From Lachnospiraceae bacterium (GTDB taxonomy: Bacteria; Bacillota; Clostridia; Lachnospirales; Lachnospiraceae), in the NCBI GenBank assembly GCA_017411305.1, contig JAFQQI010000009.1, positions 1-64,000 on the forward strand: a stretch of 64,000 nt of DNA, written 5' to 3'. Under the pieces are notes generated by a model. It was not told the origin of the DNA, did no database searches, and was given only the letters and a program-made list of their open reading frames with translations. This document shows, piece after piece, positions 1 through 64,000 of this stretch (its first letter is position 1; each line of letters begins with the position of its first letter). A program made the position numbers and the translations under genes.

Positions 1-1
1 A

Positions 2-460
2 AATGATTTGAGAGAACAAAGAAAAGCGTTGTTTAATGCATTGTATCATTTTACTCGTTTACTGGATATTCAATACATCTGTCCCATGATTAATCAGGGA
101 GAGTGTGCAGAAAAATCAAAGCTGGCTTACACGGATAAATTAACAAAAGAGATTGCAAACCAGTTACGAGCAAAATTTGATTATTTTTCTGCATTTGAGA
201 AAATTATTGTTTACTACGACTATGGACAGGTTGAGTTGGCGCAGATATTGGTATCTGTGTTTAATACCATGTTTTCGAATGTGGAATTTAGAAAGATAGA
301 GACGAATCAGTATAAACTATCACAAGCAGCAGATTTGATTTGTACAGTGGAAGCGATTGCACAAAAGAATGTATTAACAAAGTCAGAAAGTGAATTCTTT
401 CACTCAAAGAATGATTTCAAGAAAAATATTTATAAGAATATTTCAAAGAAAAAGCTGTAG
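2..460 (+). CDS. DUF3800-like protein, 5' end outside window
   Basis: The frame is open to the left edge, so the N-terminus is missing and the first in-window TTG should not be taken as the start. The visible 150 or so residues resemble the C-terminal half of DUF3800 proteins, which have an RNase H-like fold and are common in phage and mobile contexts. The supporting segments are a YYDYGQ strand and a late QAADLICTVEAI helix, which matches the conserved Q-x-A-D-L of that family. Function is unknown. The tail is lysine-rich. The family call rests on this short similarity only, since the N-terminal acidic D-E-S motif cannot be seen. Confidence 0.55.
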   Translation, partial: NDLREQRKALFNALYHFTRLLDIQYICPMINQGECAEKSKLAYTDKLTKEIANQLRAKFDYFSAFEKIIVYYDYGQVELAQILVSVFNTMFSNVEFRKIETNQYKLSQAADLICTVEAIAQKNVLTKSESEFFHSKNDFKKNIYKNISKKKL

Positions 461-462
461 GA

Positions 463-493
463 TTTTCCCTTGTTATTTGCTCGCAAGGGAAAA
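463..493. repeat. inverted repeat after the first gene
   Basis: Two 10-base arms (TTTTCCCTTG and CAAGGGAAAA) flank an 11-base loop just after the first stop codon. It can form a hairpin, but no T-run follows on either strand, so it is only a weak terminator candidate. The remaining bases to 602 contain no recognisable gene. Confidence 0.5.
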
Positions 494-602
494 AATAAGG
501 GAAAAGTGCAAATTACACAGATGTTGATGGGCGGGAAAGCCCGTAAATACTGGAAAGTCGAGGAAATACACGAGAAATTTTGAATCTGTGGGAGGTTTTA
601 CC

Positions 603-1199
603 ATGACAGAAAAAGAAAAAGCAGTAGCGGGTTATTTATATAATGCCAATTATGATGAAGAAATATTGAATGAGATAAGCAGATGCAATGATTTGTGTCA
701 TGAATTTAATCAAATAAAGCCTTCTGACCGTGAGGCACAAGGGAAAATTTTAAAACAGATTTTGGGAGCTATGGGAGAACAGGTTACAGTAAATACTCCA
801 TTTTGGTGTGATTACGGATATAATACATCTGTGGGTAATTATTTCTTTGCTAATCATAACTGTCAGATACTTGATGGAGGGAAGGTGACATTTGGAGACC
901 ATGTTTTTATTGCTCCTAACTGTTTGTTTACAACGGCAGAACATGCTTTAGATGCAGAACAACGTAATGAAGGGCTTGAAGTCGCATTACCTATTACTGT
1001 CGGAAACAATGTGTGGATTGGTGCCGGAACCATTGTTCTTGGCGGAGTTACAATCGGTGACAATACTGTTATAGGGGCTGGAAGTGTAGTGACAAAAAGT
1101 ATTCCCTCAAATGTAATTGCGGTAGGTGTTCCGTGTCGTGTCGTACGAGAAATTACAGATGCGGATAAGAAACGCTATCCGATATATAGAGGAGAGTGA
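603..1199 (+). CDS. maa: Sugar O-acetyltransferase (maltose/galactoside type)
   Basis: This 198-residue protein belongs to the hexapeptide-repeat acetyltransferases that move acetyl from acetyl-CoA to a sugar hydroxyl. The N-terminal helical maltose acetyltransferase region (about 1-60) is followed by left-handed beta-helix turns such as VTFGDH, ITVGNN, VTIGDN and VIGAGS. The expected catalytic histidine lies in TTAEHALD (His114). The ATG at 603 is preferred to an upstream GTG because GGGAGG lies 8 bases before it. The length is normal for the family. The exact acceptor sugar cannot be read from the sequence. The stop codon abuts a degraded kinase-like gene. Confidence 0.88.
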   Translation: MTEKEKAVAGYLYNANYDEEILNEISRCNDLCHEFNQIKPSDREAQGKILKQILGAMGEQVTVNTPFWCDYGYNTSVGNYFFANHNCQILDGGKVTFGDHVFIAPNCLFTTAEHALDAEQRNEGLEVALPITVGNNVWIGAGTIVLGGVTIGDNTVIGAGSVVTKSIPSNVIAVGVPCRVVREITDADKKRYPIYRGE

Positions 1200-1657
1200 T
1201 TTGCTTCAATTTTTTGATCAGAGCCACTATAATAGTAAGGAAAAATTTAAAGAATTACCTGTTGGAAAAAAGCTAAAAGCAATAGAGGTTTTGTTTTCTT
1301 TTTTGCAGAATATAAATCAAAAGGGATATGTTGCCGTCGATTTTTATGATGGTAGCATTATGTATGATTTCTCAAAAGATGTAACGACAATTTGTGATAT
1401 TGATTTTTGAATTCTTTGGAAGCTTTTCTGACGAGGAAATCCATCGAAGATATTGTGACAATCAGTTTGTTCCCTGTCCGTTACATAATTGGCAACTAAA
1501 TGAAGAAAGTTATAGAGTTGCGAAGAAGGCCGTAAGCCCTAATAAAAGCGAACGCTATTTAACATTTTCTGAGTTTTTTGGTGAATGGGAAGATTTGATT
1601 ATTGAATATACGTCAAGCACAGAGGGAGCAATATATATCAAATTTGAAGATAAATAA
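1198..1657 (+). pseudogene. Ser/Thr protein kinase-like relic
   Basis: Two consecutive frames resemble parts of a clostridial kinase-like family related to eukaryote-type kinases and aminoglycoside phosphotransferases. The first (1198-1410) ends in YDFSKDVTTICDIDF, like the catalytic-loop and metal-binding DxD region. The second (about 1410-1657) carries RVAKKAVSPNKSERYLTFSEF, like the C-terminal lobe. The N-lobe is absent, the activation segment between the two pieces is missing, and a frameshift lies near 1410. There is no start codon or ribosome site of its own because it begins at the stop of the acetyltransferase gene. I infer a truncated, non-functional remnant. Confidence 0.6.
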
Positions 1658-1742
1658 GGACTTTGATGGAAGAGGGTTAGCTGAAGAAATTATTATTTTA
1701 ATAGAAAAGAAACAAAAAATTGTAATCTATGTGGAGTTATTT

Positions 1743-2156
1743 ATGAATGAATTTAAATATCATTTGGTGGAAAATGAATTAAATGCTAAAGACTTTATTC
1801 GTCTAAAAGTTGCAACAGGATTTAGAGATAGACCGATTGAACAAGTTGAACGGGCATTAAGAAATAATCTATTTGATGTGACGGCTATATATAATGGCGA
1901 AGTAATTGGGATGGGAAGACTTGTAGGTGATGGTGTTATGTATTGGTACTTACAAGAAATAATTGTGCTACCTCAATATCAAGGACAAGGCATAGGAACG
2001 AAAATTGTAAAACGGCTATTAGAATATATCAAGGAGAATACAATGCCAGGGACTTTTGTAAGTGTGGGACTGACTGCTGCAAAAGGTAAAGATACATTCT
2101 ATGAGAAATTTGGATTTTCAAAAAGTATAGGGATGACAAGGTACATAGAAAGATAA
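1743..2156 (+). CDS. GNAT family N-acetyltransferase
   Basis: This is a 137-residue single-domain acetyltransferase of the GNAT fold. Motif A is visible as IIVLPQYQGQGIGTKIVKRLL, with the acetyl-CoA pyrophosphate loop Q-G-Q-G-I-G, and the C-terminal strand is FYEKFGFSKS. Strands for the first half (VTAIYNGEVIGMGRLVGDG) precede it. The frame is open upstream of 1743, but that extra sequence is AT-rich relic DNA, so the internal ATG at 1743 is chosen, although its ribosome site (GTGGAG) is only moderate. The substrate is unknown. Confidence 0.8.
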   Translation: MNEFKYHLVENELNAKDFIRLKVATGFRDRPIEQVERALRNNLFDVTAIYNGEVIGMGRLVGDGVMYWYLQEIIVLPQYQGQGIGTKIVKRLLEYIKENTMPGTFVSVGLTAAKGKDTFYEKFGFSKSIGMTRYIER

Positions 2157-2200
2157 GATAGGTTTGCGCTAATTATTTACTGTAATTTTGGAGGTTTATC

Positions 2201-2426
2201 ATGTTAATATGTAAATGTACAAATCATGATGTCACGCAATTGGCGCTTCAACAGTTAATGGAAAACATACATGCAGATATAATAGATATAGAAGTATTGC
2301 CTTGGAATGAGAGAGGATACTTATTCTGAAAGAGTTGTAGATTTAGAGACACATGTATTTCAATGTGGCATAAGAAATAGCTTTATTTTATCAGAACGCT
2401 ATTTGTCGATTTTATTGAAGGATTAA
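2201..2426 (+). pseudogene. Frameshifted small hypothetical gene
   Basis: A good ribosome site (GGAGG at 2190) precedes an ATG at 2201 that opens a 42-codon frame closed by TGA at 2327. The same-strand frame one step away continues from about 2310 with YSERVVDLETHVFQCG and ends at TAA 2424. Read together they give one protein of roughly 74 residues broken by a single-base change near 2310-2325. I do not recognise the family. It fits the decayed character of the first 9 kb. A sequencing error is an alternative explanation. Confidence 0.45.
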
Positions 2427-2454
2427 TATAACACAATTTTATGGAGGGTTAAGC

Positions 2455-3231
2455 ATGAGTTTAGAGATTAATGAAACCACGAGTGTAAAAGAACAATATA
2501 AGAAAACGGATAATCTAAACACAAGAATATCCATTCATGACAAGTATTCTACCAATAAAATGGGATTGCCTAATTGGTATTTCACAATATATAAGATAGA
2601 GGATGGAATGAAGATTCTTGAGCTTGGATGTGGGACAGGTTCCATGTGGATAGACCATAGGGATGTAATTAATAGATGCTCACAGGTTGTATTATCAGAT
2701 TTATCTGAGGGCATGCTTGCCGAAGCAAAGAATAAAGTTGGCGTATTTCAGAACACAGAGTATAAAATAATAGATATTCAAGAGATTCCGTTTAAAGACG
2801 ACTATTTTGACATAGTAATTGCTAATTATATGCTGTATCACGTTCCTGATATTGATAAGGCTGTTTCGGAAGTTCGCAGGGTGCTGAAAAAAGGTGGTCA
2901 TTTTTATGCCGGAACAACAGGTGAAAACGGAATCATGGAGACGATTGTAAAAATATTAGGAGTAGATTTAGCCTATACGAATACTTTTTCACTAGAAAAC
3001 GGCAAAGAAAAGCTTGACCCATATTTTCATCAAATAGAGATAAAACGGTATGTGGATTCTTTGGAGGTTACTAATATTGATGATTTAATGGACTATATTT
3101 ATTCGGGAATTACTTTTAAGAATGCGTGCAAACTGTCTCAGGATGAAGTCAGATGCAAATTAGTAAGCTGCATGGAAGATGGTGTTTTGAAGTTGCCAAA
3201 AGATCCGGGTATGTTTGTTGCGATAAAGTAA
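2455..3231 (+). CDS. Class I SAM-dependent methyltransferase
   Basis: This 258-residue protein has the Rossmann-like methyltransferase fold. Motif I, ILELGCGTGSM (residues 54-64), binds S-adenosylmethionine. An acidic VVLSDLS follows for the ribose, and DIVIANYMLYHVPDIDKA and RRVLKKGGHFYAGT match the later strands of the Methyltransf_11 type. The ATG at 2455 has GGAGG 10 bases upstream. The substrate is not evident, and small-molecule and tRNA substrates are both possible. It is the first intact gene of a run of same-strand genes ending near 5918. Confidence 0.85.
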   Translation: MSLEINETTSVKEQYKKTDNLNTRISIHDKYSTNKMGLPNWYFTIYKIEDGMKILELGCGTGSMWIDHRDVINRCSQVVLSDLSEGMLAEAKNKVGVFQNTEYKIIDIQEIPFKDDYFDIVIANYMLYHVPDIDKAVSEVRRVLKKGGHFYAGTTGENGIMETIVKILGVDLAYTNTFSLENGKEKLDPYFHQIEIKRYVDSLEVTNIDDLMDYIYSGITFKNACKLSQDEVRCKLVSCMEDGVLKLPKDPGMFVAIK

Positions 3232-3280
3232 TTTAAAAGTGAATAATTAGTTCACTATACTAACAAAAGGAGGAGGCATT

Positions 3281-3766
3281 ATGCTGATTATCATTGAAGG
3301 AATCGTAGTATGTTTTATACTTTTACTGGTATGCGTCGTAGGATTAAAGGATGGTCCGGAGAAATTTGCGGTTTTTTATGAAGATGATGTGAAGGCAAGA
3401 GTAGTGGAGCTTGGATATACTACGGAGAAAGAATTGAAAAGGGCCTTTACTGTTTCAGGAATTGCATTATTTGCTCCAAAGATAATCCTTGTCCCACTAA
3501 TGGTATATTACATAAATGGTGCTTCCGGCTTTTGGAGTGGCTTTTGGCAGATGACATCAATTTTTATGATAGGGAATTTATTTGACCGTCTTTTTATTGA
3601 TGAATTTTGGGTAGAACACACAAAAGCATGGTTCATTCCCGGAACAGAGGATTTGATGCCGTATATCCCGGTAAAGGTGAAAATTAAAAAATGGATTGGT
3701 AATCTTATTATGTTCCCCTTGCTTTCGGCATTAATTGCAGGGGTAGTTACACTCTTTATGAAGTAA
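3281..3766 (+). CDS. Hypothetical membrane protein
   Basis: This 161-residue protein of unknown family has a hydrophobic N-terminus (residues 2-23), a central hydrophobic pair between about 55 and 105, and a last segment near 138-160, giving about four membrane spans. The loop after the first span is charged (KDGPEKFAVFYEDDVKARV). A conserved-looking FIDEFWVEHTKAWFIPGTEDLMPY lies between spans three and four. AAAGGAGG precedes the ATG at good spacing. No catalytic motif is visible and no function is proposed. Confidence 0.75.
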   Translation: MLIIIEGIVVCFILLLVCVVGLKDGPEKFAVFYEDDVKARVVELGYTTEKELKRAFTVSGIALFAPKIILVPLMVYYINGASGFWSGFWQMTSIFMIGNLFDRLFIDEFWVEHTKAWFIPGTEDLMPYIPVKVKIKKWIGNLIMFPLLSALIAGVVTLFMK

Positions 3767-3809
3767 TATTGAGAGATGATTTTGAAGTTTATGGAGGAGG
3801 TATTTAAGC

Positions 3810-4298
3810 ATGCATTTTACATATTGCCCACATTGCGGAACAGAGCTTATAAGGAAAGAAATTGGTGATGAAGGGCTGATTCCCTATTGTGAGAAATGCA
3901 GTATACCTTTATGGGATATGTTTACTACGAGTATAATTGCTGCGGTTGTAAATGAATATGATGAGGTAGCATTACTGCGTCAAAACTATGTTTCGACAAC
4001 AAATTATGTTTGTGTTGCAGGAATTATGAAAATAGGAGAATCAGCAGAAGAAACGGTGATTCGTGAAGTCAAAGAAGAAATTGGACAAGATGTTGATACA
4101 TTGGAGTTTATCAGTAGCTATCCATATGAAAAAAAGGAAATGTTAATGTTAGGATACAAGGCAATTGTTAAAAAGCAGGATTTTCAATTATCCGGTGAAG
4201 TGGATTCTGTTGAATGGGTTAAATCTGAACATGCATTATCTTTCTTAAGAGAGGGAAGTATAGCATGGAAACTTGTTAAAGCCGTAATTGGGAAATAA
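3810..4298 (+). CDS. Nudix hydrolase with N-terminal zinc ribbon
   Basis: The 162-residue protein begins with a rubredoxin-like zinc ribbon (Cys6, Cys9, Cys27, Cys30), as in NADH pyrophosphatase-type enzymes. A Nudix box follows at 71-93, reading G-x5-E-x7-RE-V-K-EE-I-G, so all the metal-binding glutamates are present. Nudix enzymes cleave nucleoside diphosphates linked to another moiety; the substrate here is unknown. The closest relative in this window is the gene at 29082-29579, which has the same domain order. GGAGG lies just before the ATG, and the HIT gene starts 12 bases after the stop, suggesting an operon. Confidence 0.86.
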   Translation: MHFTYCPHCGTELIRKEIGDEGLIPYCEKCSIPLWDMFTTSIIAAVVNEYDEVALLRQNYVSTTNYVCVAGIMKIGESAEETVIREVKEEIGQDVDTLEFISSYPYEKKEMLMLGYKAIVKKQDFQLSGEVDSVEWVKSEHALSFLREGSIAWKLVKAVIGK

Positions 4299-4310
4299 GG
4301 AGGTGTGAGT

Positions 4311-4769
4311 ATGTGTTTTGTTTGTGACAGAATTAATATGATTAAAGACGGAACGAATCCATATTTTGTAAAAGAATTGGAGACAGGATATGTTGTTATC
4401 GGAGATAACCAGCATTTTAAGGGTTATTCCCTATTCTTGTGTAAAGAGCATATAACAGAACTGTTTCAGTTGGATTGTTCAACTAAAATGAAATTTTTAG
4501 AGGAAATGTCTGTTGTTGCCGAAGCAGTTTCAAAGGCATTTAATGCTGAAAAAATGAATTATGAGTTGCTGGGAAACGGAGATACTCATTGTCATTGGCA
4601 TCTGTTTCCCAGAAAAAGTGGCGATATTGAAAACTATGGAAACAATGGAAAAGGACCTGTTTGGTGGTATCCGATGGAAAAAATGTATAGTGATGAAAAT
4701 CGCCCTTCTGATACAGAACTGGAAGAAATGAAGGCAAAACTATCGGAAGAATTAGAAAAGCTGTTGTGA
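4311..4769 (+). CDS. HIT family nucleotide-binding protein
   Basis: This protein of 152 residues has the histidine-triad motif at residues 93-97 (HCHWH), and the N-terminal CFVC and later CKEH could bind zinc, as in several HIT proteins. HIT enzymes hydrolyse or transfer nucleotidyl groups from compounds such as AMP-lysine or Ap4A. The ATG at 4311 is chosen over the in-frame GTG at 4305 because AAGGAGGTG lies 5-8 bases before the ATG and overlaps the GTG. It immediately follows the Nudix gene, and a joint role in clearing odd nucleotides is an inference. Confidence 0.85.
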   Translation: MCFVCDRINMIKDGTNPYFVKELETGYVVIGDNQHFKGYSLFLCKEHITELFQLDCSTKMKFLEEMSVVAEAVSKAFNAEKMNYELLGNGDTHCHWHLFPRKSGDIENYGNNGKGPVWWYPMEKMYSDENRPSDTELEEMKAKLSEELEKLL

Positions 4770-4881
4770 TACTAATTCGTTAATGCAACGTTAGGTAGCA
4801 AAAATGCAAAAGCAGATTGATAGATTTTATAACACCTTATTATATAATAATAGTATACATTAAGGAAAAGGAGAGAGTTCT

Positions 4882-5577
4882 ATGGGATTTGCCGAGAATC
4901 TTAGGGAGATACGAAACAAACGGAATATAACGCAGGAGCAATTGGCTGAACTTTTATCTGTGTCAAGGCAGACTATCTCAAAGTGGGAATCCGGACAGGG
5001 ATATCCTGAAACCGAAAAGCTTTTATCCATAGCAAAAGCGCTGAATGTATCCCTTGATTATTTATTTTCGGAAAGATGTCACATGGTTAGGCCGGTATCG
5101 TCGAAAAGGGTATCGAAGGTTGATACATATTTAAACTGCGCGGAGGTATTTGCATACAGAAGTACCTGCATGAAGCGTAAATATGGCGCAGTGATTGTAA
5201 AAGATGACGTGGTAATATCAACAGGATATAACGGCGCGCCCAGAGGATTTGAAAACTGTTGTGATATAGGGAAATGCCCCAGAATGGATAGAAATATGCA
5301 TCAGGGTGAAGGCTACGGAATGTGCAGGGCGATTCATGCAGAAGCCAATGCACTGCTAAACTGCTCCCGTCAACAAACGATTGGTGCAGACCTTTATTTA
5401 GTCGGAGTAAATCCCGGCGATAATTCGATTCATGAAGCAAAGCCTTGTCCCTTGTGTGCAAGAACTATTATCCAGGCAGGGATACGGAATGTATATTTGC
5501 GCATAGGAGAAGGAGCAGAAAATTACATTGTAGTACCGGCAACAGAACTGAAATGGGTACAGGAACCGGGAGGTTGA
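4882..5577 (+). CDS. XRE-type HTH fused to dCMP deaminase-like domain
   Basis: This 231-residue two-domain protein starts with a Cro/C1 helix-turn-helix (residues 5-60, LAELLSVSRQTISKWESG). It continues without a break into a cytidine/deoxycytidylate deaminase domain (about 79-215). The zinc site is complete: His152 and Glu154 in HAEAN, and Cys189 and Cys192 in PCPLC. GYNGAPRGFENC matches the dCMP deaminase (ComEB-like) subgroup. Extra cysteines (126, 127, 132) may hold a second zinc. The MazG-like gene follows after 5 bases. A weak promoter (TTGATA, TTATAT, 17-base spacer) lies at 4817-4845. Dual regulator and enzyme function is inferred from the architecture. Confidence 0.85.
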   Translation: MGFAENLREIRNKRNITQEQLAELLSVSRQTISKWESGQGYPETEKLLSIAKALNVSLDYLFSERCHMVRPVSSKRVSKVDTYLNCAEVFAYRSTCMKRKYGAVIVKDDVVISTGYNGAPRGFENCCDIGKCPRMDRNMHQGEGYGMCRAIHAEANALLNCSRQQTIGADLYLVGVNPGDNSIHEAKPCPLCARTIIQAGIRNVYLRIGEGAENYIVVPATELKWVQEPGG

Positions 5578-5582
5578 ATAAG

Positions 5583-5918
5583 ATGAAGATAAACGAATAT
5601 CAGGAATTAGCAATGACAACATTAAATCCAAAGCTGAGTAAAAAAGATGTTCTCATTAACAGCGTAATGGGGCTATGCGGAGAATCGGGAGAAGCAATTG
5701 ATATTGTTAAGAAATGGATGGCCCAGGGGCATGAGCTTGATAAAGAACATTTAGCAAAGGAATTGGGAGATATTGCATGGTATTTAGCGGAAGCAGCTAC
5801 TGCATTGGAGATTCCTTTGGAGGATATTTTGCAGGCCAATATAGATAAATTAAAGCAAAGATATCCGGAAGGATTTGAGGTAAAAAGGTCAACACTTCGA
5901 TTAGAGGGAGATATATAA
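5583..5918 (+). CDS. MazG-like nucleotide pyrophosphohydrolase
   Basis: This is a 111-residue all-alpha NTP pyrophosphohydrolase of the MazG-like superfamily, which converts (d)NTPs to (d)NMPs and pyrophosphate. The metal-binding pattern ExxE (Glu34, Glu37) followed by ExxD (Glu60, Asp63) is complete in CGESGEA and KELGDIAW. GGGAGG precedes the ATG at good spacing, and the gene begins 5 bases after the deaminase stop, so the two are almost certainly co-translated. Deamination of dCMP together with hydrolysis of pyrimidine dNTPs would shift pyrimidine pools; that link is inference. Confidence 0.84.
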   Translation: MKINEYQELAMTTLNPKLSKKDVLINSVMGLCGESGEAIDIVKKWMAQGHELDKEHLAKELGDIAWYLAEAATALEIPLEDILQANIDKLKQRYPEGFEVKRSTLRLEGDI

Positions 5919-5966
5919 GATATGATTCATAGCAATTGATCATCATCAGACGGTATATATTGTAGA

Positions 5967-6038
5967 CTGGCTATGCGATTGGCGGAATACTACAATGTTG
6001 ACTTGGAAAAGGCATTTTTTATATCAAATTTTAATTAA
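5967..6038 (+). pseudogene. Possible tail of another MazG-like protein
   Basis: The gap between 5919 and 6258 holds a short frame reading LAMRLAEYYNVDLEKAFF before a stop. This resembles the last helix of small NTP pyrophosphohydrolases. It has no start or ribosome site and is too short to be certain. The rest of the gap is the promoter and leader of the Rpn relic described next. Confidence 0.25.
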
Positions 6039-6045
6039 TAAATAA

Positions 6046-6074
6046 TTGCATTGCCGAATGAGGCATGATAGAAT
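6046..6074 (+). promoter_or_regulatory. Sigma-A promoter of Rpn copy 1
   Basis: TTGCAT and TAGAAT are separated by exactly 17 bases. The same arrangement, with the same GCATGA just before the -10, recurs at 8298-8326 in front of the second Rpn relic, so the promoter travelled with the gene. A leader of about 180 bases separates it from the coding start and contains a CCTGCT...AGCAGG inverted repeat. Confidence 0.7.
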
Positions 6075-6258
6075 TAATGCAAAGCAAAAGATTTCTTTGA
6101 GCGTAAGCTTATAAGGCGGTGCAGCCGCATCTTGGTCACAGGGCCAATTCTTTAATTCTTGAAATCCTGCTTTTAATTCCCTATAAAACAACATGAGCAG
6201 GAAGAGAGTGAGAATCCTTTGCGAAATATCTGTTTTCCTGCAAAAAGGAGGACATGGT

Positions 6259-6953
6259 ATGGCACAAAATGTAACTACGAAATTGGAAGATCTTAACTTG
6301 ACAGACCGTTTTCTTTTTGATGAAACGATGGAAAACCGTGAAGCGTATGAAGCTACGGTCAGTATTTTGCTGGAGAACGAAATCGAACTTTTAGAACGCC
6401 CGGAAACGGAAAAAGAATTTCGGGTGTGTTCGGAAAAGGACTATACAGATACACTTTTGAAGGAACCTGCAGAGAATGCCCGGAACTAAAGCTCGGTGAT
6501 GGCGCAGTCAAAGTGTTTATTAACACCAAAGGAACAAACAGAGAAGATTTTTCTGAGGAATTCTTAGATTTCATGGAGTATTTGAATCATACAAGTGATG
6601 AAGTTGCCGGACGGACAAAAAGTAAAAGAATTAAGCAGATTTATGAAACTGTGAAAAAAGTAAAGGCTTCAGAAAAGATAGGGGTGAAATATATGCAGTT
6701 GTGGGAGGAAATGGCACTTGCCAGGGAAGAGGCCAAAGCGGAAGGAAGAACAGAAGGAAAAGCAGCAAACTTTATTGTTTTGATTTGTAAGAAGTTGAAA
6801 AAGAATAAATCGGTAGAAGAGATAGCTGAGGAATTGGAAACAGATTTTGCCATTGTGCAAGATATTTGTGAAGTAGCCAGACCCTTTGCACCGGAATTTG
6901 ATGAAAATAAAGTGTTTGAGGCATGGAAGAAGAAAAAATGGGTGAGCAATTAG
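6259..6953 (+). pseudogene. Rpn/PD-(D/E)XK nuclease family gene, core deleted (copy 1)
   Basis: The N-terminus (LEDLNLTDRFLFDETM) and C-terminus (VKKVKASEKIGVKYMQ to the end) match the Rpn family of recombination-promoting nucleases, also called PD-(D/E)XK family transposases. The intact relative in this window is at 36969-37883. The two parts are in different frames and meet near 6425. About 130 residues carrying the catalytic RLD...YDIE region are missing, so the product is inactive. AAAGGAGG precedes the ATG at 6259. The last 290 bases are nearly identical to the relic at 8363-8653. Intact members normally have about 300 residues. Confidence 0.8.
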
Positions 6954-7702
6954 AAGAAAAAATACAAAAAGGATATGCGGTATTTGGTAAAGCATATGAA
7001 ATTATGCTTAGAAATGATTTACATGATAGAAACTCTATTGACCATCAGTTTTTGAAGGAGATGATTTTACTGACTTCAGATTCGTACCAACTTTTATATC
7101 ATGACTACCCTAAAAGGTATGATATGAAAGAACATGAATTGTATGATTTCGCACAAGGATTAAAAGCAGGTACAGAGCAAGAAACGGTTCAGAAGGTTGT
7201 GGAGTATACATCAGGCATTGCAAAGAATTACGCTATACCAAATGAAGAAATGATATTTGGAGGAACAGAGAAAGAGATATTAATACGTGGTACAGATTGG
7301 TGTGCAGATATGGCTCGTGTTGCGGCTGTGCTATTAGATTGTCTTGATATTCCTTCCAGAGTTGTTCATTTAGTAAATTATGAGACAGCATATAACGGAC
7401 ATGTAGTAATAGAAGCTTTTTATGAAGAAAAATATGGTGTTGCAGACCCGATATATGGATATTGCTTTTATAATAATAAACCATTAGATGCATATGAATT
7501 AATGAACAATTCATTACATTTCGCAGGTAAAGATGAAGACTATAGGGGCCTTTATAAAGGGATTGCAATCAATGAATATAATCCAATTCTTAAAATAAAT
7601 AATTATAGCATTTCAAGGATAAACGAATATTATAGGAAACTGTTAAGTGTACAGCATAATGGGATGTGGATTATGGGCGAGGATGGAGAGACCGGCAGAT
7701 AA
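6938..7702 (+). CDS. Transglutaminase-like domain protein
   Basis: This protein of 254 residues has a transglutaminase/protease-like fold with the expected Cys-His-Asp triad: Cys122 in GTDWCADM, His155 in NGHVVIEAF and Asp170 in YGVADPIYG. A helical region of unknown role fills residues 1-95. Proteins of this type cleave or transfer amides, or act as peptidases; the substrate is unknown. An upstream in-frame ATG at 6923 is possible, but 6938 has a better spaced GGAAG. The start overlaps the tail of Rpn copy 1, so it may be expressed from that gene's promoter. A second, different transglutaminase-like gene lies at 31701. Confidence 0.8.
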   Translation: MGEQLEEKIQKGYAVFGKAYEIMLRNDLHDRNSIDHQFLKEMILLTSDSYQLLYHDYPKRYDMKEHELYDFAQGLKAGTEQETVQKVVEYTSGIAKNYAIPNEEMIFGGTEKEILIRGTDWCADMARVAAVLLDCLDIPSRVVHLVNYETAYNGHVVIEAFYEEKYGVADPIYGYCFYNNKPLDAYELMNNSLHFAGKDEDYRGLYKGIAINEYNPILKINNYSISRINEYYRKLLSVQHNGMWIMGEDGETGR

Positions 7703-7813
7703 TTGGATACTTATAAAACGCTGGAGTTGCTACAGTGATATTATGTATAAGGACTATGGAAACATGGTCTTTATTTTTTATTCCTCAAATTCGATGAAAA
7801 CGGAATTCAACAA

Positions 7814-7842
7814 TTGACAAAAAATCCTAATCATGACATAAT
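7814..7842 (+). promoter_or_regulatory. Promoter of the RidA-like gene
   Basis: A perfect -35 (TTGACA) is followed after 17 bases by CATAAT. It is 48 bases before the RidA-like start and is the only good promoter in the 187-base gap. Confidence 0.7.
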
Positions 7843-7889
7843 TAAGCAATCGAACAAATGTTCTGCGAGAGGCAAAGGAGGAAATGATT

Positions 7890-8267
7890 ATGGGAAAGAT
7901 AATCAGAACAAATTTAGACAACCATATGGCAAATGAATATGCATATTCAGAAATTGTAGAAGCCGGCGACTTTGTGTTTTTGACATTTTGTGTAGGCAAT
8001 GTAGGAAAAAGTGCGGAAGCACAGGTACATGGAGCATTAGACCAAATGGAGAAGAGACTTGCGCTTGTAGGTCTTACACTGGAATCTGTAGTAAAAGTAG
8101 ATGTCTTGATGAAGGATCCATGGAATATTCCTGCCATGGAGAAAGTGTTTGCGGAGCGTTTTAAAGGAAAATATCCGGCAAGAAAGACAATTGCTACAGA
8201 ATTTGCACATAAGGGAGGCGAAAACGGTCTTCAGGTACAGATAGATGCGATTGCCTACAGAGGATGA
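7890..8267 (+). CDS. RidA/YjgF family protein
   Basis: This 125-residue protein belongs to the YjgF/YER057c/UK114 family of trimeric proteins; the RidA subgroup removes reactive enamine/imine intermediates. Recognisable parts are AGDFVFLTFCVGN, VHGALDQMEKRLALVGLTLESVVKVDVLMKD and the PARKTIAT strand. The arginine of the V-A-R-L-P motif, which holds the substrate carboxylate in true RidA, is not present (TEFAHKGG occupies that stretch). It is therefore probably one of the other Rid subfamilies. ATG 7890 is chosen over 7884 because AGGAGG is 8 bases upstream of the former and only 2 from the latter. Confidence 0.82.
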   Translation: MGKIIRTNLDNHMANEYAYSEIVEAGDFVFLTFCVGNVGKSAEAQVHGALDQMEKRLALVGLTLESVVKVDVLMKDPWNIPAMEKVFAERFKGKYPARKTIATEFAHKGGENGLQVQIDAIAYRG

Positions 8268-8297
8268 ACGATAATTCAATAACAATTAAATAAATTA

Positions 8298-8326
8298 TTG
8301 CAACACCCATGACAGCATGATAGAAT
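8298..8326 (+). promoter_or_regulatory. Promoter of Rpn copy 2
   Basis: TTGCAA and TAGAAT are 17 bases apart, with GCATGA before the -10 and GCAAAGCAAA after it. It is closely related to the promoter at 6046-6074 and precedes a matching AACAACATGAGCAGGAA leader block, but the leader is much shorter here. Confidence 0.65.
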
Positions 8327-8362
8327 AATTGCAAAGCAAATTTTTATATTCTTATAAACAAC

Positions 8363-8653
8363 ATGAGCAGGAAAAAAGTAAAGGCTTCAGAAAAGATAGG
8401 GGTGAAATATATGCAGTTGTGGGAGGAAATGGCGCTTGCCAGAGAAGAGGCCAAAGAGGAAGGAAGAACAGTAAACTTTATTGTTTTGATTTGTAAGAAG
8501 CTGAAAAAGAATAAATCGGTAGAAGAGATAGCAGAGGAATTGGAAACAGATTTTGCCATTGTGCAAGATATTTGTGAAGTAGCCAGACCCTTTGCACCGG
8601 AATTTGATGAGAATAAAGTATTTGAGGCATGGATGAAGAGGAAAGAACAATAA
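8363..8653 (+). pseudogene. Rpn C-terminal relic (copy 2)
   Basis: A 96-codon frame opens at an ATG in the conserved leader block. It runs directly into VKASEKIGVKYMQLWEEM and the rest of the Rpn C-terminal region. Compared with copy 1 everything between the leader (6193) and 6652 is gone, which leaves an in-frame tail without any nuclease core. It also lacks a few residues in the REEAKAEGRTEGKAA region. No Shine-Dalgarno sequence precedes the ATG, so translation is doubtful. Confidence 0.75.
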
Positions 8654-8692
8654 TGGTTAGATGTTTTTGTACAGATAAAAGGAGTCAAAGGT

Positions 8693-9349
8693 ATGAATTT
8701 TGAACAGTTAGATATACTTGCGCAGAAATATATGATGCATCGGAAGTCTCATAAGGAACGTGAAATGGGAGCTGCTTATTTTCACTGTAAGAGGGTTTCC
8801 CAAAGTGTGACCATCCTACGTGAAAAGCTGTTTCCTCAAAATGGGGATTGGGATGATGTGCTTCGCTGCGCGGGTTTGTTCCACGATATAGGCAAAGGGC
8901 TTGAGCCACATAATCATTCGGGAGCAGTACTTGTAAGAGATTTATTAAAGCATGAGATGACAGCCGCTGAGCTTGACAAGGTATGTGTGTTAATAGAAGC
9001 ACATACAGACAGGCAACCGGGAACAGATATTCATACGGATTGCGAAAAGCTGCTTCAAGATGCTGATTTGTTAGACCATTATGGTTCTCAGGGGATTTGG
9101 ATGAGCTGCATCTATTATGCATATATGGGACAGAAAGAAATGGCGCAGGTTCCCGCATTTTATTTCAGTGAGTGGCAGGAGCAGGTGGAAAAGCATAGAC
9201 AGGCACTGAACTATGAGATTTCTAAAGCGATATTCGACGAAAAAATACAGTTTGAACAGATGGTAGCGAGACGGATGGAATCGGAAGGAAAAGGGAACTA
9301 TATCGGAAAGGAATTTGCTGATGAAAACGCAATCTACAATATGGTTTGA
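8693..9349 (+). CDS. HD domain phosphohydrolase
   Basis: This protein of 218 residues has the HD metal-binding pattern: His31 in YFHCKRV, His64-Asp65 in GLFHDIGKG, and a later aspartate in DADLLDHYG. HD enzymes hydrolyse nucleotides or other phosphate esters; the substrate is unknown. AAAGGAG precedes the ATG. The coding end overlaps the GH95 fucosidase start by 29 bases, suggesting translational coupling and possibly a linked metabolic role, though none is known. Confidence 0.82.
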   Translation: MNFEQLDILAQKYMMHRKSHKEREMGAAYFHCKRVSQSVTILREKLFPQNGDWDDVLRCAGLFHDIGKGLEPHNHSGAVLVRDLLKHEMTAAELDKVCVLIEAHTDRQPGTDIHTDCEKLLQDADLLDHYGSQGIWMSCIYYAYMGQKEMAQVPAFYFSEWQEQVEKHRQALNYEISKAIFDEKIQFEQMVARRMESEGKGNYIGKEFADENAIYNMV

Positions 9350-11612
9350 TAAACCCGCAGAGAATTGGGAAGAGGCGTTGCCCATAGGAAACGGAAGATT
9401 GGGTGGTATGATATATGGAAGTCCATATACAGAATGTATCCAATTAAATGAAGACAGTATATGGCACGGAGGTCCCAGGGACAGAAATAATAAATCTGCA
9501 AAACAGTATCTGCCTCAAATACGTCAGCTTATTTTTGATGGTAAAATAAGCAAGGCACAAGAGCTTTGTGCGTTTGCATTATCGGGAACTCCGGAGGAAC
9601 AATGCCACTATGAACCTATGGGGAATCTATATTTGCTCTTTGAAGGAACGAAAACAGAAATAAGCAAGTACTCCCGCAAACTGAATATTTCTGATGCAAT
9701 AGCAGAAGTGTCTTTTGAAAAAGAAGGGGTTAAATATCGGCGGCAGATGATAGCCAGTTATCCCCGGGGAATCATGGCTATCCATCTGACAGCGGATAAG
9801 AAAGGAATGTTATCATTCCATACACAATTGGCAAGAGGAAATGTCTCTCGAAATATGGAGCCCTATCAAACACAGATTTTCAGACATCCGAATTACAATC
9901 CTTTAGTGGATAAAAATGAGGCTGTAAATAACAGTACTTCCGTTATGACGGCACAATGCGGAGGTAAAGGTGCTGTAGAATTTTGCTGTGCCATAAAAGT
10001 AACCGCAGATGGTGGTAGCGTAGAAAGCATAGGAAACAGCATTATTATTAAAAATGCTGACAGTGCCACAATTTTTCTGACAGCAGATTCAACCTTCCGT
10101 GAGAAAGATCCGGAAACTACTGTACTTCATCGTTTGGAGGAAGCATCACGGTTTTCTTGGGAAGAAATACTGGAAGAACACGAAAAAGACTATCATGAGT
10201 TATTTAATCGTGTGAATTTTGAATTGGAAAAGGACGATTTAGAAAGTGCAGATTATCCGACTCCAAAGAGGGTCGAAGCCTTCTGTAACGGAGCTGATGA
10301 TAAAGGGTTAATAGAATTATTTTTTCAGTTTGGAAGATATTTATTGATTTCCGGTAGCAGACCGGGCTCTTTACCGCTGAATCTTCAAGGGATTTGGAAT
10401 GAAGATTGGCTTCCGGCATGGGGAAGCAAGTATACGATTAATATCAATGCACAAATGAATTATTGGCCTGCTGAGGTTTGTAATCTTTCGGAGTGCCATC
10501 TTCCGCTGATTGAGCATATCGGAAGAATGAGGGAAAACGGAAGAAAGACTGCGCGTAAGATGTATGGCTGCGGTGGCTTTATGGCACATCACAATACAGA
10601 CATTTGGGGAGACACGGCGCCGCAGGATGTCTGTTTAAGTTCCACCTATTGGACTATGGGAGCAGCCTGGTTATGTTTGCACATCTGGGAGCACTATTTA
10701 TTTACCGAAGATGTGGATTTTTTGAAACAGTATAGCGATATGATGCTTGAAGCAGCTGAATTTATTATGGACTTTTTGGTAGAAGACGGAGAATATCTGG
10801 TTACCTGCCCAACGCTGTCTCCGGAAAATGAATATATTTTGCAAAACGGAGAAAAAGGCGTTATTTGTAAGGGCGCGTCTATGGATAATCAGATTATAAC
10901 GGAATTATTACAGGCGTGTTTAAAAGTGAAGGACATACTTGATATATCAAATCCGATACTAAAAAGAATACCTGATACTTTACAAAGAATAGCACCCATA
11001 AAAGTGGGAAAATATGGACAGGTTATGGAATGGAATGAAGATTATGAGGAAGTGGATGCCGGACACAGACATATTTCCCAGTTGTTTGCATTACATCCGG
11101 GAACGCAGATATCGGTAACCGATACCCCTGAATTGGCAATTGCTGCAAGAAAGACCATAGAGCGCAGACTTGCACATGGTGGAGGACATACCGGATGGAG
11201 CAGAGCATGGATCATTAATATGTGGGCAAGACTTGCAGATGGTGATCTTGCATTAGAGAATATAAAGGCCTTATTGAAAGCATCCACATTGCCCAATCTT
11301 TTCGATAATCATCCACCGTTCCAAATTGATGGAAATTTTGGCGCTGCTGCCGGAATTGCAGAGATGCTTGTGCAAAGTCATGAGGAAAAAATAGTATTGC
11401 TTCCTGCATTGCCTACGGAATGGAAACAAGGAACTGTTTCGGGACTTCGTGCCAGAGGCGGTTTTACGGTAAGCATACAATGGAACGCCAAGTCCGGTAT
11501 ACAGGCAGAAATCATTGCGGATAAAGATTGCGAAATGGTGGTCCGATATCATGATGAGGAACAGATAATTAAATTTGTTAAAGAAAAAACAGCAACAATA
11601 AAGTTTCTTTAA
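9321..11612 (+). CDS. GH95 alpha-L-fucosidase
   Basis: This enzyme of 763 residues belongs to glycoside hydrolase family 95, inverting enzymes that remove fucose, typically alpha-1,2-linked, from glycans. The N-terminal beta domain starts with the family hallmark ALPIGNGRLGGMIYG and LNEDSIWHGGP. The (alpha/alpha)6 domain carries NINAQMNYWPAE (about 372-383), TLSPENEY (near 498) and FQIDGNFGAAAG (near 669). These match the asparagine, glutamate and aspartate catalytic regions. No signal peptide is seen, so it probably acts in the cytoplasm on imported oligosaccharides. ATG 9321 is preferred over TTG 9315 because of GGAAAGGA spacing. A GH29 fucosidase lies at 40571. Confidence 0.93.
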   Translation: MKTQSTIWFDKPAENWEEALPIGNGRLGGMIYGSPYTECIQLNEDSIWHGGPRDRNNKSAKQYLPQIRQLIFDGKISKAQELCAFALSGTPEEQCHYEPMGNLYLLFEGTKTEISKYSRKLNISDAIAEVSFEKEGVKYRRQMIASYPRGIMAIHLTADKKGMLSFHTQLARGNVSRNMEPYQTQIFRHPNYNPLVDKNEAVNNSTSVMTAQCGGKGAVEFCCAIKVTADGGSVESIGNSIIIKNADSATIFLTADSTFREKDPETTVLHRLEEASRFSWEEILEEHEKDYHELFNRVNFELEKDDLESADYPTPKRVEAFCNGADDKGLIELFFQFGRYLLISGSRPGSLPLNLQGIWNEDWLPAWGSKYTININAQMNYWPAEVCNLSECHLPLIEHIGRMRENGRKTARKMYGCGGFMAHHNTDIWGDTAPQDVCLSSTYWTMGAAWLCLHIWEHYLFTEDVDFLKQYSDMMLEAAEFIMDFLVEDGEYLVTCPTLSPENEYILQNGEKGVICKGASMDNQIITELLQACLKVKDILDISNPILKRIPDTLQRIAPIKVGKYGQVMEWNEDYEEVDAGHRHISQLFALHPGTQISVTDTPELAIAARKTIERRLAHGGGHTGWSRAWIINMWARLADGDLALENIKALLKASTLPNLFDNHPPFQIDGNFGAAAGIAEMLVQSHEEKIVLLPALPTEWKQGTVSGLRARGGFTVSIQWNAKSGIQAEIIADKDCEMVVRYHDEEQIIKFVKEKTATIKFL

Positions 11613-11646
11613 AATCTGTTAGCTAATCTGAATTTTTATACTTATA

Positions 11647-11704
11647 TTGAAAAAAGATAGGAACCTATGTTAACATATCAATAACATAGGTTCCTATCTT
11701 TTTT
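11647..11704 (+). promoter_or_regulatory. Terminator/operator inverted repeat before marR
   Basis: Perfect 23-base arms (11650-11672 and 11682-11704) flank a 9-base loop and end in six Ts, so this can act as a terminator for the fucosidase transcript. The loop edge holds the perfect 12-base palindrome TATGTTAACATA (11666-11677), a plausible MarR operator. TTGAAA at 11647 with TTAACA 17 bases later would place a promoter across it. Both roles could coexist. Confidence 0.6.
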
Positions 11705-11735
11705 GGATTTTGTGTGATTGAGAGGGAGAAATAGC

Positions 11736-12149
11736 ATGAGAAACGAAAAGATTGCAATTTTGATTAAACGTGCCGCTTTGGTGGTGGAGAAAATTTCAAA
11801 CAATATCTTAGCCCCGTATGATTTGACTAATGCGCAGTTTAAAATACTGATGATGCTTTACAAAAATCCTGACCAAACGGTGCGTCAGGCAGATATTGAA
11901 AGTAGGTTTTCCATGACAAACCCTACCGTTACAGGCATCATCCAAAACTTGGAAAAGAAGAATCTGGTACAGAGAGTGGAAAATCCCAATGATAAAAGGA
12001 GTAAGCTGCTTGTACTGACGCCTCAGGCCAGAAAGATGGAACAAAAGATGTATGAGCTGTCTGAACGCAGAGAGAAAGAGGTTACCAGTCATTGGACAAA
12101 AGAGGAATGTGAGCAACTAATCGTGTTGTTAAATAAATTATTAGATTGA
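11736..12149 (+). CDS. MarR family transcriptional regulator
   Basis: This 137-residue winged-helix protein has the MarR layout: an N-terminal dimer helix (1-30), DLTNAQFKILMMLYKNP, the recognition region IESRFSMTNPTVTGIIQNLEKKNLV, a wing NPNDKRSKLLVLT and a C-terminal dimer helix. MarR repressors usually bind their own promoter and release on ligand binding. The MATE exporter gene follows within 10-13 bases and is the likely regulated partner, with drug-like ligands. GGGAG lies 8 bases before ATG 11736. The palindrome at 11666-11677 is the best operator candidate. Confidence 0.9.
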   Translation: MRNEKIAILIKRAALVVEKISNNILAPYDLTNAQFKILMMLYKNPDQTVRQADIESRFSMTNPTVTGIIQNLEKKNLVQRVENPNDKRSKLLVLTPQARKMEQKMYELSERREKEVTSHWTKEECEQLIVLLNKLLD

Positions 12150-12162
12150 AAGGGACGTAATG

Positions 12163-13536
12163 ATGGATAGCAAAAAAATGGAGCAATCAGCACAGTACAT
12201 TAAAATGACACAAACTCCGATTCCTAATCTGGTGTTACGTTTGGGATTGCCGACAACTATTAGTATGCTGGTAACCAACGTTTATAACGTGGCAGATACC
12301 TATTTTGTCAGTCAGTTAGGAACCAGTGCCAGTGGTGCAGTAGGTATTATTTTCGGACTGATGTCAATTATACAAGCCTTTGGTTTTATGTTAGGACAGG
12401 GTTCCGGCAGTATCTTATCAAGAAGCTTAGGAGCAAAGGATGTAGAAAAGGCTTCCCGAATTGCATCAAAGGCATTTTTTACATCGTTGGCGGCAGGTTT
12501 TGTGATTACGGTTTTGGGATTATTGTTTTTAGAACCGTTGATGCTGCTTCTGGGAAGCACGGAAACTATTTTGCCATATGCTAAAACTTACGCAACTTAC
12601 ATTTTATTTGCAGCACCATTCATGACTGCCAGCTTTACCATGAACAATATTATCCGGTACGAGGGACGGGCATCCTATGCCATGATTGGATTAATGACGG
12701 GTGGCTTTTTGAACATTTTTGGAGACTGGTTCTTGATGGAAATATGTCATATGGGAATTTCCGGTGCAGGTATTTCTACGGCGGTATCTCAGTTTGTCAG
12801 CTTTAGTATTTTGTTGTTTATGTTTTTGTCCGGGAAGACACAGTGCAGATTATCTCTTCGCAGATGTATGCAAATGAGAGAGGAAAAGGAACTTTTGGCA
12901 ATTTCCAAAACCGGTTTTCCCAGTATGGTGCGTCAGGGAATGTCCAGTATTTCTACTATGTTACTAAATAGCCGTGCTGCTGTTTACGGGGATGCGGCGG
13001 TAGCAGCAATGTCTATTGTAGGTCGGATTTGTTTCTTTGCATTTGCGGTAGGCCTTGGAATCGGACAGGGCTTTCAGCCGGTATCTGCTTATAATTATGG
13101 TGCTAAAAAGTATTCCCGCGTCCGAAAAGCATTTTTCTTCACTACTATTGTGGGAGAGGTTTTGCTGAGTATCATGATTGCGATAGGTTTGCTTTTTTCG
13201 AAGGAGCTGATAGGAATTTTCAGGGATGACGCAGATGTTATTGCAATTGGTACAGTTGCACTGCGGGCACAGCTGATTACGCTGTTTTTACTTCCGATGA
13301 CTTCTTGTACCAACATGCTGTTTCAAAGTGTGGGCAGGAATAAAGAGGCAACCTTGCTTGCTTCTCTACGGAATGGTTTGGCACTGATTCCTACCTTGTT
13401 AATCCTATCAAGTACCGTTGGGCTTTTGGGAATTGAACTGTCACAGTCGGTAGCAGACATTGTTACATGGCTGATTACCATGCCGTTTGCCATTCGTTTT
13501 ATTAGGAAGCTTCCGGCAGATGACATAGAGAGTTGA
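12163..13536 (+). CDS. MATE family efflux transporter (1)
   Basis: The roughly 457-residue inner-membrane protein has about 12 hydrophobic segments in two homologous halves, as in MATE Na+ or H+ coupled multidrug exporters. It opens with PIPNLVLRLGLPTTISMLVTNVYNVADTYFVSQLG, the typical first helix. GQGFQPVSAYNYGAKKYSRVRKAF matches the conserved second-half loop. Two adjacent ATGs (12160, 12163) are equally plausible starts after AAAGGGA. It sits between the MarR regulator and a HAD hydrolase in one operon. The exported compounds are not predictable. Confidence 0.92.
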   Translation: MDSKKMEQSAQYIKMTQTPIPNLVLRLGLPTTISMLVTNVYNVADTYFVSQLGTSASGAVGIIFGLMSIIQAFGFMLGQGSGSILSRSLGAKDVEKASRIASKAFFTSLAAGFVITVLGLLFLEPLMLLLGSTETILPYAKTYATYILFAAPFMTASFTMNNIIRYEGRASYAMIGLMTGGFLNIFGDWFLMEICHMGISGAGISTAVSQFVSFSILLFMFLSGKTQCRLSLRRCMQMREEKELLAISKTGFPSMVRQGMSSISTMLLNSRAAVYGDAAVAAMSIVGRICFFAFAVGLGIGQGFQPVSAYNYGAKKYSRVRKAFFFTTIVGEVLLSIMIAIGLLFSKELIGIFRDDADVIAIGTVALRAQLITLFLLPMTSCTNMLFQSVGRNKEATLLASLRNGLALIPTLLILSSTVGLLGIELSQSVADIVTWLITMPFAIRFIRKLPADDIES

Positions 13537-13558
13537 TTCAAAGGGGAGAAATAAAAAT

Positions 13559-14266
13559 ATGCAAACAAAAATGATTTTATTTGATTTAGACGGAACTTTG
13601 CTTCCTATGGATCAGGATATCTTCGTGAAAACCTATTTTGGACTATTAGCTAAGAAACTGGCAAATTATGGATATAACCCGGAAAAACTGATTCAATCGG
13701 TATGGGCAGGCACAGGTGCAATGATTAAAAATGATGGTAGCCTAAGCAATGAGGATAGATTTTGGAAAGTATTTTCTGATGCTTATGGCGCAGACTGTAA
13801 AAAGGACATTGCGTTGTTTGATGCATTTTACAGAAATGAATTTACCGGTGTGAAGGAAATATGCGGATATCATCCACAGGCGGCAGAAGCTGTGAGGAAG
13901 CTGAAAGAAAAAGGATTCCGCATTGCCCTTGCAACCAATCCGTTATTCCCGCAGATTGCAACCCAAAATCGTATCCGTTGGACCGGGCTTGTGCCGGAGG
14001 ATTTTGAATTCTATACTACCTATGAGGAATCACGGTATTGTAAGCCGAATATCAAATATTATGAGTATGTTATCGAAAAAGCAGGTGTGAAACCTGAGGA
14101 ATGCCTGATGGTGGGAAACGATGTGACAGAAGACATGGTTGTTACTACTATGGGAATGAAGGCTTTCTTACTGACCGACTGTTTGATTAATAAAGATGCA
14201 AAGGATATCTCAGAATATCCAAACGGCAGTTTTACAGAATTATTAGCTTATGTTGATACTCTGTGA
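13559..14266 (+). CDS. HAD superfamily hydrolase
   Basis: This 235-residue phosphatase-like protein shows the HAD motifs: DLDGT at residues 9-13 with the nucleophile Asp9, ALATNPLFP for motif II, a lysine in SRYCKPNIKYY for motif III and GNDVTEDM for motif IV. A helical cap lies between motifs I and II. The substrate is unknown. It begins 23 bases after the MATE stop with a GGGGAG site. A poor hairpin follows the stop, and the hydrogenase promoter begins within 50 bases. Confidence 0.88.
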   Translation: MQTKMILFDLDGTLLPMDQDIFVKTYFGLLAKKLANYGYNPEKLIQSVWAGTGAMIKNDGSLSNEDRFWKVFSDAYGADCKKDIALFDAFYRNEFTGVKEICGYHPQAAEAVRKLKEKGFRIALATNPLFPQIATQNRIRWTGLVPEDFEFYTTYEESRYCKPNIKYYEYVIEKAGVKPEECLMVGNDVTEDMVVTTMGMKAFLLTDCLINKDAKDISEYPNGSFTELLAYVDTL

Positions 14267-14313
14267 TAAAAAGTGAAAGCTTGCAAAAATGCTAGTTTGT
14301 AATAAAAGATAAG

Positions 14314-14342
14314 ATGACACACAGAGCCTCTTGTGATATAAT
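14314..14342 (+). promoter_or_regulatory. Promoter of the hydrogenase maturation operon
   Basis: ATGACA and a perfect TATAAT are separated by 17 bases. Transcription would start near 14349, about 165 bases before the first gene. A TTGTGA stretch (14331-14336) abuts the -10 and is one half of a Rex-like site, but no matching second half is seen. Confidence 0.65.
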
Positions 14343-14343
14343 A

Positions 14344-14472
14344 ATATTGTTCCTGACATTAAGCTTTATGCTGCGTGAAAGGTGCGAACAATATAGGGGG
14401 TACAGTAGGTATCATGCAGATACCTTATTAGTGTATACTATCATTGCCGCATCCGTCAGGATGCGGTTTTTT
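14344..14472 (+). promoter_or_regulatory. Structured leader of hyd operon, possible attenuator
   Basis: The leader contains a 9-base inverted repeat, ATATTGTTC (14344-14352) and GAACAATAT (14386-14394), whose centres are 42 bases apart. It also has a GGTATC-ATGCA-GATACC hairpin (14409-14425) and then a strong intrinsic terminator. GGTGCG at 14381-14386 can pair with CGCATC in the 5' arm of that terminator (one G-U), which would serve as an antiterminator. Termination before the first gene implies regulated readthrough or a short RNA product. No known riboswitch class was recognised. Confidence 0.5.
14447..14472 (+). terminator. Intrinsic terminator inside hyd leader
   Basis: An 8-base GC-rich stem (CCGCATCC / GGATGCGG) with a GTCA loop is followed by six Ts. 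It lies 44 bases before the TM1266-type start and downstream of the only good promoter. Confidence 0.8.
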
Positions 14473-14515
14473 ATTGGACAAGATAACTTATGCAATTAAG
14501 GAAAAGGAAGAGTAT

Positions 14516-14773
14516 ATGGAAACACGGGTTGCGGTGATGAGCATTATTGTAGAAAATAATGACACGGTAGAAGAGCTAAATGCACTATTGCATAAGCATG
14601 GAGAATATATTATCGGGCGTATGGGGATTCCCTACCGGAAGCGCGGAATCAGTATCATCAGCATTGCTCTGGATGCACCACAGGACACGATAGCGGCATT
14701 ATCCGGTAAAGTGGGAAGCCTGCCGGGAATCAGTGTCAAAACAGCCTACTCAGGAGTGAAAAGTAATGAATAA
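14516..14773 (+). CDS. TM1266 family iron-only hydrogenase system regulator
   Basis: This protein of 85 residues has an ACT-like alpha/beta fold with the family pattern METRVAVMSIIVE and YIIGRMGIPY, then ISIISIALDAP and LPGISVKTAYS. The family is consistently found next to hydE, hydF and hydG and is thought to regulate or assist [FeFe]-hydrogenase formation; the mechanism is not established. ATG 14516 has GGAAGAG upstream, and the open frame before it is the leader and terminator. The last 8 bases overlap hydE, indicating coupling. Confidence 0.9.
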   Translation: METRVAVMSIIVENNDTVEELNALLHKHGEYIIGRMGIPYRKRGISIISIALDAPQDTIAALSGKVGSLPGISVKTAYSGVKSNE

Positions 14774-15818
14774 ACAGCTTGAAATGCTGATTTACAAATT
14801 AATAAATGAGCAGGGGCTTTCACTGGAAGAATACGAATTTCTGATCAAAAACCGGACAATAGAGTCTGCCCGGTTATTGGCAGAGGCAGCAGTAAAGGCA
14901 AGGAAGAAAATTTATGGTAACACCGTATTTATCCGAGGGCTTATAGAAATCAGTAATATCTGCAAAAATGATTGCTTTTATTGTGGAATTCGCAGAAGTA
15001 ACTATAGTTGTCAACGATATCGCTTGACATGCGAGGAAATTTTGGAGTGTTGCAAGGAAGGCTACGGATTGGGATTTCGTACCTTCGTGTTACAGGACGG
15101 AGAGGATAGCTATTACAGTGATGAGCGGTTGCTCCCCCTACTGAAGGACATCAAAAGCCTGTACCCTGATTGCGCTGTCACACTTTCGTTAGGAGAGAGA
15201 AGCAGGGAAAGCTACCAAAAGTTGTTCGATGCAGGCGCAGACCGTTATCTGCTTCGGCATGAAACGGCAGAGGAAGAGCATTACTTAAAACTACATCCCG
15301 AAAACATGAGTTATGTAAACCGAATGAGATGCCTAAAGGACTTAAAGGAAATCGGTTATCAGACAGGTTGCGGATTTATGGTTGGCTCCCCTTATCAGAC
15401 AAACAGACAGCTTGCAATGGATTTGAAATTTATCGAAACCTTCCGGCCGCAGATGTGCGGGATCGGACCCTTTATTCCCCATAGGGACACCCCTTTTGGA
15501 AATCAGCCCGCAGGAGCAGTAGAATTAACCTGCTATTTGCTTTCCGTGATAAGGCTGATAAAACCGAATATTCTGCTTCCGGCAACTACGGCACTGGGAA
15601 CCCTTGAGGAGACCGGACGTGAGAAGGGAATTCTGTCAGGGGCAAATGTGGTCATGCCTAACTTATCACCGGTATCGGTGCGAGAAAAATACCGGCTTTA
15701 CGATAACAAAGTGTCAGATGGAGCAGAATCGGCCCAGTGTGTAGAAGAATTGAAGAAGCGCATGGAGGCCATTGGTTATACAATTATCACTGACCGAGGG
15801 GACATTAACAAATACTGA
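14766..15818 (+). CDS. hydE: [FeFe]-hydrogenase H-cluster radical SAM maturase HydE
   Basis: This radical SAM enzyme of 350 residues has the CxxxCxxC cluster motif at Cys66, Cys70 and Cys73 (NICKNDCFYCG). Supporting HydE features are YGNTVFIRGLIEISN, GYGLGFRTFVLQDGEDSYY, LLRHETAEEEHY and the C-terminal LLPATTALGTLEETGREKGILSGANVVMPN. HydE works with HydG and HydF to build the dithiomethylamine-bridged di-iron subcluster. Length and gene order are normal. The following hydG gene starts 33 bases later. Confidence 0.95.
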   Translation: MNKQLEMLIYKLINEQGLSLEEYEFLIKNRTIESARLLAEAAVKARKKIYGNTVFIRGLIEISNICKNDCFYCGIRRSNYSCQRYRLTCEEILECCKEGYGLGFRTFVLQDGEDSYYSDERLLPLLKDIKSLYPDCAVTLSLGERSRESYQKLFDAGADRYLLRHETAEEEHYLKLHPENMSYVNRMRCLKDLKEIGYQTGCGFMVGSPYQTNRQLAMDLKFIETFRPQMCGIGPFIPHRDTPFGNQPAGAVELTCYLLSVIRLIKPNILLPATTALGTLEETGREKGILSGANVVMPNLSPVSVREKYRLYDNKVSDGAESAQCVEELKKRMEAIGYTIITDRGDINKY

Positions 15819-15851
15819 GGAATACAAATAATAAAAAGAGAGGAAAAAAAC

Positions 15852-17309
15852 ATGGCAATTTACAATCCCAAATCACTAAAAGCAGAAGAATTTATTAATG
15901 ACGAAGAAATCCGTGAAACACTTGCTTATGCGGAGGCAAATAAGAACAACGTGGAATTGATTGATCAAATCTTAGAAAAGGCCCGTCCGCAGAAAACAGA
16001 GACAGGATGTGTGTGTGCAGGCTTGACCCATCGCGAAGCATCCGTTCTTCTGGCATGTGAAATCCCGGAAAAAATTGAAAAGATGTATGAGATTGCAGAA
16101 GAAATTAAGCTGGCATTTTACGGTAACCGTATTGTTATTTTTGCACCGCTATATCTTTCTAACTATTGTGTGAATGGTTGTGTATATTGTCCTTACCATA
16201 TGAAAAACAAAACCATTCCCCGTAAGAAGCTGACCCAGGAGGAAGTAAAAGCAGAAGTAATTGCGCTGCAGGATTTGGGACATAAGAGACTGGCGATTGA
16301 AGCAGGAGAAGACCCTAAGAACAATCCCATTGAGTACATTTTGGAATGTATCAAAACCATTTACAGTGTGCATCACAAAAACGGTGATATCCGCAGAGTA
16401 AATGTCAATATTGCAGCAACTACTGTTGAGAACTACCGTAAATTAAAGGATGCAGGCATCGGAACCTATATTTTGTTCCAGGAAACCTATCATAAACAAA
16501 GCTATTTGGAATTGCATCCTACCGGACCTAAGCATGATTATGACTACCATACTGAGGCTATGGACCGTGCCATGGAAGGCGGCATTGACGATGTAGGTCT
16601 TGGCGTATTGTTTGGTCTTGAGCTGTATAAGTATGAATTTGCAGGTCTTTTGATGCATGCAGAACATTTGGAAGCGGTACATGGAGTAGGTCCTCATACC
16701 ATCAGTGTGCCCAGACTTAAGAGAGCCGATGACATTGATCCGGATCAGTTTGACAATGGAATTGACGATGAAACTTTTGCCAAGATTACGGCTTGTATCC
16801 GTTTGGCAGTTCCTTATACCGGAATTATTATTTCAACCCGCGAAAGTGAGCAGGTACGTTCTAAGCTGTTACGCCTCGGGGTTTCTCAGGTATCCGGCGG
16901 TTCCCGTACATCCGTAGGCGGCTATGCAGGTTATTCTGCAGAGGAACGCCCTCATGATACGGAGCAGTTTGAGGTGTCCGACCAGAGAAGCTTGGACGAA
17001 GTGGTTTGCTGGCTGATGGAAAACGGACATATTCCGTCCTTCTGTACCGCCTGCTATCGGGAAGGACGTACCGGTGACCGTTTTATGAGTCTTTGTAAGA
17101 ACGGACAGATTTTGAACTGTTGTCATCCCAATGCACTTATGACTTTGTCCGAGTATTTGGAGGACTATGCGTCTCCCAAAACCAAGGAAGTGGGATATGA
17201 AATGGTAGAGCGGGAATTAAAACGGATTCCCAAGGATAAAGTACGTGAAATTGCGGCACAAAATATAGAGGCAATCAAAGCATCAAACCGTCGTGATTTC
17301 CGATTCTAA
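15852..17309 (+). CDS. hydG: [FeFe]-hydrogenase H-cluster radical SAM maturase HydG
   Basis: This protein of 485 residues is a tyrosine lyase that makes CO and CN- ligands for the H-cluster. The radical SAM motif is Cys106, Cys110, Cys113 (NYCVNGCVYCPYH). The second, C-terminal cluster motif CTAC followed by 22 residues and CC is also intact, which separates HydG from ThiH. A GAGAGG site precedes the ATG. It lies between hydE and hydF in one transcript. No hydrogenase structural gene is in the window, so the target enzyme is encoded elsewhere. Confidence 0.96.
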   Translation: MAIYNPKSLKAEEFINDEEIRETLAYAEANKNNVELIDQILEKARPQKTETGCVCAGLTHREASVLLACEIPEKIEKMYEIAEEIKLAFYGNRIVIFAPLYLSNYCVNGCVYCPYHMKNKTIPRKKLTQEEVKAEVIALQDLGHKRLAIEAGEDPKNNPIEYILECIKTIYSVHHKNGDIRRVNVNIAATTVENYRKLKDAGIGTYILFQETYHKQSYLELHPTGPKHDYDYHTEAMDRAMEGGIDDVGLGVLFGLELYKYEFAGLLMHAEHLEAVHGVGPHTISVPRLKRADDIDPDQFDNGIDDETFAKITACIRLAVPYTGIIISTRESEQVRSKLLRLGVSQVSGGSRTSVGGYAGYSAEERPHDTEQFEVSDQRSLDEVVCWLMENGHIPSFCTACYREGRTGDRFMSLCKNGQILNCCHPNALMTLSEYLEDYASPKTKEVGYEMVERELKRIPKDKVREIAAQNIEAIKASNRRDFRF

Positions 17310-17326
17310 GGTTATGGAGGAAATGT

Positions 17327-18535
17327 ATGGGATTAAATCAGGTAGCATCAGGTGAACGAATCCATATCGGCTTTTTCGGCATGCGCAATGCGGGCAAATC
17401 CAGTATTGTCAATGCGGTTACAGGACAGCAGCTTTCCGTGGTATCTGATGTAAAAGGAACAACTACAGACCCGGTAAAAAAGGCAATGGAGTTACTTCCT
17501 TTAGGACCGGTTGTAATGATTGATACACCGGGCCTTGATGATGAAGGAGAGCTTGGCAGATTACGTGTAGAAAAGGCAAAACAAGTAATAGGGCAGACTG
17601 ACATTGCAGTACTGGTGATTGACAGCATGGTAGGGATGAGCAAGCAGGATGAAGAATTACTTAAGCTGCTTACAGAACGAAAGCTACCTTATGTGATAGT
17701 AAATAATAAAGCAGACTTGCTAAAAGAACGTAATGAATGCAAAGATAACGAGCTTTATGTCAGTGCATTTACGGGGGAAGGAATAGAAGCGTTGAAGGAG
17801 AGGCTGGGGGCCTTTGCACAAAGCAAGAAATCTCCCAAGGTGCTGGTATCAGACTTAATAGAAGCGGGAGATCTGGTGGTTTTGGTAACTCCTATTGATG
17901 AGTCTGCACCTAAGGGACGTTTGATATTGCCCCAGCAGTTGACAATTAGGGATATTCTAGATGTTCACGGCATCGTAGTGACCTGTCAGGATACAGAATT
18001 AAAACAGACGCTCGCCGGTTTAACAAAGAAACCTAAGCTGGTGATTACAGATTCCCAAGTGTTCGGAAAAGTCAGTAAAGATACACCGGATGATGTTATG
18101 TTGACTTCTTTTTCGGTGCTTATGGCTCGTTACAAAGGTGACTTGAAGGAATTAATCAAAGGCGCAGCGGCGTTATCAAAGCTAAAGGATGGAGATAAGG
18201 TTTTGATTTCCGAGGGCTGTACCCATCACCGTCAATGTAATGACATCGGAACGGTGAAGGTACCTCATTGGATAGAAGAATTTACCGGTGTGAAACCGGA
18301 ATTTACCTTTACCTCCGGCGGAGAATTTCCCCAAAGCAGGGAAGAGCTTTCCCGGTATGCGGTGGTGGTTCACTGCGGTGGATGTACCTTGAATGAAGCA
18401 GAAATGAAGCATCGCATTTTGCTGTGCACCGAAGCAGAGGTTCCTATTGTGAATTATGGAATTGCCATTGCGCAGATGCATGGGATTTTAAAGCGAAGCA
18501 TTAAGCCCTTTTCGGAAGTAAATGAGATGCTGTAG
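17327..18535 (+). CDS. hydF: [FeFe]-hydrogenase maturation GTPase HydF
   Basis: This 402-residue protein is the scaffold that receives the di-iron precursor from HydE and HydG and delivers it to HydA. The N-terminal Era-like GTPase domain shows GMRNAGKSS (18-26), DTPGLDDEG and NNKADL. The C-terminal domain has the iron-sulfur ligands CTHHRQC and, about 50 residues later, HCGGC. The ATG follows GGAGG and lies 18 bases after hydG. It is the last gene of the maturation operon. Confidence 0.96.
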   Translation: MGLNQVASGERIHIGFFGMRNAGKSSIVNAVTGQQLSVVSDVKGTTTDPVKKAMELLPLGPVVMIDTPGLDDEGELGRLRVEKAKQVIGQTDIAVLVIDSMVGMSKQDEELLKLLTERKLPYVIVNNKADLLKERNECKDNELYVSAFTGEGIEALKERLGAFAQSKKSPKVLVSDLIEAGDLVVLVTPIDESAPKGRLILPQQLTIRDILDVHGIVVTCQDTELKQTLAGLTKKPKLVITDSQVFGKVSKDTPDDVMLTSFSVLMARYKGDLKELIKGAAALSKLKDGDKVLISEGCTHHRQCNDIGTVKVPHWIEEFTGVKPEFTFTSGGEFPQSREELSRYAVVVHCGGCTLNEAEMKHRILLCTEAEVPIVNYGIAIAQMHGILKRSIKPFSEVNEML

Positions 18536-18609
18536 GATAGAAACGCAGAGAAAAGATATCGGAGACATTCGCTGCAGCAGGAATGCAGGGATTTACGGGT
18601 GGAGAAATT

Positions 18610-19541
18610 ATGAACATACATTTATTAGGTGATTCCATTGTGAAAAGCTATGGTGATGATGAATGGAATTTTATCGGAGGCTGGGGTGACCATTTCAAAG
18701 CCTTTTTAGCACAGAAGATGTACCGAAAGGACTTGGTCCTGCGCTACCGAGGATTCAACCGGGAGACTATGTATTTTTGCAGTTCGGACATAATGATGAT
18801 GACTCGAAGGATGCTGCTACACGTGTAGACAGACAGGTGCCCCTTGGAGAGGCTGATGGGCAGGGAATTTATCCGGCCGTTGAACCTATAGAAGCTATGC
18901 GCATTTCCTCTCAGGAGTTATCAGCAACATATCGTGACAGTTTTTATCCCTATGATAGTGGTGCTACTTACAAAGGATTTCTAAAATATTATATAAAACA
19001 GATACGACAAAAAGGTGCCTATCCTATATTAGTAACCAGTGCTGTACGCCTGACTTTTCATGGGAAAGTGATTTGCCCTGAGCCGGGACATCACGGGGGA
19101 AAAGGTAGGTACCATGATTTCCCCTATGTTGAGGCAGTCCGTCAGCTTGGCAGAGAAGAGCAGGTTCCTGTGCTTGATTTGTTTGCAGCATCTAAAAAGA
19201 TGCAGGAGATGTTAGGACCGGAAGATGCAACATACATGCAAAGCATCAAGGATGCACAAGGTAATACGATAGGAGAGGTGAACTATAATCGTCCGGAAAA
19301 GTGGCCGGAGGAATATAACCGTAGGCGTGCTGAAGGGGATTTTGGCAGTGTGGACAATACCCATCAGAACAGAATCGGTTCCTTTGTATTTGCAGCGCTT
19401 TTGATTGAGCTGATGCATGAACAGCACATTTTGGAAGATAAATTACGGCAAGTACCTACAAAACAGGTACCTATACCGGAAAAGCTGCTTCCCAGAAAAA
19501 AAGATATTGCGGCTATGTTTCATTATGTGAAATTATTTTGA
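18610..19541 (+). pseudogene. SGNH/GDSL esterase, frameshifted with internal deletion
   Basis: The N-terminal frame (GGAG, ATG 18610) reads LLGDSIVKSY, block I of SGNH hydrolases, and GGWGDHF, like carbohydrate esterase family 12. A second frame begins inside the first near 18750 and supplies PGDYVFLQFGHNDDD (block III) and DNTHQNRIG (block V with the catalytic Asp and His). About 35 residues including block II (the oxyanion glycine region, N-x-A-x-x-G-R-S-S) are missing and the frame shifts, so it is inactive. Relatives deacetylate pectin-type glycans. Confidence 0.8.
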
Positions 19542-20084
19542 AAATGAATTTGCACATGCAACCAAGGAGGAAATGCTGTTACAATCTGTAAAATCAACTA
19601 CTTTACCATATGTACGAAGTAACTCCTCATCTTCAGTACTTAGCTCTGAGGGATTTTTACCGAGCAGCATCTTACGCATCATACCCATCATTGCTTTATG
19701 AATCAGATTTAAACGTTTATAGTCAATTCCGCCTCTTAGGTGGAAAATTTGAAAGTGTGACATCATGTCAGAAGAAAGTACCTTTGACAAGGCTTCCCTG
19801 ATGTGTGTCACATTTTCTTTGTTTTCCGGGTCAGCCAGTCCGCAAGTGAAAAGAATTACGTTTTTGGTGTTCAGTAAATCATAATTTTCTGTCAGCAGAT
19901 TGATGCCGCTGACACCGCCGGCATAAAGTCCGCCTCCGTAAATGATGGTATCGTAATCAGATAAGGTGGCAGAAGAAGCTTGCTTACGGGGTAAGGCAGC
20001 GCAGGAGCATTCCTTTGCAATCCATTCGGCATATTGCTTTGTGTGTCCGTATTTAGAATCGTAAATGACAATTGTTTTGCTCAT
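19533..20084 (-). CDS. Flavodoxin domain protein
   Basis: This protein of 183 residues begins with the FMN phosphate-binding loop YDSKYGHTKQYAEWIA. It continues with DTIIYGGGLYAGGVSG and VILFTCGLADPENKE, typical of the long-chain flavodoxin-like (HemG/Flavodoxin_5) proteins that act as redox partners or quinone reductases. It is one of few minus-strand genes and is divergently placed from a TetR regulator, which probably controls it. The 3' end overlaps the SGNH relic by 9 bases. Confidence 0.85.
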   Translation of the reverse strand: MSKTIVIYDSKYGHTKQYAEWIAKECSCAALPRKQASSATLSDYDTIIYGGGLYAGGVSGINLLTENYDLLNTKNVILFTCGLADPENKENVTHIREALSKVLSSDMMSHFQIFHLRGGIDYKRLNLIHKAMMGMMRKMLLGKNPSELSTEDEELLRTYGKVVDFTDCNSISSLVACANSFSK

Positions 20085-20109
20085 AAAATCCTCCGTTTTA
20101 ATTATAAAA

Positions 20110-20223
20110 TGTCACAGATTATAAAGTGTCACACTTGTGACTTTTCTTCGATTATCGTATAATGAAAATCGTAAAAAAACAAGAGCTGCGACGAAAGTGC
20201 TACAATAGCGCAGAAATGTGACA
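20110..20223. promoter_or_regulatory. TetR-type operator cluster between divergent genes
   Basis: The perfect dyad GTCACA-CT-TGTGAC occupies 20128-20141 and overlaps a -35 (TTGTGA, 20135-20140) that is paired with TATAAT at 20158-20163 over a 17-base spacer. Further half-sites are TGTCACA at 20110 and TGTGACA at 20217. The layout fits autorepression by the adjacent TetR protein and control of the divergent flavodoxin gene. Confidence 0.65.
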
Positions 20224-20248
20224 GAACCTAAACAAAGGAGCTTATCGG

Positions 20249-20800
20249 ATGAACGGACATCAATTACAAAAGGAACAATCAAGGCAGATGATAGAGGAGG
20301 CCCTGTTTGCACTGATGAAGGAAAAACCCTATACGGAAATCAGTGTCTCAGAAATAACAAAGCGGGCAGACATATCAAGAAGAACCTTTTATCGTTTGTA
20401 TCAGGGAAAGGATGATGTGATTTCCGTATATTTTGATAGACTGTGTGAAAATTATCAGAACGGTTGCAAGCCCATTCAGGGATATGCAGTAGAACAGATT
20501 GCAACGGAATTCTTTTCCTTTTGGTACCGGTATAAGGAGTTTTTATTGCTGTTACATCGAAGTGGTTTGGAAAGCATGTTGTATCTTGGAATCAACCGTG
20601 CATCAGAGCGCGTTATCAGAAGCAGAATCGGTGAACATTCTTTGCAGCAGATGCCGGAACTGATTTACTTTATTGAATATTCTACAGGCGGATTTATCAA
20701 TCTTTTGTATCGCTGGATTCGGGAGGGAATGGAGCTTTCGCCACAGGAATATGCCAAATTAACCGGCGGAGCAATTACTAAAGTGATTCGGCCGCAATAG
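20249..20800 (+). CDS. TetR/AcrR family transcriptional regulator
   Basis: This protein of 183 residues has an N-terminal helix-turn-helix (ALFALMKEKPYTEISVSEITKRADISRRTFYRLYQGKDDV, about 15-55). A C-terminal helical ligand and dimer domain follows, of the TetR_C_7 kind common in Firmicutes. The ATG has AAAGGAG 9 bases upstream. It faces the flavodoxin gene across a 164-base gap with repeated TGTCACA half-sites, so divergent regulation is likely. The ligand is unknown. Confidence 0.88.
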   Translation: MNGHQLQKEQSRQMIEEALFALMKEKPYTEISVSEITKRADISRRTFYRLYQGKDDVISVYFDRLCENYQNGCKPIQGYAVEQIATEFFSFWYRYKEFLLLLHRSGLESMLYLGINRASERVIRSRIGEHSLQQMPELIYFIEYSTGGFINLLYRWIREGMELSPQEYAKLTGGAITKVIRPQ

Positions 20801-20944
20801 GTAAATTATGAGCTGTTTGGACAGGATATATGCTATTTTTTTTGCATTTCATCCGCTCAAAATGCAACTTATCCATTCTCCTATTTTGCAAAAAAGAAAG
20901 CTGTGCTAAGGTAATCCTATCAAAGATTTGAAGGAGAAAAAGTT

Positions 20945-22015
20945 ATGAAGTCAGTGAAAAAGTGTTTACTTGTTGTAGCAATTATATTTATCGTGTTGTT
21001 TTTGGCAGGAATGATTGCAGTCCCGAAGATAATGTTTCCGGACTATGAGGAACCTGTTGTGACAGGGGCACATACGGTGGAAATGAACACCTATACATGG
21101 GAGGATGAAAGCCGTATTGAGACCTTTACGGATACAGGAGAAAATCGTGCACTTACCGTGAAATTTTGGTATCCTAAGGAGGAAGGAACTTATCCGCTTA
21201 TCGTATTTTCCCATGGAGCCTTCGGCGTTATTGACAGTAATTATTCTACCTGCATGGAATTGGCATCCAATGGTTATGTAGTTGCAAGTATTGCCCATCC
21301 TTACCATGCTGCTTTTGTGGAAGATGCAAACGGCAAGGTAACCATTGGGGATATGAATTTTGTACAGCAGGTGTATGAGGATAACGGGGAATATTCGGAA
21401 GAAGGGGAAAAAAGAACCTATGAAAAATGTAAAGAATGGATGGCACTTCGGACAGCAGATATGAACTTTGTGTTAGATACTATTTTGGCAAAGGTGCAGA
21501 AAAAGGAAGACTTTTTTGTCAAAATAGATAGTGATAAAATCGGTTTGTTTGGTCATTCCATGGGCGGGGCAACATCGGTACAGCTGGGACGTGAGAGGGA
21601 TGATATTGACGCAGTCATCGACTTAGAAGGTACCATGATGGGAGAATATATAGACTTTAAAGACGGATATGAGGTTTATAATGAAGAACCCTATCCCATT
21701 CCCGTACTGGATGTGAATTCAGAGGCAGTAAGTAAGCAGGCAAAGGAGCTTGATGAGGAGCATCCAAACTGGGAATATGTTAATTACTATCTGGGCAGAA
21801 ATGCAGTAGATTACCGGGAAATCATTTTTATGAATGCAGGACATCTGAACTTCACGGACTTGCCGCTGATATCACCGGTATTGGCCAAGCTTTTGGGTGT
21901 AGGTGAAGTGGATGCTAAGGAATGTATCGAGAATGTTAATGAAGTGGTACTTACTTATTTTGATTATTATCTAAAAGGCGAAGGGTCTTTATCAGAATTA
22001 CAGGAAGCCTATTAA
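20945..22015 (+). CDS. Membrane-anchored or secreted alpha/beta hydrolase
   Basis: This 356-residue protein starts with a lysine-rich tip and one hydrophobic stretch (residues 8-30), a signal anchor or uncleaved signal. The hydrolase domain shows IVFSHGAFGVIDSNYS for the oxyanion loop, the nucleophile elbow GHSMGG (about 203-208) and a late AGHLNFTD that supplies the catalytic histidine. Overall it resembles PAF-acetylhydrolase/dienelactone hydrolase-like esterases acting outside the membrane. GGAG precedes the ATG. The LytTR gene begins 52 bases later, so the three genes may form one unit. Confidence 0.83.
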   Translation: MKSVKKCLLVVAIIFIVLFLAGMIAVPKIMFPDYEEPVVTGAHTVEMNTYTWEDESRIETFTDTGENRALTVKFWYPKEEGTYPLIVFSHGAFGVIDSNYSTCMELASNGYVVASIAHPYHAAFVEDANGKVTIGDMNFVQQVYEDNGEYSEEGEKRTYEKCKEWMALRTADMNFVLDTILAKVQKKEDFFVKIDSDKIGLFGHSMGGATSVQLGRERDDIDAVIDLEGTMMGEYIDFKDGYEVYNEEPYPIPVLDVNSEAVSKQAKELDEEHPNWEYVNYYLGRNAVDYREIIFMNAGHLNFTDLPLISPVLAKLLGVGEVDAKECIENVNEVVLTYFDYYLKGEGSLSELQEAY

Positions 22016-22067
22016 AAAGTAAGCCGGATACCGGAAAGAAAGAGAATATCTCGCAGGGGGCAGTTAA

Positions 22068-22526
22068 ATGCGTGTAATTATTAAGAAAATTGCAGAGAAG
22101 GAAAAAGAACAGGTAGTGATAGAGTGCGTTGAGGTGACGCAGGAAATCAGTGAGATTGAAGCCTATGCAGAAAGCAAGGGGACAATATTAAACGGGACTG
22201 TGGATGGTCAATTCATTAAGCAGTTTGCACTAAAAGAGGTTTTTTACTTTGAGGCAATTGACGAGAAGGTATTTGCCTATACGGAAGATACTGTGTATGA
22301 GCTAAAGCAACGGTTGTATGAAGTGGAGCAGGCTTATGCAAAATATCACTTTGTCCGGTGTTCTAAGTCAGTGGTACTGAATCTGATGTTGCTTGACGGA
22401 ATCAGTCCGGCGCTTAACGGCCGCTTTTTTGCCCATATGAGAAATGGGGAAAAATTAATGATTTCAAGACAGTATGCTTCACATATTAAGCAGATAGTAA
22501 TGGGAGGAAACAATCATGAAAGATAA
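22068..22526 (+). CDS. LytTR family DNA-binding regulator
   Basis: This protein of 152 residues carries a LytTR DNA-binding domain over about residues 45-150 (LKEVFYFEAIDEKVFAYTEDTVYEL, FVRCSKSVVLNL, SPALNGRFFAHMRNGEKLMISRQY). It has no receiver domain. This stand-alone type normally pairs with a DUF3021 membrane protein, as here, in LytTR regulatory systems where the membrane protein restrains the regulator. The end overlaps the DUF3021 start by 11 bases. Confidence 0.92.
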   Translation: MRVIIKKIAEKEKEQVVIECVEVTQEISEIEAYAESKGTILNGTVDGQFIKQFALKEVFYFEAIDEKVFAYTEDTVYELKQRLYEVEQAYAKYHFVRCSKSVVLNLMLLDGISPALNGRFFAHMRNGEKLMISRQYASHIKQIVMGGNNHER

Positions 22527-22953
22527 ATCCAGAATTCGTGAAATGGCAGAGGCATTTTTTGTATGTACCACATGTATTTGTATTTTACAGGGGATTTTGG
22601 GAATGCTGCTTTATCCGGAAGATAAGCTTACCTATGATGCCTTTTTGGTGCCGCCTATATTTGGTGTGGCTTCGGTCCTTTTCGGGATTGTAACTTGGTC
22701 TAAGGAAGAACAGACGGTTAAGCAGGTGTTGATACGAAGAGCCATTCACCTTGTTTTGATAGAAATATTGGTATTTGGAGTTAACTATTTGGCAGGCAAC
22801 AGATTCCCGCTTGCGGAAGCAGTAATTCTAGCAATCGGAATTGCTATGGTATTTGTACTGGTATATGTAATTACCTGGCTTTTCGACCGTAAAAGCGCCC
22901 GTGAATTCAATGAAAATTTGAAGAAATATCAGGAAACAATTTGGTTGAATTAA
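22516..22953 (+). CDS. DUF3021 family membrane protein
   Basis: This 145-residue protein has four hydrophobic segments (about 12-32, 42-60, 75-95, 100-122) and a charged C-terminal tail, the DUF3021 layout. It overlaps the LytTR regulator gene and is expected to act as its membrane-bound inhibitor or sensor, by analogy with described LytTR regulatory systems. GGAGG lies before the ATG within the end of the upstream gene. The signal is unknown. Confidence 0.88.
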   Translation: MKDKSRIREMAEAFFVCTTCICILQGILGMLLYPEDKLTYDAFLVPPIFGVASVLFGIVTWSKEEQTVKQVLIRRAIHLVLIEILVFGVNYLAGNRFPLAEAVILAIGIAMVFVLVYVITWLFDRKSAREFNENLKKYQETIWLN

Positions 22954-22979
22954 GCAGATAAAAAGAGTATAGTAAGAGT

Positions 22980-23022
22980 AAGCCGACAAATGACGAAGGT
23001 GTGATTTGCCGGCTTGTTTTTC
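22980..23022 (+). terminator. Terminator after LytTR-DUF3021
   Basis: AAGCCG-A-CAAAT and ATTTG-C-CGGCTT form a stem with one mismatch over a 12-base loop, followed by GTTTTTC. It separates the regulator pair from the metallo-hydrolase gene. Confidence 0.75.
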
Positions 23023-23059
23023 ATCATCGGAATAAACAGACGGAAAGTAGAGAAAAGAT

Positions 23060-23884
23060 ATGAAAATAGTGACTTTAATGGAAAACACACCGGGGCAGGC
23101 AGATTGCTTATTCGAGCATGGGCTGAGCATTTATGTAGAAACGGCAAAGCATAAGCTGCTTGTTGATACGGGAGCTTCGGACAAATTTTTAAATAATGCA
23201 GAGATACTGGGCGTTAACCTGCAGGAAGCAGATACACTGATTTTGAGCCACGGTCATTACGACCATGCAGGCGGGATACTGCCTTTTGCCGGGAGAAATG
23301 ATAAGGCAGATATCTATTTGCAAAAATCAGCCATGGATGCTTTTTATCACAAGGATGAAGAACAAGAGCGATACATAGGAATAGCGCCGGAGATAAGTAA
23401 GCTTCCGAAGGTGAAGCTAATGGAAGGAAATTACAGAATTGATGAAGAATTATTTCTGTTTACCGGCGTGACTCAAAGGAGACTATGGCCTTCAGGAAAT
23501 AAGGCCCTTAAGGTAAAGCGGGGGGAAGAATTTATTCAGGATGAGTTTATCCACGAGCAGTATCTGGTGATAGAAGAAGATAGCAAAAGAGTGCTGATAT
23601 CCGGATGCGCCCATAATGGCATTTTAAATATTCTGGATAAGTTCAGAGAACTGTACAATACGTGGCCTGATGCTGTTATCAGCGGCTTCCACTTGAAAAA
23701 GAAAAGCGGATATACACAGGAAGACTTAGACAATATCAGACAAATCGCAGAGGAACTAAGTAAGCTTCCAACCAAGTTTTATACCGGACACTGTACCGGA
23801 GAAGAACCCTATGGAATGATGAAGGAGATTATGGGCGAGCAGCTGATTTATCTTCACAGCGGCGATAAGATATACAGTTTATAA
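23060..23884 (+). CDS. MBL fold metallo-hydrolase
   Basis: This protein of 274 residues has the metallo-beta-lactamase fold signature SHGHYDHAGG (63-72: His64, His66, Asp68, His69), with later ligands in SGCAHNGILNI and TGHCTGEE. The sequence resembles the 7,8-dihydropterin-6-methyl-4-(beta-D-ribofuranosyl)-aminobenzene-5'-phosphate synthase-like group of Firmicutes hydrolases, but the true substrate is unknown. The dehydrogenase gene begins within 17 bases of the stop, so they are likely co-transcribed. Confidence 0.87.
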   Translation: MKIVTLMENTPGQADCLFEHGLSIYVETAKHKLLVDTGASDKFLNNAEILGVNLQEADTLILSHGHYDHAGGILPFAGRNDKADIYLQKSAMDAFYHKDEEQERYIGIAPEISKLPKVKLMEGNYRIDEELFLFTGVTQRRLWPSGNKALKVKRGEEFIQDEFIHEQYLVIEEDSKRVLISGCAHNGILNILDKFRELYNTWPDAVISGFHLKKKSGYTQEDLDNIRQIAEELSKLPTKFYTGHCTGEEPYGMMKEIMGEQLIYLHSGDKIYSL

Positions 23885-23900
23885 GGAGATGGGAAAGGAT

Positions 23901-24959
23901 ATGAATAATTTTAGACTTCCGTATCATTTAATTGTTCAGGAGGGGATTTTTGAACAGGTAGATAAAGTAATGGCAGATTATGTACCGGATATTAATAATA
24001 AAAAGGCTATTATTGTTACAGACGGGAACCTTCAGCAACTTTTCGGAAAGCTGATTTCGGCGTTACAGGAGGATTTTGGAGATTCAGAAGTTTATTTGGT
24101 GCAAAACAATTATTTTGATGATGCAGTAGCTTTGGCTAAGTATGTCTGCATGAATAACATTCAGGTGATTATAGGTTTCGGCGGCGGTACTGTGCTTGAT
24201 TTGGCAAAATATGCTGCATTTGTCAGTAAATCCATGTATTTATGCTTGCCTACCACATTGAGTAATGACTCTCTGGCCTCACCGGTGGCAGTGCTGGGAA
24301 CTGAAGGCAAGGCAAGAAAGACATTTAAGTGCACCATTCCTGATGCGATTATTGTGGATGTGAACGTAATTATGGGAGCACCTGAGAAGCAGCTTATGGC
24401 AGGAATCGGAGATACGATCAGTAAATATACTGCGTTAAATGATTGGAAGCTTGCCCATACAGTAGGAAACAGTCATGTAGATGATTTTGCGTATATGCTT
24501 TCCAAAATGGCATTTAATACCATTTGTTTTAATGAAGAAAAGGAACTGAAAAGTAAGAGCTTTATTAAAATATTGACACAGGCATTGGTTATGGGAGGCT
24601 TGGCAATGGAGATAGCAGGAGATTCCAGACCTGCCAGTGGCTCAGAGCATCTGTTTTGCCATGCTTTAGAAGAAAATTATAGTGAGCAGGTTAATGTTAC
24701 TCACGGAATAGCGGTAGCAATGGGAAGCTATGTAGCTTGCAAGCTCCAGAACCGTAATATTGAAAAGATAATCAGACTTTTGAAGGAATACCGGCTTCCG
24801 GTGAAACCTTCAACGTGGGGGATTACGGAAGAAATTTTTGTTGGAGCATGGCAGCAGGCGGCCGCTTCCAGACCAGACCGATATACCATATTAAATGAAG
24901 CTGATTTATCTTATGAGAGATTAGCCGGTTTTTATAGAGAGATGGAAAGCTTGTTTTAG
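23901..24959 (+). CDS. Iron-containing alcohol dehydrogenase / glycerol-1-phosphate dehydrogenase-like
   Basis: The 352-residue enzyme belongs to the dehydroquinate synthase-like/Fe-ADH fold. The NAD(P) phosphate motif GGGTVLD is at 94-100. The metal-ligand regions are GIGDTISKYTALNDWKLA and SRPASGSEHLFCHALE, and a later VTHGIAVAMG supplies the final histidine. This pattern is that of sn-glycerol-1-phosphate dehydrogenases (EgsA/AraM type), which reduce dihydroxyacetone phosphate. An alternative ATG lies at 23889, and the ribosome-site spacing does not decide between them clearly. Confidence 0.82.
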   Translation: MNNFRLPYHLIVQEGIFEQVDKVMADYVPDINNKKAIIVTDGNLQQLFGKLISALQEDFGDSEVYLVQNNYFDDAVALAKYVCMNNIQVIIGFGGGTVLDLAKYAAFVSKSMYLCLPTTLSNDSLASPVAVLGTEGKARKTFKCTIPDAIIVDVNVIMGAPEKQLMAGIGDTISKYTALNDWKLAHTVGNSHVDDFAYMLSKMAFNTICFNEEKELKSKSFIKILTQALVMGGLAMEIAGDSRPASGSEHLFCHALEENYSEQVNVTHGIAVAMGSYVACKLQNRNIEKIIRLLKEYRLPVKPSTWGITEEIFVGAWQQAAASRPDRYTILNEADLSYERLAGFYREMESLF

Positions 24960-24975
24960 AAGGAAGGAGAAGAAA

Positions 24976-25674
24976 ATGAACAGTGCACTTTTAACGATTG
25001 ATGACATTGCATCAAAAAACACACCTGCAATTGTAGATTATTTAAAGGAGAAGGGAATAAAACCAATTTTCTTTGCAACAGGAGAAAATGTAGAGCGCTA
25101 TTATGAAGAAGCACTTTATGTGATAAAAAACGGAATGATTGTAGGCAATCATAGTTATTCTCATCCTGCATTTTCTTCTTTGACATGGGAAGAATGCTTG
25201 GAAGAAATTGAAAAATGCGAGGCTGTGCTTAACAAATTATACCGTGACGGTGGTGTGGAGAGAGTATTTAGACCGTTCCGGTTTCCTTACGGAGATAAAG
25301 GCGGAGCAAATAAGGACGCATTGCAGAACTATTTCAAAGAAAAAGGATTTCATAAGGTAAATGACACCCACATTACATATCCATGGTGGAAAGAACAGAA
25401 CCTGAACACAGATATTGATACGTTCTGGACCTTTGATTTTGCAGAGTATAATATCCGTCAAGGCTCAGACTTTACCAAAGAATCCGTGTGGAAAAGAATG
25501 CATAATCCCAATCCTGAAACGGGAGCAGTTTTGTTTGCGGAGAACAACAGACACATTCTTCTTTTACATGCCCATGATGAAACAGAGGAACTGTTACCTG
25601 AGTATTATAAGCTGTTTATAGAGCATCTTTTAGAAAATGGATTGACTTTCGATGCACCGGGATTTTTGTGTTAA
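24976..25674 (+). CDS. Polysaccharide deacetylase (NodB-like), no signal peptide
   Basis: This protein of 232 residues has a compact NodB homology domain. It shows a divergent TIDD in place of TFDDGP (residues 7-10), the zinc histidines HSYSH (59-63), and FRPFRFPYGDKGG for motif 3. It lacks any signal peptide or membrane segment, so it may act on intracellular or small soluble substrates. AAGGAGAAG precedes the ATG, 16 bases after the dehydrogenase stop. A palindromic region with Fic operator repeats follows. Confidence 0.8.
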   Translation: MNSALLTIDDIASKNTPAIVDYLKEKGIKPIFFATGENVERYYEEALYVIKNGMIVGNHSYSHPAFSSLTWEECLEEIEKCEAVLNKLYRDGGVERVFRPFRFPYGDKGGANKDALQNYFKEKGFHKVNDTHITYPWWKEQNLNTDIDTFWTFDFAEYNIRQGSDFTKESVWKRMHNPNPETGAVLFAENNRHILLLHAHDETEELLPEYYKLFIEHLLENGLTFDAPGFLC

Positions 25675-25689
25675 TAATTGATGATAATA

Positions 25690-25769
25690 TAGAATCTGCA
25701 TATAATTTTTAAAATAATATGCAGATTCTATTGATTATTTGCATATAAAAAAGTAAAATATATGCAGAT
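25690..25769 (+). promoter_or_regulatory. fic promoter with repeated ATATGCAGAT motif
   Basis: TTGATT (25731) and TAAAAT (25754) are 17 bases apart. A perfect 14-base inverted repeat (25690-25703 and 25717-25730, containing ATCTGCATAT and ATATGCAGAT) sits directly upstream. A further ATATATGCAGAT overlaps the -10 end (25758-25769), and a partial TTTGCATATA lies in the spacer. Several copies of one motif over a promoter indicate a repressor site, possibly bound by the Fic protein's own C-terminal winged helix. The hairpin may also end the upstream transcript. Confidence 0.65.
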
Positions 25770-25783
25770 AAGGGAGTGAATAT

Positions 25784-26842
25784 ATGCATATATTTGATTA
25801 TTCTTTTTTGGACAATGGATTATTACCGGCAGGAATTGTAAATTTAACTTCAACAATCAGTGCCCTTGCAGCACTGGCTAACGAACGAAGAAATAACAAC
25901 CAAAGCGTATACACACAATTAGAATCAATTGCGAGAGTACAATCTGTAAAAAACTCAAATGCAATTGAAGGAATAATAACAACTGATGTCAGAATAGCTG
26001 AAATTGTAAACGGTAACAGTGAACCTCTTAATCACAATGAGATGGAAATCGCCGGATATAGAGATGCTCTTGACGAAATACATCGCTCTTATAAGTTGCT
26101 TCCGGTAAGCGAAGAGACGGTTTTGCATATGCACAAAGTAATGCTTAACAATGCGAATTATGCGCATGGGGGACAATATAAAGCTGAAGATAACCTCATT
26201 ATGGAGGTTGATTCTTCCGGAAGAAGAACTATCCGTTTCAAACCGATTCCGGCATCCGACACAAAGGAAGCTATGGAACAATTATTGTTGGCATATATAG
26301 ATGCCCGAAATAATGCAAATATCAATCAATTATTATTGATACCATGCGTGATATTAGATTTTTTGTGTATCCATCCGTTCAGTGACGGTAATGGAAGAGT
26401 TTCCAGATTGCTTACTTTGCTGCTTTTATACAAAAGTGAATATGATATATGCAAATATATATCTTTTGAAGAACAAATCAATTATGCAAGAGATGCATAC
26501 TATCAGGCATTATATGAGTCATCACAGGGATGGCACGAAAGTAAAAATTCCTATATATCCTTTATGGAGAATTTTTTGATGACTCTATATAAATGTTATA
26601 AAGAATTAGACCAACGCTTTTCAACGATTAACGGAAAACGTTTGAAGAAAAATGAACGGATAGAACAGACAGTATTAAATAGCATATTACCGATATCTAA
26701 GTCTGAAATCTGCAGATTTCTGCCGGATGTTAGTGTTACAACGGTAGAAGCTGTACTAGGTAAAATGGTGAAAGCAGGAACTGTACGAAAGCTTGGTCAG
26801 GCCAGAAATATAAAATATGTGAATGCAAAGTATGTAAAGTAG
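25784..26842 (+). CDS. Fic family protein (AMP transferase, class II, with C-terminal wHTH)
   Basis: This 352-residue protein has an N-terminal inhibitory helix S-N-A-I-E-G (about 58-63), which matches the S/T-x-x-x-E-G motif of class II Fic proteins. The Fic core motif HPFSDGNGRVSR (about 197-208) has all catalytic residues. The last 80 residues look like a winged helix (KSEICRFLPDVSVTTVEAVLGKMVKAGTVRKLG), so DNA binding and self-regulation are possible. Fic enzymes transfer AMP to a hydroxyl of a target protein; the target is unknown. GGGAGTG precedes the ATG. Confidence 0.92.
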   Translation: MHIFDYSFLDNGLLPAGIVNLTSTISALAALANERRNNNQSVYTQLESIARVQSVKNSNAIEGIITTDVRIAEIVNGNSEPLNHNEMEIAGYRDALDEIHRSYKLLPVSEETVLHMHKVMLNNANYAHGGQYKAEDNLIMEVDSSGRRTIRFKPIPASDTKEAMEQLLLAYIDARNNANINQLLLIPCVILDFLCIHPFSDGNGRVSRLLTLLLLYKSEYDICKYISFEEQINYARDAYYQALYESSQGWHESKNSYISFMENFLMTLYKCYKELDQRFSTINGKRLKKNERIEQTVLNSILPISKSEICRFLPDVSVTTVEAVLGKMVKAGTVRKLGQARNIKYVNAKYVK

Positions 26843-26893
26843 AATATATTATTCCGCATGAAGAAAATATAAAAAGACTTTTGGAGGAAGCTT

Positions 26894-27448
26894 ATGGATA
26901 AACAGTTTGGCATTTTATTATTGGATTGTGTACATTCCGATTTTTTTGAGCAAGAGAATATTCGTAATTTGCCTGAACATGAGGTTTATGAAGAAATGTA
27001 TTTGCCATTGCATGAATTCAATCCTAAGCAATATGACAAAAAAATGGACGATGCAATTACTTTCGGATATTATGACGGTGGTATTGATGAACTATTGGAA
27101 GCAGTAAAGAAAGTGATTCCTGAATGGGTTCAATATTATGACAATAAGCAGAGAGTATATTGTGGTTTTATAGACGGAAAGATTGCCAGCTTTTGTCTTG
27201 TTGAGGATATGGGCGTACATAATATATACGGTCGCAAGATCAAATTAGGAGGTCCCGGATGTGTGGGAACGATTCCGGAATATCGTCACAGCGGAATTGG
27301 ACTGACTATGGTTAAAAATGTAACTCAGATTTTGAAGGATGAAGGCTATGACTATAGTTATATCCATTATACCGGTGTGGCGCCTTGGTATGCAAAGCTT
27401 GGATATCAGACTACACCTAAGTGGAATAAGAATGGCCCCTGTGCTTAA
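26894..27448 (+). CDS. GNAT family N-acetyltransferase
   Basis: This protein of 184 residues has the acetyl-CoA loop VGTIPEYRHSGIGLTMVKNVTQIL and the closing strand YIHYTGVAPWYAKLGYQTTPKW. The N-terminal 90 residues are helical and unlike the shorter GNATs nearby. GGAGG lies 8 bases before the ATG. The substrate is unknown. It opens the second stretch of small accessory genes. Confidence 0.8.
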   Translation: MDKQFGILLLDCVHSDFFEQENIRNLPEHEVYEEMYLPLHEFNPKQYDKKMDDAITFGYYDGGIDELLEAVKKVIPEWVQYYDNKQRVYCGFIDGKIASFCLVEDMGVHNIYGRKIKLGGPGCVGTIPEYRHSGIGLTMVKNVTQILKDEGYDYSYIHYTGVAPWYAKLGYQTTPKWNKNGPCA

Positions 27449-27552
27449 GCAGATTTATCGAAAATTCCACCTAAATTCTCCAATTAAGGGATGTTGTTTT
27501 TGATGGAAAAAGATAGTATTTCTTTAGAAACAATAAACGGGAGGTAAAGGAA

Positions 27553-28016
27553 ATGAACCAATTAGTGACAGGGAAATTTATATCACAAAAGAGGAAGGAA
27601 AAAAATTTAACACAGGAGCAATTGGCAGAAAAACTTGGAGTATCTAATAAAACAGTTTCAAAATGGGAAACGGGTAAATGTATGCCGGATTATTCTGTGG
27701 TTAAGAGTTTATGTGAAGAATTAGAAATTTCAGTTGCAGAATTGATGGATGGAGAAGCAGCAGAAGAAAAAAGCGTTCGTACATATGATGAGGAACAGAT
27801 TATGGATTTATTAAGAAGAACGCAGGAATTAGAGAAGCAAAAAAATACATTATATGGAATCGTGTTAATAGTAATGGGAATTGCGTTACTGGCACTTTCG
27901 CATACACTTGGTGGCACCGCTTTACAAGATTTTTTTCAGGGCTTATGTTAGGTCTTTCAATCGGAGAAATGTTAGTCGGTGTTTATTTAGTAGGAAGAAG
28001 TATAGCGGGTAGATAA
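27553..28016 (+). pseudogene. XRE regulator with C-terminal membrane segments, frameshifted
   Basis: An intact helix-turn-helix (residues 5-60, QEQLAEKLGVSNKTVSKWETGK) is followed by a linker and one membrane helix (LYGIVLIVMGIALLALSH). The frame stops at 27951 after a run of seven Ts. Adding one T restores DFFSGLMLGLSIGEMLVGVYLVG through 28016, which completes a second hydrophobic segment typical of this family. The shift could be a real inactivation, a slippery phase-variable tract or a sequencing error. GGGAGG precedes the ATG. The truncated 132-residue product would still bind DNA. Confidence 0.7.
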
Positions 28017-28046
28017 CTTCAATTTGTAAGGAATCGGGAGGAAATC

Positions 28047-28481
28047 GTGGTAAGAATAGCGACGGCAAATGATGCAGAGCAATTAAGTATTCTGAATGAA
28101 GAATTCAATGGTAAAGATGAAACAACTGTTGAACATATCAAAGAGTTCCTTTTACATAACGAGCAGGAGGTAGTTGTTGTAGATGATGAAAACGGAGTAT
28201 TGACCGGATTTATTTGTGTACAGCTTAAGAAATCATTTTGCTATGATGTATACACGGCAGAGGTTACGGAAGTATATGTAAATCCGCTGCATAGAAGAAG
28301 GGGAATTGCAAGTGCAATGATAACCTTTGCAGAAGATTATTGCAACAGAAACTACCCGCTTTATAAATTTGAGCTTTTGACAGGAAAAGAAAATATGATA
28401 GCACAGTCTGTGTACCGTAAGCTTGGTTATGAGGATGATAAAGAGCTCCATTTTACAAAACGGACAGGAAAAGGTGTTTGA
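28047..28481 (+). CDS. GNAT family N-acetyltransferase
   Basis: The 144-residue protein starts at GTG with GGGAGG 6 bases upstream. Motif A, VTEVYVNPLHRRRGIASAMITFAEDYC, and the C-terminal YRKLGYEDDKELHFTK are clear GNAT features, similar in style to aminoglycoside 3-N-acetyltransferase type I and related small enzymes. Substrate specificity cannot be assigned. The GrpB-like gene starts 14 bases after the stop with a strong ribosome site. Confidence 0.82.
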   Translation: MVRIATANDAEQLSILNEEFNGKDETTVEHIKEFLLHNEQEVVVVDDENGVLTGFICVQLKKSFCYDVYTAEVTEVYVNPLHRRRGIASAMITFAEDYCNRNYPLYKFELLTGKENMIAQSVYRKLGYEDDKELHFTKRTGKGV

Positions 28482-28494
28482 GAGGAGGCGCAAA

Positions 28495-29055
28495 ATGGGT
28501 AAAAAACTATCAGAAATGACTCTGAAAGAACTGTGGCAGTTGTTTCCCATCTTTTTAACAGAGCATCAAAGCTGTTGGAAAGAATGGTATGAGCAAGAAG
28601 CAGCATTTGTGAAGAATGTCATCCCTAAGGCTAAGAGAATAAGTCATATAGGCAGCACGGCAATCAGCTCCATATGGGCGAAACCGATTATTGATATTCT
28701 TGTGGAGGTTTCAAAAGAATGTGATTTGCCTGATATCAAGGACGCATTGGTAAGTAGTGGCTATATTTGCATGAGTCAAAGCACGGATAGAATTTCTTTT
28801 AATAAAGGATATACGGAAAACGGATTTGCTGAAAAAGTGTTCCATTTGCATTTAAGGTATGTGGGAGACAATGATGAATTATATTTCAGGGATTATCTTG
28901 TGGAACATCCCGATATTGCAGCAGAATATGAGAAAATGAAGTTAATGCTGTGGAAGGAATATGAGCATAACAGAGACGGATATACCAATGCTAAGACGGA
29001 GTTTGTACAGCAATATACGGAAAAAGCAAAATTATTGTACGAAAGCAGATATTAG
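28495..29055 (+). CDS. GrpB family protein (nucleotidyltransferase-like)
   Basis: This 186-residue protein of the GrpB/UPF0157 family has a nucleotidyltransferase-like fold. It shows the family core RISHIGSTAISSIWAKPIIDILVEV, VFHLHLRYVGDNDELYFRDYLVEHP and the C-terminal YEKMKLMLWKEYEHNRDGYTNAKTEFVQQ. The biochemical role is not established. ATG 28495 follows AGGAGG; the open frame upstream of it belongs to the overlapping GNAT gene. Confidence 0.88.
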   Translation: MGKKLSEMTLKELWQLFPIFLTEHQSCWKEWYEQEAAFVKNVIPKAKRISHIGSTAISSIWAKPIIDILVEVSKECDLPDIKDALVSSGYICMSQSTDRISFNKGYTENGFAEKVFHLHLRYVGDNDELYFRDYLVEHPDIAAEYEKMKLMLWKEYEHNRDGYTNAKTEFVQQYTEKAKLLYESRY

Positions 29056-29081
29056 AGGATTTAGCTTGCGGAGGGAACGAT

Positions 29082-29579
29082 ATGTATTTTAAGTATTGTG
29101 CAAAGTGTGGAGAAAAACTAAACGATATTAAGTGTGGGGATGATTTTTGCAAGATATGTCCTTCCTGTAAGCAAATTTATGGTAGTAGTCCCTTTCCTGT
29201 TGTTGAAGTATTGGTGGTAAATGAGTTTAATGAGATTTTATTGTTAAAGCAAAATTATATATCAGAATCAAAATGGACAGTAGTTTCAGGCTATGTTAAC
29301 GATGCAGAGACGCTTGAAGAAGCAGTTGCCAGAGAAGTAAAAGAAGAAACCGGACAAACTGTTATAAAATGTCAATACATATCCAGCTATTACTTTGAAC
29401 CTAAGCAGTTAATTATGATTGGTTTTTTGGTTTATGTGAATAAGGCAGAATTTAGTATATCGAGTGAAGTAAATGATATTCGTTGGTACAAAATAGACGA
29501 AGTCGATGCAGTGATTGCAAGAGAAAATAATTGTTCCGGTATGCATTTTGACAAATGCCGTCCGTATCTGGAGAATTAA
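29082..29579 (+). CDS. Nudix hydrolase with N-terminal zinc ribbon (second copy)
   Basis: The 165-residue protein has an N-terminal cysteine-rich ribbon (Cys6, Cys9, Cys26, Cys29) and a full Nudix box at 70-92 (G-x5-E-x7-RE-V-K-EE-T-G). It shares domain order, the LLxQNY strand and YISSY segment with the gene at 3810, so the two are paralogues or parallel acquisitions. The substrate is unknown. GGAGG lies before the ATG. Confidence 0.86.
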   Translation: MYFKYCAKCGEKLNDIKCGDDFCKICPSCKQIYGSSPFPVVEVLVVNEFNEILLLKQNYISESKWTVVSGYVNDAETLEEAVAREVKEETGQTVIKCQYISSYYFEPKQLIMIGFLVYVNKAEFSISSEVNDIRWYKIDEVDAVIARENNCSGMHFDKCRPYLEN

Positions 29580-29604
29580 TGAACGAGAAAGGGTTAATAA
29601 AGAA

Positions 29605-30003
29605 ATGTACTATGTTTCAACAGAAAAGAAAATAGATATTCGACAACTGATGAAGTTAATGAAGCAAACCTATTGGGCGCCGGAACGGTCAGAAGAGGAT
29701 GTTCTTACCGCTGTCAAAAATTCGATTTCATTCGGTGCATTTGATGAAGAAGACAATCTTGTGGGATTTGCCAGAGTGGTAACAGACTTCGTGTCAATTT
29801 GGTATTTGTGTGATGTAATTGTAGATGAAAAACACAGAGGGCAAGGAATAGGGAAAATGCTTATTTCTGCAGTGGCATCTGATGAGCGTTTTGCAAAAGC
29901 ATCTGCTTTGTTAAAGACCAAAGATGCACATGGTCTGTATAGGAAATATGGTTTTATGGATGTGGATGCTAATAGAGTAATGTATAGGGAGAAAAGGGAT
30001 TAA
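29605..30003 (+). CDS. GNAT family N-acetyltransferase
   Basis: This small protein of 132 residues has the GNAT A motif LCDVIVDEKHRGQGIGKMLISAV and the ending KDAHGLYRKYGFMDVDANRVMYR, characteristic of the YitI/YhhY-like short acetyltransferases. ATG 29605 is used because upstream in-frame sequence belongs to the Nudix gene. The ribosome site is poor (GGGTTAATAAAGAA). The gene is followed by an unusual 458-base gene-free gap. Confidence 0.78.
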   Translation: MYYVSTEKKIDIRQLMKLMKQTYWAPERSEEDVLTAVKNSISFGAFDEEDNLVGFARVVTDFVSIWYLCDVIVDEKHRGQGIGKMLISAVASDERFAKASALLKTKDAHGLYRKYGFMDVDANRVMYREKRD

Positions 30004-30019
30004 GAGAAATCATAATACT

Positions 30020-30303
30020 AGGATAAATTTGTTTTTTTTGGTGTTTTATCCTGGAAAAATGTTAGCTTTTTTATGAAAACATGAAAGGTGTATGGGCAAA
30101 GTAGGATAAGATTTCGATTTTTGAAAAATTATCCTATATTTTGACAGAAAAAGCTTTAATTGAGACGCGATGTTTAAGAAAATACAGGATAAAATGACAA
30201 ATGCATATGATCTTATCCAATGAAAGATTTACATAAAATCGACAAAGCGTCTTTACATGTCAAAAAAGTAGGATAGAAATAGAATTATTGGAATTATTAT
30301 CCG
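30020..30303. repeat. Phased array of four AGGATAA...TTATCC inverted-repeat units
   Basis: Four units each pair AGGATAA (AGGATAG in the last) with TTATCC over 19-20 unrelated bases. They start at 30020, 30103, 30186 and 30270, a spacing of 83, 83 and 84. Exactly 50 bases lie between successive units. The sequence inside and between units is not conserved, so this is not a CRISPR array or a simple tandem repeat. Each unit could be a short RNA hairpin or a two-headed protein site. The gap 30004-30461 contains no supported gene. Confidence 0.75.
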
Positions 30304-30461
30304 TTGGTTCGGGAAATTGCTCTGCTCATAGGATTTCGAATCATTACTAAGAGGAAAATGTCTATTGGGCAAATGCATATACATCAACATACAATGCTAA
30401 TCGGGAATAGACACAAATATGTGGAGGATATTTAAGTAAATTTTAATCTTGAGGAGGCAAT

Positions 30462-31067
30462 ATGGCAAATTTAATTATCATATGCGGTCCCCAGGCCGTA
30501 GGCAAGATGACTGTTGCGGAAAGCTTAAGAGACAAGCTAAAGTATAATTTGATGATGAATCATGACAGTATTGAGATATCAGATAAAATATTCGGCTTTG
30601 CAACTCCGGCCCAGCATGAGTTTAATGCTATTTTTCGGGAAAAAGCATTTGAGATGGCAGTTAAGCATAACGTGGACCTGCTGTTTACTTATGTTTGTGC
30701 ATTTGAAATGCAGCAGGAGAGAGAATACCTGACCGGATTAGCCGATTTGTTTCAGGCAAATGGTGGGAATTTTTATTTTGTGGAGCTAAGTGCAGATTTA
30801 GAAACCAGACTTGAGAGAAACGAAACCCCTCACCGGATGGAAATGAAAGCTTCTAAAAGAGATGTTGAATGGAGCAAGACCAATCTTTTGCGTGATGCCA
30901 AGAAGCATAAGCTCAATTCAGAGGATGATGAGGTATGGTTTGAAAATCACATCAAAATAGATAATACAAATTTAGAGCCTGATGAGGTTGCTGATATGAT
31001 TATCAGAAAGTTTGCCCTTGCAGCAAATGATAAAGAAGAAAAGGAATACCGGTTTGGTGTACATTAA
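30462..31067 (+). CDS. P-loop kinase-like ATPase
   Basis: This protein of 201 residues has a P-loop GPQAVGKMT (9-17), a Walker B-like hydrophobic stretch VDLLFTYVCAF and a late arginine-rich lid region (RLERNETPHRMEMKASKR). This resembles small-molecule kinases such as shikimate or chloramphenicol phosphotransferase-like proteins. No specific substrate is evident. GAGGAGG precedes the ATG. It is the first gene after the inverted-repeat array and could be controlled by it. Confidence 0.8.
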   Translation: MANLIIICGPQAVGKMTVAESLRDKLKYNLMMNHDSIEISDKIFGFATPAQHEFNAIFREKAFEMAVKHNVDLLFTYVCAFEMQQEREYLTGLADLFQANGGNFYFVELSADLETRLERNETPHRMEMKASKRDVEWSKTNLLRDAKKHKLNSEDDEVWFENHIKIDNTNLEPDEVADMIIRKFALAANDKEEKEYRFGVH

Positions 31068-31096
31068 TCGAGGAAAGCGGTAGAGGATAATTTCAA

Positions 31097-31669
31097 ATGG
31101 ATATAGAAATCAGAGTTGCAAGAGAAGAAGATGTAAAAGAATTATTAAATATCTATGCCTATTATGTTGCAAATACAGCAATTACTTTTGAACATGAAGT
31201 GCCGACGATAGAAGAATTTACCGGCAGAATAAAAGAGACACTTAAGCAATATCCCTATTTGGTGGCATTGATTGACGGAAAGATAGCAGGATATATTTAT
31301 GCAGGCAGATTCAGAACAAGGGCATCTTATGCGTGGAGTGCATCTACATCCGTATACATAGATAAGAAGTATCGCCGGATGGGAATCGGAAAGATGCTTT
31401 ATGAAGAGCTTGAAAGCATTTTGGCAAAACAAAATATTATTAATGTATATGCCGGTATTGCCAGTCCGGTACAAGAGGATGAATATCTTACACGAAACAG
31501 TGAATATTTTCATGAGTCTATAGGCTACAAGATGGTTGCAAAATATCATGAATGCGCAAGTAAATTTGGCAAATGGTACGATTTGATTGAAATGGAAAAA
31601 ATAATAGGAGAGCGTTCCTGTCCGCCGAAGGAGTTTGTTCCGTTTAAAAAATTGATTGATGAGAGATAA
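31097..31669 (+). CDS. GNAT family N-acetyltransferase (phosphinothricin acetyltransferase-like)
   Basis: This 190-residue protein has the pattern of the Pat/YncA subgroup: IRVAREEDVKELLNIYAYYV, TAITFEHEVPTIEEF, FRTRASYAWSASTSVYIDKKYRRMGIGKMLYEEL and FHESIGYKMVAKYHECASKFGKWYDLIEMEK. The subgroup acetylates amino-acid-like or small amine compounds; the substrate here is unproven. It is 29 bases downstream of the kinase-like gene. Confidence 0.87.
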   Translation: MDIEIRVAREEDVKELLNIYAYYVANTAITFEHEVPTIEEFTGRIKETLKQYPYLVALIDGKIAGYIYAGRFRTRASYAWSASTSVYIDKKYRRMGIGKMLYEELESILAKQNIINVYAGIASPVQEDEYLTRNSEYFHESIGYKMVAKYHECASKFGKWYDLIEMEKIIGERSCPPKEFVPFKKLIDER

Positions 31670-31700
31670 ATTCTGATACATATAAGGAGATAAAGGAAAA

Positions 31701-32324
31701 ATGAATATCATTCCCTTTTCAGATGAAATGGATAAATATTTAAAAGCTGATGATGTAATTGATTTTGGAAATGAAGAGATTACACAGCTGGCTGATGCAT
31801 TATTTCAAAAAGCAGATAGTGAGCTAGATTATATTAAAATAGCATATGAATTTGTCAGAGACCATATTTTTCATTCGGCAGATAAAAACGAGGATATGCT
31901 TACATGTACCGCTTCAGAAGTACTGAAAGCAGGTCACGGAATTTGCTTTGCCAAATCGCATTTACTTGCAGCTTTATTACGTTGTAAATCCATCCCTACA
32001 GGATTTTGCTATCAGAAGTTGATTTTAGACGATGAAACAGCACCTGTCTTAATATATCACGGACTTAACGGAGTTTATCTGAAGGAATATAAAAAGTGGA
32101 TACGCTTGGATGCGAGAGGCAATAAAACCGGTGTAAACGCGCAGTTTTCCATAGAAACGGAACAGCTTGCTTTTCCCATACGCCCGGAAATGGGAGAGGA
32201 AGATGATTTCGTGGTATACCCTGAACCGGATGTGAAGGTATTGGAAAAAATAAGAGGGAATAAAACAAGAACAGAGCTTTGGGATAATCTTCCTACTGAA
32301 CTGGGATATTTAACAAGAGAGTAG
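31701..32324 (+). CDS. Transglutaminase-like domain protein (second copy)
   Basis: This protein of 207 residues has a complete Cys-His-Asp triad: Cys82 in AGHGICFAKS, His120 in LIYHGLNGVY and Asp137 in WIRLDARG. It resembles the transglutaminase-like cysteine protease group found as single genes in Firmicutes. It is distinct in length and sequence from the protein at 6938 although of the same superfamily. AAGGAGATAAAGG precedes the ATG. Confidence 0.85.
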   Translation: MNIIPFSDEMDKYLKADDVIDFGNEEITQLADALFQKADSELDYIKIAYEFVRDHIFHSADKNEDMLTCTASEVLKAGHGICFAKSHLLAALLRCKSIPTGFCYQKLILDDETAPVLIYHGLNGVYLKEYKKWIRLDARGNKTGVNAQFSIETEQLAFPIRPEMGEEDDFVVYPEPDVKVLEKIRGNKTRTELWDNLPTELGYLTRE

Positions 32325-32365
32325 ACAAAGAATAATAATTGTATTGATATGAAGAGGTAGTGCAA

Positions 32366-32719
32366 ATGAAAAATATGAAGAGTAACAAAGAGTTCTGGAA
32401 TGCATTAGATGAACTGATTAGCAGTTCTGAAATCGTCATTGACAGACCAAAAGGAACTGTACATCCCCAATATCCTAATTTTATTTATAGAGTAAATTAT
32501 GGCTATTTGAAAAACACTACGTCAATGGATGGTGCAGGAATCGATGTGTGGGTAGGAACCGGCGATAAAAAAGTAGATGCGGTCATGTGTACGGTTGACT
32601 TAATGAAAAAAGATTCCGAAATAAAAGTATTAATAGGATGCACAGAGGAAGAAAAAGCCATTGTATATCAAACACATAACGAATCACCATATATGAAAGG
32701 TATTTTGATATATAGATAG
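32366..32719 (+). CDS. Inorganic pyrophosphatase-like protein
   Basis: The 117-residue protein contains IVIDRPKGTVHPQYPNFIYRVNYGYL followed by MDGAGIDVWVG, which resembles the substrate-binding and metal-binding parts of family I inorganic pyrophosphatases. It is shorter than typical members (about 170 residues) and has fewer acidic metal ligands, so true pyrophosphatase activity is uncertain. ATG 32366 has GAAGAGG 8 bases upstream; an in-frame GTG at 32360 is less likely. Confidence 0.72.
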   Translation: MKNMKSNKEFWNALDELISSSEIVIDRPKGTVHPQYPNFIYRVNYGYLKNTTSMDGAGIDVWVGTGDKKVDAVMCTVDLMKKDSEIKVLIGCTEEEKAIVYQTHNESPYMKGILIYR

Positions 32720-32723
32720 TAAA

Positions 32724-32843
32724 AAAGCAGGAAGGGTATCTGCAAAAGGACATCCCCATAATCCACTGTACTTAAAAGCGGATTCCAAGTTAGAGATTTT
32801 TGATATGACTGCTTATACGAAGAAGATATGTAATATAGTTTAA
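32724..32843 (+). pseudogene. DUF1643 C-terminal relic
   Basis: In the gap after the pyrophosphatase-like gene one frame reads KGHPHNPLYLKADSKLEIFDM before a stop at 32841. This matches the conserved end of DUF1643 proteins (G-H-P-x-x-P-L-Y-L). There is no N-terminal part or start. I infer the remnant of a deleted gene. Confidence 0.55.
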
Positions 32844-32851
32844 ACTTTTAT

Positions 32852-32880
32852 ATGCCGCAGGTAGTTTTTGCTTGCGGCAT
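32852..32880 (+). terminator. Hairpin after DUF1643 relic
   Basis: An 8-base stem (ATGCCGCA / TGCGGCAT) with a 13-base loop is visible. No T-run follows, so terminator function is uncertain. The sequence from 32881 to 33030 shows nothing else. Confidence 0.45.
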
Positions 32881-33032
32881 TAATAATATTCTGATACAGT
32901 AAGGTTACTGCGAGAAAAATTCTAATTAATTGAAGTAATATAAATATCTGACATTCATTCAGTATTTCGCTGAAAAATTCATTATTAGTTCATTATAAAA
33001 GACCTAAACAGCCAAAGAGTCACTTGTTTTGA

Positions 33033-33061
33033 TTGACACCATATATGGTGCCATATATAAT
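33033..33061 (+). promoter_or_regulatory. Consensus promoter and palindromic operator of hicAB
   Basis: A perfect TTGACA and perfect TATAAT with a 17-base spacer precede the hic locus. The 14-base palindrome CACCATATATGGTG (33037-33050) overlaps the -35 and spacer, the usual place for a HicB operator, and a partial repeat CCATATAT follows it. Confidence 0.75.
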
Positions 33062-33077
33062 GAAAGGAGAAAAATAT

Positions 33078-33193
33078 ATGTCGCAATGGGACAAACTAAT
33101 TAATAAATTAATGAAATCATCTCAAGACATAATCCAATAAAGCTCATATACATAGAATTGGTAAAAGCGATTGTAGAGGAGGAAGAAGCATGA
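33078..33193 (+). pseudogene. hicA: hicA toxin relic, internally deleted
   Basis: AAAGGAG and ATG 33078 open MSQWDKLINKLMKSSQDI, the start of a HicA mRNA interferase, but the frame stops at 33140. The adjacent frame supplies NPIKLIYIELVKAIVEEEEA, the normal HicA C-terminus, ending in a TGA that overlaps the hicB ATG. Some 40 central codons, including the catalytic glycine-rich and histidine region, are gone and the frame is shifted. The toxin is therefore dead. Confidence 0.78.
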
Positions 33194-33537
33194 AAACAGT
33201 AGAAGAATATATGAAGATTTCTTACAGAATGGAGGTAATAAGGGATACCTTAGAAGACGGCTATGTGGTTACTTTTCCGGAGCTGAAAGGCTGCATTACC
33301 TGCGGTAACAGCATAGAAGAAGCAATTGCCAATGCAGAAGATGCAAAGAGAGAATGGATTACTGCCTGTTTAGAAGATGGAATTGAGATTCCGGAGCCAG
33401 ACGAATTAAAGGAATTTTCAGGTCAGTTCAAACTGCGAATTCCGAAATCGCTGCATAGAACGTTGGCAATTCATGCAAGACAAGAAGGCATTAGCATGAA
33501 TCAGTATTGCGCGCATATTTTATCAAAGTATGCTTAA
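33190..33537 (+). CDS. hicB: HicB family antitoxin
   Basis: This protein of 115 residues has a partial RNase H-like HicB domain (YRMEVIRDTLEDGYVVTFPELKGCITCGNSIEEAIANAEDAKREWI) and a C-terminal ribbon-helix-helix DNA-binding segment (KLRIPKSLHRTLAIHARQEGISMNQYCAHIL). It should neutralise HicA and repress the hic promoter. The start overlaps the end of the hicA relic and has GGAGGAAGAAG upstream. With the toxin broken it is an orphan that may persist as an antidote to related toxins or as a repressor. Confidence 0.9.
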   Translation: MKTVEEYMKISYRMEVIRDTLEDGYVVTFPELKGCITCGNSIEEAIANAEDAKREWITACLEDGIEIPEPDELKEFSGQFKLRIPKSLHRTLAIHARQEGISMNQYCAHILSKYA

Positions 33538-33591
33538 TTCGTATTTGAATAAAAAAGCAATGTTGTTTACTAAAGACTTTGGGAGTAATAC

Positions 33592-34920
33592 ATGAAAAAC
33601 CTCACAGAGGGTAAGCCTCTTAAACTAATCTTATATTTTGCAATACCATTGTTTATCGGGCAGCTGTTTCAGTTGTTTTACAGCCTGGTGGATACCCGTA
33701 TTGTCGGAGCTACATTGGGAGAAGCATCCCTTGCAGCTGTAGGAGCAACCACTACTTTAAGCGATATGCTGGTGAGCATGCTAAACGGTCTTACCAACGG
33801 TGCAGCAATTGTGGTAGCAACCTATTTTGGGGCAAAGGACGAGAAGCATATGAAAAAGGCAATCGGGGGTACGGTGCTGATTGGTATTTGTTTTTCAATA
33901 TGCGTCAGTACGTTGTGCTTAGTATTTCTTTCACCCATTTTGAAGTTTCTTAACATATCGGAAGAAATTATGCCACAGGCAAAGGCATATATCGGAATTA
34001 TTCTGGCAGGACTTTTGGTATCCACGCTCTATAACATATGTGCTGCAATTTTGCGTGCGGTAGGGGACTCTTTTACGCCACTGATTTTTTTAATTATTGC
34101 ATCCTTTTTGAATATCGGTCTGGATTACGGATTGATTTTAGGCTTTCATATGGGGGTGGAAGGTGCTGCATTGGCAACCGTATTATCACAGGCAGTTTCC
34201 GCATTCCTGTGTTTCCTTTATATGAAAAAGAAATATCCACAGCTGATGCTGACTAAGGAAGATAGGAAAGCAGAAAAAGAGATCTATAAAAAGCTTCTGT
34301 CCAGTGGCCTTGCCATGAGTTTTATGATATCCTTTGTAACCTTGGGTACCCTTGCCCTACAGACCAGCATCAATACCTTCGGAACCAATATTATTGTTGC
34401 CCATACTGCAGCGCGGAAGGCAACTTCTGTCTTTATGTTGCCCTTTTCCGTATTGGGACAAACGCTGGCAACCTATTGTGGGCAGAATTTGGGCGCCGGC
34501 AAGTATGACCGTATCAAAAAAGGAATCAGAGATACGGTGCTGGTTACCTTTGTATGGTGTGTCGGCGTGATGATTGCTGCATATACCATTTCGCCGGTGC
34601 TGATTGGGCTAATTACGGCAACCAAGCAAAAAGAGGTTATCGATACAGCAACCTTGTATTTGAAGGTAAATACAGTGTTTTATTTTGTGCCTGCAGTAAT
34701 CAGCTTGTTTAGAAACAGCATGCAGGGCTTTGGAGACAGCAAGACACCGGTCTTTTCCAGTTCCTTGGAATTAATCGGTAAGATTCTGATTGCTTTTTTC
34801 CTGACACCGGTTTTGGGATATATGGGAATTATTGTGGCAGAGCCTATTGTATGGATTATTATGGTAATTCCGCTGATTGTGAACATGGCGAGAAATCCTA
34901 TCTTGCGAAATGCGTCATAA
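33592..34920 (+). CDS. MATE family efflux transporter (2)
   Basis: The 442-residue protein has about 12 membrane segments and typical MATE features: PLKLILYFAIPLFIGQLFQLFYSLVDTRIVG at the start and an FGTNIIVAHTAARKATSVFMLPFSVLGQTLATYCGQNLGAGKYDRIKKG core. It is of the NorM/DinF-like Firmicutes group. GGGAG is 8-12 bases upstream of the ATG. No dedicated regulator is adjacent. The substrate is unknown. Confidence 0.92.
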   Translation: MKNLTEGKPLKLILYFAIPLFIGQLFQLFYSLVDTRIVGATLGEASLAAVGATTTLSDMLVSMLNGLTNGAAIVVATYFGAKDEKHMKKAIGGTVLIGICFSICVSTLCLVFLSPILKFLNISEEIMPQAKAYIGIILAGLLVSTLYNICAAILRAVGDSFTPLIFLIIASFLNIGLDYGLILGFHMGVEGAALATVLSQAVSAFLCFLYMKKKYPQLMLTKEDRKAEKEIYKKLLSSGLAMSFMISFVTLGTLALQTSINTFGTNIIVAHTAARKATSVFMLPFSVLGQTLATYCGQNLGAGKYDRIKKGIRDTVLVTFVWCVGVMIAAYTISPVLIGLITATKQKEVIDTATLYLKVNTVFYFVPAVISLFRNSMQGFGDSKTPVFSSSLELIGKILIAFFLTPVLGYMGIIVAEPIVWIIMVIPLIVNMARNPILRNAS

Positions 34921-34966
34921 TTTGCTAAGATTTTATAGGTAATGAGTTTAAGGGAGGAATTCTTTT

Positions 34967-34993
34967 ATGAAAAGATATGTATTGTTTGCATAG
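34967..34993 (+). CDS. Leader peptide MKRYVLFA
   Basis: An 8-codon frame starts at an ATG with GGGAGG about 9 bases upstream and ends TTT GCA TAG. The strong ribosome site and the related leader at 35455 argue that it is translated. Its stop lies in the first arm of a hairpin that precedes the CD3324-like gene, as in translational attenuators. Confidence 0.6.
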   Translation: MKRYVLFA

Positions 34994-35064
34994 CACCTGC
35001 TATTGCAATGAATAAGTAGTTGTTATAGCCGGTGCCAATCCTAAAGAAAATAAAGATTAGGAGG
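34985..35064 (+). promoter_or_regulatory. Attenuator-like leader of CD3324-type gene
   Basis: Three alternative hairpins can be drawn. TTGCATAGC (34986) pairs with GCTATTGCAA (34999-35008). CACC-GCTAT (34994-35003) pairs with ATAGC-GGTG (35025-35034) and excludes the first. TCCTAA (35039-35044) pairs with TTAGGA (35057-35062), hiding the AGGAGG that serves ATG 35070. A ribosome stalled on the leader peptide could change which forms. Confidence 0.55.
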
Positions 35065-35069
35065 CAAAC

Positions 35070-35351
35070 ATGGGCTATAAAAAAGCAGAAGAGATTCTGC
35101 CGAAGGAAATGATAGAGCTGATACAGCAGTATGCGGATGGCGTCAACATTTATATTCCCCGCAAGGAAGAAAATAAACAGCAGTGGGGAAGTAATACCTC
35201 TTATAAAGAGGAATTGCAGCAGAGAAACCGGTTGATTTACGGAGAGTACTTAAAAGGTACGGCAGTTTGTGAACTGGCAGAGGACTATTTTTTGTCCGTA
35301 AAAAGCATACAGCGGATTATCAGACAGGAAAAGATGCGAAAGGTGAGCTGA
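35070..35351 (+). CDS. CD3324 family (Mor-like HTH) protein
   Basis: This protein of 93 residues matches the clostridial CD3324 family: MGYKKAEEILPKEMIELIQQYADGVNIYIP, a basic linker, and a C-terminal helix-turn-helix ELAEDYFLSVKSIQRIIRQEK related to Mor transcription activators. Its targets are unknown. The ribosome site AGGAGG lies in a predicted hairpin. The terminator overlaps its stop codon, so it is transcribed separately from the DUF1062 gene that follows. Confidence 0.82.
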   Translation: MGYKKAEEILPKEMIELIQQYADGVNIYIPRKEENKQQWGSNTSYKEELQQRNRLIYGEYLKGTAVCELAEDYFLSVKSIQRIIRQEKMRKVS

Positions 35352-35370
35352 CAAAAGCTCACCTTTTTTT
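35341..35370 (+). terminator. Terminator of CD3324-type gene
   Basis: AGGTGAGCT and AGCTCACCT form a 9-base stem with a 6-base loop, followed by seven Ts. The stem includes the last codons and the stop of the gene. Confidence 0.88.
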
Positions 35371-35454
35371 ATAAAAAAGTGTGAGGTGGCTTTTATACTA
35401 TGTGATTTGATATATTTGGAAAGGCAGATATAACAACGAAAGGAGGCAGGTATT

Positions 35455-35484
35455 ATGACCGGCACACCCGTTTGTTTTGCATAG
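35455..35484 (+). CDS. Leader peptide MTGTPVCFA
   Basis: A 9-codon frame has AAAGGAGG 7 bases before its ATG and ends TTT GCA TAG, the same last codons and stop as the leader at 34967. Its 3' flank repeats the hairpin sequence of the first leader. It precedes the DUF1062 gene by 75 bases. Confidence 0.62.
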   Translation: MTGTPVCFA

Positions 35485-35552
35485 CAGAGGCTATTGCAAA
35501 TAAACCATAAGAATGTAATAGCCTTTGCAAATCCGAAGAAATCATAAGGAGA
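35476..35552 (+). promoter_or_regulatory. Attenuator-like leader of DUF1062 gene
   Basis: TTTGCATAGC (35476-35485) can pair with GCTATTGCAAA (35490-35500). Alternatively AGAGGCTATT (35486-35495) pairs with AATAGCCTTT (35517-35526). The order and sequence of these elements match the leader at 34985. Sequestration of the final ribosome site is weak here (TCC with GGA), so the output step may differ. Confidence 0.5.
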
Positions 35553-35558
35553 TGCAAA

Positions 35559-36095
35559 ATGAGCTATTTAAATACAATTGAATATAGAATACTTCCGCGT
35601 CATGCGTACAAAATACAAAGAAACTGTTCCGGCTGCAAAGGGAAAAGCAATTATATAAATACCGGTAATTTCAGAGTAAATGCTAACGGAAACAGAATTG
35701 ATGTATGGCTGATTTATCAATGTGAAAAGTGCAGACATACCTATAATCTGACAGTGTATGAGCGGGTAAAGCCTACAGAAATCCCGGAGGAAAATTATAA
35801 ACGCTTTCTTGCCAATGACGCAAAACTGGCGCTTGAATATGGTATGGATAAAGCACTGTTAGCAAGAAACAAAGCATTTATCAGTGATGAGGATATGGAA
35901 TATGATTTGCTCCCCAAAATGCAGAACAAAGTACCAAAGTGTCAAGAAGAAATTCTTAAAACACAGATTATTTTAGAGAATCCTTATGGGCTAAAGGTAC
36001 GGGAGGATAAGCTGGTAAGTGAAATTTTAAAGATAAGCAGAAGTAAAGCAAAGAAAATATTGACGCAGGGCAAAGTGTTGAGTATAATTTGGTGA
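35559..36095 (+). CDS. DUF1062 protein with zinc ribbon and S4-like tail
   Basis: This protein of 178 residues belongs to DUF1062. Cys23, Cys26, Cys55 and Cys58 form a zinc ribbon. The last 35 residues (VREDKLVSEILKISRSKAKKILTQGKV) look like an S4 RNA-binding domain, as in ribosomal protein S4 and pseudouridine synthases. An RNA or ribosome-associated role is therefore plausible, and it would suit control by a leader peptide, but this is inference; the family is uncharacterised. AAGGAGATG precedes the ATG. Confidence 0.82.
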   Translation: MSYLNTIEYRILPRHAYKIQRNCSGCKGKSNYINTGNFRVNANGNRIDVWLIYQCEKCRHTYNLTVYERVKPTEIPEENYKRFLANDAKLALEYGMDKALLARNKAFISDEDMEYDLLPKMQNKVPKCQEEILKTQIILENPYGLKVREDKLVSEILKISRSKAKKILTQGKVLSIIW

Positions 36096-36125
36096 AAAGT
36101 CATTTGCAAAGGAAGCTTGAAACGA

Positions 36126-36929
36126 ATGAGAACAGTAAGAAATACAGTAATAATGATAGCAGTTTGCTTTACGTTGTTTATGGGGAATGCGATGCAGGTA
36201 TCCGCAGAACCTTCAGATGAAAAAGAAACAGTTCAAGATACAAGACCTGATTATACGATTTATGTGAATACAGCACTAAACTGTGTAACTGTTATGCAGC
36301 CTAATCAGCAAGGCGATTTGGTGCCGGTGAAGGCAATGGTATGTTCTTGCGGGGCAGAGGACAAAATAACACCGGCAGGAACGTTTCAGACAACAGATTA
36401 TTATGACTGGAGACTGATGATAGACGATACTTACGGAAGATATGCCGTAAGATTTTATAAAAAGATTCTTTTCCATTCAGTACCGTACCTGACAAACACT
36501 CCTGATTCACTGGATTGGGAAGCATACAATTTGTTAGGACAGGGAGCTTCTCACGGATGCGTCAGATTATCGGTAGAGGATGCAAAGTGGATTTATGATA
36601 ATTGCAAGGTGGGAACCACTGTAGTTGTGTATGCGGATGCCGAAAATCCGGGACCCCTTGGAAAACCGGAAGCAATTAAAATTGATGGCAATTTGCCGTA
36701 CAGAAATTGGGATCCGACTGATACAGATCTCAACAACCCTTGGCACAATCCTGCAAGTTTACAGCAGTACCCTATCGGTTCTGTTGAACAGTTTGATTAT
36801 ATCGGATATGCTGACAGATACATCGATGTGAAAAATGCATATGGCTATGACAGAGATGCGTTATATGCGCATTATATGAACTTTGGTATGAAAGAAAAGA
36901 GAATTGCCCATTTTGATAATTACCAGTAG
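36126..36929 (+). CDS. Secreted L,D-transpeptidase (YkuD)
   Basis: This protein of 267 residues has a signal peptide (1-27, ending VSA). The YkuD domain carries the catalytic motif SHGCVRL (Cys145) and the upstream histidine in ILFHSVPY. These enzymes make or edit 3-3 cross-links in peptidoglycan or attach proteins to it. After the domain comes one YIGYADRYIDVKNAYGYDRDALYAHYMNFGMKEKR unit, a repeat often found in Lachnospiraceae surface proteins and possibly a wall or carbohydrate contact. ATG 36126 is preferred; TTG 36117 is possible. Confidence 0.9.
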   Translation: MRTVRNTVIMIAVCFTLFMGNAMQVSAEPSDEKETVQDTRPDYTIYVNTALNCVTVMQPNQQGDLVPVKAMVCSCGAEDKITPAGTFQTTDYYDWRLMIDDTYGRYAVRFYKKILFHSVPYLTNTPDSLDWEAYNLLGQGASHGCVRLSVEDAKWIYDNCKVGTTVVVYADAENPGPLGKPEAIKIDGNLPYRNWDPTDTDLNNPWHNPASLQQYPIGSVEQFDYIGYADRYIDVKNAYGYDRDALYAHYMNFGMKEKRIAHFDNYQ

Positions 36930-36936
36930 TAAGAAC

Positions 36937-36966
36937 AACAGGCAGAGTCGAAAGACTCTGCCTGTT
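36937..36966. terminator. Bidirectional hairpin between convergent genes
   Basis: A perfect 13-base stem (from AACAGGCAGAGTC) closes on a GAAA tetraloop. It sits between the stops of the L,D-transpeptidase (+) and the Rpn gene (-). T-runs are weak on both sides. Confidence 0.75.
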
Positions 36967-36968
36967 CG

Positions 36969-37883
36969 TTATAATCCGAATTCTTTTAATAAAGCGTTTT
37001 GATAGTCCTTGTTATTGGCAGCTTTTATAATATCATCCATGCGGTCTGCATTTGAAAGCAAAAGGGTTAATTGATTCAGTTTTTCTTGCATTTCGTCGCG
37101 CCCGGCATCACGCGCCATTTGTTCCATTTCCCAGGATTTCATATAGTTTATTCCAACCTCCTTACGCTTCTTTACCTTGTTTACAAGCTCCGAGACAGAT
37201 GCAATATCCTGATTTGTGATATTTTCAGCCGTAGATTTCTCTATGTATTTTAGCATATCTTTCAATTCTTGACTAGGGTTTCCTTCGCATCCTCTGGTAT
37301 AAAGAAACATTTTCCTTGCACCGTCGTCATAAGGAATGGAATAGTCTTCAATACAACAGTTCTGGACAGTGTAAACCATACGGTTTTTGCCAAAGGGATC
37401 ATAAGGTAAAATGAAGATAATAAATACATTGGGGAGCTTGTCGTAGCCGGCACCGGCTGAGAGTAATTTGGTATCGATTAATCCATGATAATAGCGCATG
37501 CGCTTAGGAAGTGTTTTTCTTTCGTAGGTGGCATTGGGCTCAATGTCGTAAATGCTGGAAATAATTTCGGCGTCTGCCATTTCTCCGTTCAGTTCATCTT
37601 CCACCTCTTCGATGTATGCATCCAGGCGTATGCCATGCTTGTCCACATCAATTCCGGGAATGTTTTTTTGAGGGACGATTTTTACATTACGGATGGGTTT
37701 ACCAAGTATGGTTTTTAGGAGAATTCTGGCAAACTTCTCGCCATCTTCCTGCTGGGTCAGCATTTCCTGAAAAAGGAAGTTGTCAATTAAATTTAAATCT
37801 TCCAGTTTCCGGAAGGCAGGTGTTTTTGTTGCGGCAGAATCAACAGTAAATGTGTTGCCGCATGGTTGTTTGTTCTGTTCCAT
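36969..37883 (-). CDS. Rpn family recombination-promoting nuclease (intact copy)
   Basis: This 304-residue protein is the only full-length member of four in the window. It has the PD-(D/E)XK-like core GIRLDAYIEEVEDE followed by YDIEPN and LPKRMRYYHGLIDTKLLSAGAGYDKLPNVFIIFILPYDPFGKNRMVYT. An alpha-helical C-terminus ends in DIIKAANNKDYQNALLKEFGL. Rpn proteins cleave DNA and promote RecA-independent recombination in E. coli. This family also spreads as single genes without terminal repeats. ATG at 37883 has GGAG upstream; a TTG at 37889 is less likely. No flanking inverted repeats were found. Confidence 0.88.
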   Translation of the reverse strand: MEQNKQPCGNTFTVDSAATKTPAFRKLEDLNLIDNFLFQEMLTQQEDGEKFARILLKTILGKPIRNVKIVPQKNIPGIDVDKHGIRLDAYIEEVEDELNGEMADAEIISSIYDIEPNATYERKTLPKRMRYYHGLIDTKLLSAGAGYDKLPNVFIIFILPYDPFGKNRMVYTVQNCCIEDYSIPYDDGARKMFLYTRGCEGNPSQELKDMLKYIEKSTAENITNQDIASVSELVNKVKKRKEVGINYMKSWEMEQMARDAGRDEMQEKLNQLTLLLSNADRMDDIIKAANNKDYQNALLKEFGL

Positions 37884-37889
37884 AAGCAA

Positions 37890-38154
37890 GAACTCCTTTC
37901 AAATAAAATAAATAATTGAGTAATGCGGCGAAAATGCCGGAACTTCCCAAGGAAGCATGATACAGTGGAGAAAGAAATCTCACTGTAAAAATAAATAAGA
38001 TATGCCGGGAAAGGCTTTCTTAGATATTGATAAAATTGTATAATAACTAGATTGAAAATGCAAATGTTTTTTCGTTTGCGTTAAAACCTTACTTTGTATG
38101 ATGAATGACATATAATAAGAATATAATAGAAAATAAGTGATGAGGATGTTGGCA
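37890..38154. other. Gene-free gap upstream of Rpn
   Basis: The gap holds a GCAAATG-T6-CGTTTGC hairpin (38060-38079). It has weak promoter pairs for the + strand (TTTCTT/TATAAT at 38016-38044, and TTACTT/TATAAT at 38089-38116). A GAAGCATGATACAGT segment near 37960 resembles the region around the Rpn promoters at 6046 and 8298, but in the opposite sense relative to this Rpn gene. No gene is supported. Confidence 0.4.
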
Positions 38155-38379
38155 ATGGCAGGAATAAATTATGGTCAAATAGTTGATTTAGAGCAATATG
38201 CCAAAGACAGTAGATTAACAGAACCATCAGATGGAAAAATCTATGATTATCGGGAAATGCTTAGAGTGTCGAGCAATTGGGAAGACCTCTCATGGATGAG
38301 GAAGCAGAGCAATTCAAAATTGAAAAAGTTGCGGCTTAGTTTGAGGGTTAAAAGTATAAGTATATTTTTGATAATATAA
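38155..38379 (+). CDS. Short hypothetical protein, possibly frameshifted
   Basis: From ATG 38155 (GAGGA upstream) the frame reads MAGINYGQIVDLEQYAKDSR and LTEPSDGKIYDYREMLRVSSNWEDL and then turns lysine-rich. In the neighbouring frame the sequence MDEEAEQFKIEKVAA ends at a stop near 38340 and looks more protein-like, so a frameshift near 38295 is suspected. I do not recognise the family. It may be a small partner of, or debris next to, the GntR-ABC operon. Confidence 0.35.
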   Translation: MAGINYGQIVDLEQYAKDSRLTEPSDGKIYDYREMLRVSSNWEDLSWMRKQSNSKLKKLRLSLRVKSISIFLII

Positions 38380-38421
38380 CAGCATATAACAGTTGACAAC
38401 TGTTATATGCTGTTATATACT
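38376..38421 (+). promoter_or_regulatory. GntR operon promoter with 41-base perfect palindrome
   Basis: Two perfect 19-base arms (38376-38394 and 38398-38416) flank GAC. Within each arm the ATAACAG/CTGTTAT motif appears twice. A consensus promoter is embedded: TTGACA at 38393-38398 crosses the centre, and TATACT at 38416-38421 follows after 17 bases. Repressor binding would block the -35 and spacer completely. The natural ligand-binder is the adjacent GntR protein. Confidence 0.82.
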
Positions 38422-38444
38422 GTTTACCAAAGGAGAAGGATGAT

Positions 38445-38816
38445 ATGAAAGTGATAGTTAATAACAATTCTATGGTTCCAATTTATGAGCAAATTATGGA
38501 ACAGATAAAATTAATGATAAAAAAAGGTGAACTTCATGAAAATGATATTTTACCTTCAGTTCGTGTATTGTCAAAAGAATTAAAGATTAGTGCATTAACG
38601 GTAAAGAAGGCCTATGATAATTTGGAGCAGGAAGGCTATACAATTACAGTACATGGTAAAGGGACTTATGTTGTAACTATTGATGAAAAGAAAATTATTG
38701 AAGAACAAAAGAAGGAAGTGGAAAATGATATATTTATGGCAATACAGAAGGGTAGAAAATATGGATTAACAGATAGCGAAATAGTGGAGTTAGTTAAACT
38801 AATTGTGGAGGAATGA
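38445..38816 (+). CDS. GntR family regulator (YtrA type)
   Basis: This protein of 123 residues has a GntR winged helix (PIYEQIMEQIKLMIKKGELHENDILPSVRVLSKELKISALTVKKAYDNLEQEGYTITVHGKGTYV). Its short C-terminal helical tail is typical of the YtrA subfamily, which controls ABC exporters responsive to cell-envelope stress. AAAGGAG precedes the ATG. The ABC ATPase begins 4 bases after its stop. It is expected to repress its own operon through the palindrome at 38376. Confidence 0.92.
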   Translation: MKVIVNNNSMVPIYEQIMEQIKLMIKKGELHENDILPSVRVLSKELKISALTVKKAYDNLEQEGYTITVHGKGTYVVTIDEKKIIEEQKKEVENDIFMAIQKGRKYGLTDSEIVELVKLIVEE

Positions 38817-38820
38817 AAAG

Positions 38821-39672
38821 ATGATTTCAATAGAAAATTTACAAAAAGATTATAACCAGTTTAAGTTGGAATGCTCATTGAAAGTCTCGCCTGGACAAGT
38901 AAGCGGTTTGGTTGGACAGAATGGAGCAGGAAAAAGCACTATATTTAAGGCTCTGCTTGGATTAATTTCAATGACAAACGGGACTATTCGAATTATGGGA
39001 AAGGATATAAGTAATCTTTCGGCAGAGGATAAACAAAAAATAGGGGTTGTATTAAATGATTCTGGTTTTAGTGGGTATTTAGCCATAAAAGACATCGTCC
39101 CAATATTGGTACATATGTATCCATTCTTTGAAAAAGAGACTTTTTTGCAGCAATGCAATAATTTTGGATTGCCGCTTAATAAAAAAATTAAAGATTTTTC
39201 CACAGGAATGAAAACTAAATTGAAAATATTAATTGCAGTTTCTCATAAAGCGTCTTTACTCGTATTGGATGAGCCTACATCTGGGTTAGATGTGGTAGCA
39301 AGGGATGAAGTACTAAATATATTACGAGAGTATATGGAACGCGACGAAAAAAACACAATTTTAATAAGTTCACATATTTCAACAGATTTGGAAGGATTTT
39401 GTGACAATCTTTATATGATACATGACGGAAGAATTGTATGGGAAGAGGATACAGATGTATTACTTAGTGACTATGCCATTTTAAAATTAAGCCAGGAACA
39501 ATTGAATACTATAGATAAAGAATATTTAATTAAGATGACAAAGGAGACTTTTGGATATTGTTGCCTTACAAATCAAAAACAATATTATTATGAAAATTAC
39601 CCGGAAATCGTAGTGGGAAAAGGGTCTTTAGATGATTTTATGTTTATGATGCTCAAGGGGGAAAACTTATGA
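38821..39672 (+). CDS. ABC transporter ATP-binding protein
   Basis: This protein of 283 residues has Walker A GQNGAGKST (32-40), signature STGMK (127-131), Walker B LLVLDEP (146-152) and the switch histidine in ISSHISTDLEGFCDNLYMIHDGRI. It drives the partner permease encoded immediately downstream (4-base overlap). ATG 38821 follows GGAGG. GntR-YtrA neighbours suggest export of, or resistance to, peptide antibiotics or envelope stress, without direct proof. Confidence 0.93.
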   Translation: MISIENLQKDYNQFKLECSLKVSPGQVSGLVGQNGAGKSTIFKALLGLISMTNGTIRIMGKDISNLSAEDKQKIGVVLNDSGFSGYLAIKDIVPILVHMYPFFEKETFLQQCNNFGLPLNKKIKDFSTGMKTKLKILIAVSHKASLLVLDEPTSGLDVVARDEVLNILREYMERDEKNTILISSHISTDLEGFCDNLYMIHDGRIVWEEDTDVLLSDYAILKLSQEQLNTIDKEYLIKMTKETFGYCCLTNQKQYYYENYPEIVVGKGSLDDFMFMMLKGENL

Positions 39673-40307
39673 TTGGATTATTGATAAAAGATATAAAATT
39701 GATGAAAAATCAAATAGTATTTTTTTTAATCACTATTGTTTGCGGCCTTATTTTAATACCAAAACAACCATTGATTGGGGCTTGGCTTTTAACATTTGTA
39801 ATTGCAAATTTTGCGATAGGTTCAATGACATATGATGACTTTGATAATGGTAATGCTTTTTTGTTTACGCTTCCATTTACAAGAAAACAATATGCGAACG
39901 AGAAATATTTGTTTTCCTTGGCAATGGGAAGTTTGGTGTGGATTTTGCTTTTTCTTTATAATGTAATTTACCAGGCTATAGTTAATAAACGGGTCGACAT
40001 ATATGAAGTGTTATTTCTGGAAAGTGTAGTTATTATTTTTACATTACTAATGTTAAGCGTAATGTTTCCGATACAGTTTAAGTATGGTGGAGAAAAAGGC
40101 AGAATTGCGAATATAGCGATTATAGGAGTTGGACTTATAATAATTTTTACTGTAGGAAATATAGTATCTATAGACTCAGTGACAATGAAGATAACTGAAA
40201 TGATGAATGAGTTATCTATTAGTGTGTTATTTATACTAATAGCAGTAGCAGCCTATTTTGTATCTATGTTGTTTAGTCAAAAAATTATCAGCCAAAAAGA
40301 GTTTTAA
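39669..40307 (+). CDS. ABC-2 type transporter permease
   Basis: This 212-residue protein has six predicted membrane helices, with the usual TYDDFDNGNAFLFTLPFTRKQYANEKYLFSL segment after the second helix that marks this ABC-2 permease group. Its first codons overlap the ATPase stop. Together with the GntR protein it forms a three-gene operon ending before a hairpin at 40383. Confidence 0.88.
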   Translation: MIGLLIKDIKLMKNQIVFFLITIVCGLILIPKQPLIGAWLLTFVIANFAIGSMTYDDFDNGNAFLFTLPFTRKQYANEKYLFSLAMGSLVWILLFLYNVIYQAIVNKRVDIYEVLFLESVVIIFTLLMLSVMFPIQFKYGGEKGRIANIAIIGVGLIIIFTVGNIVSIDSVTMKITEMMNELSISVLFILIAVAAYFVSMLFSQKIISQKEF

Positions 40308-40382
40308 ATGAATAAATTTGTTAGTAATGAAATATGTGTTTGTGAGGCGTTGAATATAGAATAAATTAGAAAATAAGAATGG

Positions 40383-40414
40383 GCAGATATTGCATATTAA
40401 TTTGCAATATCTGC
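40383..40414 (+). terminator. Hairpin after ABC operon
   Basis: A 12-base stem (GCAGATATTGCA / TGCAATATCTGC) with an 8-base loop follows the permease by 75 bases. Only a short T-rich stretch comes next, so its strength is moderate. Confidence 0.65.
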
Positions 40415-40507
40415 GCGTTTGCTATTAAAAGTGAATGATAATTTTTACTAAACATTATTTTAAATATCAATAACTTTGAATGCCTTTTTTCTGCCTTTTT
40501 TCTGCTC

Positions 40508-40536
40508 TTGCCTAGGTTTTTCATTCTTAGTATAAT
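40508..40536 (+). promoter_or_regulatory. Promoter of GH29 fucosidase gene
   Basis: TTGCCT and a perfect TATAAT are separated by 17 bases, 35 bases before the fucosidase ATG. A duplicated TGCCTTTTTTC lies immediately upstream. No operator or cre-like site was recognised. Confidence 0.65.
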
Positions 40537-40570
40537 ATATATTTAATAATAACATAATGGGGAGGGCAAT

Positions 40571-41875
40571 ATGTTCAATAGAGAAGAGTATGAAAAGAGA
40601 GTAGCCTGGTATCAGGAAGCAAGATTCGGTATGTTTATCCATTGGGGACTTTATGCCATTCCTGCAAGAGGAGAATGGGTACGTTCCGTAGAAGAGATTC
40701 CGGAGGAAGAATATCTGCCCTTTTTTGACGAATTCAACCCGGTGGATTTTGAACCGGAAAAGTGGGCTAAGGCAGCTAAAGAGGCGGGGATGAAGTATGC
40801 TGTTATGACTGCAAAGCATCACGATGGCTTTTGTTTATTTGACTCTAAGCTTACAGATTTTAAGGCTACCAATACTAAGGCAGGAAAGGATTTAATCCGG
40901 GAGTTTTTGGAGGCATTCCGTAAGGAAGGAATTAAGGTAGGACTTTATTATTCTCTGCTTGACTGGCATCATCCCGATTATCCTCATTACGGTGACTGGC
41001 ACCATCCTATGAGAAACTGTGAAGAAATCAAGGATGTAGAGAGAGACTTTGATCGTTATTTAGAATATATGCATGGTCAGGTAAAGGAGCTTTGTACGCA
41101 GTATGGTAAGCTGGATATTATGTGGTTTGATTTTTCCTATGGGGAAATGACGGGAGAAGCATGGCGCGCTACAGAGCTGGTTAAAATGGTACGCAGCTAT
41201 CAGCCGGATATTATCATAGATAACCGTTTGGAAGTCAGCGGAGAGGGCTTTGGTTCGATTGCAACTGACAATCCGGGGGATTTCTCAGGTGATTTTGTAA
41301 GTCCCGAGCAGATTATTCCGCCAAACGGACTTGTCAGTGAAACCGGTAGGGATTTGGTTTGGGAAGCATGCATTACCATGAACGACCATTGGGGATATTG
41401 TGCCAAGGATAAGAATTTTAAGCCGGCTGCCATGATTATCAAAAAGCTGGTGGAATGTGTCAGCAAGAACGGAAATATGCTCTTAAATGTAGGTCCTGAT
41501 GCAAAGGGAAATATTCCAAACGAATCCTTAAAGATTCTAAAGGAAATCGGAACGTGGATGAAGAAAAATGCACTTTCCGTATATGGTTGTAAGAGCAGTG
41601 GACTTGCTAAGCCGGAAAACGGCAGAATCACAGGAAACGGTAATAAGCTTTATTATCATATTATGGAGAATGCCATCGGTGCAGTTCCGCTTTACGGAAT
41701 CCCAAAGGATAAAGTGAAGTCGATGCGTCTTTTGTTTGACGGAAGCGAATTGAAAATGTCCGGCGGCTGGTGTGAAAGCAATTATCCGGATGTGGTTTTT
41801 GTAAATGTTTCTGATACACCTTATTTACCTGATGAGGTGGATACGGTGGTAGAAATTTTACTGACGGAAGAATAA
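40571..41875 (+). CDS. GH29 alpha-L-fucosidase
   Basis: This enzyme of 434 residues belongs to glycoside hydrolase family 29, retaining fucosidases active on alpha-1,3, 1,4 or 1,6-linked fucose. The (beta/alpha)8 domain shows RFGMFIHWGLYAIPARGEW, KHHDGFCLFDS (82-92) and the nucleophile region LDIMWFDFSYGE (Asp187). NGNMLLNVGPDAKGNIP follows, then a small beta domain. No signal peptide is present, so it probably acts on imported fucosides and complements the GH95 enzyme at 9321. GGGGAGG precedes the ATG. Confidence 0.94.
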   Translation: MFNREEYEKRVAWYQEARFGMFIHWGLYAIPARGEWVRSVEEIPEEEYLPFFDEFNPVDFEPEKWAKAAKEAGMKYAVMTAKHHDGFCLFDSKLTDFKATNTKAGKDLIREFLEAFRKEGIKVGLYYSLLDWHHPDYPHYGDWHHPMRNCEEIKDVERDFDRYLEYMHGQVKELCTQYGKLDIMWFDFSYGEMTGEAWRATELVKMVRSYQPDIIIDNRLEVSGEGFGSIATDNPGDFSGDFVSPEQIIPPNGLVSETGRDLVWEACITMNDHWGYCAKDKNFKPAAMIIKKLVECVSKNGNMLLNVGPDAKGNIPNESLKILKEIGTWMKKNALSVYGCKSSGLAKPENGRITGNGNKLYYHIMENAIGAVPLYGIPKDKVKSMRLLFDGSELKMSGGWCESNYPDVVFVNVSDTPYLPDEVDTVVEILLTEE

Positions 41876-41907
41876 AGCAAATCAGTAGGAGATTTGGGAG
41901 AGATACC

Positions 41908-43437
41908 GTGAAAGAAAAAAAGCAGATATTAAGAAACAGAATACTGATTGTATTTAGCGGAGTTCTTACATTAATTCCTTCGGTATATTGGTGCTTAACA
42001 GAAGGGCAGCAGCCAATGTATCAGGAAAGTAGTTTTTTCCCACATTATTTTATTATGTTGATGATTTCTGTTGCAGTTGCAGTCAGTAATTGCTTGATAA
42101 ACCGTAAGATAATAAAAGACAAATTTTTATGTATTATGGAATGCACGGTAGGAGGTCTGATTGCCATTGCATTTGCGGCAGTGATGATTAGTGTAAATGT
42201 ATCATGGAAAGATGGATTTGGAGATTTTGTAGCAGCGCTTGCTCTCAATGGATATCTTATTTGTCTATATGAGATAGTTCTATGTGTCATTCATGCTGTA
42301 ATAGAGCTGTTGTTAAGCAAAATTTTTAAGAGGTTCCTGTTACTTACACTATGCATATGCATTAGTTCTGCCATATTTGCAGGTAATGTATATGCCGCAG
42401 ATATGACAGAATCAACTAAAGAATCCGCCGAAGAAGCCGAACGGAAGCTGCTTGCCGATTATGAGGACTATCAAGGGCGGCTTCGCTCCGTAACGGAGAG
42501 GGAGGACATTGAGAAGAACGGATTCAGACTGATAGAAAGCCAGATTTTTCCTTTGGAAACAAAGCAGTTCGGAGAGGTGTTTTTGCTTCCGGCCATTGAG
42601 AAAAAGCACTGCAGACTTGCTTTGTTTTTAGCCAGAGAAGACGGTACGATTGTTTACCGCACAGACAAGCTGGAGGTGAACAATTGGAACAAAGGGCAAA
42701 TGTGGCAACCGGTGCGGAACATTTCTGCAGTGTCCTTTCAAGATTTAAATAAGGACAATATGACAGATATTGTGTTGATTATTACCTGTGTAAACAAAGA
42801 AGGGGATTATAAAGGGATTCCTTACAAGGTGGGAGACGTACTGTTTCAGGCAGAAGAGGGATTTTATCGGGATTACCGCATCTCGGATAAAATCAACCGT
42901 TTTGATATGAACAAAAGTGCAGAAAGTATTGCAGCCTTTGTCAGGGATGGATATTCCACAGAATTTCTTTATACGGCAGATACCAAAGCGGACTTAATCA
43001 AAAACAGATTCAAGATAGCCACAGAGCAGTGCTATAAGCGTCAGTTTGAAAAGCTTGGCATGCTGGAGGTTGTGCCGGGTACTTATACCATAGCAGAGTT
43101 TTCCCATTTTATGATTTATTTGGTGAATGAACAGGGCTCTATTGTATGGAGCCTGCAGCCCATGGGAACCTATGATAACCTTTATTCCTTAAAGGGAGTA
43201 AAGTGCATGGATTTAGATGGCGACGGACTAAAGGATATCTTCGTGTTGGCGAGATACAGCTCGGCAGGACACGACAATGAGCTGGTAATTGAAACAGATT
43301 ACTCCGTTTATTACCAGCGAACAGGCGGCTTTGAGGAAGATAAGGAAATTAAGCTTTCCGTAAAAGTTGCAGAGGGAGATACCGTAAATACTATGATAGA
43401 AAAGGTAAAGGGCTATTGGGGCTGGAGTGATACCTAG
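41908..43437 (+). CDS. Membrane protein with VCBS/FG-GAP-like extracellular part
   Basis: This 509-residue protein has about four membrane segments in the first 130 residues and a further signal-like helix (LLLTLCICISSAIFAGNVYA). A long exported domain follows. Two calcium-loop-like units, DLNKDNMTDIVLI and DLDGDGLKDIFVL, resemble FG-GAP/VCBS blades. It is the first gene of an operon with the response regulator (18 bases later), the sensor kinase and another exported protein, so it may be a sensory accessory protein. I do not recognise a named family. Confidence 0.72.
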   Translation: MKEKKQILRNRILIVFSGVLTLIPSVYWCLTEGQQPMYQESSFFPHYFIMLMISVAVAVSNCLINRKIIKDKFLCIMECTVGGLIAIAFAAVMISVNVSWKDGFGDFVAALALNGYLICLYEIVLCVIHAVIELLLSKIFKRFLLLTLCICISSAIFAGNVYAADMTESTKESAEEAERKLLADYEDYQGRLRSVTEREDIEKNGFRLIESQIFPLETKQFGEVFLLPAIEKKHCRLALFLAREDGTIVYRTDKLEVNNWNKGQMWQPVRNISAVSFQDLNKDNMTDIVLIITCVNKEGDYKGIPYKVGDVLFQAEEGFYRDYRISDKINRFDMNKSAESIAAFVRDGYSTEFLYTADTKADLIKNRFKIATEQCYKRQFEKLGMLEVVPGTYTIAEFSHFMIYLVNEQGSIVWSLQPMGTYDNLYSLKGVKCMDLDGDGLKDIFVLARYSSAGHDNELVIETDYSVYYQRTGGFEEDKEIKLSVKVAEGDTVNTMIEKVKGYWGWSDT

Positions 43438-43454
43438 AGGACGAGGGGATAAAA

Positions 43455-44114
43455 ATGATAAAGATACTGATTGTAGATGATGAAAAACCGATTTGTGATT
43501 TGATAGATTTGAATTTGTCGGCAGCAGGCTATCATACCATGGCCGTGCAGGACGGAATTGCCGCTATTGATTTGATTGAAAAGGAAGACTTTGATCTGGT
43601 GCTTTTAGATGTGATGCTTCCGGGAGCCGATGGTTATGATGTGATGGAATATATCAGACCTCTTGGGGTGCCGGTAATCTTTATTACAGCCAAGCATGAG
43701 GTCAGGGACAGGGTAAAGGGACTGAAGCTGGGAGCAGACGATTATTTGGTAAAGCCCTTTGATGTGGTGGAACTGGTAGCCAGAGTAGAGGCGGTGCTTC
43801 GCCGCTATCATAAGGCAGAGCGGGTTTTGACAGCCGGAGATGTTCAGGTAGACGTGGAAGCAAGAAGAGTCACAAGAGCAGGAAAGCCGGTGGTGCTTAC
43901 CAATAAAGAATTCGGTCTTCTTGTGCTTTTTATGGAAAATAAAAATGTTGCCCTGTTCCGTGAAACCTTGTATGAAAAGGTTTGGGAGGATGAGTATTTT
44001 GCAGACAGCCGGACCTTGGATTTGCATGTCCAGAGACTTCGCAAAAAACTTGGCTGGGAGCAGAATTTAGTTGCAGTATATAAGGTTGGTTACCGTTTAG
44101 AGGTGTCAGAATGA
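43455..44114 (+). CDS. Two-component response regulator, OmpR/PhoB family
   Basis: This protein of 219 residues has a receiver domain (phosphorylation site Asp52 in LVLLDVMLPG, conserved Asp8-Asp9, and Lys in YLVKPFD) and a C-terminal winged helix (VTRAGKPVVLTNKEFGLLVLFMENKN, VQRLRKKLG). OmpR-family proteins usually bind direct repeats spaced by about one helical turn; such repeats are present after the operon at 46337. It overlaps the kinase start by 4 bases. Confidence 0.95.
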   Translation: MIKILIVDDEKPICDLIDLNLSAAGYHTMAVQDGIAAIDLIEKEDFDLVLLDVMLPGADGYDVMEYIRPLGVPVIFITAKHEVRDRVKGLKLGADDYLVKPFDVVELVARVEAVLRRYHKAERVLTAGDVQVDVEARRVTRAGKPVVLTNKEFGLLVLFMENKNVALFRETLYEKVWEDEYFADSRTLDLHVQRLRKKLGWEQNLVAVYKVGYRLEVSE

Positions 44115-45520
44115 AATTTTCTTTAAAATTGTTATTGTGTACCATGATTATCATGGCTATTACATTGGGTGTGGGCGGCTTCTATTACGTGAATTATGTG
44201 TTTGAAACTTCACTGGAGAGAGAAGTGGGACAAGCCTTGGATGAAAACAGCATCCTGAAGTTTGCTTTTGAAACGGCAGCACTGAATTCACCGGTGAAGT
44301 ATGACATGCTTCAGGATACCACTATTGAGCAGATAGCAGCCAATTTGGAAAACAGCGGACAGAGTACAGGCAGGTTAATCCGTTTGTCCAATGAAGAGAA
44401 GCAAACCCTTTATGCCAGTGAAGGCTTTGAAACTGACGGGGAGCTGCTTGCAAAGGTAAGTGAGAATATCAAAGCTTATCGCGTGGTGAACTTAGGAGAG
44501 CACTATTATATTCATACCGGTAATACGGTAGAAGCACTGGACCGGGAACTGTATTTGGAGACAATGAAGGATGTTTCCGTGGTATTTGAGGAACGTGCCA
44601 TGGGCTTTACGGTATATCGGCGTATGACCGCAGTGATGCTGATTGTGGGTGCGATGATTATGCATCTGATTGCATCATGGTTAACGAAACCGATCCGATT
44701 ACTTACCAAAGCAACCGAGCAGATGGCAGCAGGAGATTATGATTACCGTGCCAAAGTGGTCAGCAATGATGAATTGGGACAGCTGACCAAAGACTTTAAT
44801 GAAATGGCTGAAGCACTGGAAGAAAATGTGAATCAGCTGGAAGAAGAAATTCAGGCAAGAGAGGATTTCGTGGGAGCTTTTGCCCATGAACTGAAAACAC
44901 CGCTTACCTCCATTATCGGGTATGCGGATATGCTCCGTTCCCGTAAGTTGGATGAAGAAAAGAGTTTTCTCTCCGCTAACTATATCTATACAGAGGGAAA
45001 GCGCTTGGAGGCAATGTCTATCAGACTGTTGGATATTATGGTCACAAGACATGGGAAAGCAGAATTTTTGCCGGTTTCAACGGAAAGCTTATTTGCCTAT
45101 ATACAGGATATGTTTGTGACCAATAAGCAGTATCGGTTTGTGTATGAATGCGAGCCCGCGGTTGTGACGGCGGAAGGCAATTTAATCAAAACAGTATTGA
45201 TTAATTTGCTGGATAATGCCTGTAAGGCTTCCGAGGATGGCGGAGTGATTGAAGTAACCGGACGAAAGGTAGAGGAGGGATATCGTTTTACGGTAACAGA
45301 TTATGGAATCGGGATTCCCAAGGAGGAAATTTCCAAGATTACCAAAGCCTTTTATATGGTGGATAAATCACGTGCCAGAAGCAAGAACGGTGCAGGATTG
45401 GGATTATCCCTGTGTGCGGAAATACTGGCACTGCATCATTCCAAGTTAGAGATTACAAGTACCCCGGGAGAGGGCACGCAAATGAGCTTCGTGCTGGCAG
45501 AAGGAGGTAAGGAAGTATGA
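44111..45520 (+). CDS. Sensor histidine kinase
   Basis: This membrane kinase of 469 residues has two N-terminal spans around an extracellular region (about 30-175) and a HAMP linker (SWLTKPIRLLTKATEQMAAGDYDYRAKV). The phospho-acceptor box FAHELKTPLTSIIGY contains His259. An ATPase domain shows LLDNACKAS, DYGIGIP and GAGLGLSLC. It should phosphorylate the regulator encoded directly upstream. The signal is unknown; neighbours encode exported proteins that might sense or modulate it. Confidence 0.95.
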   Translation: MKFSLKLLLCTMIIMAITLGVGGFYYVNYVFETSLEREVGQALDENSILKFAFETAALNSPVKYDMLQDTTIEQIAANLENSGQSTGRLIRLSNEEKQTLYASEGFETDGELLAKVSENIKAYRVVNLGEHYYIHTGNTVEALDRELYLETMKDVSVVFEERAMGFTVYRRMTAVMLIVGAMIMHLIASWLTKPIRLLTKATEQMAAGDYDYRAKVVSNDELGQLTKDFNEMAEALEENVNQLEEEIQAREDFVGAFAHELKTPLTSIIGYADMLRSRKLDEEKSFLSANYIYTEGKRLEAMSIRLLDIMVTRHGKAEFLPVSTESLFAYIQDMFVTNKQYRFVYECEPAVVTAEGNLIKTVLINLLDNACKASEDGGVIEVTGRKVEEGYRFTVTDYGIGIPKEEISKITKAFYMVDKSRARSKNGAGLGLSLCAEILALHHSKLEITSTPGEGTQMSFVLAEGGKEV

Positions 45521-46338
45521 AAAAGAGAACAGTAAACCTTGCCCTTTTGCTACTGGTATTGTTGGTTATGGTTTTGGCAATCTGGGGACCGGAAACCCTG
45601 GCTGTTTACAGGGACAAAAGTGTGCTGAACCATATTACGGAGCAGGAAACGGAAAGTGAAGGCGTAGGATACCGATATCAGCTTAGTAATAATGAAAAAC
45701 TGTATCTGCTCTCAGAAAGCTTAAACAGTCAATCCCTGCCGCAGACAGAGCAGAGTGCGCTGACCAGAGATCCGGCAGAGGCGGGTTACCAGGAGGGGGC
45801 ATATGCCTTTGTTGTAAACCGCAAAGGACCGGTGGGAACAGAAATTACCAACGAAGAAATTTATGACAGCTGTAATAGCGGGCTTACTCTTTTAAAAGAA
45901 AAAGGAATCATTCCCGGTGATGTAAAGGAAATCGAAAACGGCTATTATGAAGCTACCATGTACTCTGCCATCGATGTGTTGGAGCCCAGAAACAATGTTG
46001 CGGTATGGAAACTGACATTTTCGGGAAATCAAAAGAGTGCTACCAAGCAGAACCGTCTTTTGGATGTTTATATTGATGCAGATAACGGAAAAATATACGA
46101 ATTTTATGTCAGAACCGATTTAACATGGGATGAAATTGATGCCGATGCGTTAGTAGCAGAATGGGCGGACTATATCGGCCTTTACGGCATGGAAGAGTAT
46201 GTGACGGAAAATCCTCTTTTGGAAACAACACCGGATTATAAAAAATATGTTTTCCCGGGTATGGGAGAAGAAAATACCATTGTAACAGTGGGTTTTTATG
46301 AGGGAATTAATGAGCTGTTTCTGAAAATTTCCAGATGA
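45517..46338 (+). CDS. Membrane-anchored exported protein of unknown function
   Basis: The 273-residue protein begins with a single hydrophobic helix (residues 6-30) and then a soluble extracytoplasmic domain. The middle (WKLTFSGNQKSATKQNRLLDVYIDADNGKIYEFYVRT) resembles a PepSY-like alpha/beta unit, but the match is weak. It overlaps the kinase gene by 4 bases and is part of the same operon. A role in modulating the sensor is possible by context only. Confidence 0.7.
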   Translation: MKKRTVNLALLLLVLLVMVLAIWGPETLAVYRDKSVLNHITEQETESEGVGYRYQLSNNEKLYLLSESLNSQSLPQTEQSALTRDPAEAGYQEGAYAFVVNRKGPVGTEITNEEIYDSCNSGLTLLKEKGIIPGDVKEIENGYYEATMYSAIDVLEPRNNVAVWKLTFSGNQKSATKQNRLLDVYIDADNGKIYEFYVRTDLTWDEIDADALVAEWADYIGLYGMEEYVTENPLLETTPDYKKYVFPGMGEENTIVTVGFYEGINELFLKISR

Positions 46339-46402
46339 TGCAACTTTGATGCAAAAATGATGTACTTTTGATGCAACTTTGATGATAATTTGATGCAACC
46401 CG
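46337..46402 (+). repeat. Six 11-base iterons before polysaccharide deacetylase
   Basis: GATG recurs at 46337, 46348, 46359, 46370, 46381 and 46392, exactly every 11 bases. The consensus unit is GATGCAACTTT; four of six units keep GATGCAA. The array ends just before a -10 candidate (TATTCT, 46407-46412) and covers the -35 position. This is the classical layout for activation by an OmpR/PhoB-type regulator such as the one at 43455. The first unit includes the stop region of the upstream gene. Confidence 0.78.
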
Positions 46403-46461
46403 TATGTATTCTGTAAGAAAGAACAACATATCTTATAGAAGAACAAAAGGGAGCGGAGATT

Positions 46462-47334
46462 ATGAGAAATGAGGCATCGGTAAAACAGAACAAAAGAAGA
46501 AAAATGATTGGAAAGTGGATACTCCTGATTGGGTCAGCAATAGTTGCCGGCGTAGTGGGAGTATTCCTTTTTGCATCGATAAAGGTAAGTGCAGCAGAAG
46601 ATGCAGTGATTGCTCCGACACCCCTTCGGATTAGTCAGTCAACAGCTGCTGCACCGGTAGAAAAGAATCTGAATTCAAATAACATGGCAACACTTTTTTT
46701 ATCTCATTTCAGATTGACTTATAAAACCATGTACCTGACTTTTGATGACGGACCTTCCAAAGAAAATACAGACAAAGTACTGGATGTGTTAAAGGAAAAG
46801 AACGTGAAAGCAACTTTCTTTGTCATTGGAGAATATGTGCGGAAATATCCTGATACTGCCAGACGGATTGTGGAAGAGGGACATACCATAGGCATTCACT
46901 GTGATGTACATGACTATTCTATTTTGTATGCAAATAAGGAAGCGTATATTGCTGATTTTGAGAAAGCATATGATACCGTATATCAGATTACAGGTGTGAA
47001 AACAAAGCTGTTCCGCTTTCCGGGAGGAAGCGTGAATGCTTATAATAAACAGGTTTGCGGAGATATTGTAAAGGAGCTGGAGGCAAGAGGTTTTATTTAT
47101 TTTGACTGGAATGCCAGCTTAGAGGATACGGTAGGGAATAAATCAGGAGAGCAGCTTCTGCAAAGTGCTAATGAGTCGGTTATGGGGAGAGAAAGGATTG
47201 TAATGCTTGCTCATGACAGAGTAGAGAATACTGCAGACAATTTAGGTACGATTATTGATGCCTTCCCGGAATATCGGATGAGACCTCTTAATGAATATGT
47301 CAGTCCCGTGCATTTCAGAAGGTTCTGGGAATAG
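46462..47334 (+). CDS. Exported polysaccharide deacetylase (peptidoglycan GlcNAc deacetylase-like)
   Basis: This protein of 290 residues has an N-terminal signal anchor (about 17-45) and a NodB domain starting at TFDDGP (93-98). Zinc ligands are Asp95 and the histidines in HCDVHDYS; FRFPGG, then FDWNASLED and MLAHD complete motifs 3-5. It should remove acetyl groups from wall GlcNAc and so raise lysozyme resistance. The iteron array at 46337 places it under probable control of the neighbouring two-component system. GGGAGCGGAG lies before the ATG. Confidence 0.9.
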   Translation: MRNEASVKQNKRRKMIGKWILLIGSAIVAGVVGVFLFASIKVSAAEDAVIAPTPLRISQSTAAAPVEKNLNSNNMATLFLSHFRLTYKTMYLTFDDGPSKENTDKVLDVLKEKNVKATFFVIGEYVRKYPDTARRIVEEGHTIGIHCDVHDYSILYANKEAYIADFEKAYDTVYQITGVKTKLFRFPGGSVNAYNKQVCGDIVKELEARGFIYFDWNASLEDTVGNKSGEQLLQSANESVMGRERIVMLAHDRVENTADNLGTIIDAFPEYRMRPLNEYVSPVHFRRFWE

Positions 47335-47430
47335 AACTGTTACCTTGCATTCTATAGAGAATTGTGCTATTTTTTTAGATAGGGATTTTGAAGAAAAATC
47401 CTTGGAAAAAGAAATATTTGGAGGTACGGT

Positions 47431-47832
47431 ATGAAGAAATTTTTCAAGGAATTTAAAGAGTTTGCCCTTCGCGGTAATGTAATGGATATGGCAATCGGTA
47501 TTATTATCGGTGGCGCTTTTACGGGAATTATAACATCCCTGACAGAGAATTTCATTAATCCTGTCTTAACGGTTCTGATGGGACAGGCAACCTATACAAG
47601 TACAGATGTGAAAGCATTTGCAGCTGCATTCCTGGCAGCAGTTGTGAATTTTATTATCACGGCATTTATTTTGTTCTGTTTAATCAAAGGAATGAACAAG
47701 ATGCTTACAATCGGTAAGAAGAAGGAAGAGCCTGCTGCTCCCACCACGAAGGTTTGTCCTTACTGCAAGAGCGAGATTCCTTTAGATGCAACAAGATGCG
47801 CTCATTGTACTTCCCAGCTTACGGAGAACTAA
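47431..47832 (+). CDS. mscL: Large-conductance mechanosensitive channel MscL with zinc ribbon
   Basis: The 133-residue channel protein starts with the MscL hallmark FKEFALRGNVMDMAIGIIIGGAFTGIITSL. It has a second membrane helix (about 64-86), then a C-terminal zinc ribbon (Cys109, Cys112, Cys123, Cys126; CPYCKSEIPLDATRCAHC). MscL opens under membrane tension to release solutes in hypo-osmotic shock. Such a ribbon tail is known in Firmicutes MscL and is not a novelty. GGAGG precedes the ATG. Confidence 0.95.
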   Translation: MKKFFKEFKEFALRGNVMDMAIGIIIGGAFTGIITSLTENFINPVLTVLMGQATYTSTDVKAFAAAFLAAVVNFIITAFILFCLIKGMNKMLTIGKKKEEPAAPTTKVCPYCKSEIPLDATRCAHCTSQLTEN

Positions 47833-47833
47833 A

Positions 47834-48556
47834 ATGATTGGAACCATCATTAATACAGCAGCAGTAGTGGCCGGCGGAATCGCCGGTCTTTGCTTGAAAA
47901 ACGGAATCAAACAAAAGACACAGGATATTTTGATGCAGGCCTGCGGTGTAGCAAGCATGTTTATCGGTGCTTCCGGAACTCTTGCCAAAATGTTGGTGAT
48001 ACAAGACGGAAAATTAGAGACCACGGGAACCATGCTTTTGATTTTTTCGTTGGTTCTGGGCGGTGCCTTGGGAGAATTTCTTGATATAGAGGCAAGAATG
48101 GATACCATAGGTGAAAAGATTAAAAAGGCAGTCAAAGCGCAGAATGACAATCTTTTTGTGGAAGGATTTGTGAATGTCTCCCTGATTATCTGTGTGGGAG
48201 CTATGGCAATTGTAGGCTCCATACAGGATGGTATCAGCGGCGATTATTCCATGCTGGCTGCTAAAGCGGTTTTGGACCTTGTAATAGTTCTTATTTTTGC
48301 AGCTACCTATGGAATCGGTGCAGTTTTTTCGGCAGTACCGATTTTGGTATATCAGGGAAGTATTACGTTACTGGCAGCTTTTTTTGGCTCCTTTGTCAGT
48401 GAGATGATTATCAGTGACTTGTCCTTTATCGGATCGACCTTGATTTTCTGTGTAGGTGTCAATATTGCTTTCGGTAAGAAATTTAAAGTAGGAAATATGT
48501 TGCCGGCATTGATTGTTCCGGTACTTTATCATGTAGCATTAGGCATGATTCACTGA
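47834..48556 (+). CDS. DUF554 family membrane protein
   Basis: This protein of 240 residues has about seven membrane helices and the DUF554 opening MIGTIINTAAVVAGGIAGLCLKNGI. It continues with SLVLGGALGEFLDIEARMDTIGEKIKK and SLIICVGAMAIVGSIQDGISGDYSMLAAKAVLD. It is an uncharacterised transport-like family. The ATG lies 2 bases after the mscL stop, implying co-translation; GGAG lies in the mscL end. Confidence 0.92.
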   Translation: MIGTIINTAAVVAGGIAGLCLKNGIKQKTQDILMQACGVASMFIGASGTLAKMLVIQDGKLETTGTMLLIFSLVLGGALGEFLDIEARMDTIGEKIKKAVKAQNDNLFVEGFVNVSLIICVGAMAIVGSIQDGISGDYSMLAAKAVLDLVIVLIFAATYGIGAVFSAVPILVYQGSITLLAAFFGSFVSEMIISDLSFIGSTLIFCVGVNIAFGKKFKVGNMLPALIVPVLYHVALGMIH

Positions 48557-48600
48557 TTGACCGATGAATTACTAATTTCGGATACAGAGGGAATATATAT

Positions 48601-49026
48601 ATGAATCAAACAGAAGCAATGAAACAGGACAAAAGTCTTGAAGAAGTTAGAACTATATTTGCAGATGACAGATTTGCTACCGAAAACGGTGCGATGATTG
48701 AAGCAATCGGTGACAAATATGCTAAGTGCAGCGTAACGATTACCGATTCCCACAGAAATGCCATGGGTGCGGTAATGGGTGGCGTATACTTTATGTTGGC
48801 GGATTTTGCCTTTGCAGTTGCAGCAAACTGGCAGAGGATGGGTACCGTTTCCTTAAACGCAGATATTTCCTTTTTAGGAAGTGCAAAAGGAGATAAGCTG
48901 ACGGCAGAGGCTGTTTGCATTAAGGATGGCAGAACCACAGCCTGCTACCGGATTGATGTAAAAGATAATTTGGAGAATTTGGTGGCAACGGTAACAACAA
49001 CAGGCTATCATAGTGTAAAATCATAG
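48601..49026 (+). CDS. PaaI-type hotdog thioesterase
   Basis: This 141-residue protein has the hotdog fold signature of PaaI thioesterases: SHRNAMGAVMGGVYFMLADFAFAVAAN, where the HGG-like turn reads MGG with an aspartate in ADFA, and ADISFLGSAKGDKLTAEAVCI. These enzymes hydrolyse acyl-CoA thioesters. The end overlaps the convergent GNAT gene by six bases. The physiological acyl group is unknown. Confidence 0.87.
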   Translation: MNQTEAMKQDKSLEEVRTIFADDRFATENGAMIEAIGDKYAKCSVTITDSHRNAMGAVMGGVYFMLADFAFAVAANWQRMGTVSLNADISFLGSAKGDKLTAEAVCIKDGRTTACYRIDVKDNLENLVATVTTTGYHSVKS

Positions 49027-49491
49027 AATCGTTTCCATGCCAATCTTTTGGGGTTTTAAACCGCAGGCTTCATAGAATTTCATAGCGCCTTCGTTCAGGC
49101 TCCATACATTCAAAGTCACGTTATAGCAGCCGCTATCCTTGGCAAAGGTAAGTACGGCATCATAAAGCTGTTTGCCGATATGTTTTCCGCGGATGTTTTC
49201 ATCTACACATAAATCATCAATATAAAGAGTTTTAATATCGGTTAAAATATTATTGTTAAGGTGTTGCTGGAAAATGCAAAAGGCATATCCTAATACGTTT
49301 TCGCTTTCATCAACGGCAACAAAAATCGGACGCATGTCATCAAGAATGATGGCAAGCAGTTCTTCGTCGGTATATTTTTTTGCACCGTATTTAAATAAAT
49401 CCGGGCGTCCCTTGTGATGTACCAGGCACACCTGAAGAAGGAGATTGTTGATTCCAACCATATCCTGTGCTTTAGCTCTTCTGATATTCAT
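49021..49491 (-). CDS. GNAT family N-acetyltransferase
   Basis: The 156-residue protein opens MNIRRAKAQDMVGINNLLLQVC and has motif A TLYIDDLCVDENIRGKHIGKQLYDAVLTFAKDSGCYNVTLNVW. It ends with AMKFYEACGLKPQKIGMETIL. It is convergent with the thioesterase gene and divergent from the lipase-like gene. The substrate is unknown. The ATG has AAGGACTGA upstream, an acceptable ribosome site. Confidence 0.88.
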   Translation of the reverse strand: MNIRRAKAQDMVGINNLLLQVCLVHHKGRPDLFKYGAKKYTDEELLAIILDDMRPIFVAVDESENVLGYAFCIFQQHLNNNILTDIKTLYIDDLCVDENIRGKHIGKQLYDAVLTFAKDSGCYNVTLNVWSLNEGAMKFYEACGLKPQKIGMETIL

Positions 49492-49552
49492 ATTTTGTTT
49501 CAGTCCTTTCAGTGATAATTACAAAAAACAGTATAACACAGAAAGATTCAAA

Positions 49553-49581
49553 GTGACAAATAGTATCACAGGATATATAAT
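49553..49581 (+). promoter_or_regulatory. Promoter of GDXG lipase-like gene
   Basis: GTGACA and a perfect TATAAT are 17 bases apart, 33 bases before the ATG at 49615. Confidence 0.68.
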
Positions 49582-49614
49582 AAACTCAGATTTAATTAAG
49601 GAACGGAGGATAAA

Positions 49615-50532
49615 ATGAAAATGAGTGAAATCATAATCAGTAAGGCAGTACAGAAAATACGGACAGAATGGGCTGTCAGTGATGCAAAAAGAGATGAAGG
49701 ACTGACCACTCCCGAGAATATCTTGCGTCATGACAATATTTCCTACGGACCTTATGATGAGTGGAACTTATTGGATGTTTACTATACAAAGGACGTGGTG
49801 GCTCCCCAGCCGGTGATTGTAAATATCCATGGCGGCGGATGGGTGTACGGTAACAAGGAGATTTATCAGTTTTACTGTATGTCTTTGGCACAAAGAGGCT
49901 TTACGGTAGTGAATTTCAATTATCGCCTGGCACCGGAAAACCGTTATCCGGCAGCCCTTGAAGATATTAATAATGTATTTTGCTTTTTAGAAAAAGAAGG
50001 AGCAAAATATATGGCGGATATCAACAATGTATTTGTGGTGGGCGATTCGGCCGGAGCACAGCTTACCAGCCAATATTTAACCATTATGACAAATCCGGAA
50101 TATGCAAAGCTGTTTACTTTTAAGACGCCTGATATTACGGTAAGAGCCTGTGGTCTGAATTGCGGACTGTATGATGCCCGTAAATGTGCAGAACGGGGAT
50201 TGGATGAATGCTTTATCGAATATATCGGCCGTAAAGTGACAAAACTGGTTTATGCAGATGAGCAGCTTTTAGACAGCCTGGATGTGTTGAAACATATGAC
50301 AAAAGAATTCCCGCCGGCTTATGTGATGAGCGCCCATAATGATTTTTTACTGCCTGATGCAGAACCCATGTATCAGCATTTACAATCACTTGGTGTTGAT
50401 ACCGAACTGAAGATTTACGGAAGCAAGGAGCAGGAGGAAATTGCACATGTATTCCATGTAAATTGCAAATTAGAAGAAGCAGTAGCGTGCAATGACGCAG
50501 AGTGCAATTTCTTTAAAAAGTATATCAAATAA
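49615..50532 (+). CDS. Alpha/beta hydrolase, GDXG/HSL lipase type
   Basis: This enzyme of 305 residues has the oxyanion motif HGGGW (72-76) and the nucleophile motif GDSAG (143-147, Ser145). The acid lies in SAHNDFLLPDAEP and the histidine in EEIAHVFHVN, so the full triad is present. It resembles carboxylesterases and lipases of the hormone-sensitive group and has no signal peptide. GGAGG precedes the ATG. The SDR gene starts 17 bases after its stop, forming a likely two-gene unit. Confidence 0.9.
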   Translation: MKMSEIIISKAVQKIRTEWAVSDAKRDEGLTTPENILRHDNISYGPYDEWNLLDVYYTKDVVAPQPVIVNIHGGGWVYGNKEIYQFYCMSLAQRGFTVVNFNYRLAPENRYPAALEDINNVFCFLEKEGAKYMADINNVFVVGDSAGAQLTSQYLTIMTNPEYAKLFTFKTPDITVRACGLNCGLYDARKCAERGLDECFIEYIGRKVTKLVYADEQLLDSLDVLKHMTKEFPPAYVMSAHNDFLLPDAEPMYQHLQSLGVDTELKIYGSKEQEEIAHVFHVNCKLEEAVACNDAECNFFKKYIK

Positions 50533-50549
50533 CAACTCGGAGGATTGAC

Positions 50550-51317
50550 ATGAAGAAGTACGCCGTCATTACCGGAGCAAGCTCCGGTATCGGTTTGGAA
50601 TTTGCAAGACAGCTTGCAAATAAGGGCTATGCGTTAGTGCTGACTGCCCGCAAAGAAGATAAATTAAGAAAGGTAGCGGAGTTAATAAAGACAGAATGCG
50701 AAATTATTACAGCGGACTTGGAAAAAGAAGAGGAATGCTACCGCTTTTTTGAACAGATAAAAGAAAAAGACGTAGAAGTATTTATCAATAATGCAGGCTT
50801 CGGTGATTGCGGAAGATTTCCAGAGACCGAGCTTTCCAAAGAGCTTGCAATGATACAGGTCAATGTAACAGCAATGCATATACTAATGAAACTGATGCTG
50901 CAAAAGATGAAAAAGCAGGGCTACGGATATCTTTTGAATGTGGCATCTTCTGCAGGATTAATGCCTGCAGGTCCCTACATGGCGACTTATTATGCGACGA
51001 AGGCTTATGTGGCAAGTATAACACAGGCAGTGGCAGTGGAGCTTAGCCAGGGAAAAAGCCCGGTGTATGTGGGATGCCTTTGCCCGGGGCCGGTGAATAC
51101 CGGATTTAATCAGGTAGCCAATGTGGAATTTGCCCTAAAGGAAATATCGCCGGAACAATGTGTAAGCTATGCAGTGAAAAAGATGTTTGCCCGTAAAGTA
51201 ATTATTGTGCCTACGATGATAATGAAGTTGGCTGTTTTTGCCTGTCATGTATCGCCGAGAGCCATCAGTACAAGGATTACGGCGCGCCAGCAAAAAAAGA
51301 AGTTTAAAGAACGCTGA
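50550..51317 (+). CDS. Short-chain dehydrogenase/reductase
   Basis: This protein of 255 residues is a classical SDR: the cofactor loop TGASSGIG (8-15), NNAG (80-83), catalytic serine in VASSAG and YxxxK (Tyr147, Lys151). CLCPGPVNTGF is the usual loop after the catalytic lysine. It reduces a carbonyl or oxidises an alcohol with NAD(P)H; the substrate is unknown. It follows the lipase-like gene closely. Confidence 0.92.
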   Translation: MKKYAVITGASSGIGLEFARQLANKGYALVLTARKEDKLRKVAELIKTECEIITADLEKEEECYRFFEQIKEKDVEVFINNAGFGDCGRFPETELSKELAMIQVNVTAMHILMKLMLQKMKKQGYGYLLNVASSAGLMPAGPYMATYYATKAYVASITQAVAVELSQGKSPVYVGCLCPGPVNTGFNQVANVEFALKEISPEQCVSYAVKKMFARKVIIVPTMIMKLAVFACHVSPRAISTRITARQQKKKFKER

Positions 51318-51428
51318 CCTTGCAAAGAGGGACGAAAGTATGTATAATCAATGGCGACGGAAAACGGCATAAGAGCGTATGTCAATAAGAAGAAAGAAAT
51401 TAATTTATTGAAAGATAAAGGAGTAACT

Positions 51429-53198
51429 ATGGTACAGTCAAGAACACATAATTGTAATCAGCTGAGACTTTCCGATGCAGGTCAGAAGGTTACCATTGTA
51501 GGATGGTATGACAACATGCGTAAAGTCAGCAAGAATCTTGGTTTTTTAATTTTGCGTGATTTTTACGGTGTAACACAGGTAGTAGTTGAGACCGAAGAAA
51601 TGATGGCTAAATTAAACGGAGTAAACAATGAATCTACCCTTTCCATTACCGGTACGGTAAGAGAACGTTCCAGCAAAAATACAGCCCTTCCCACAGGTGA
51701 AATTGAAGTAGTACCTGAGGAAATTGAAATATTGGGTAAGTGTATTTATAATGAGCTTCCTTTTGAAATCAACCGTTCCAAGGAAGCAGATGAAGCTACC
51801 CGTTTAAAATACAGATATTTGGATTTAAGAAATCCCGAGGTTAAGAGTAAAATTGTTCTTAGAAGCAAAATTGTTGCAGAAATCCGTAAGAGTATGACAG
51901 AACATGATTTCCTTGAAATCACCACACCTATTTTGACATGCTCTTCTCCGGAAGGCGCAAGAGATTATCTGGTTCCCTCCAGAAATCATCCGGGTAAGTT
52001 TTATGCCCTGCCTCAGGCACCTCAGCAGTTTAAACAGCTTCTGATGACATCAGGCTTTGACAGATATTTCCAGGTGGCACCCTGCTTCAGAGATGAGGAT
52101 GCCCGTGCAGACCGTTCTCCCGGTGAATTTTATCAGCTGGATATGGAAATGGCATTTGCTTCTCAGGAAGACGTATTTGCAGTGATCGAGGATGTGCTTC
52201 CTCCTATTTTTGCAAAGTACGGTAAGTATCAGACTGCATCTACAGCTCCTTTTGCAAGAATTGCATATAAGGAAGCAATGGATAAGTATGGTTCCGACAA
52301 GCCGGATCTTCGTATTGATTTGGTATTGCAGGATGCAACTGCATGCATGGCTGACTGTGGCTTCGGACCTTTTGAAGGACAGACTGTAAAGGCAATTGTA
52401 GTTGATAAATTTAACGGTACAAGAAAAGTAATCGATAAACTTTGTGCAGATGTGGAAGTACAGTGCGGACACAAGGTATTTTGGTTCAGATTAGATGAAA
52501 ACGGAGAACTTGTGGGAGGTATTTCCAAGTTCTTACAGGAAAGAAAACAGCAGGTGATTGATGCACTTGGATTAAAGAATGGTGACTTTGTAGGCTTAAG
52601 TGCCGGTAAGTTATTAGAAGCACAGAAAACAGCAGGTGTACTGCGCCGCTTCCTTGGCGCAATCTGTCCCGAACATATGAAGACAGAGTGCTACGAATTC
52701 TGCTGGATTGTAGATTTCCCCATGTACGAAATCGGAGAAGAAAGCGGAGAACTTGAATTCTGTCACAATCCTTTCTCCATGCCTCAGGGCGGAATGGATG
52801 CGCTCTTAAATCAGGAGCCTCTGGATATTCTTGCATATCAGTATGACCTGGTATGTAACGGTGTGGAATTATCCTCCGGAGCAGTCCGTAACCATAATCC
52901 TGAAATTATGGTAAAAGCATTTGAGATGGTTGGACTTGGTGAGGAAGACGTAAAAGCAAAATTCCCTGCCATGTACAATGCATTCTGCTACGGAGCACCT
53001 CCCCATGCAGGTATTGCACCCGGCGTAGACCGTATGGTGATGCTGATTGCAGGGGAAGAAAGTATCCGTGAAATCATTCCTTTCCCGATGAATAAGACGG
53101 CACAGGATGTGATGATGGGAGCTCCTTCCACAGTTGATGAAAAGCAGCTTAAGGATGTGCATATCAAGATTGATATTACAGAGAAGGATGCCGAATAA
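51429..53198 (+). CDS. aspS: Aspartate--tRNA ligase
   Basis: This class II synthetase of 589 residues charges tRNA-Asp. It has the N-terminal OB fold (GWYDNMRKVSKNLGFLILRDFYGVTQVVV) and motif 1/2 regions (ITTPILTCSSPEGARDYLVPSR, FQVAPCFRDEDARADR). The bacterial GAD insertion follows, and motif 3 is PPHAGIAPGVDRMVML. ATG 51429 has AAAGGAG 6 bases upstream; the open frame before it is not conserved-looking. No T-box leader fits in the 110-base gap. This is the start of a housekeeping block. Confidence 0.96.
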   Translation: MVQSRTHNCNQLRLSDAGQKVTIVGWYDNMRKVSKNLGFLILRDFYGVTQVVVETEEMMAKLNGVNNESTLSITGTVRERSSKNTALPTGEIEVVPEEIEILGKCIYNELPFEINRSKEADEATRLKYRYLDLRNPEVKSKIVLRSKIVAEIRKSMTEHDFLEITTPILTCSSPEGARDYLVPSRNHPGKFYALPQAPQQFKQLLMTSGFDRYFQVAPCFRDEDARADRSPGEFYQLDMEMAFASQEDVFAVIEDVLPPIFAKYGKYQTASTAPFARIAYKEAMDKYGSDKPDLRIDLVLQDATACMADCGFGPFEGQTVKAIVVDKFNGTRKVIDKLCADVEVQCGHKVFWFRLDENGELVGGISKFLQERKQQVIDALGLKNGDFVGLSAGKLLEAQKTAGVLRRFLGAICPEHMKTECYEFCWIVDFPMYEIGEESGELEFCHNPFSMPQGGMDALLNQEPLDILAYQYDLVCNGVELSSGAVRNHNPEIMVKAFEMVGLGEEDVKAKFPAMYNAFCYGAPPHAGIAPGVDRMVMLIAGEESIREIIPFPMNKTAQDVMMGAPSTVDEKQLKDVHIKIDITEKDAE

Positions 53199-53262
53199 AA
53201 GTCATAAGGCAGATAGACTAACGAAGCTGATTAGCCAATAAGATTACAAAGAGGGATGCTAT

Positions 53263-54636
53263 ATGCTGCCACAGGCATTTACAGACCGTATGAAAGACAT
53301 GCTCGGCAAGGAGTATGATGATTTTATCAAAAGTTATGAGGAACCCAAAAAACAGGCGCTGCGCTTAAACCCCTTAAAGGGGGAAAGCGGGCGCTTTTTG
53401 GAGTTATGCCCCTTTTCTTTATCTAACGTGATATGGGCAGAGGAGGGATATTATTTTGAAGATGCAGACAGACCGGGTAAGCATCCGTATCACGAGGCAG
53501 GTGTATACTATATTCAGGAAGCCAGTGCCATGGTGCCGGTTACCTTCTTGGAGGCAAAGCCGGGAGAACGCATTTTAGATTTGTGTGCAGCCCCCGGTGG
53601 TAAAAGCACGCAGATCGCGGCTGCCATGAAAGGACAGGGGATTTTAGTCTGTAATGAAATTCATCCTGCCAGAGCAAAAATTCTGTCTGAAAATGTAGAG
53701 AGAATGGGTGTTTCCAATGCCATTGTAGTCAGTCATACCCCGGATGAACTGGCAGAACATTTCCCGGGATATTTTGACAGGATTTTGGTGGATGCTCCCT
53801 GCTCCGGAGAAGGAATGTTCCGTAAAAATGAGGATGCCTGCTCGGAATGGAGCCCCGAAAATGTATTGATGTGCGGGGAACGCCAGGACGAAATATTAGA
53901 TGCAGCGGCAGAAATGTTATGTCCCGGCGGACGACTGGTCTATTCCACCTGTACCTTTGCACCTTGTGAGAATGAAGGAAGCATCAGCAGATTTTTGCAA
54001 AGACATCCGGAGTTTCGGATTTTACCTGTTACAAAGAGTGAGGGAATGTCAAAGGGAAATCCTGAATGGGCAGAGGTGCCTGCAGAAGGAATTGAAAAAA
54101 CTATAAGATTATGGCCCCACAAAATCAAAGGGGAAGGTCATTATGCAGCAGTGCTGCAAAAGGATGGAGTAATTCCTGCAGGAGAGCGCAGAAGCAAATA
54201 CGGATTGGAAAAAAGTGAATCATCGAAGGATTATCAGGAATTCCTTAGTTTTCAAAAAGAATGCTTGAAAACAGAATATGAGGGGGTATTTGTCCGGTTC
54301 GGAGAACAGCTTTATTTGTTGCCGCAGCAAGCACCGTCACTTCGGGGACTTAAGGTGCTTAGACCGGGATTACATTTAGGAACGATAAAAAAGAACCGGT
54401 TTGAACCGTCTCATGCACTTGCACTTGCATTACATGAGGAGGATGCGTACCAAAGCATAGAATTGTCTGCAGGGGAATCGTTGATTAAGGCTTATTTAAC
54501 AGGACAGACATTTCCGGTTTCTGATAAGGGCGGCTGGTGTCTGATAACTGTTGACGGTTATAGCATCGGCTGGGGAAAGGCAGCAGGCGGCATCTTGAAA
54601 AATCATTATCCCAAAGGACTCAGAAAGAGTTGGTAA
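53263..54636 (+). CDS. rsmF: rRNA m5C methyltransferase, RsmF/NOL1-NOP2-Sun family
   Basis: This protein of 457 residues has the Sun-family catalytic domain: LCAAPGGKSTQIAAAM for SAM binding, then DAPCSGEGMFRKN and YSTCTFAPCENE, which hold the two catalytic cysteines. An N-terminal PUA-like lead and a C-terminal RsmF-type RNA-binding domain (RPGLHLGTIKKNRFEPSHALALAL) follow the Firmicutes RsmF layout. It methylates cytosine in 16S rRNA. The position targeted differs among members and cannot be read here. Confidence 0.9.
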   Translation: MLPQAFTDRMKDMLGKEYDDFIKSYEEPKKQALRLNPLKGESGRFLELCPFSLSNVIWAEEGYYFEDADRPGKHPYHEAGVYYIQEASAMVPVTFLEAKPGERILDLCAAPGGKSTQIAAAMKGQGILVCNEIHPARAKILSENVERMGVSNAIVVSHTPDELAEHFPGYFDRILVDAPCSGEGMFRKNEDACSEWSPENVLMCGERQDEILDAAAEMLCPGGRLVYSTCTFAPCENEGSISRFLQRHPEFRILPVTKSEGMSKGNPEWAEVPAEGIEKTIRLWPHKIKGEGHYAAVLQKDGVIPAGERRSKYGLEKSESSKDYQEFLSFQKECLKTEYEGVFVRFGEQLYLLPQQAPSLRGLKVLRPGLHLGTIKKNRFEPSHALALALHEEDAYQSIELSAGESLIKAYLTGQTFPVSDKGGWCLITVDGYSIGWGKAAGGILKNHYPKGLRKSW

Positions 54637-54721
54637 TGAGCAGGTAAATATGATAAGATATAAATGATATGTGAAAACTGAGATTACGAAAGAGCGAAAG
54701 TGTAAAGGACACGGGAACATC

Positions 54722-55771
54722 ATGATAAAAAATCGAACCAGATTATTTTTGTTCATAATGACTGCAGCTTTTTGTTTGGGTGGCTGCGGACTTTTTCATA
54801 AGCATGAGAATATTGATGCCGGAATGGAAGCAGTAGCGGCGCTTGATTATGATGGGGCAATTGCCAGCTTTGATTTGGCGTTGGATGCAGGAGAAGATGA
54901 AAGGCTTTTATATCGAGGCTACGGGCTTGCCTATATGGGAAAGACACAGTACCAGCAGGCAGCAGAATCCTTTGAAAAAGCATTGTCCTTAAGTGACGGC
55001 AGAGTAAATGCCATGGATTATGATATCAATTATTATTTGGCTACTGCTTATTATAAATTGGGTACAATGGATAAAGCACTTGCGTCCTATGATGCAATTA
55101 TAGCCTTGCGTCCTGAAGAAAAAGATGCATATTATTTACGAGGGGTAATTTATGCGGAACAGGGGAATTTAGACGAAGCTTTACTGAACTTTGACAAGAC
55201 GATTTCTTTGGACGGAAAAGACTATGACAGATTAATTGATATTTATTGCGTATTGGATGATAACGGATATAAGGAGGCCGGCCAGACCTATTTACAGACC
55301 GCTATGGAAAGCGGTACCAAAGATATGACCAATTATGAAAAAGGACGTATCAGTTATTATCTTGAAGATTATGAGAACGCCAGAAACTATTTGGAGAAAG
55401 CAAGGGATACCGGTGATTATGAGGCAATCCTTTTCCTTGGAAAGACCCACGAAACGTTGGGAGACAGTAATTATGCCATCAGCGTTTACAGCACTTTTTT
55501 AGACAGTAAAGGTGCCAATCCCCATGTACTGAACCAGATGGGGCTCTGTAAGATGCACATGAAGGATTATCAGGGGGCACTGGAAGCTTTTCAGGCAGCT
55601 ATGAACATCGAAGATAATGGGATGATGCAAGTGCTGAAATGGAATGAAATTATTGCATACGAGATGTTAGGGGAATACAAAAAAGCATCAGTATTGCTTG
55701 AAGCATATTTGAAAACTTATCCGGACGACCAAACGGCACAAAGGGAATATACTTTCTTAAAGTCCAGATAA
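54722..55771 (+). CDS. TPR-repeat lipoprotein
   Basis: This protein of 349 residues has a lipoprotein signal (lipobox LGGC, Cys22) and about eight tetratricopeptide units such as YDGAIASFDLALDAGEDERLLYRGYGLAYM and LDEALLNFDKTISL. TPR lipoproteins act as scaffolds at the outer face of the membrane. The ATG at 54722 is chosen because it precedes the signal sequence directly, although its ribosome site is weak; GTG 54671 is an alternative. It ends before a strong terminator. Confidence 0.85.
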   Translation: MIKNRTRLFLFIMTAAFCLGGCGLFHKHENIDAGMEAVAALDYDGAIASFDLALDAGEDERLLYRGYGLAYMGKTQYQQAAESFEKALSLSDGRVNAMDYDINYYLATAYYKLGTMDKALASYDAIIALRPEEKDAYYLRGVIYAEQGNLDEALLNFDKTISLDGKDYDRLIDIYCVLDDNGYKEAGQTYLQTAMESGTKDMTNYEKGRISYYLEDYENARNYLEKARDTGDYEAILFLGKTHETLGDSNYAISVYSTFLDSKGANPHVLNQMGLCKMHMKDYQGALEAFQAAMNIEDNGMMQVLKWNEIIAYEMLGEYKKASVLLEAYLKTYPDDQTAQREYTFLKSR

Positions 55772-55807
55772 ACGCTGTAATGCACAGTAAATAAATAATG
55801 GGGAACG

Positions 55808-55862
55808 AACACAAGATATTATGTCAATTGTTTTATGTAAACACAATATCTTGTGTTTTTTA
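55808..55862 (+). terminator. Terminator before nrdD
   Basis: Perfect 13-base arms (AACACAAGATATT / AATATCTTGTGTT) with a 24-base loop end in a T-run. It closes the TPR gene transcript. Confidence 0.8.
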
Positions 55863-55863
55863 A

Positions 55864-55892
55864 TTGACTTTTATATCTGCAGATGATACACT
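55864..55892 (+). promoter_or_regulatory. nrdD promoter
   Basis: TTGACT and TACACT are 17 bases apart, directly after the terminator T-run and about 70 bases before the nrdD start. No NrdR box pair was recognised. Confidence 0.6.
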
Positions 55893-55964
55893 TTTTATAT
55901 GCGGCGCTTTTTGTTATTTATGGTGCCAAAATGATTGGATTTATGAAGTGGGAGGTTGTTCTTA

Positions 55965-58352
55965 ATGTTTCAGGTAATCAAAAGAGAAGGAGAAGTTGCA
56001 GATTTTACTTTGACCAAAATCAGTGATGCCATTATGAAGGCATTTAATGCAACGGATGTGCAGTACAATAATGATGTAGTGGATTTACTGGCACTTCGTG
56101 TTACTGCTGATTTTCAAGGTAAGGTAAAGGATGAAGGAATTCACGTTGAGGATATTCAGGACAGCGTGGAAAAAGTGCTGGAGCAGGCAGGCTATGCAGA
56201 GGCTGCCAAAGCTTACATTCTCTATCGTAAACAGCGTGAAAAAATGAGAACAATGAAATCCACAATTTTGGATTATAAAGATGTGGTAAACAGCTATGTA
56301 AAGGTAGAAGACTGGCGTGTGAAGGAGAACTCTACCGTTACCTATTCCGTAGGAGGACTTATTTTAAGTAACTCCGGTGCCGTTACTGCAAATTACTGGC
56401 TTTCTGAAATTTATGACCAGGAAATTGCCCATGCACACCGTAATGCGGATATTCATATCCATGACCTTTCCATGCTCACAGGTTATTGTGCCGGCTGGTC
56501 TTTAAAACAGCTGATTACGGAAGGACTTGGCGGTATTACCGGTAAGATTACTTCTGCACCTGCGGCACATTTATCCGTGCTTTGCAATCAGATGGTAAAC
56601 TTCCTGGGAATTATGCAGAATGAGTGGGCAGGAGCCCAGGCATTTTCTTCCTTCGATACTTACTTAGCTCCTTTTGTAAAGGTGGACAACCTTACCTATA
56701 AGGAAGTAAAGAAATGTATCGAGGCGTTTATTTATGGTGTAAATACACCCAGCCGTTGGGGAACCCAGGCACCCTTTTCCAATATTACTTTAGATTGGAC
56801 AGTGCCGGCTGACTTAGCTGAGCTTCCTGCCATTGTAGGCGGTCAGGAGATGGATTTCAAGTACAAGGATTGTAAGAAGGAAATGGATATGATTAATAAG
56901 GCCTTCATCGAAACCATGATTGAAGGTGATGCCAACGGACGCGGTTTCCAGTATCCCATTCCTACTTATTCAATTACCAGAGACTTTGACTGGTCCGATA
57001 CGGAAAATAACCGACTTTTATTTGAAATGACAGCGAAGTACGGAACTCCTTACTTCTCAAATTATATCAATTCTGATATGGAACCCAGTGATGTGCGTAG
57101 TATGTGTTGCAGACTTCGTCTTGACCTTCGTGAACTGCGTAAGAAAACAGGTGGTTTCTTCGGTTCCGGCGAAAGTACCGGAAGTGTGGGAGTTGTTACC
57201 ATTAACATGCCCAGAATTGCTTACCTTGCAACCAACAAAGATGATTTTTATAAAAGACTGAACAAGATGATGGATATAGCTGCCCGTTCCCTTAAGATTA
57301 AGAGAGGCGTTATCAGCAAACTATTGGATGAAGGCTTATATCCGTATACGAAGAGATATTTAGGCTCCTTTGACAATCATTTCTCAACCATCGGTTTGAT
57401 TGGTATGAATGAAGTAGGTTTAAATGCAAACTGGCTCCGTGCAGACATGACTGATGTAAGAACACAGGAATTTACCAAGGAAGTTTTGAATCACATGAGA
57501 GAGAGACTTTCCGATTATCAGGAGCAGTACGGCGATTTGTACAATTTGGAAGCAACTCCTGCAGAAAGCACTACCTATCGTCTGGCAAAGCATGACAGAA
57601 AGAGATGGCCTGCCATTAAAACAGCAGGCAAAGTGGACGATACACCTTACTATACCAACTCCTCTCATCTGCCTGTTGATTATACCGCAGACATTTTTGA
57701 TGCGTTGGATATTCAGGATGAATTGCAGACCTTGTATACTTCGGGAACTGTATTCCATGCATTCCTTGGGGAGAAGCTTCCCGATTGGAAGGCAGCAGCT
57801 GACTTAATCAGAACCATTGCAGAAAATTATAAATTACCTTACTATACTTTGTCTCCTACTTATTCCATTTGTAAGGAGCACGGTTATCTTGCGGGAGAGC
57901 AGAATGTATGCCCTCACTGCGGTAAGGTAACAGAGGTTTACAGCCGCATCACAGGCTATTACAGACCCGTTCAGAACTGGAATGACGGTAAATTACAGGA
58001 ATATGAAAACAGACAGACTTACGATGTAAAGAAGTCGGTGTTAAAGCGCCCTATAAAAGATGCAACGTTAACCGGTGTGAAGGCTGGGGGAGCAGAGCCT
58101 ACCGTGGCACAGGCAGAAATTCAGACAGAAAATATTGCGTATCTTTTTACAACAAAAACTTGTCCTAACTGCGTACTTGCAAAGGAATATTTGAAGGACT
58201 ATTCCTATGTATTGATTGATGCAGAGGAGAACCCTGAATTAACACAAAAATACGGAGTGATGCAGGCCCCTACCCTGGTAGTGGTTAATGAAGGAGAAGT
58301 AAAAAAATACGGAAATGCTTCCAGAATCAAAGCATTTTTTGAGAGTTTATAA
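55965..58352 (+). CDS. nrdD: Anaerobic ribonucleoside-triphosphate reductase with C-terminal redoxin domain
   Basis: This class III enzyme of 795 residues makes dNTPs without oxygen. An ATP-cone (about 2-90, VIKREGEVADFTLTKISDAI) precedes the ten-stranded barrel. Near the end are the zinc cysteines (CKEHGYLAGEQNVCPHCG) and the glycyl-radical region SRITGYYRPVQNWNDGK. The last 75 residues form a glutaredoxin/thioredoxin-like domain with CPNC (TTKTCPNCVLAKEYL, near residue 733), fused after a linker. This suggests a redoxin rather than formate as reductant. The activase gene nrdG is not adjacent. ATG 55965 follows GGGAGG. Confidence 0.95.
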   Translation: MFQVIKREGEVADFTLTKISDAIMKAFNATDVQYNNDVVDLLALRVTADFQGKVKDEGIHVEDIQDSVEKVLEQAGYAEAAKAYILYRKQREKMRTMKSTILDYKDVVNSYVKVEDWRVKENSTVTYSVGGLILSNSGAVTANYWLSEIYDQEIAHAHRNADIHIHDLSMLTGYCAGWSLKQLITEGLGGITGKITSAPAAHLSVLCNQMVNFLGIMQNEWAGAQAFSSFDTYLAPFVKVDNLTYKEVKKCIEAFIYGVNTPSRWGTQAPFSNITLDWTVPADLAELPAIVGGQEMDFKYKDCKKEMDMINKAFIETMIEGDANGRGFQYPIPTYSITRDFDWSDTENNRLLFEMTAKYGTPYFSNYINSDMEPSDVRSMCCRLRLDLRELRKKTGGFFGSGESTGSVGVVTINMPRIAYLATNKDDFYKRLNKMMDIAARSLKIKRGVISKLLDEGLYPYTKRYLGSFDNHFSTIGLIGMNEVGLNANWLRADMTDVRTQEFTKEVLNHMRERLSDYQEQYGDLYNLEATPAESTTYRLAKHDRKRWPAIKTAGKVDDTPYYTNSSHLPVDYTADIFDALDIQDELQTLYTSGTVFHAFLGEKLPDWKAAADLIRTIAENYKLPYYTLSPTYSICKEHGYLAGEQNVCPHCGKVTEVYSRITGYYRPVQNWNDGKLQEYENRQTYDVKKSVLKRPIKDATLTGVKAGGAEPTVAQAEIQTENIAYLFTTKTCPNCVLAKEYLKDYSYVLIDAEENPELTQKYGVMQAPTLVVVNEGEVKKYGNASRIKAFFESL

Positions 58353-58377
58353 TTATGAGGCATAAGGAGACAGTACG

Positions 58378-59319
58378 ATGATTAACAAGTTAGTCAGCAA
58401 AATTAAACAGACAGGTGCACCTATTGTAGTGGGTCTTGACCCTATGATGAAGTTTGTACCGGAACATATTCAAAAGAAAGCATTTGCAGAGTATGGAGAA
58501 ACCTTGGATGGTGCGGCAGAAGCTATCTGGCAGTACAATAAAGAACTGGTAGATAATATTTATGATATTATTCCCGCAGTAAAGCCCCAGATTGCCATGT
58601 ATGAGCAGTTTGGTATTCCGGGACTGGTTGCATTCAAAAAGACAGTAGATTACTGTAAAGAAAAAGACCTTGTGGTTATCGGTGATGTAAAACGTGGCGA
58701 TATCGGCTCTACTTCCGAAGCATATGCAGTAGGTCATCTTGGCAAGGTGCAGGTAGGAAGTAATTCCTATTACGGATTTGATGAAGACTTTGCTACCGTG
58801 AATCCTTATCTCGGTTCTGACGGTATCAATCCTTTTATCAAGGTTTGTAAGGAAGAAAACAAAGGATTATTTATTCTGGTTAAGACATCTAATCCCAGTA
58901 GCGGTGAGTTTCAGGACAGAATTTTAAAGGATACGGATAAACCTCTTTACGAAATGGTAGGAGAACAGGTGGCTAAATGGGGCGCAGAGCATATGGGTGA
59001 TGACTACAGCTACATCGGAGCGGTAGTAGGAGCAACTTATCCCGAGATGGGTAAGATTCTCCGTAAGGTAATGCCTAAGAGCTATATTCTTGTGCCGGGC
59101 TATGGTGCACAGGGCGGTAAGGGTGCAGATCTTGTTCATTTCTTCAATGAAGACGGACTTGGCGCAATCGTAAATTCCTCCAGAGGAATTATTGCAGCTT
59201 ACCAGCAGGAAAAGTATGCTTCTTTCGGTGCAGAACACTTCGGTGAGGCAGCAAGAGCAGCAGTAGAGGATATGAGAGCAGATATTGCAGGAGCACTTGA
59301 TGCAAACAAAAATAAATAA
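58378..59319 (+). CDS. pyrF: Orotidine 5'-phosphate decarboxylase
   Basis: This 313-residue enzyme is of the longer PyrF type (subfamily 2). It decarboxylates OMP to UMP in pyrimidine synthesis. Visible motifs are VVGLDPMMKFVP, the catalytic Asp-x-Lys-x-x-Asp in GDVKRGDIGSTSEAYA, and VPGYGAQGGKGAD for the phosphate loop. GGAG lies before the ATG. The MATE gene downstream starts inside its last codons. Confidence 0.95.
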   Translation: MINKLVSKIKQTGAPIVVGLDPMMKFVPEHIQKKAFAEYGETLDGAAEAIWQYNKELVDNIYDIIPAVKPQIAMYEQFGIPGLVAFKKTVDYCKEKDLVVIGDVKRGDIGSTSEAYAVGHLGKVQVGSNSYYGFDEDFATVNPYLGSDGINPFIKVCKEENKGLFILVKTSNPSSGEFQDRILKDTDKPLYEMVGEQVAKWGAEHMGDDYSYIGAVVGATYPEMGKILRKVMPKSYILVPGYGAQGGKGADLVHFFNEDGLGAIVNSSRGIIAAYQQEKYASFGAEHFGEAARAAVEDMRADIAGALDANKNK

Positions 59320-60655
59320 ACGACAGAATGATTTTTCAAAAGGGCCTGTGTGGAAATGTATTGTCACACAGGCCGTTCCATTAACAATTGCACAACTGGT
59401 ACAGCTTTTATATAACGTAGTGGATAGAATCTATTTAGGACATATAGGAGAAGGAAGCAGTCTGGCACTGACCGGTGTGGGATTGGTTTTTCCGATTGTG
59501 TCGCTGATTATGGCATTCACTGCGTTATTTGGTATGGGAGGAATCCCCCTCTTTTCTATGGCACGGGGCGGAGAAGATGAAGAAGAAGCCCATAAAATAT
59601 TGGGCAATTCCGTAGCCTTGCTACTGACAAGTTCAGTGCTGCTGACAATTGTTTGTTATATATTATGTAAACCTATTCTGTTTTTGTTTGGTGCAAGCGA
59701 AGCATCTTATGTATACGCAGAAGAGTATCTGAAAATCTACCTGCTTGGAACGGTTTTTTCCATGCTTTCAACAGGACTAAACGGATATATTAATGCACAA
59801 GGTTTTCCCCAGATGGGCATGCTGACCACTGTAATAGGAGCGGTCATTAATATTGTGTTGGATCCCATTTTTATATTCAGTCTTGATATGGGAGTTACCG
59901 GTGCGGCCCTGGCTACTGTCATCAGTCAGACGGTTTCGGCTATTTGGGTGATACGCTTTCTGACAGGAAAGAAAGCATTAATCAGGATAAGAGTATGCTA
60001 CATACGGCTGGAAAAAAGAATTGTCAAAGCGATATGCAAACTGGGAACCTCCAATTTTATTATGCAGGGAACCAACTGCTTGGTACAGGTGGTTTGTAAT
60101 ACGACCCTGCAAACCTATGGCGGCGATGTTTATGTGGGAATTATGACAGTATTAAATTCCGTAAGAGAAATATTCGGACTTCCGGTCAGCGGTATTGTGA
60201 ATGGTGCGCAGCCGGTAATCAGCTTTAATTATGGTGCAAAGAAGAACGACAGAGTAAAAGAGGGCATCCGCTTTAATACCTATATCGGAACAGCATATAC
60301 CATGCTGGCGTGGATTTTGGTGGTCACATTTCCGAAGTTCTGGTTCAGTCTTTTTTCGGATGATATGCAGATGATGAATCTGGGAATCGGCGCCATGAAA
60401 ATTTATTTCTTTGGATTTGTATTTATGGCACTTCAATTTGCAGGACAAAGTACCTTTCAGGCGTTAGGAGATGCAAAGCACGCAGTATTCTTTTCTCTGC
60501 TTCGAAAGGCAATTATCGTGGTGCCGCTGACAATTGTCTTACCGCTGGCAGGACTTGGCGTAAGCGGCGTATTTCTGGCAGAGCCTATTTCTAATGTGAT
60601 AGGCGGTTTGGCTTGCTTTTTGACCATGAGGAGAACGGTGTATAAGAGGCTTTAG
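59300..60655 (+). CDS. MATE family efflux transporter (3)
   Basis: The roughly 451-residue protein has about 12 membrane helices and typical MATE segments: VTQAVPLTIAQLVQLLYNVVDRIYLGHIGEG at the start and GLPVSGIVNGAQPVISFNYGAKKNDRVKEGI in the second half. It is coupled to pyrF by a 20-base overlap. AGGAG in the pyrF end serves ATG 59300. It is the third MATE gene in the window; substrates of all three are unknown. Confidence 0.9.
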   Translation: MQTKINKRQNDFSKGPVWKCIVTQAVPLTIAQLVQLLYNVVDRIYLGHIGEGSSLALTGVGLVFPIVSLIMAFTALFGMGGIPLFSMARGGEDEEEAHKILGNSVALLLTSSVLLTIVCYILCKPILFLFGASEASYVYAEEYLKIYLLGTVFSMLSTGLNGYINAQGFPQMGMLTTVIGAVINIVLDPIFIFSLDMGVTGAALATVISQTVSAIWVIRFLTGKKALIRIRVCYIRLEKRIVKAICKLGTSNFIMQGTNCLVQVVCNTTLQTYGGDVYVGIMTVLNSVREIFGLPVSGIVNGAQPVISFNYGAKKNDRVKEGIRFNTYIGTAYTMLAWILVVTFPKFWFSLFSDDMQMMNLGIGAMKIYFFGFVFMALQFAGQSTFQALGDAKHAVFFSLLRKAIIVVPLTIVLPLAGLGVSGVFLAEPISNVIGGLACFLTMRRTVYKRL

Positions 60656-60668
60656 GGAGAAAAAGTAA

Positions 60669-61235
60669 ATGAAAAAGTTACTGATTATTGCGCTAATGAT
60701 TGGATTGGCAGGACATGAAAACAAGACAGATGCCATGCTGGATTTATTTGCAAACGGAGTAGTACCTGCCCATTATATTGCAGATGGAGATGAAGGATCC
60801 TTTTACATGACAGATTTACCATGTGATCCCAATGATTTTACCTATTACTCCGTAGGGGAAAAGTTGGATTTGGACAATGATGGTGAAGAGGAGCTGATTG
60901 TTAACGGTCCTTATGGCGGCATGTATCTGGATGTGAGAGAAGAAACGGTTTATGTATTGGATGAAGGCATGGGAACAGCCTATGTCCTTAGCTATGCGCA
61001 GTTCGACGGACAGACATGGATTGTGCATGGTGATACCACTCACGGTGGAAGAATCATGTATGACTTTAAGCTGTATGACGGAACAGGGAATGTAGTGGAT
61101 TCCTTTGAACTGAATAAAGAATATTGGGAGACTCCTGAAGAGCCGGACGGTCCGGGAACAGTATATACATATAGAGGTGAGGAGATAACCAGAGAAAAAT
61201 ATGAAGAACTCAGATTGAAAATGTTGGGATATTAA
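60669..61235 (+). CDS. Exported protein with calcium-loop-like motif, lipobox altered
   Basis: This protein of 188 residues starts with a short lipoprotein-like signal (MKKLLIIALMIGLAGH). The expected lipobox cysteine after LAG is histidine, so it may be cleaved differently, anchored or non-functional. The mature part has KLDLDNDGEEELIVNGPYGGMYLD, an EF-hand/VCBS-like calcium loop, and WIVHGDTTHGGR. The family is not recognised beyond being a Clostridia envelope protein. It lies 5 bases before the next lipoprotein gene, so they form a pair. Confidence 0.7.
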   Translation: MKKLLIIALMIGLAGHENKTDAMLDLFANGVVPAHYIADGDEGSFYMTDLPCDPNDFTYYSVGEKLDLDNDGEEELIVNGPYGGMYLDVREETVYVLDEGMGTAYVLSYAQFDGQTWIVHGDTTHGGRIMYDFKLYDGTGNVVDSFELNKEYWETPEEPDGPGTVYTYRGEEITREKYEELRLKMLGY

Positions 61236-61239
61236 GGAT

Positions 61240-62544
61240 ATGAAAAAAAGAAACGACTATTTGCAAGTTACAATATTACTTATACTTTCACTATTGATCT
61301 TGACCGGATGCGGTGGAAAAGAGAATAAGAATGCGGATGTAGAAAAGGCGGAAACACAGTCTTCTGAGATGGCGGAAATGATAGAAGATGAGACGACAGA
61401 GAATGTGGAAGTCATAAAAGAGGAGGAAGCCACAGAACCTTTAGAGGAAGAAGAGGTTATTCATGTCAGCAGTACGGAAGAATTTTTGGAAGCAATTGCG
61501 CCGGGAGTAACGATTTTTGTGGAGCCCGGATATTACAACATGAGTGAATACCTTAAAGAAGTACAAATGCGGAAGGACTATGACTGGAATGCGGAGCATC
61601 CCTATGTAAAGCTCGAGGATTGCTATGACGGCGTAGAGGTAGTCATCAAAAATGCTGATGATTTAACGATTATGGGAGATGCAGAAAGTCTTGCACAGAC
61701 AGAAATTGTTGTTGAGCCAAGGTATGCGGCAGTTTTATCATTTATTAATTGCTGTGACTTGAATCTATCATTTTTGACAATGGGGCATACGGAAACCGGC
61801 GATTGCTCCGGAAATGTTTTAAACTTCTATGGCTGTAAAAATATAACACTTTCCGCAATGGATTTATATGGCTGCGGAGTTTATGCGATAGAAACCGGAA
61901 AAGGAACAGGAGATTTATATGTGTACAGCAGTACTTTGCGTGACTGCTCTTATGGTTCCCTTAATATTGCAGAAGGTGTCGGTATTTTTGAATTCCATGA
62001 TTGTACCTTTACAGGCTCTTGTTGGGGCGGCTCGTATGATAATTCAGTAGATTCTGAATTGTATTTCTACAACTGTATTTTTGGAGAAGAAGAAACAAAT
62101 ACATGGTTCTTCTGGTCTGATATTCATACGATTGATTGTACCTGGGCTGAAATCACAGAGTATCCTGACTATGAATATGTACCGATTTTTGAGCCGGAGA
62201 ATATGGAAGAAATCCCCTGTGATGAATATGCACTTGCCGATGTTCCGTGGATCGGATATGCAATCGTTAATCCGGAGTCGGGAGAAATGACATATTTGCC
62301 TTATGAAACAGAGGATGGAACTTTTGAATATGTTTACTTAGAACTCAGTGAGGATCATACCGGCTGGGTGGAATACGGTGAGCAAAAATATGATGTTACA
62401 TGGGAATGTGAAGATGATGTTGCATATCTTCAAACCGCGGAGGGATTTTATATTTATCTGACAAGATATGAATTGGTGAAAGATGATACTACTTATTATT
62501 GGATACTGATGGAGATGGATAATCAATTGATTTGGTTATACTAA
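61240..62544 (+). CDS. Lipoprotein with right-handed beta-helix
   Basis: This protein of 434 residues has a lipoprotein signal (LILTGCG, Cys near 24) and an acidic low-complexity linker (about 26-75, rich in Glu). It then has repeated strands typical of a parallel beta-helix (VVIKNADDLTIMGDAESL, SFINCCDLNLSFLTMG, NFYGCKNITLSAMDLYGC). Such folds bind or cut polysaccharide, but no catalytic site is evident. The C-terminal 140 residues form a separate beta-rich domain. It ends before a strong hairpin. Confidence 0.78.
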   Translation: MKKRNDYLQVTILLILSLLILTGCGGKENKNADVEKAETQSSEMAEMIEDETTENVEVIKEEEATEPLEEEEVIHVSSTEEFLEAIAPGVTIFVEPGYYNMSEYLKEVQMRKDYDWNAEHPYVKLEDCYDGVEVVIKNADDLTIMGDAESLAQTEIVVEPRYAAVLSFINCCDLNLSFLTMGHTETGDCSGNVLNFYGCKNITLSAMDLYGCGVYAIETGKGTGDLYVYSSTLRDCSYGSLNIAEGVGIFEFHDCTFTGSCWGGSYDNSVDSELYFYNCIFGEEETNTWFFWSDIHTIDCTWAEITEYPDYEYVPIFEPENMEEIPCDEYALADVPWIGYAIVNPESGEMTYLPYETEDGTFEYVYLELSEDHTGWVEYGEQKYDVTWECEDDVAYLQTAEGFYIYLTRYELVKDDTTYYWILMEMDNQLIWLY

Positions 62545-62572
62545 TTATTGTATGAGTGATAAGAAAATTGTA

Positions 62573-62599
62573 ATGGGGCAAGCATTGTGCTTGCCCCAT
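62573..62599. terminator. Terminator between convergent lipoprotein gene and Rpn relic
   Basis: A perfect 12-base stem (ATGGGGCAAGCA / TGCTTGCCCCAT) with a TTG loop sits 29 bases after the lipoprotein stop. A clear T-run is absent on the + side. Confidence 0.75.
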
Positions 62600-62628
62600 C
62601 AATATGGTGTTTTGTTGTATATGTCGGA

Positions 62629-62928
62629 TTATAATTCAAATTCTTTTAGAAGGATGTTTTGATAGTCTTTATCCTTTGCAGCTTTTATTATATCGTCTAT
62701 GCGGCCGGACTCAGCTAATAGAATATTTAGTTGATTTACTTCATTACGTCCTTCATCATGTGCCATTTGTTCTATTTCCCAGGATTTCATATAATTTATG
62801 CCAACCTCCTTGCGCTTCTTAACCTTATTTACAAGCTCCGAGACGGATGCAATATCCTGATTTGTGATATTTTCAACCGTAGATTTCTCTATGTATTTTA
62901 GCATATCTTTTGGTTCTTGACTAGGGAG
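62629..62928 (-). pseudogene. Rpn C-terminal relic (copy 4)
   Basis: About 95 codons match the C-terminal part of the intact Rpn gene at 36969-37883 almost residue for residue (DMLKYIEKSTVENITNQDIASV, KKRKEVGINYMKSWEIEQM, DYQNILLKEFEL). Similarity stops abruptly at 62928 after the shared CTTGACTAGGG on the + strand, and the nuclease core and N-terminus are absent. It is a truncation rather than an active gene. The sequence 62929-63072 has only a short MVGTMWNNL frame with a GGAGGAG site, of unknown meaning. Confidence 0.8.
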
Positions 62929-63072
62929 AATGCTTTGTGAACTATAAAATTTATTGATGAACAGATAGAGATAAGATATAATTTTTATATAAATGTATAG
63001 GAGGAGTACAATATGGTAGGTACGATGTGGAATAACCTTTGAGACTTTAATAGAATCGGAGGTTAAAATAAA

Positions 63073-63999
63073 ATGAATATAAATAAACATCTGTTTGCAG
63101 CTTATTGTGGAATGATAAAAAGCGGTTATGATTTAATGGATTTGTCTGATGAAATAGTGCAGGAAGTTTATGAATGGATTTTAACTGCAGATTTTGAAGA
63201 GAATGTATGCGATTATTTCCTTTTTGCAAAAACAAACACAATCTCAGTTAATCCATATTATCCACGAGGTTCTGATTTATCTGCTGCCTGCTTTTTCCAC
63301 GGGGGAAGTATGGACAAGTATATAGAATTTTTACAGATGTGTGAGTCACAGGAAGCGAATAATCCTGAATTTATTAAGTGGATTTCAAAATTACCCAGTG
63401 TATTAAAACAAATCGAAAACAGTAGCACATTTGATGGCATTTATCAATTTTATTGTAATGGTGTAGAGAAGCGTTTTTCAGATATCCAAAAGCAAATGGA
63501 AGAAATCGAGACAGTATTAAAATCTAAACCATTCAGAACGGACATATCGGTGGTATTTGCACCGAATTTACTTCAAGCAAAATTCCTTGCAGATTATGCT
63601 TTGGTTGAAGATACCTTGTATATTATATCAGGGAATTTTTGGAGTTGCGCAATTATTCACGAGTATTTGCACATTGCATTAAAACCGATAAGGAGCAAGC
63701 TTTTTGATATAATACATAATGATGGGATAGATAAATATGTTAATGTGAAGCGTATGAATGAACTAGGATATTTGCATGGAAACACTGTAGAGGCAAAAGC
63801 GCATGCGCTTGATGAATGTTTTGTTCGGGCGATATGCGGTGTGATTGATAAATCACTGGATTTATCATGGTATTGCCAAGAGAACGTAAAAAACGGTTTT
63901 TGGGCAGTGCCGCGAGCGATTGATAAATTGGCGAAGCTTTCTTGGCAAGATATGTCATTGGAAGAGATTGTGATACAAGTTGCTAATAGCATTGAGTAA
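63073..63999 (+). CDS. Uncharacterised protein with HExxH metalloprotease-like motif
   Basis: This protein of 308 residues is complete and ends one base before the window edge. The motif IIHEYLHIAL (HEYLH at about 196-200) is a zincin-type zinc site. EAKAHALDECF some 45 residues later could supply a third acidic ligand. No signal peptide or membrane segment is seen. I do not recognise the family and propose a possible cytoplasmic metallopeptidase only from this motif. GGAGG precedes the ATG. Confidence 0.72.
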   Translation: MNINKHLFAAYCGMIKSGYDLMDLSDEIVQEVYEWILTADFEENVCDYFLFAKTNTISVNPYYPRGSDLSAACFFHGGSMDKYIEFLQMCESQEANNPEFIKWISKLPSVLKQIENSSTFDGIYQFYCNGVEKRFSDIQKQMEEIETVLKSKPFRTDISVVFAPNLLQAKFLADYALVEDTLYIISGNFWSCAIIHEYLHIALKPIRSKLFDIIHNDGIDKYVNVKRMNELGYLHGNTVEAKAHALDECFVRAICGVIDKSLDLSWYCQENVKNGFWAVPRAIDKLAKLSWQDMSLEEIVIQVANSIE

Positions 64000-64000
64000 T

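Follow-up and report, generated by a model that had tools for sequence, protein, structure and literature searches.

The arrays described here are probably phased operators to which an orphan nuclease-like protein binds, and the copy at 30020..30303 of the window (the whole 64,000-nt stretch analyzed) is a solo array. This copy is a complete phased array of four units, none assigned to a strand: unit 1 (30020..30052; AGGATAA at 30020-30026 and TTATCCT at 30046-30052), unit 2 (30103..30135; AGGATAA at 30103-30109 and TTATCCT at 30129-30135), unit 3 (30186..30219; AGGATAA at 30186-30192 and TTATCCA at 30213-30219) and unit 4 (30270..30303; AGGATAG at 30270-30276 and TTATCCG at 30297-30303). Its formula is AGGATAR-N19/20-TTATCC, four times over, with start-to-start distances of 83, 83 and 84 bp. 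The first-pass annotation, made from the letters alone, had placed four inverted-repeat units at 30020, 30103, 30186 and 30270 with a period of 83-84 and 50 bases between consecutive units; the coordinates agree, and the 50 bases are exact when the arms are counted as 7 bases.

The units are not a product of chance. The pattern AGGATAN{18,24}TATCC matched six times on the two strands of the window (vs. 0.24 expected), a number reached in none of 100 shuffles, and across the window's genome (G000) the TTATCC form gave 15 forward and 16 reverse matches (vs. 0 and 0 for the reversed pattern). These two counts rule out a chance origin; the genome-wide one had been set beforehand as a way of refuting the array and brought no refutation. 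The annotation's view that the sequence inside and outside the arms is unconserved holds among the units within the window, but not in comparison with other arrays, which are partly homologous in G000 and G064. Homologs of the window array were found at three other G000 arrays (one on contig C39 and two on C70) and three in G064 (66-77% over 71-304 bp), and unit 2 appears to be the best conserved across the four homologous copies in G000. No member of the nuclease-like family was found inside the 64,000-nt window; the probable cognate gene of the array is at G000:C56:43882-44673 on the minus strand, and a GGATAA array of its own lies immediately upstream. The tie that the annotation drew to a P-loop kinase gene looks incidental, the neighbours of the arrays being diverse and their orientations mixed. 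The surrounding segment, window 26894-32719, has small enzyme genes in one direction, labeled from open frames only (several acetyltransferase-like, NUDIX-like, P-loop kinase and transglutaminase-like), and may be an acquired gene cluster.

G000 contains six GGATAA arrays, mostly of four units, on contigs C39, C56, C61 (the window), C70 (two) and C105; in three of them one spacing is 94 rather than 83-84, equivalent to one extra helix turn. The search of related Lachnospiraceae that the annotation had suggested turned up further arrays, including in Butyrivibrio proteoclasticus P18. Across a species-genome collection a strict two-unit pattern matched 61 loci, 30 of them with at least three chained units in a later check. 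Every genome with several arrays belongs to the Lachnospiraceae (Tb.RUG.206, RGIG3179, SIG328, SIG331 and B. proteoclasticus P18); RGIG3012 has a single three-unit array, and isolated two-unit matches in other taxa resemble chance. This recurrence in several genomes with common half-sites and phasing supports the earlier suggestion of an undescribed repeat family. Among 37 genomes of the window's genus the two-unit pattern was common in G000 alone (10/9 vs. 0-4), and the idea of a genus-wide site was dropped on this ground. In an even sample of the order (392 genomes), perfect single units were present in 11 copies in G128 and 36 in G406, both from one genus other than that of the window; G000 had 2, and no remaining genome more than that. 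The GGATAA array type is patchy across taxa. None of 108 viral loci had three or more chained units. In Tb.RUG.206, the arrays at L083, L085, L116, L124 and on other contigs are near-perfect 85-bp tandem repeats, often at contig ends; array length may differ among strains.

The spacing of the units follows the DNA helix. With no spacing assumed, we counted AGGATAA/TTATCCT half-sites over 57 stretches taken from seven genomes. Opposite half-sites inside a unit were 27 bp (140) or 28 bp (38) apart, and the gap to the next unit peaked at 36, 46-47, 56-58 and 67 bp, all other values below 100 having at most three counts each. In a count of consecutive units, restricted to the 198 that had a neighbour at 55-100 bp, all 142 gaps shorter than 100 bp in the seven genomes fell at 36-37 (15), 46-48 (46), 55-58 (75) or 66-68 bp (6); unit starts are about 63, 74, 84 or 94 bp apart, and a single 111-bp gap probably bridges an undetected unit. 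All 20 gaps in G406 were 26 or 66 bp. In G128, 27 of 29 belonged to the 36-37 or 46-48 classes, with two exceptions (39 and 44), and the raw half-site count there also gave 33 (5) and 44 (2), mostly from degenerate half-sites. The spacing of GGATAA units is whole helix turns, from 5 to 9.

The same period was seen across half-site types. For this analysis one value was taken per half-site type and spacing cluster, half-site words being available for 41 of the 85 family loci. The best period for the 54 spacings was 10.6 bp in a scan from 6 to 20, with a phase at 10.5 of 0.24 bp; the strength of this signal was matched by 0 of 20000 uniform sets. Removal of doubled spacings (n = 42) gave a best period of 10.45 bp, and removal of the GGATAA type as well (n = 37) one of 10.5 bp with a phase of 0.12 bp (0/10000 null sets in each case). 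A period of about 10.5 bp over many half-site types indicates spacing by whole multiples of the helix repeat. The first-pass remark that 83 bp is close to 8 helix turns is consistent with this whole-turn spacing, and the phasing across genomes and types supports its reading of the units as a cooperative protein array.

Phasing of this kind is familiar from LacR looping, whose effect depends on helical phasing in a reanalysis of operator spacings of 57.5-155.5 bp (PMC1762422). The arrays resemble the LacR-type operators described there in being spaced by whole helix turns. They differ from LacR operators in often having 3-8 units in series, with inverted half-sites some 20-33 bp apart, in adjoining a nuclease-like gene and in using many half-site types.

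A comparison of flanks across genomes identified the gene that adjoins a GGATAA array in five of them (G000, G061, G063, G064 and G406). It is 16 bp from the array in G000, between two arrays in G061 and between two near-identical arrays in G406. The array-adjacent proteins of the other genomes are 45-63% identical to the G000 protein, and the family protein is some 270 aa long, its N-terminal part being variable and its C-terminus PD-(D/E)XK-like. No Pfam family above cut-off was found in the five array-adjacent proteins, no NCBIfam family in the five members scanned and no PDB match better than E 0.1; T7 endonuclease I was a weak PDB match (E 0.23). The PADLOC model PDC-S68 was matched by 78/78 aligned members (78 of the 85 proteins were aligned; best E 5.9e-32), at the C-terminal end in those proteins whose match was displayed. 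Residues E161, D192, E207, H208, G210 and K224 are invariant in the 78 proteins, and by comparison with the fold the acidic ones are the putative PD-(D/E)XK active site. The nuclease label follows from the PDC-S68 match and these invariant acidic residues, which suggest that the family proteins are PD-(D/E)XK-like nucleases with predicted activity. The variable N-terminal part would be the DNA-binding one; it may resemble integrase arm-binding domains. The C-terminal match likens the family to the PADLOC phage-defence candidates PDC-S68/PDC-S69, but those models are about 1200 aa vs. about 270 aa for the family, which has another N-terminus and often an upstream array. The open-access literature searched gave no paper containing the word PDC-S68.

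The family was present in 24 of 31 hand-picked genomes, often in several copies. Among 398 genomes sampled from the phylum, the five matching genomes of the window's own bacterial family contained near full-length members; in eight others the match began no earlier than profile position 75 and was mostly part of a larger reading frame. Three family queries found no confirmed member in viral contigs. Three phage records, all short, faecal and unannotated, matched at 30-35% identity (the best at E 1e-23, covering 91% of the protein), and plasmids gave six matches, all starting at residue 139 or later.

Arrays stand in front of the genes of many members, and predominantly on that side. Under an exact rule, requiring three or more inverted 6-mer units, matched exactly, within 900 bp of the gene, an array was found upstream of 40/84 members and downstream of 9/84, vs. 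0/420 dinucleotide shuffles; 84 of the 85 loci were counted, L395 being without upstream sequence. Five of the loci had been picked for standing beside an array, and without these seeds the upstream count was 37/79; with one member per 70%-identity cluster it was 23/51. It should be added that three or four of the 40 exact positives are irregularly spaced and may be chance (L456, L460, L468). A relaxed rule, permitting one mismatch and requiring four units, gave 54/84 upstream, 9/84 downstream and 0/168 shuffles, with 30/84 members failing it upstream. The exact rule was satisfied by 0/158 unrelated genomic windows, a background drawn from loci fetched through chance pattern matches and mostly not promoter regions. 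The last half-site was 6-241 bp ahead of the predicted start in 41 loci (one at 419 bp) and within 73 bp in 22 of them; such short distances place the array in the leader or promoter region. GTCCGT-type units flank a family member at L473 (G073), numbering at least 8 and at least 10 on its two sides and having a period of 53.

Most upstream arrays use half-sites other than GGATAA; the types include CGGATAA, TTAGCC, TGCCAC, CACCGC, TAGGACA, GTCATG and TACGTG, among others. Half-site and period follow the protein tree. In matrix correlations (Mantel; 39 labelled loci, 27 after collapse at 70% identity), protein identity was correlated with half-site similarity (rho 0.21, 4/5000 permutations) and with period (rho 0.39, 0/5000 permutations). 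The half-site correlation was 0.25 for the N-terminal vs. 0.15 for the C-terminal part, a difference given without a permutation test. In six TACGTG orthologues, the half-sites were 97% identical vs. 86% for the remaining array positions, the half-site columns being defined from one of the six sequences.

These correlations also bear on the possibility that the arrays organise the chromosome or bind a transcription factor unrelated to the nuclease family, the nuclease-like gene being merely one target. By a simple gene call the arrays are intergenic (24 tandem, 10 divergent, 9 convergent, 12 at contig edges), beside diverse genes and with no clear orientation preference: the 97 proteins nearest 55 arrays matched 175 Pfam families, each represented by three members at most. 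Moreover, the GGATAA-type gene was found in 5/10 GGATAA-array genomes (and 0 of 21 other genomes searched, a hand-picked set), so that half of the array genomes are without it: G062 and G066 (completeness not stated), G065, G128 and G255. The best family hit in G065 groups with the CCTAAG/TGACTA types, and G128 and G255, both about 99% complete, have best hits of the CGGATAA type, whose members have arrays of their own and might also recognise GGATAA sites. Against an unrelated binder, differing half-sites stand before members of one family and track its tree, which would call for many unrelated binders, and we consider this explanation quite unlikely. In a separate observation, L366:7132-9647 (G406) and L377:3756-6314 (G128) are one neighbourhood (76.5% over 2566 bp) with GGATAA arrays in both and the nuclease-like gene in G406 only; a gain or loss of the gene at the array is possible.

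The annotation had also raised a string of RNA hairpins and proposed a check of arm covariation; run on 191 distinct GGATAA-type units, that check found none. The left and right arms agreed at the A/G position at a rate of 0.56 (vs. 0.55 expected), and concordance there was higher between neighbouring units than inside units. In G063 units, the inner arm positions were concordant less often than expected. Positions -2 and -3 outside the core had an excess of arm agreement over all genomes pooled; at -2 the excess was absent from every single genome and was also present between neighbouring units. A few single positions in G061 and G065 had p<0.05, about the number expected from 85 tests. The half-sites of adjacent units were alike at two positions, suggesting that some units were copied and that the units are thus not all independent; the same is true of orthologous loci. 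The independent variation of the arms argues for DNA half-sites with no maintained stem, and its corollary, the missing covariation in 191 distinct units, led us to reject RNA hairpins and cruciforms. DnaA boxes were likewise rejected: the DnaA box is TTATCCACA and requires A then C after TTATCC, and A followed TTATCC in 2% of 394 half-sites, T being usual. Rfam 15 (gathering score) gave no match in the window and two in 16 other loci, neither overlapping an array; a known structured RNA family was dropped, no array examined having a match.

An element acting at the RNA level, a leader hairpin string such as an RNA antitoxin array before a toxin, would follow the plan of type III toxin-antitoxin loci. 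Like these, many of the loci here have a tandem repeat array immediately upstream of a nuclease-like gene, and the window units are able to fold as hairpins: on the plus strand two of the four clearly beat shuffles and the other two do not, and the array stretch as a whole gives a more stable fold than its shuffles on either strand (z -3.2 and -3.0), a common tendency of inverted repeats. Type III loci (ToxIN and kin), as described in PMC5086642, have a rho-independent terminator between the repeat array and the toxin gene. A simple script found a terminator-like site in this gap in only 2/41 loci, leaving 39/41 that differ from the type III loci described there, and no ToxN-type family was among the Pfam matches listed for family members. 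Coupled with the lack of RNA covariation in the GGATAA type, the lack of Rfam matches on the arrays and a spacing that tracks the DNA helix, whose whole turns would be irrelevant to single-stranded RNA, these data largely refute the RNA-level reading, and we regard it as most improbable.

A further explanation is that the arrays are non-autonomous mobile repeats, copied and dispersed by the nuclease-like protein, with the phased half-sites as its assembly site. Homologous dispersed copies do exist, in G000/G064, which have one homologous element in common, and in G063, where 143/153 array pairs are homologous, and the gene is sandwiched by near-identical arrays in G406 and by two arrays in G061. 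Seven Butyrivibrio composites examined, of 1.2-1.7 kb, have arrays within a variable interior and inverted ends of 205-374 bp that resemble large imperfect hairpins. Nevertheless, no target duplication or empty site was demonstrated, and homologous pairs numbered only 1/45 in G062, nearly all of whose array pairs have only half-sites and spacing in common; the count was 9/45 in G061, one of these being an overlap within one stretch. Phased spacing is kept in non-homologous arrays. Wide spread is not the rule either: five genomes carry the TACGTG type at the gene locus only, G128 has it there and at one additional place, and G063 has it at two places, neither beside a listed family member. The small number of TACGTG places suggests that wide dispersal belongs to the GGATAA type rather than to the whole family. 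On balance, we think a mobile repeat rather unlikely, although it merits consideration.

Several observations were made in and around these regions. Arrays lie inside composites in G128 (L381:2232-3818, L383:2027-3689, L382 and L384) and G063 (L251, L257 and L260), and a Clostridiales-1 RNA (Rfam RF01699, 105 bits) was found at L260:5134-5300 on the minus strand. In G406, another dispersed hairpin-like repeat is present in inverted orientation on either side of an array (L372:3841-3952 and 4372-4483). Contig breaks adjoin arrays at L254, L255, L263 and L264 (contig ends in B. proteoclasticus P18) and also at L261 and L262, and in four contigs the common sequence ends about 4 bases or less from a GGATAA half-site. 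The breaks fall in a reading frame that we take to resemble an IS110-family transposase gene. Relatives of IS110 target REPs, and by analogy an IS110-like element may target GGATAA arrays.

The nearest organisational parallel concerns the REP/BIME sequences, proposed to be spread by RAYT transposases (PMC2817692). As described there, that system likewise has dispersed intergenic inverted units of alternating orientation and regular spacing, an enzyme gene adjoining its cognate units, and co-evolution of repeat and enzyme, which is seen here in the tree and the Mantel tests. The enzyme is different: no Y1 transposase was among the 25 families listed of 39 Pfam families matched at E 0.1 by 78 members, no IS200/IS605-like Y1 transposase domain was found by Pfam in the five array-adjacent proteins, and the protein is PD-(D/E)XK-like. 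Unlike REPs, the units consist of two short half-sites rather than a covarying hairpin, with a spacing quantised in helix turns. RAYT genes are flanked by two cognate repeats in inverted orientation; here, arrays stand on both sides of the gene in G061, G406 and G073, but over the family they are mostly upstream (40/84, vs. 9/84 downstream). In the RAYT case the presence of the enzyme also correlates with how abundant its repeats are, a relation for which the counts here are the 5/10 array genomes and 0 of 21 hand-picked others with a GGATAA-type gene. By the membership tests made, the system is a member of neither REP-RAYT nor type III toxin-antitoxin; by analogy, it would work like a phased looping operator and be organised somewhat like RAYT-REP.

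We therefore return to phased operator arrays of the nuclease-like protein. The half-site, with the consensus T-R-GGATAA-R-A, would be a protein-binding DNA site, and the inverted pair 27-28 bp apart a unit filled by a dimer. Whole-turn spacing of the units would put the bound protein on one face of the DNA, allowing cooperation in a single looped or stacked complex. The protein likely to bind is the orphan one of about 270 aa, through its putative N-terminal DNA-binding part joined to the PD-(D/E)XK-like domain; each family protein would recognise its own half-site directly, many relatives carrying their own arrays upstream. At these genes the array lies in the leader or promoter region, so that the most likely effect of the protein is to repress or buffer expression of its own gene. 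The solo array in the window would be either a dispersed copy or a retained remote docking site.

Together, the arrays and the nuclease-like gene family suggest an undescribed enzyme-plus-array system; the titles and abstract openings listed from the open-access literature contain no description of such arrays, which is no proof of novelty. A bolder proposal, which we offer as doubtful, is a new class of genetic system, in which an orphan PD-(D/E)XK enzyme would be held on and controlled by its own whole-turn array, with a private half-site code for each branch. Scattered solo arrays would then be docking sites that restrain the enzyme or mark the chromosome as self, freeing or steering it against foreign DNA. 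An unnamed protein family, with no Pfam or NCBIfam family in the members scanned, is in any case tied to a DNA code readable from sequence, and many members appear to display their own binding site before their own gene. If binding is true, the family would offer dozens of natural protein-site pairs for studying the evolution of DNA specificity, naturally graded spacings of 4 to 9 turns for work on the mechanics of DNA loops, and a candidate defence or mobile system of gut and rumen bacteria.
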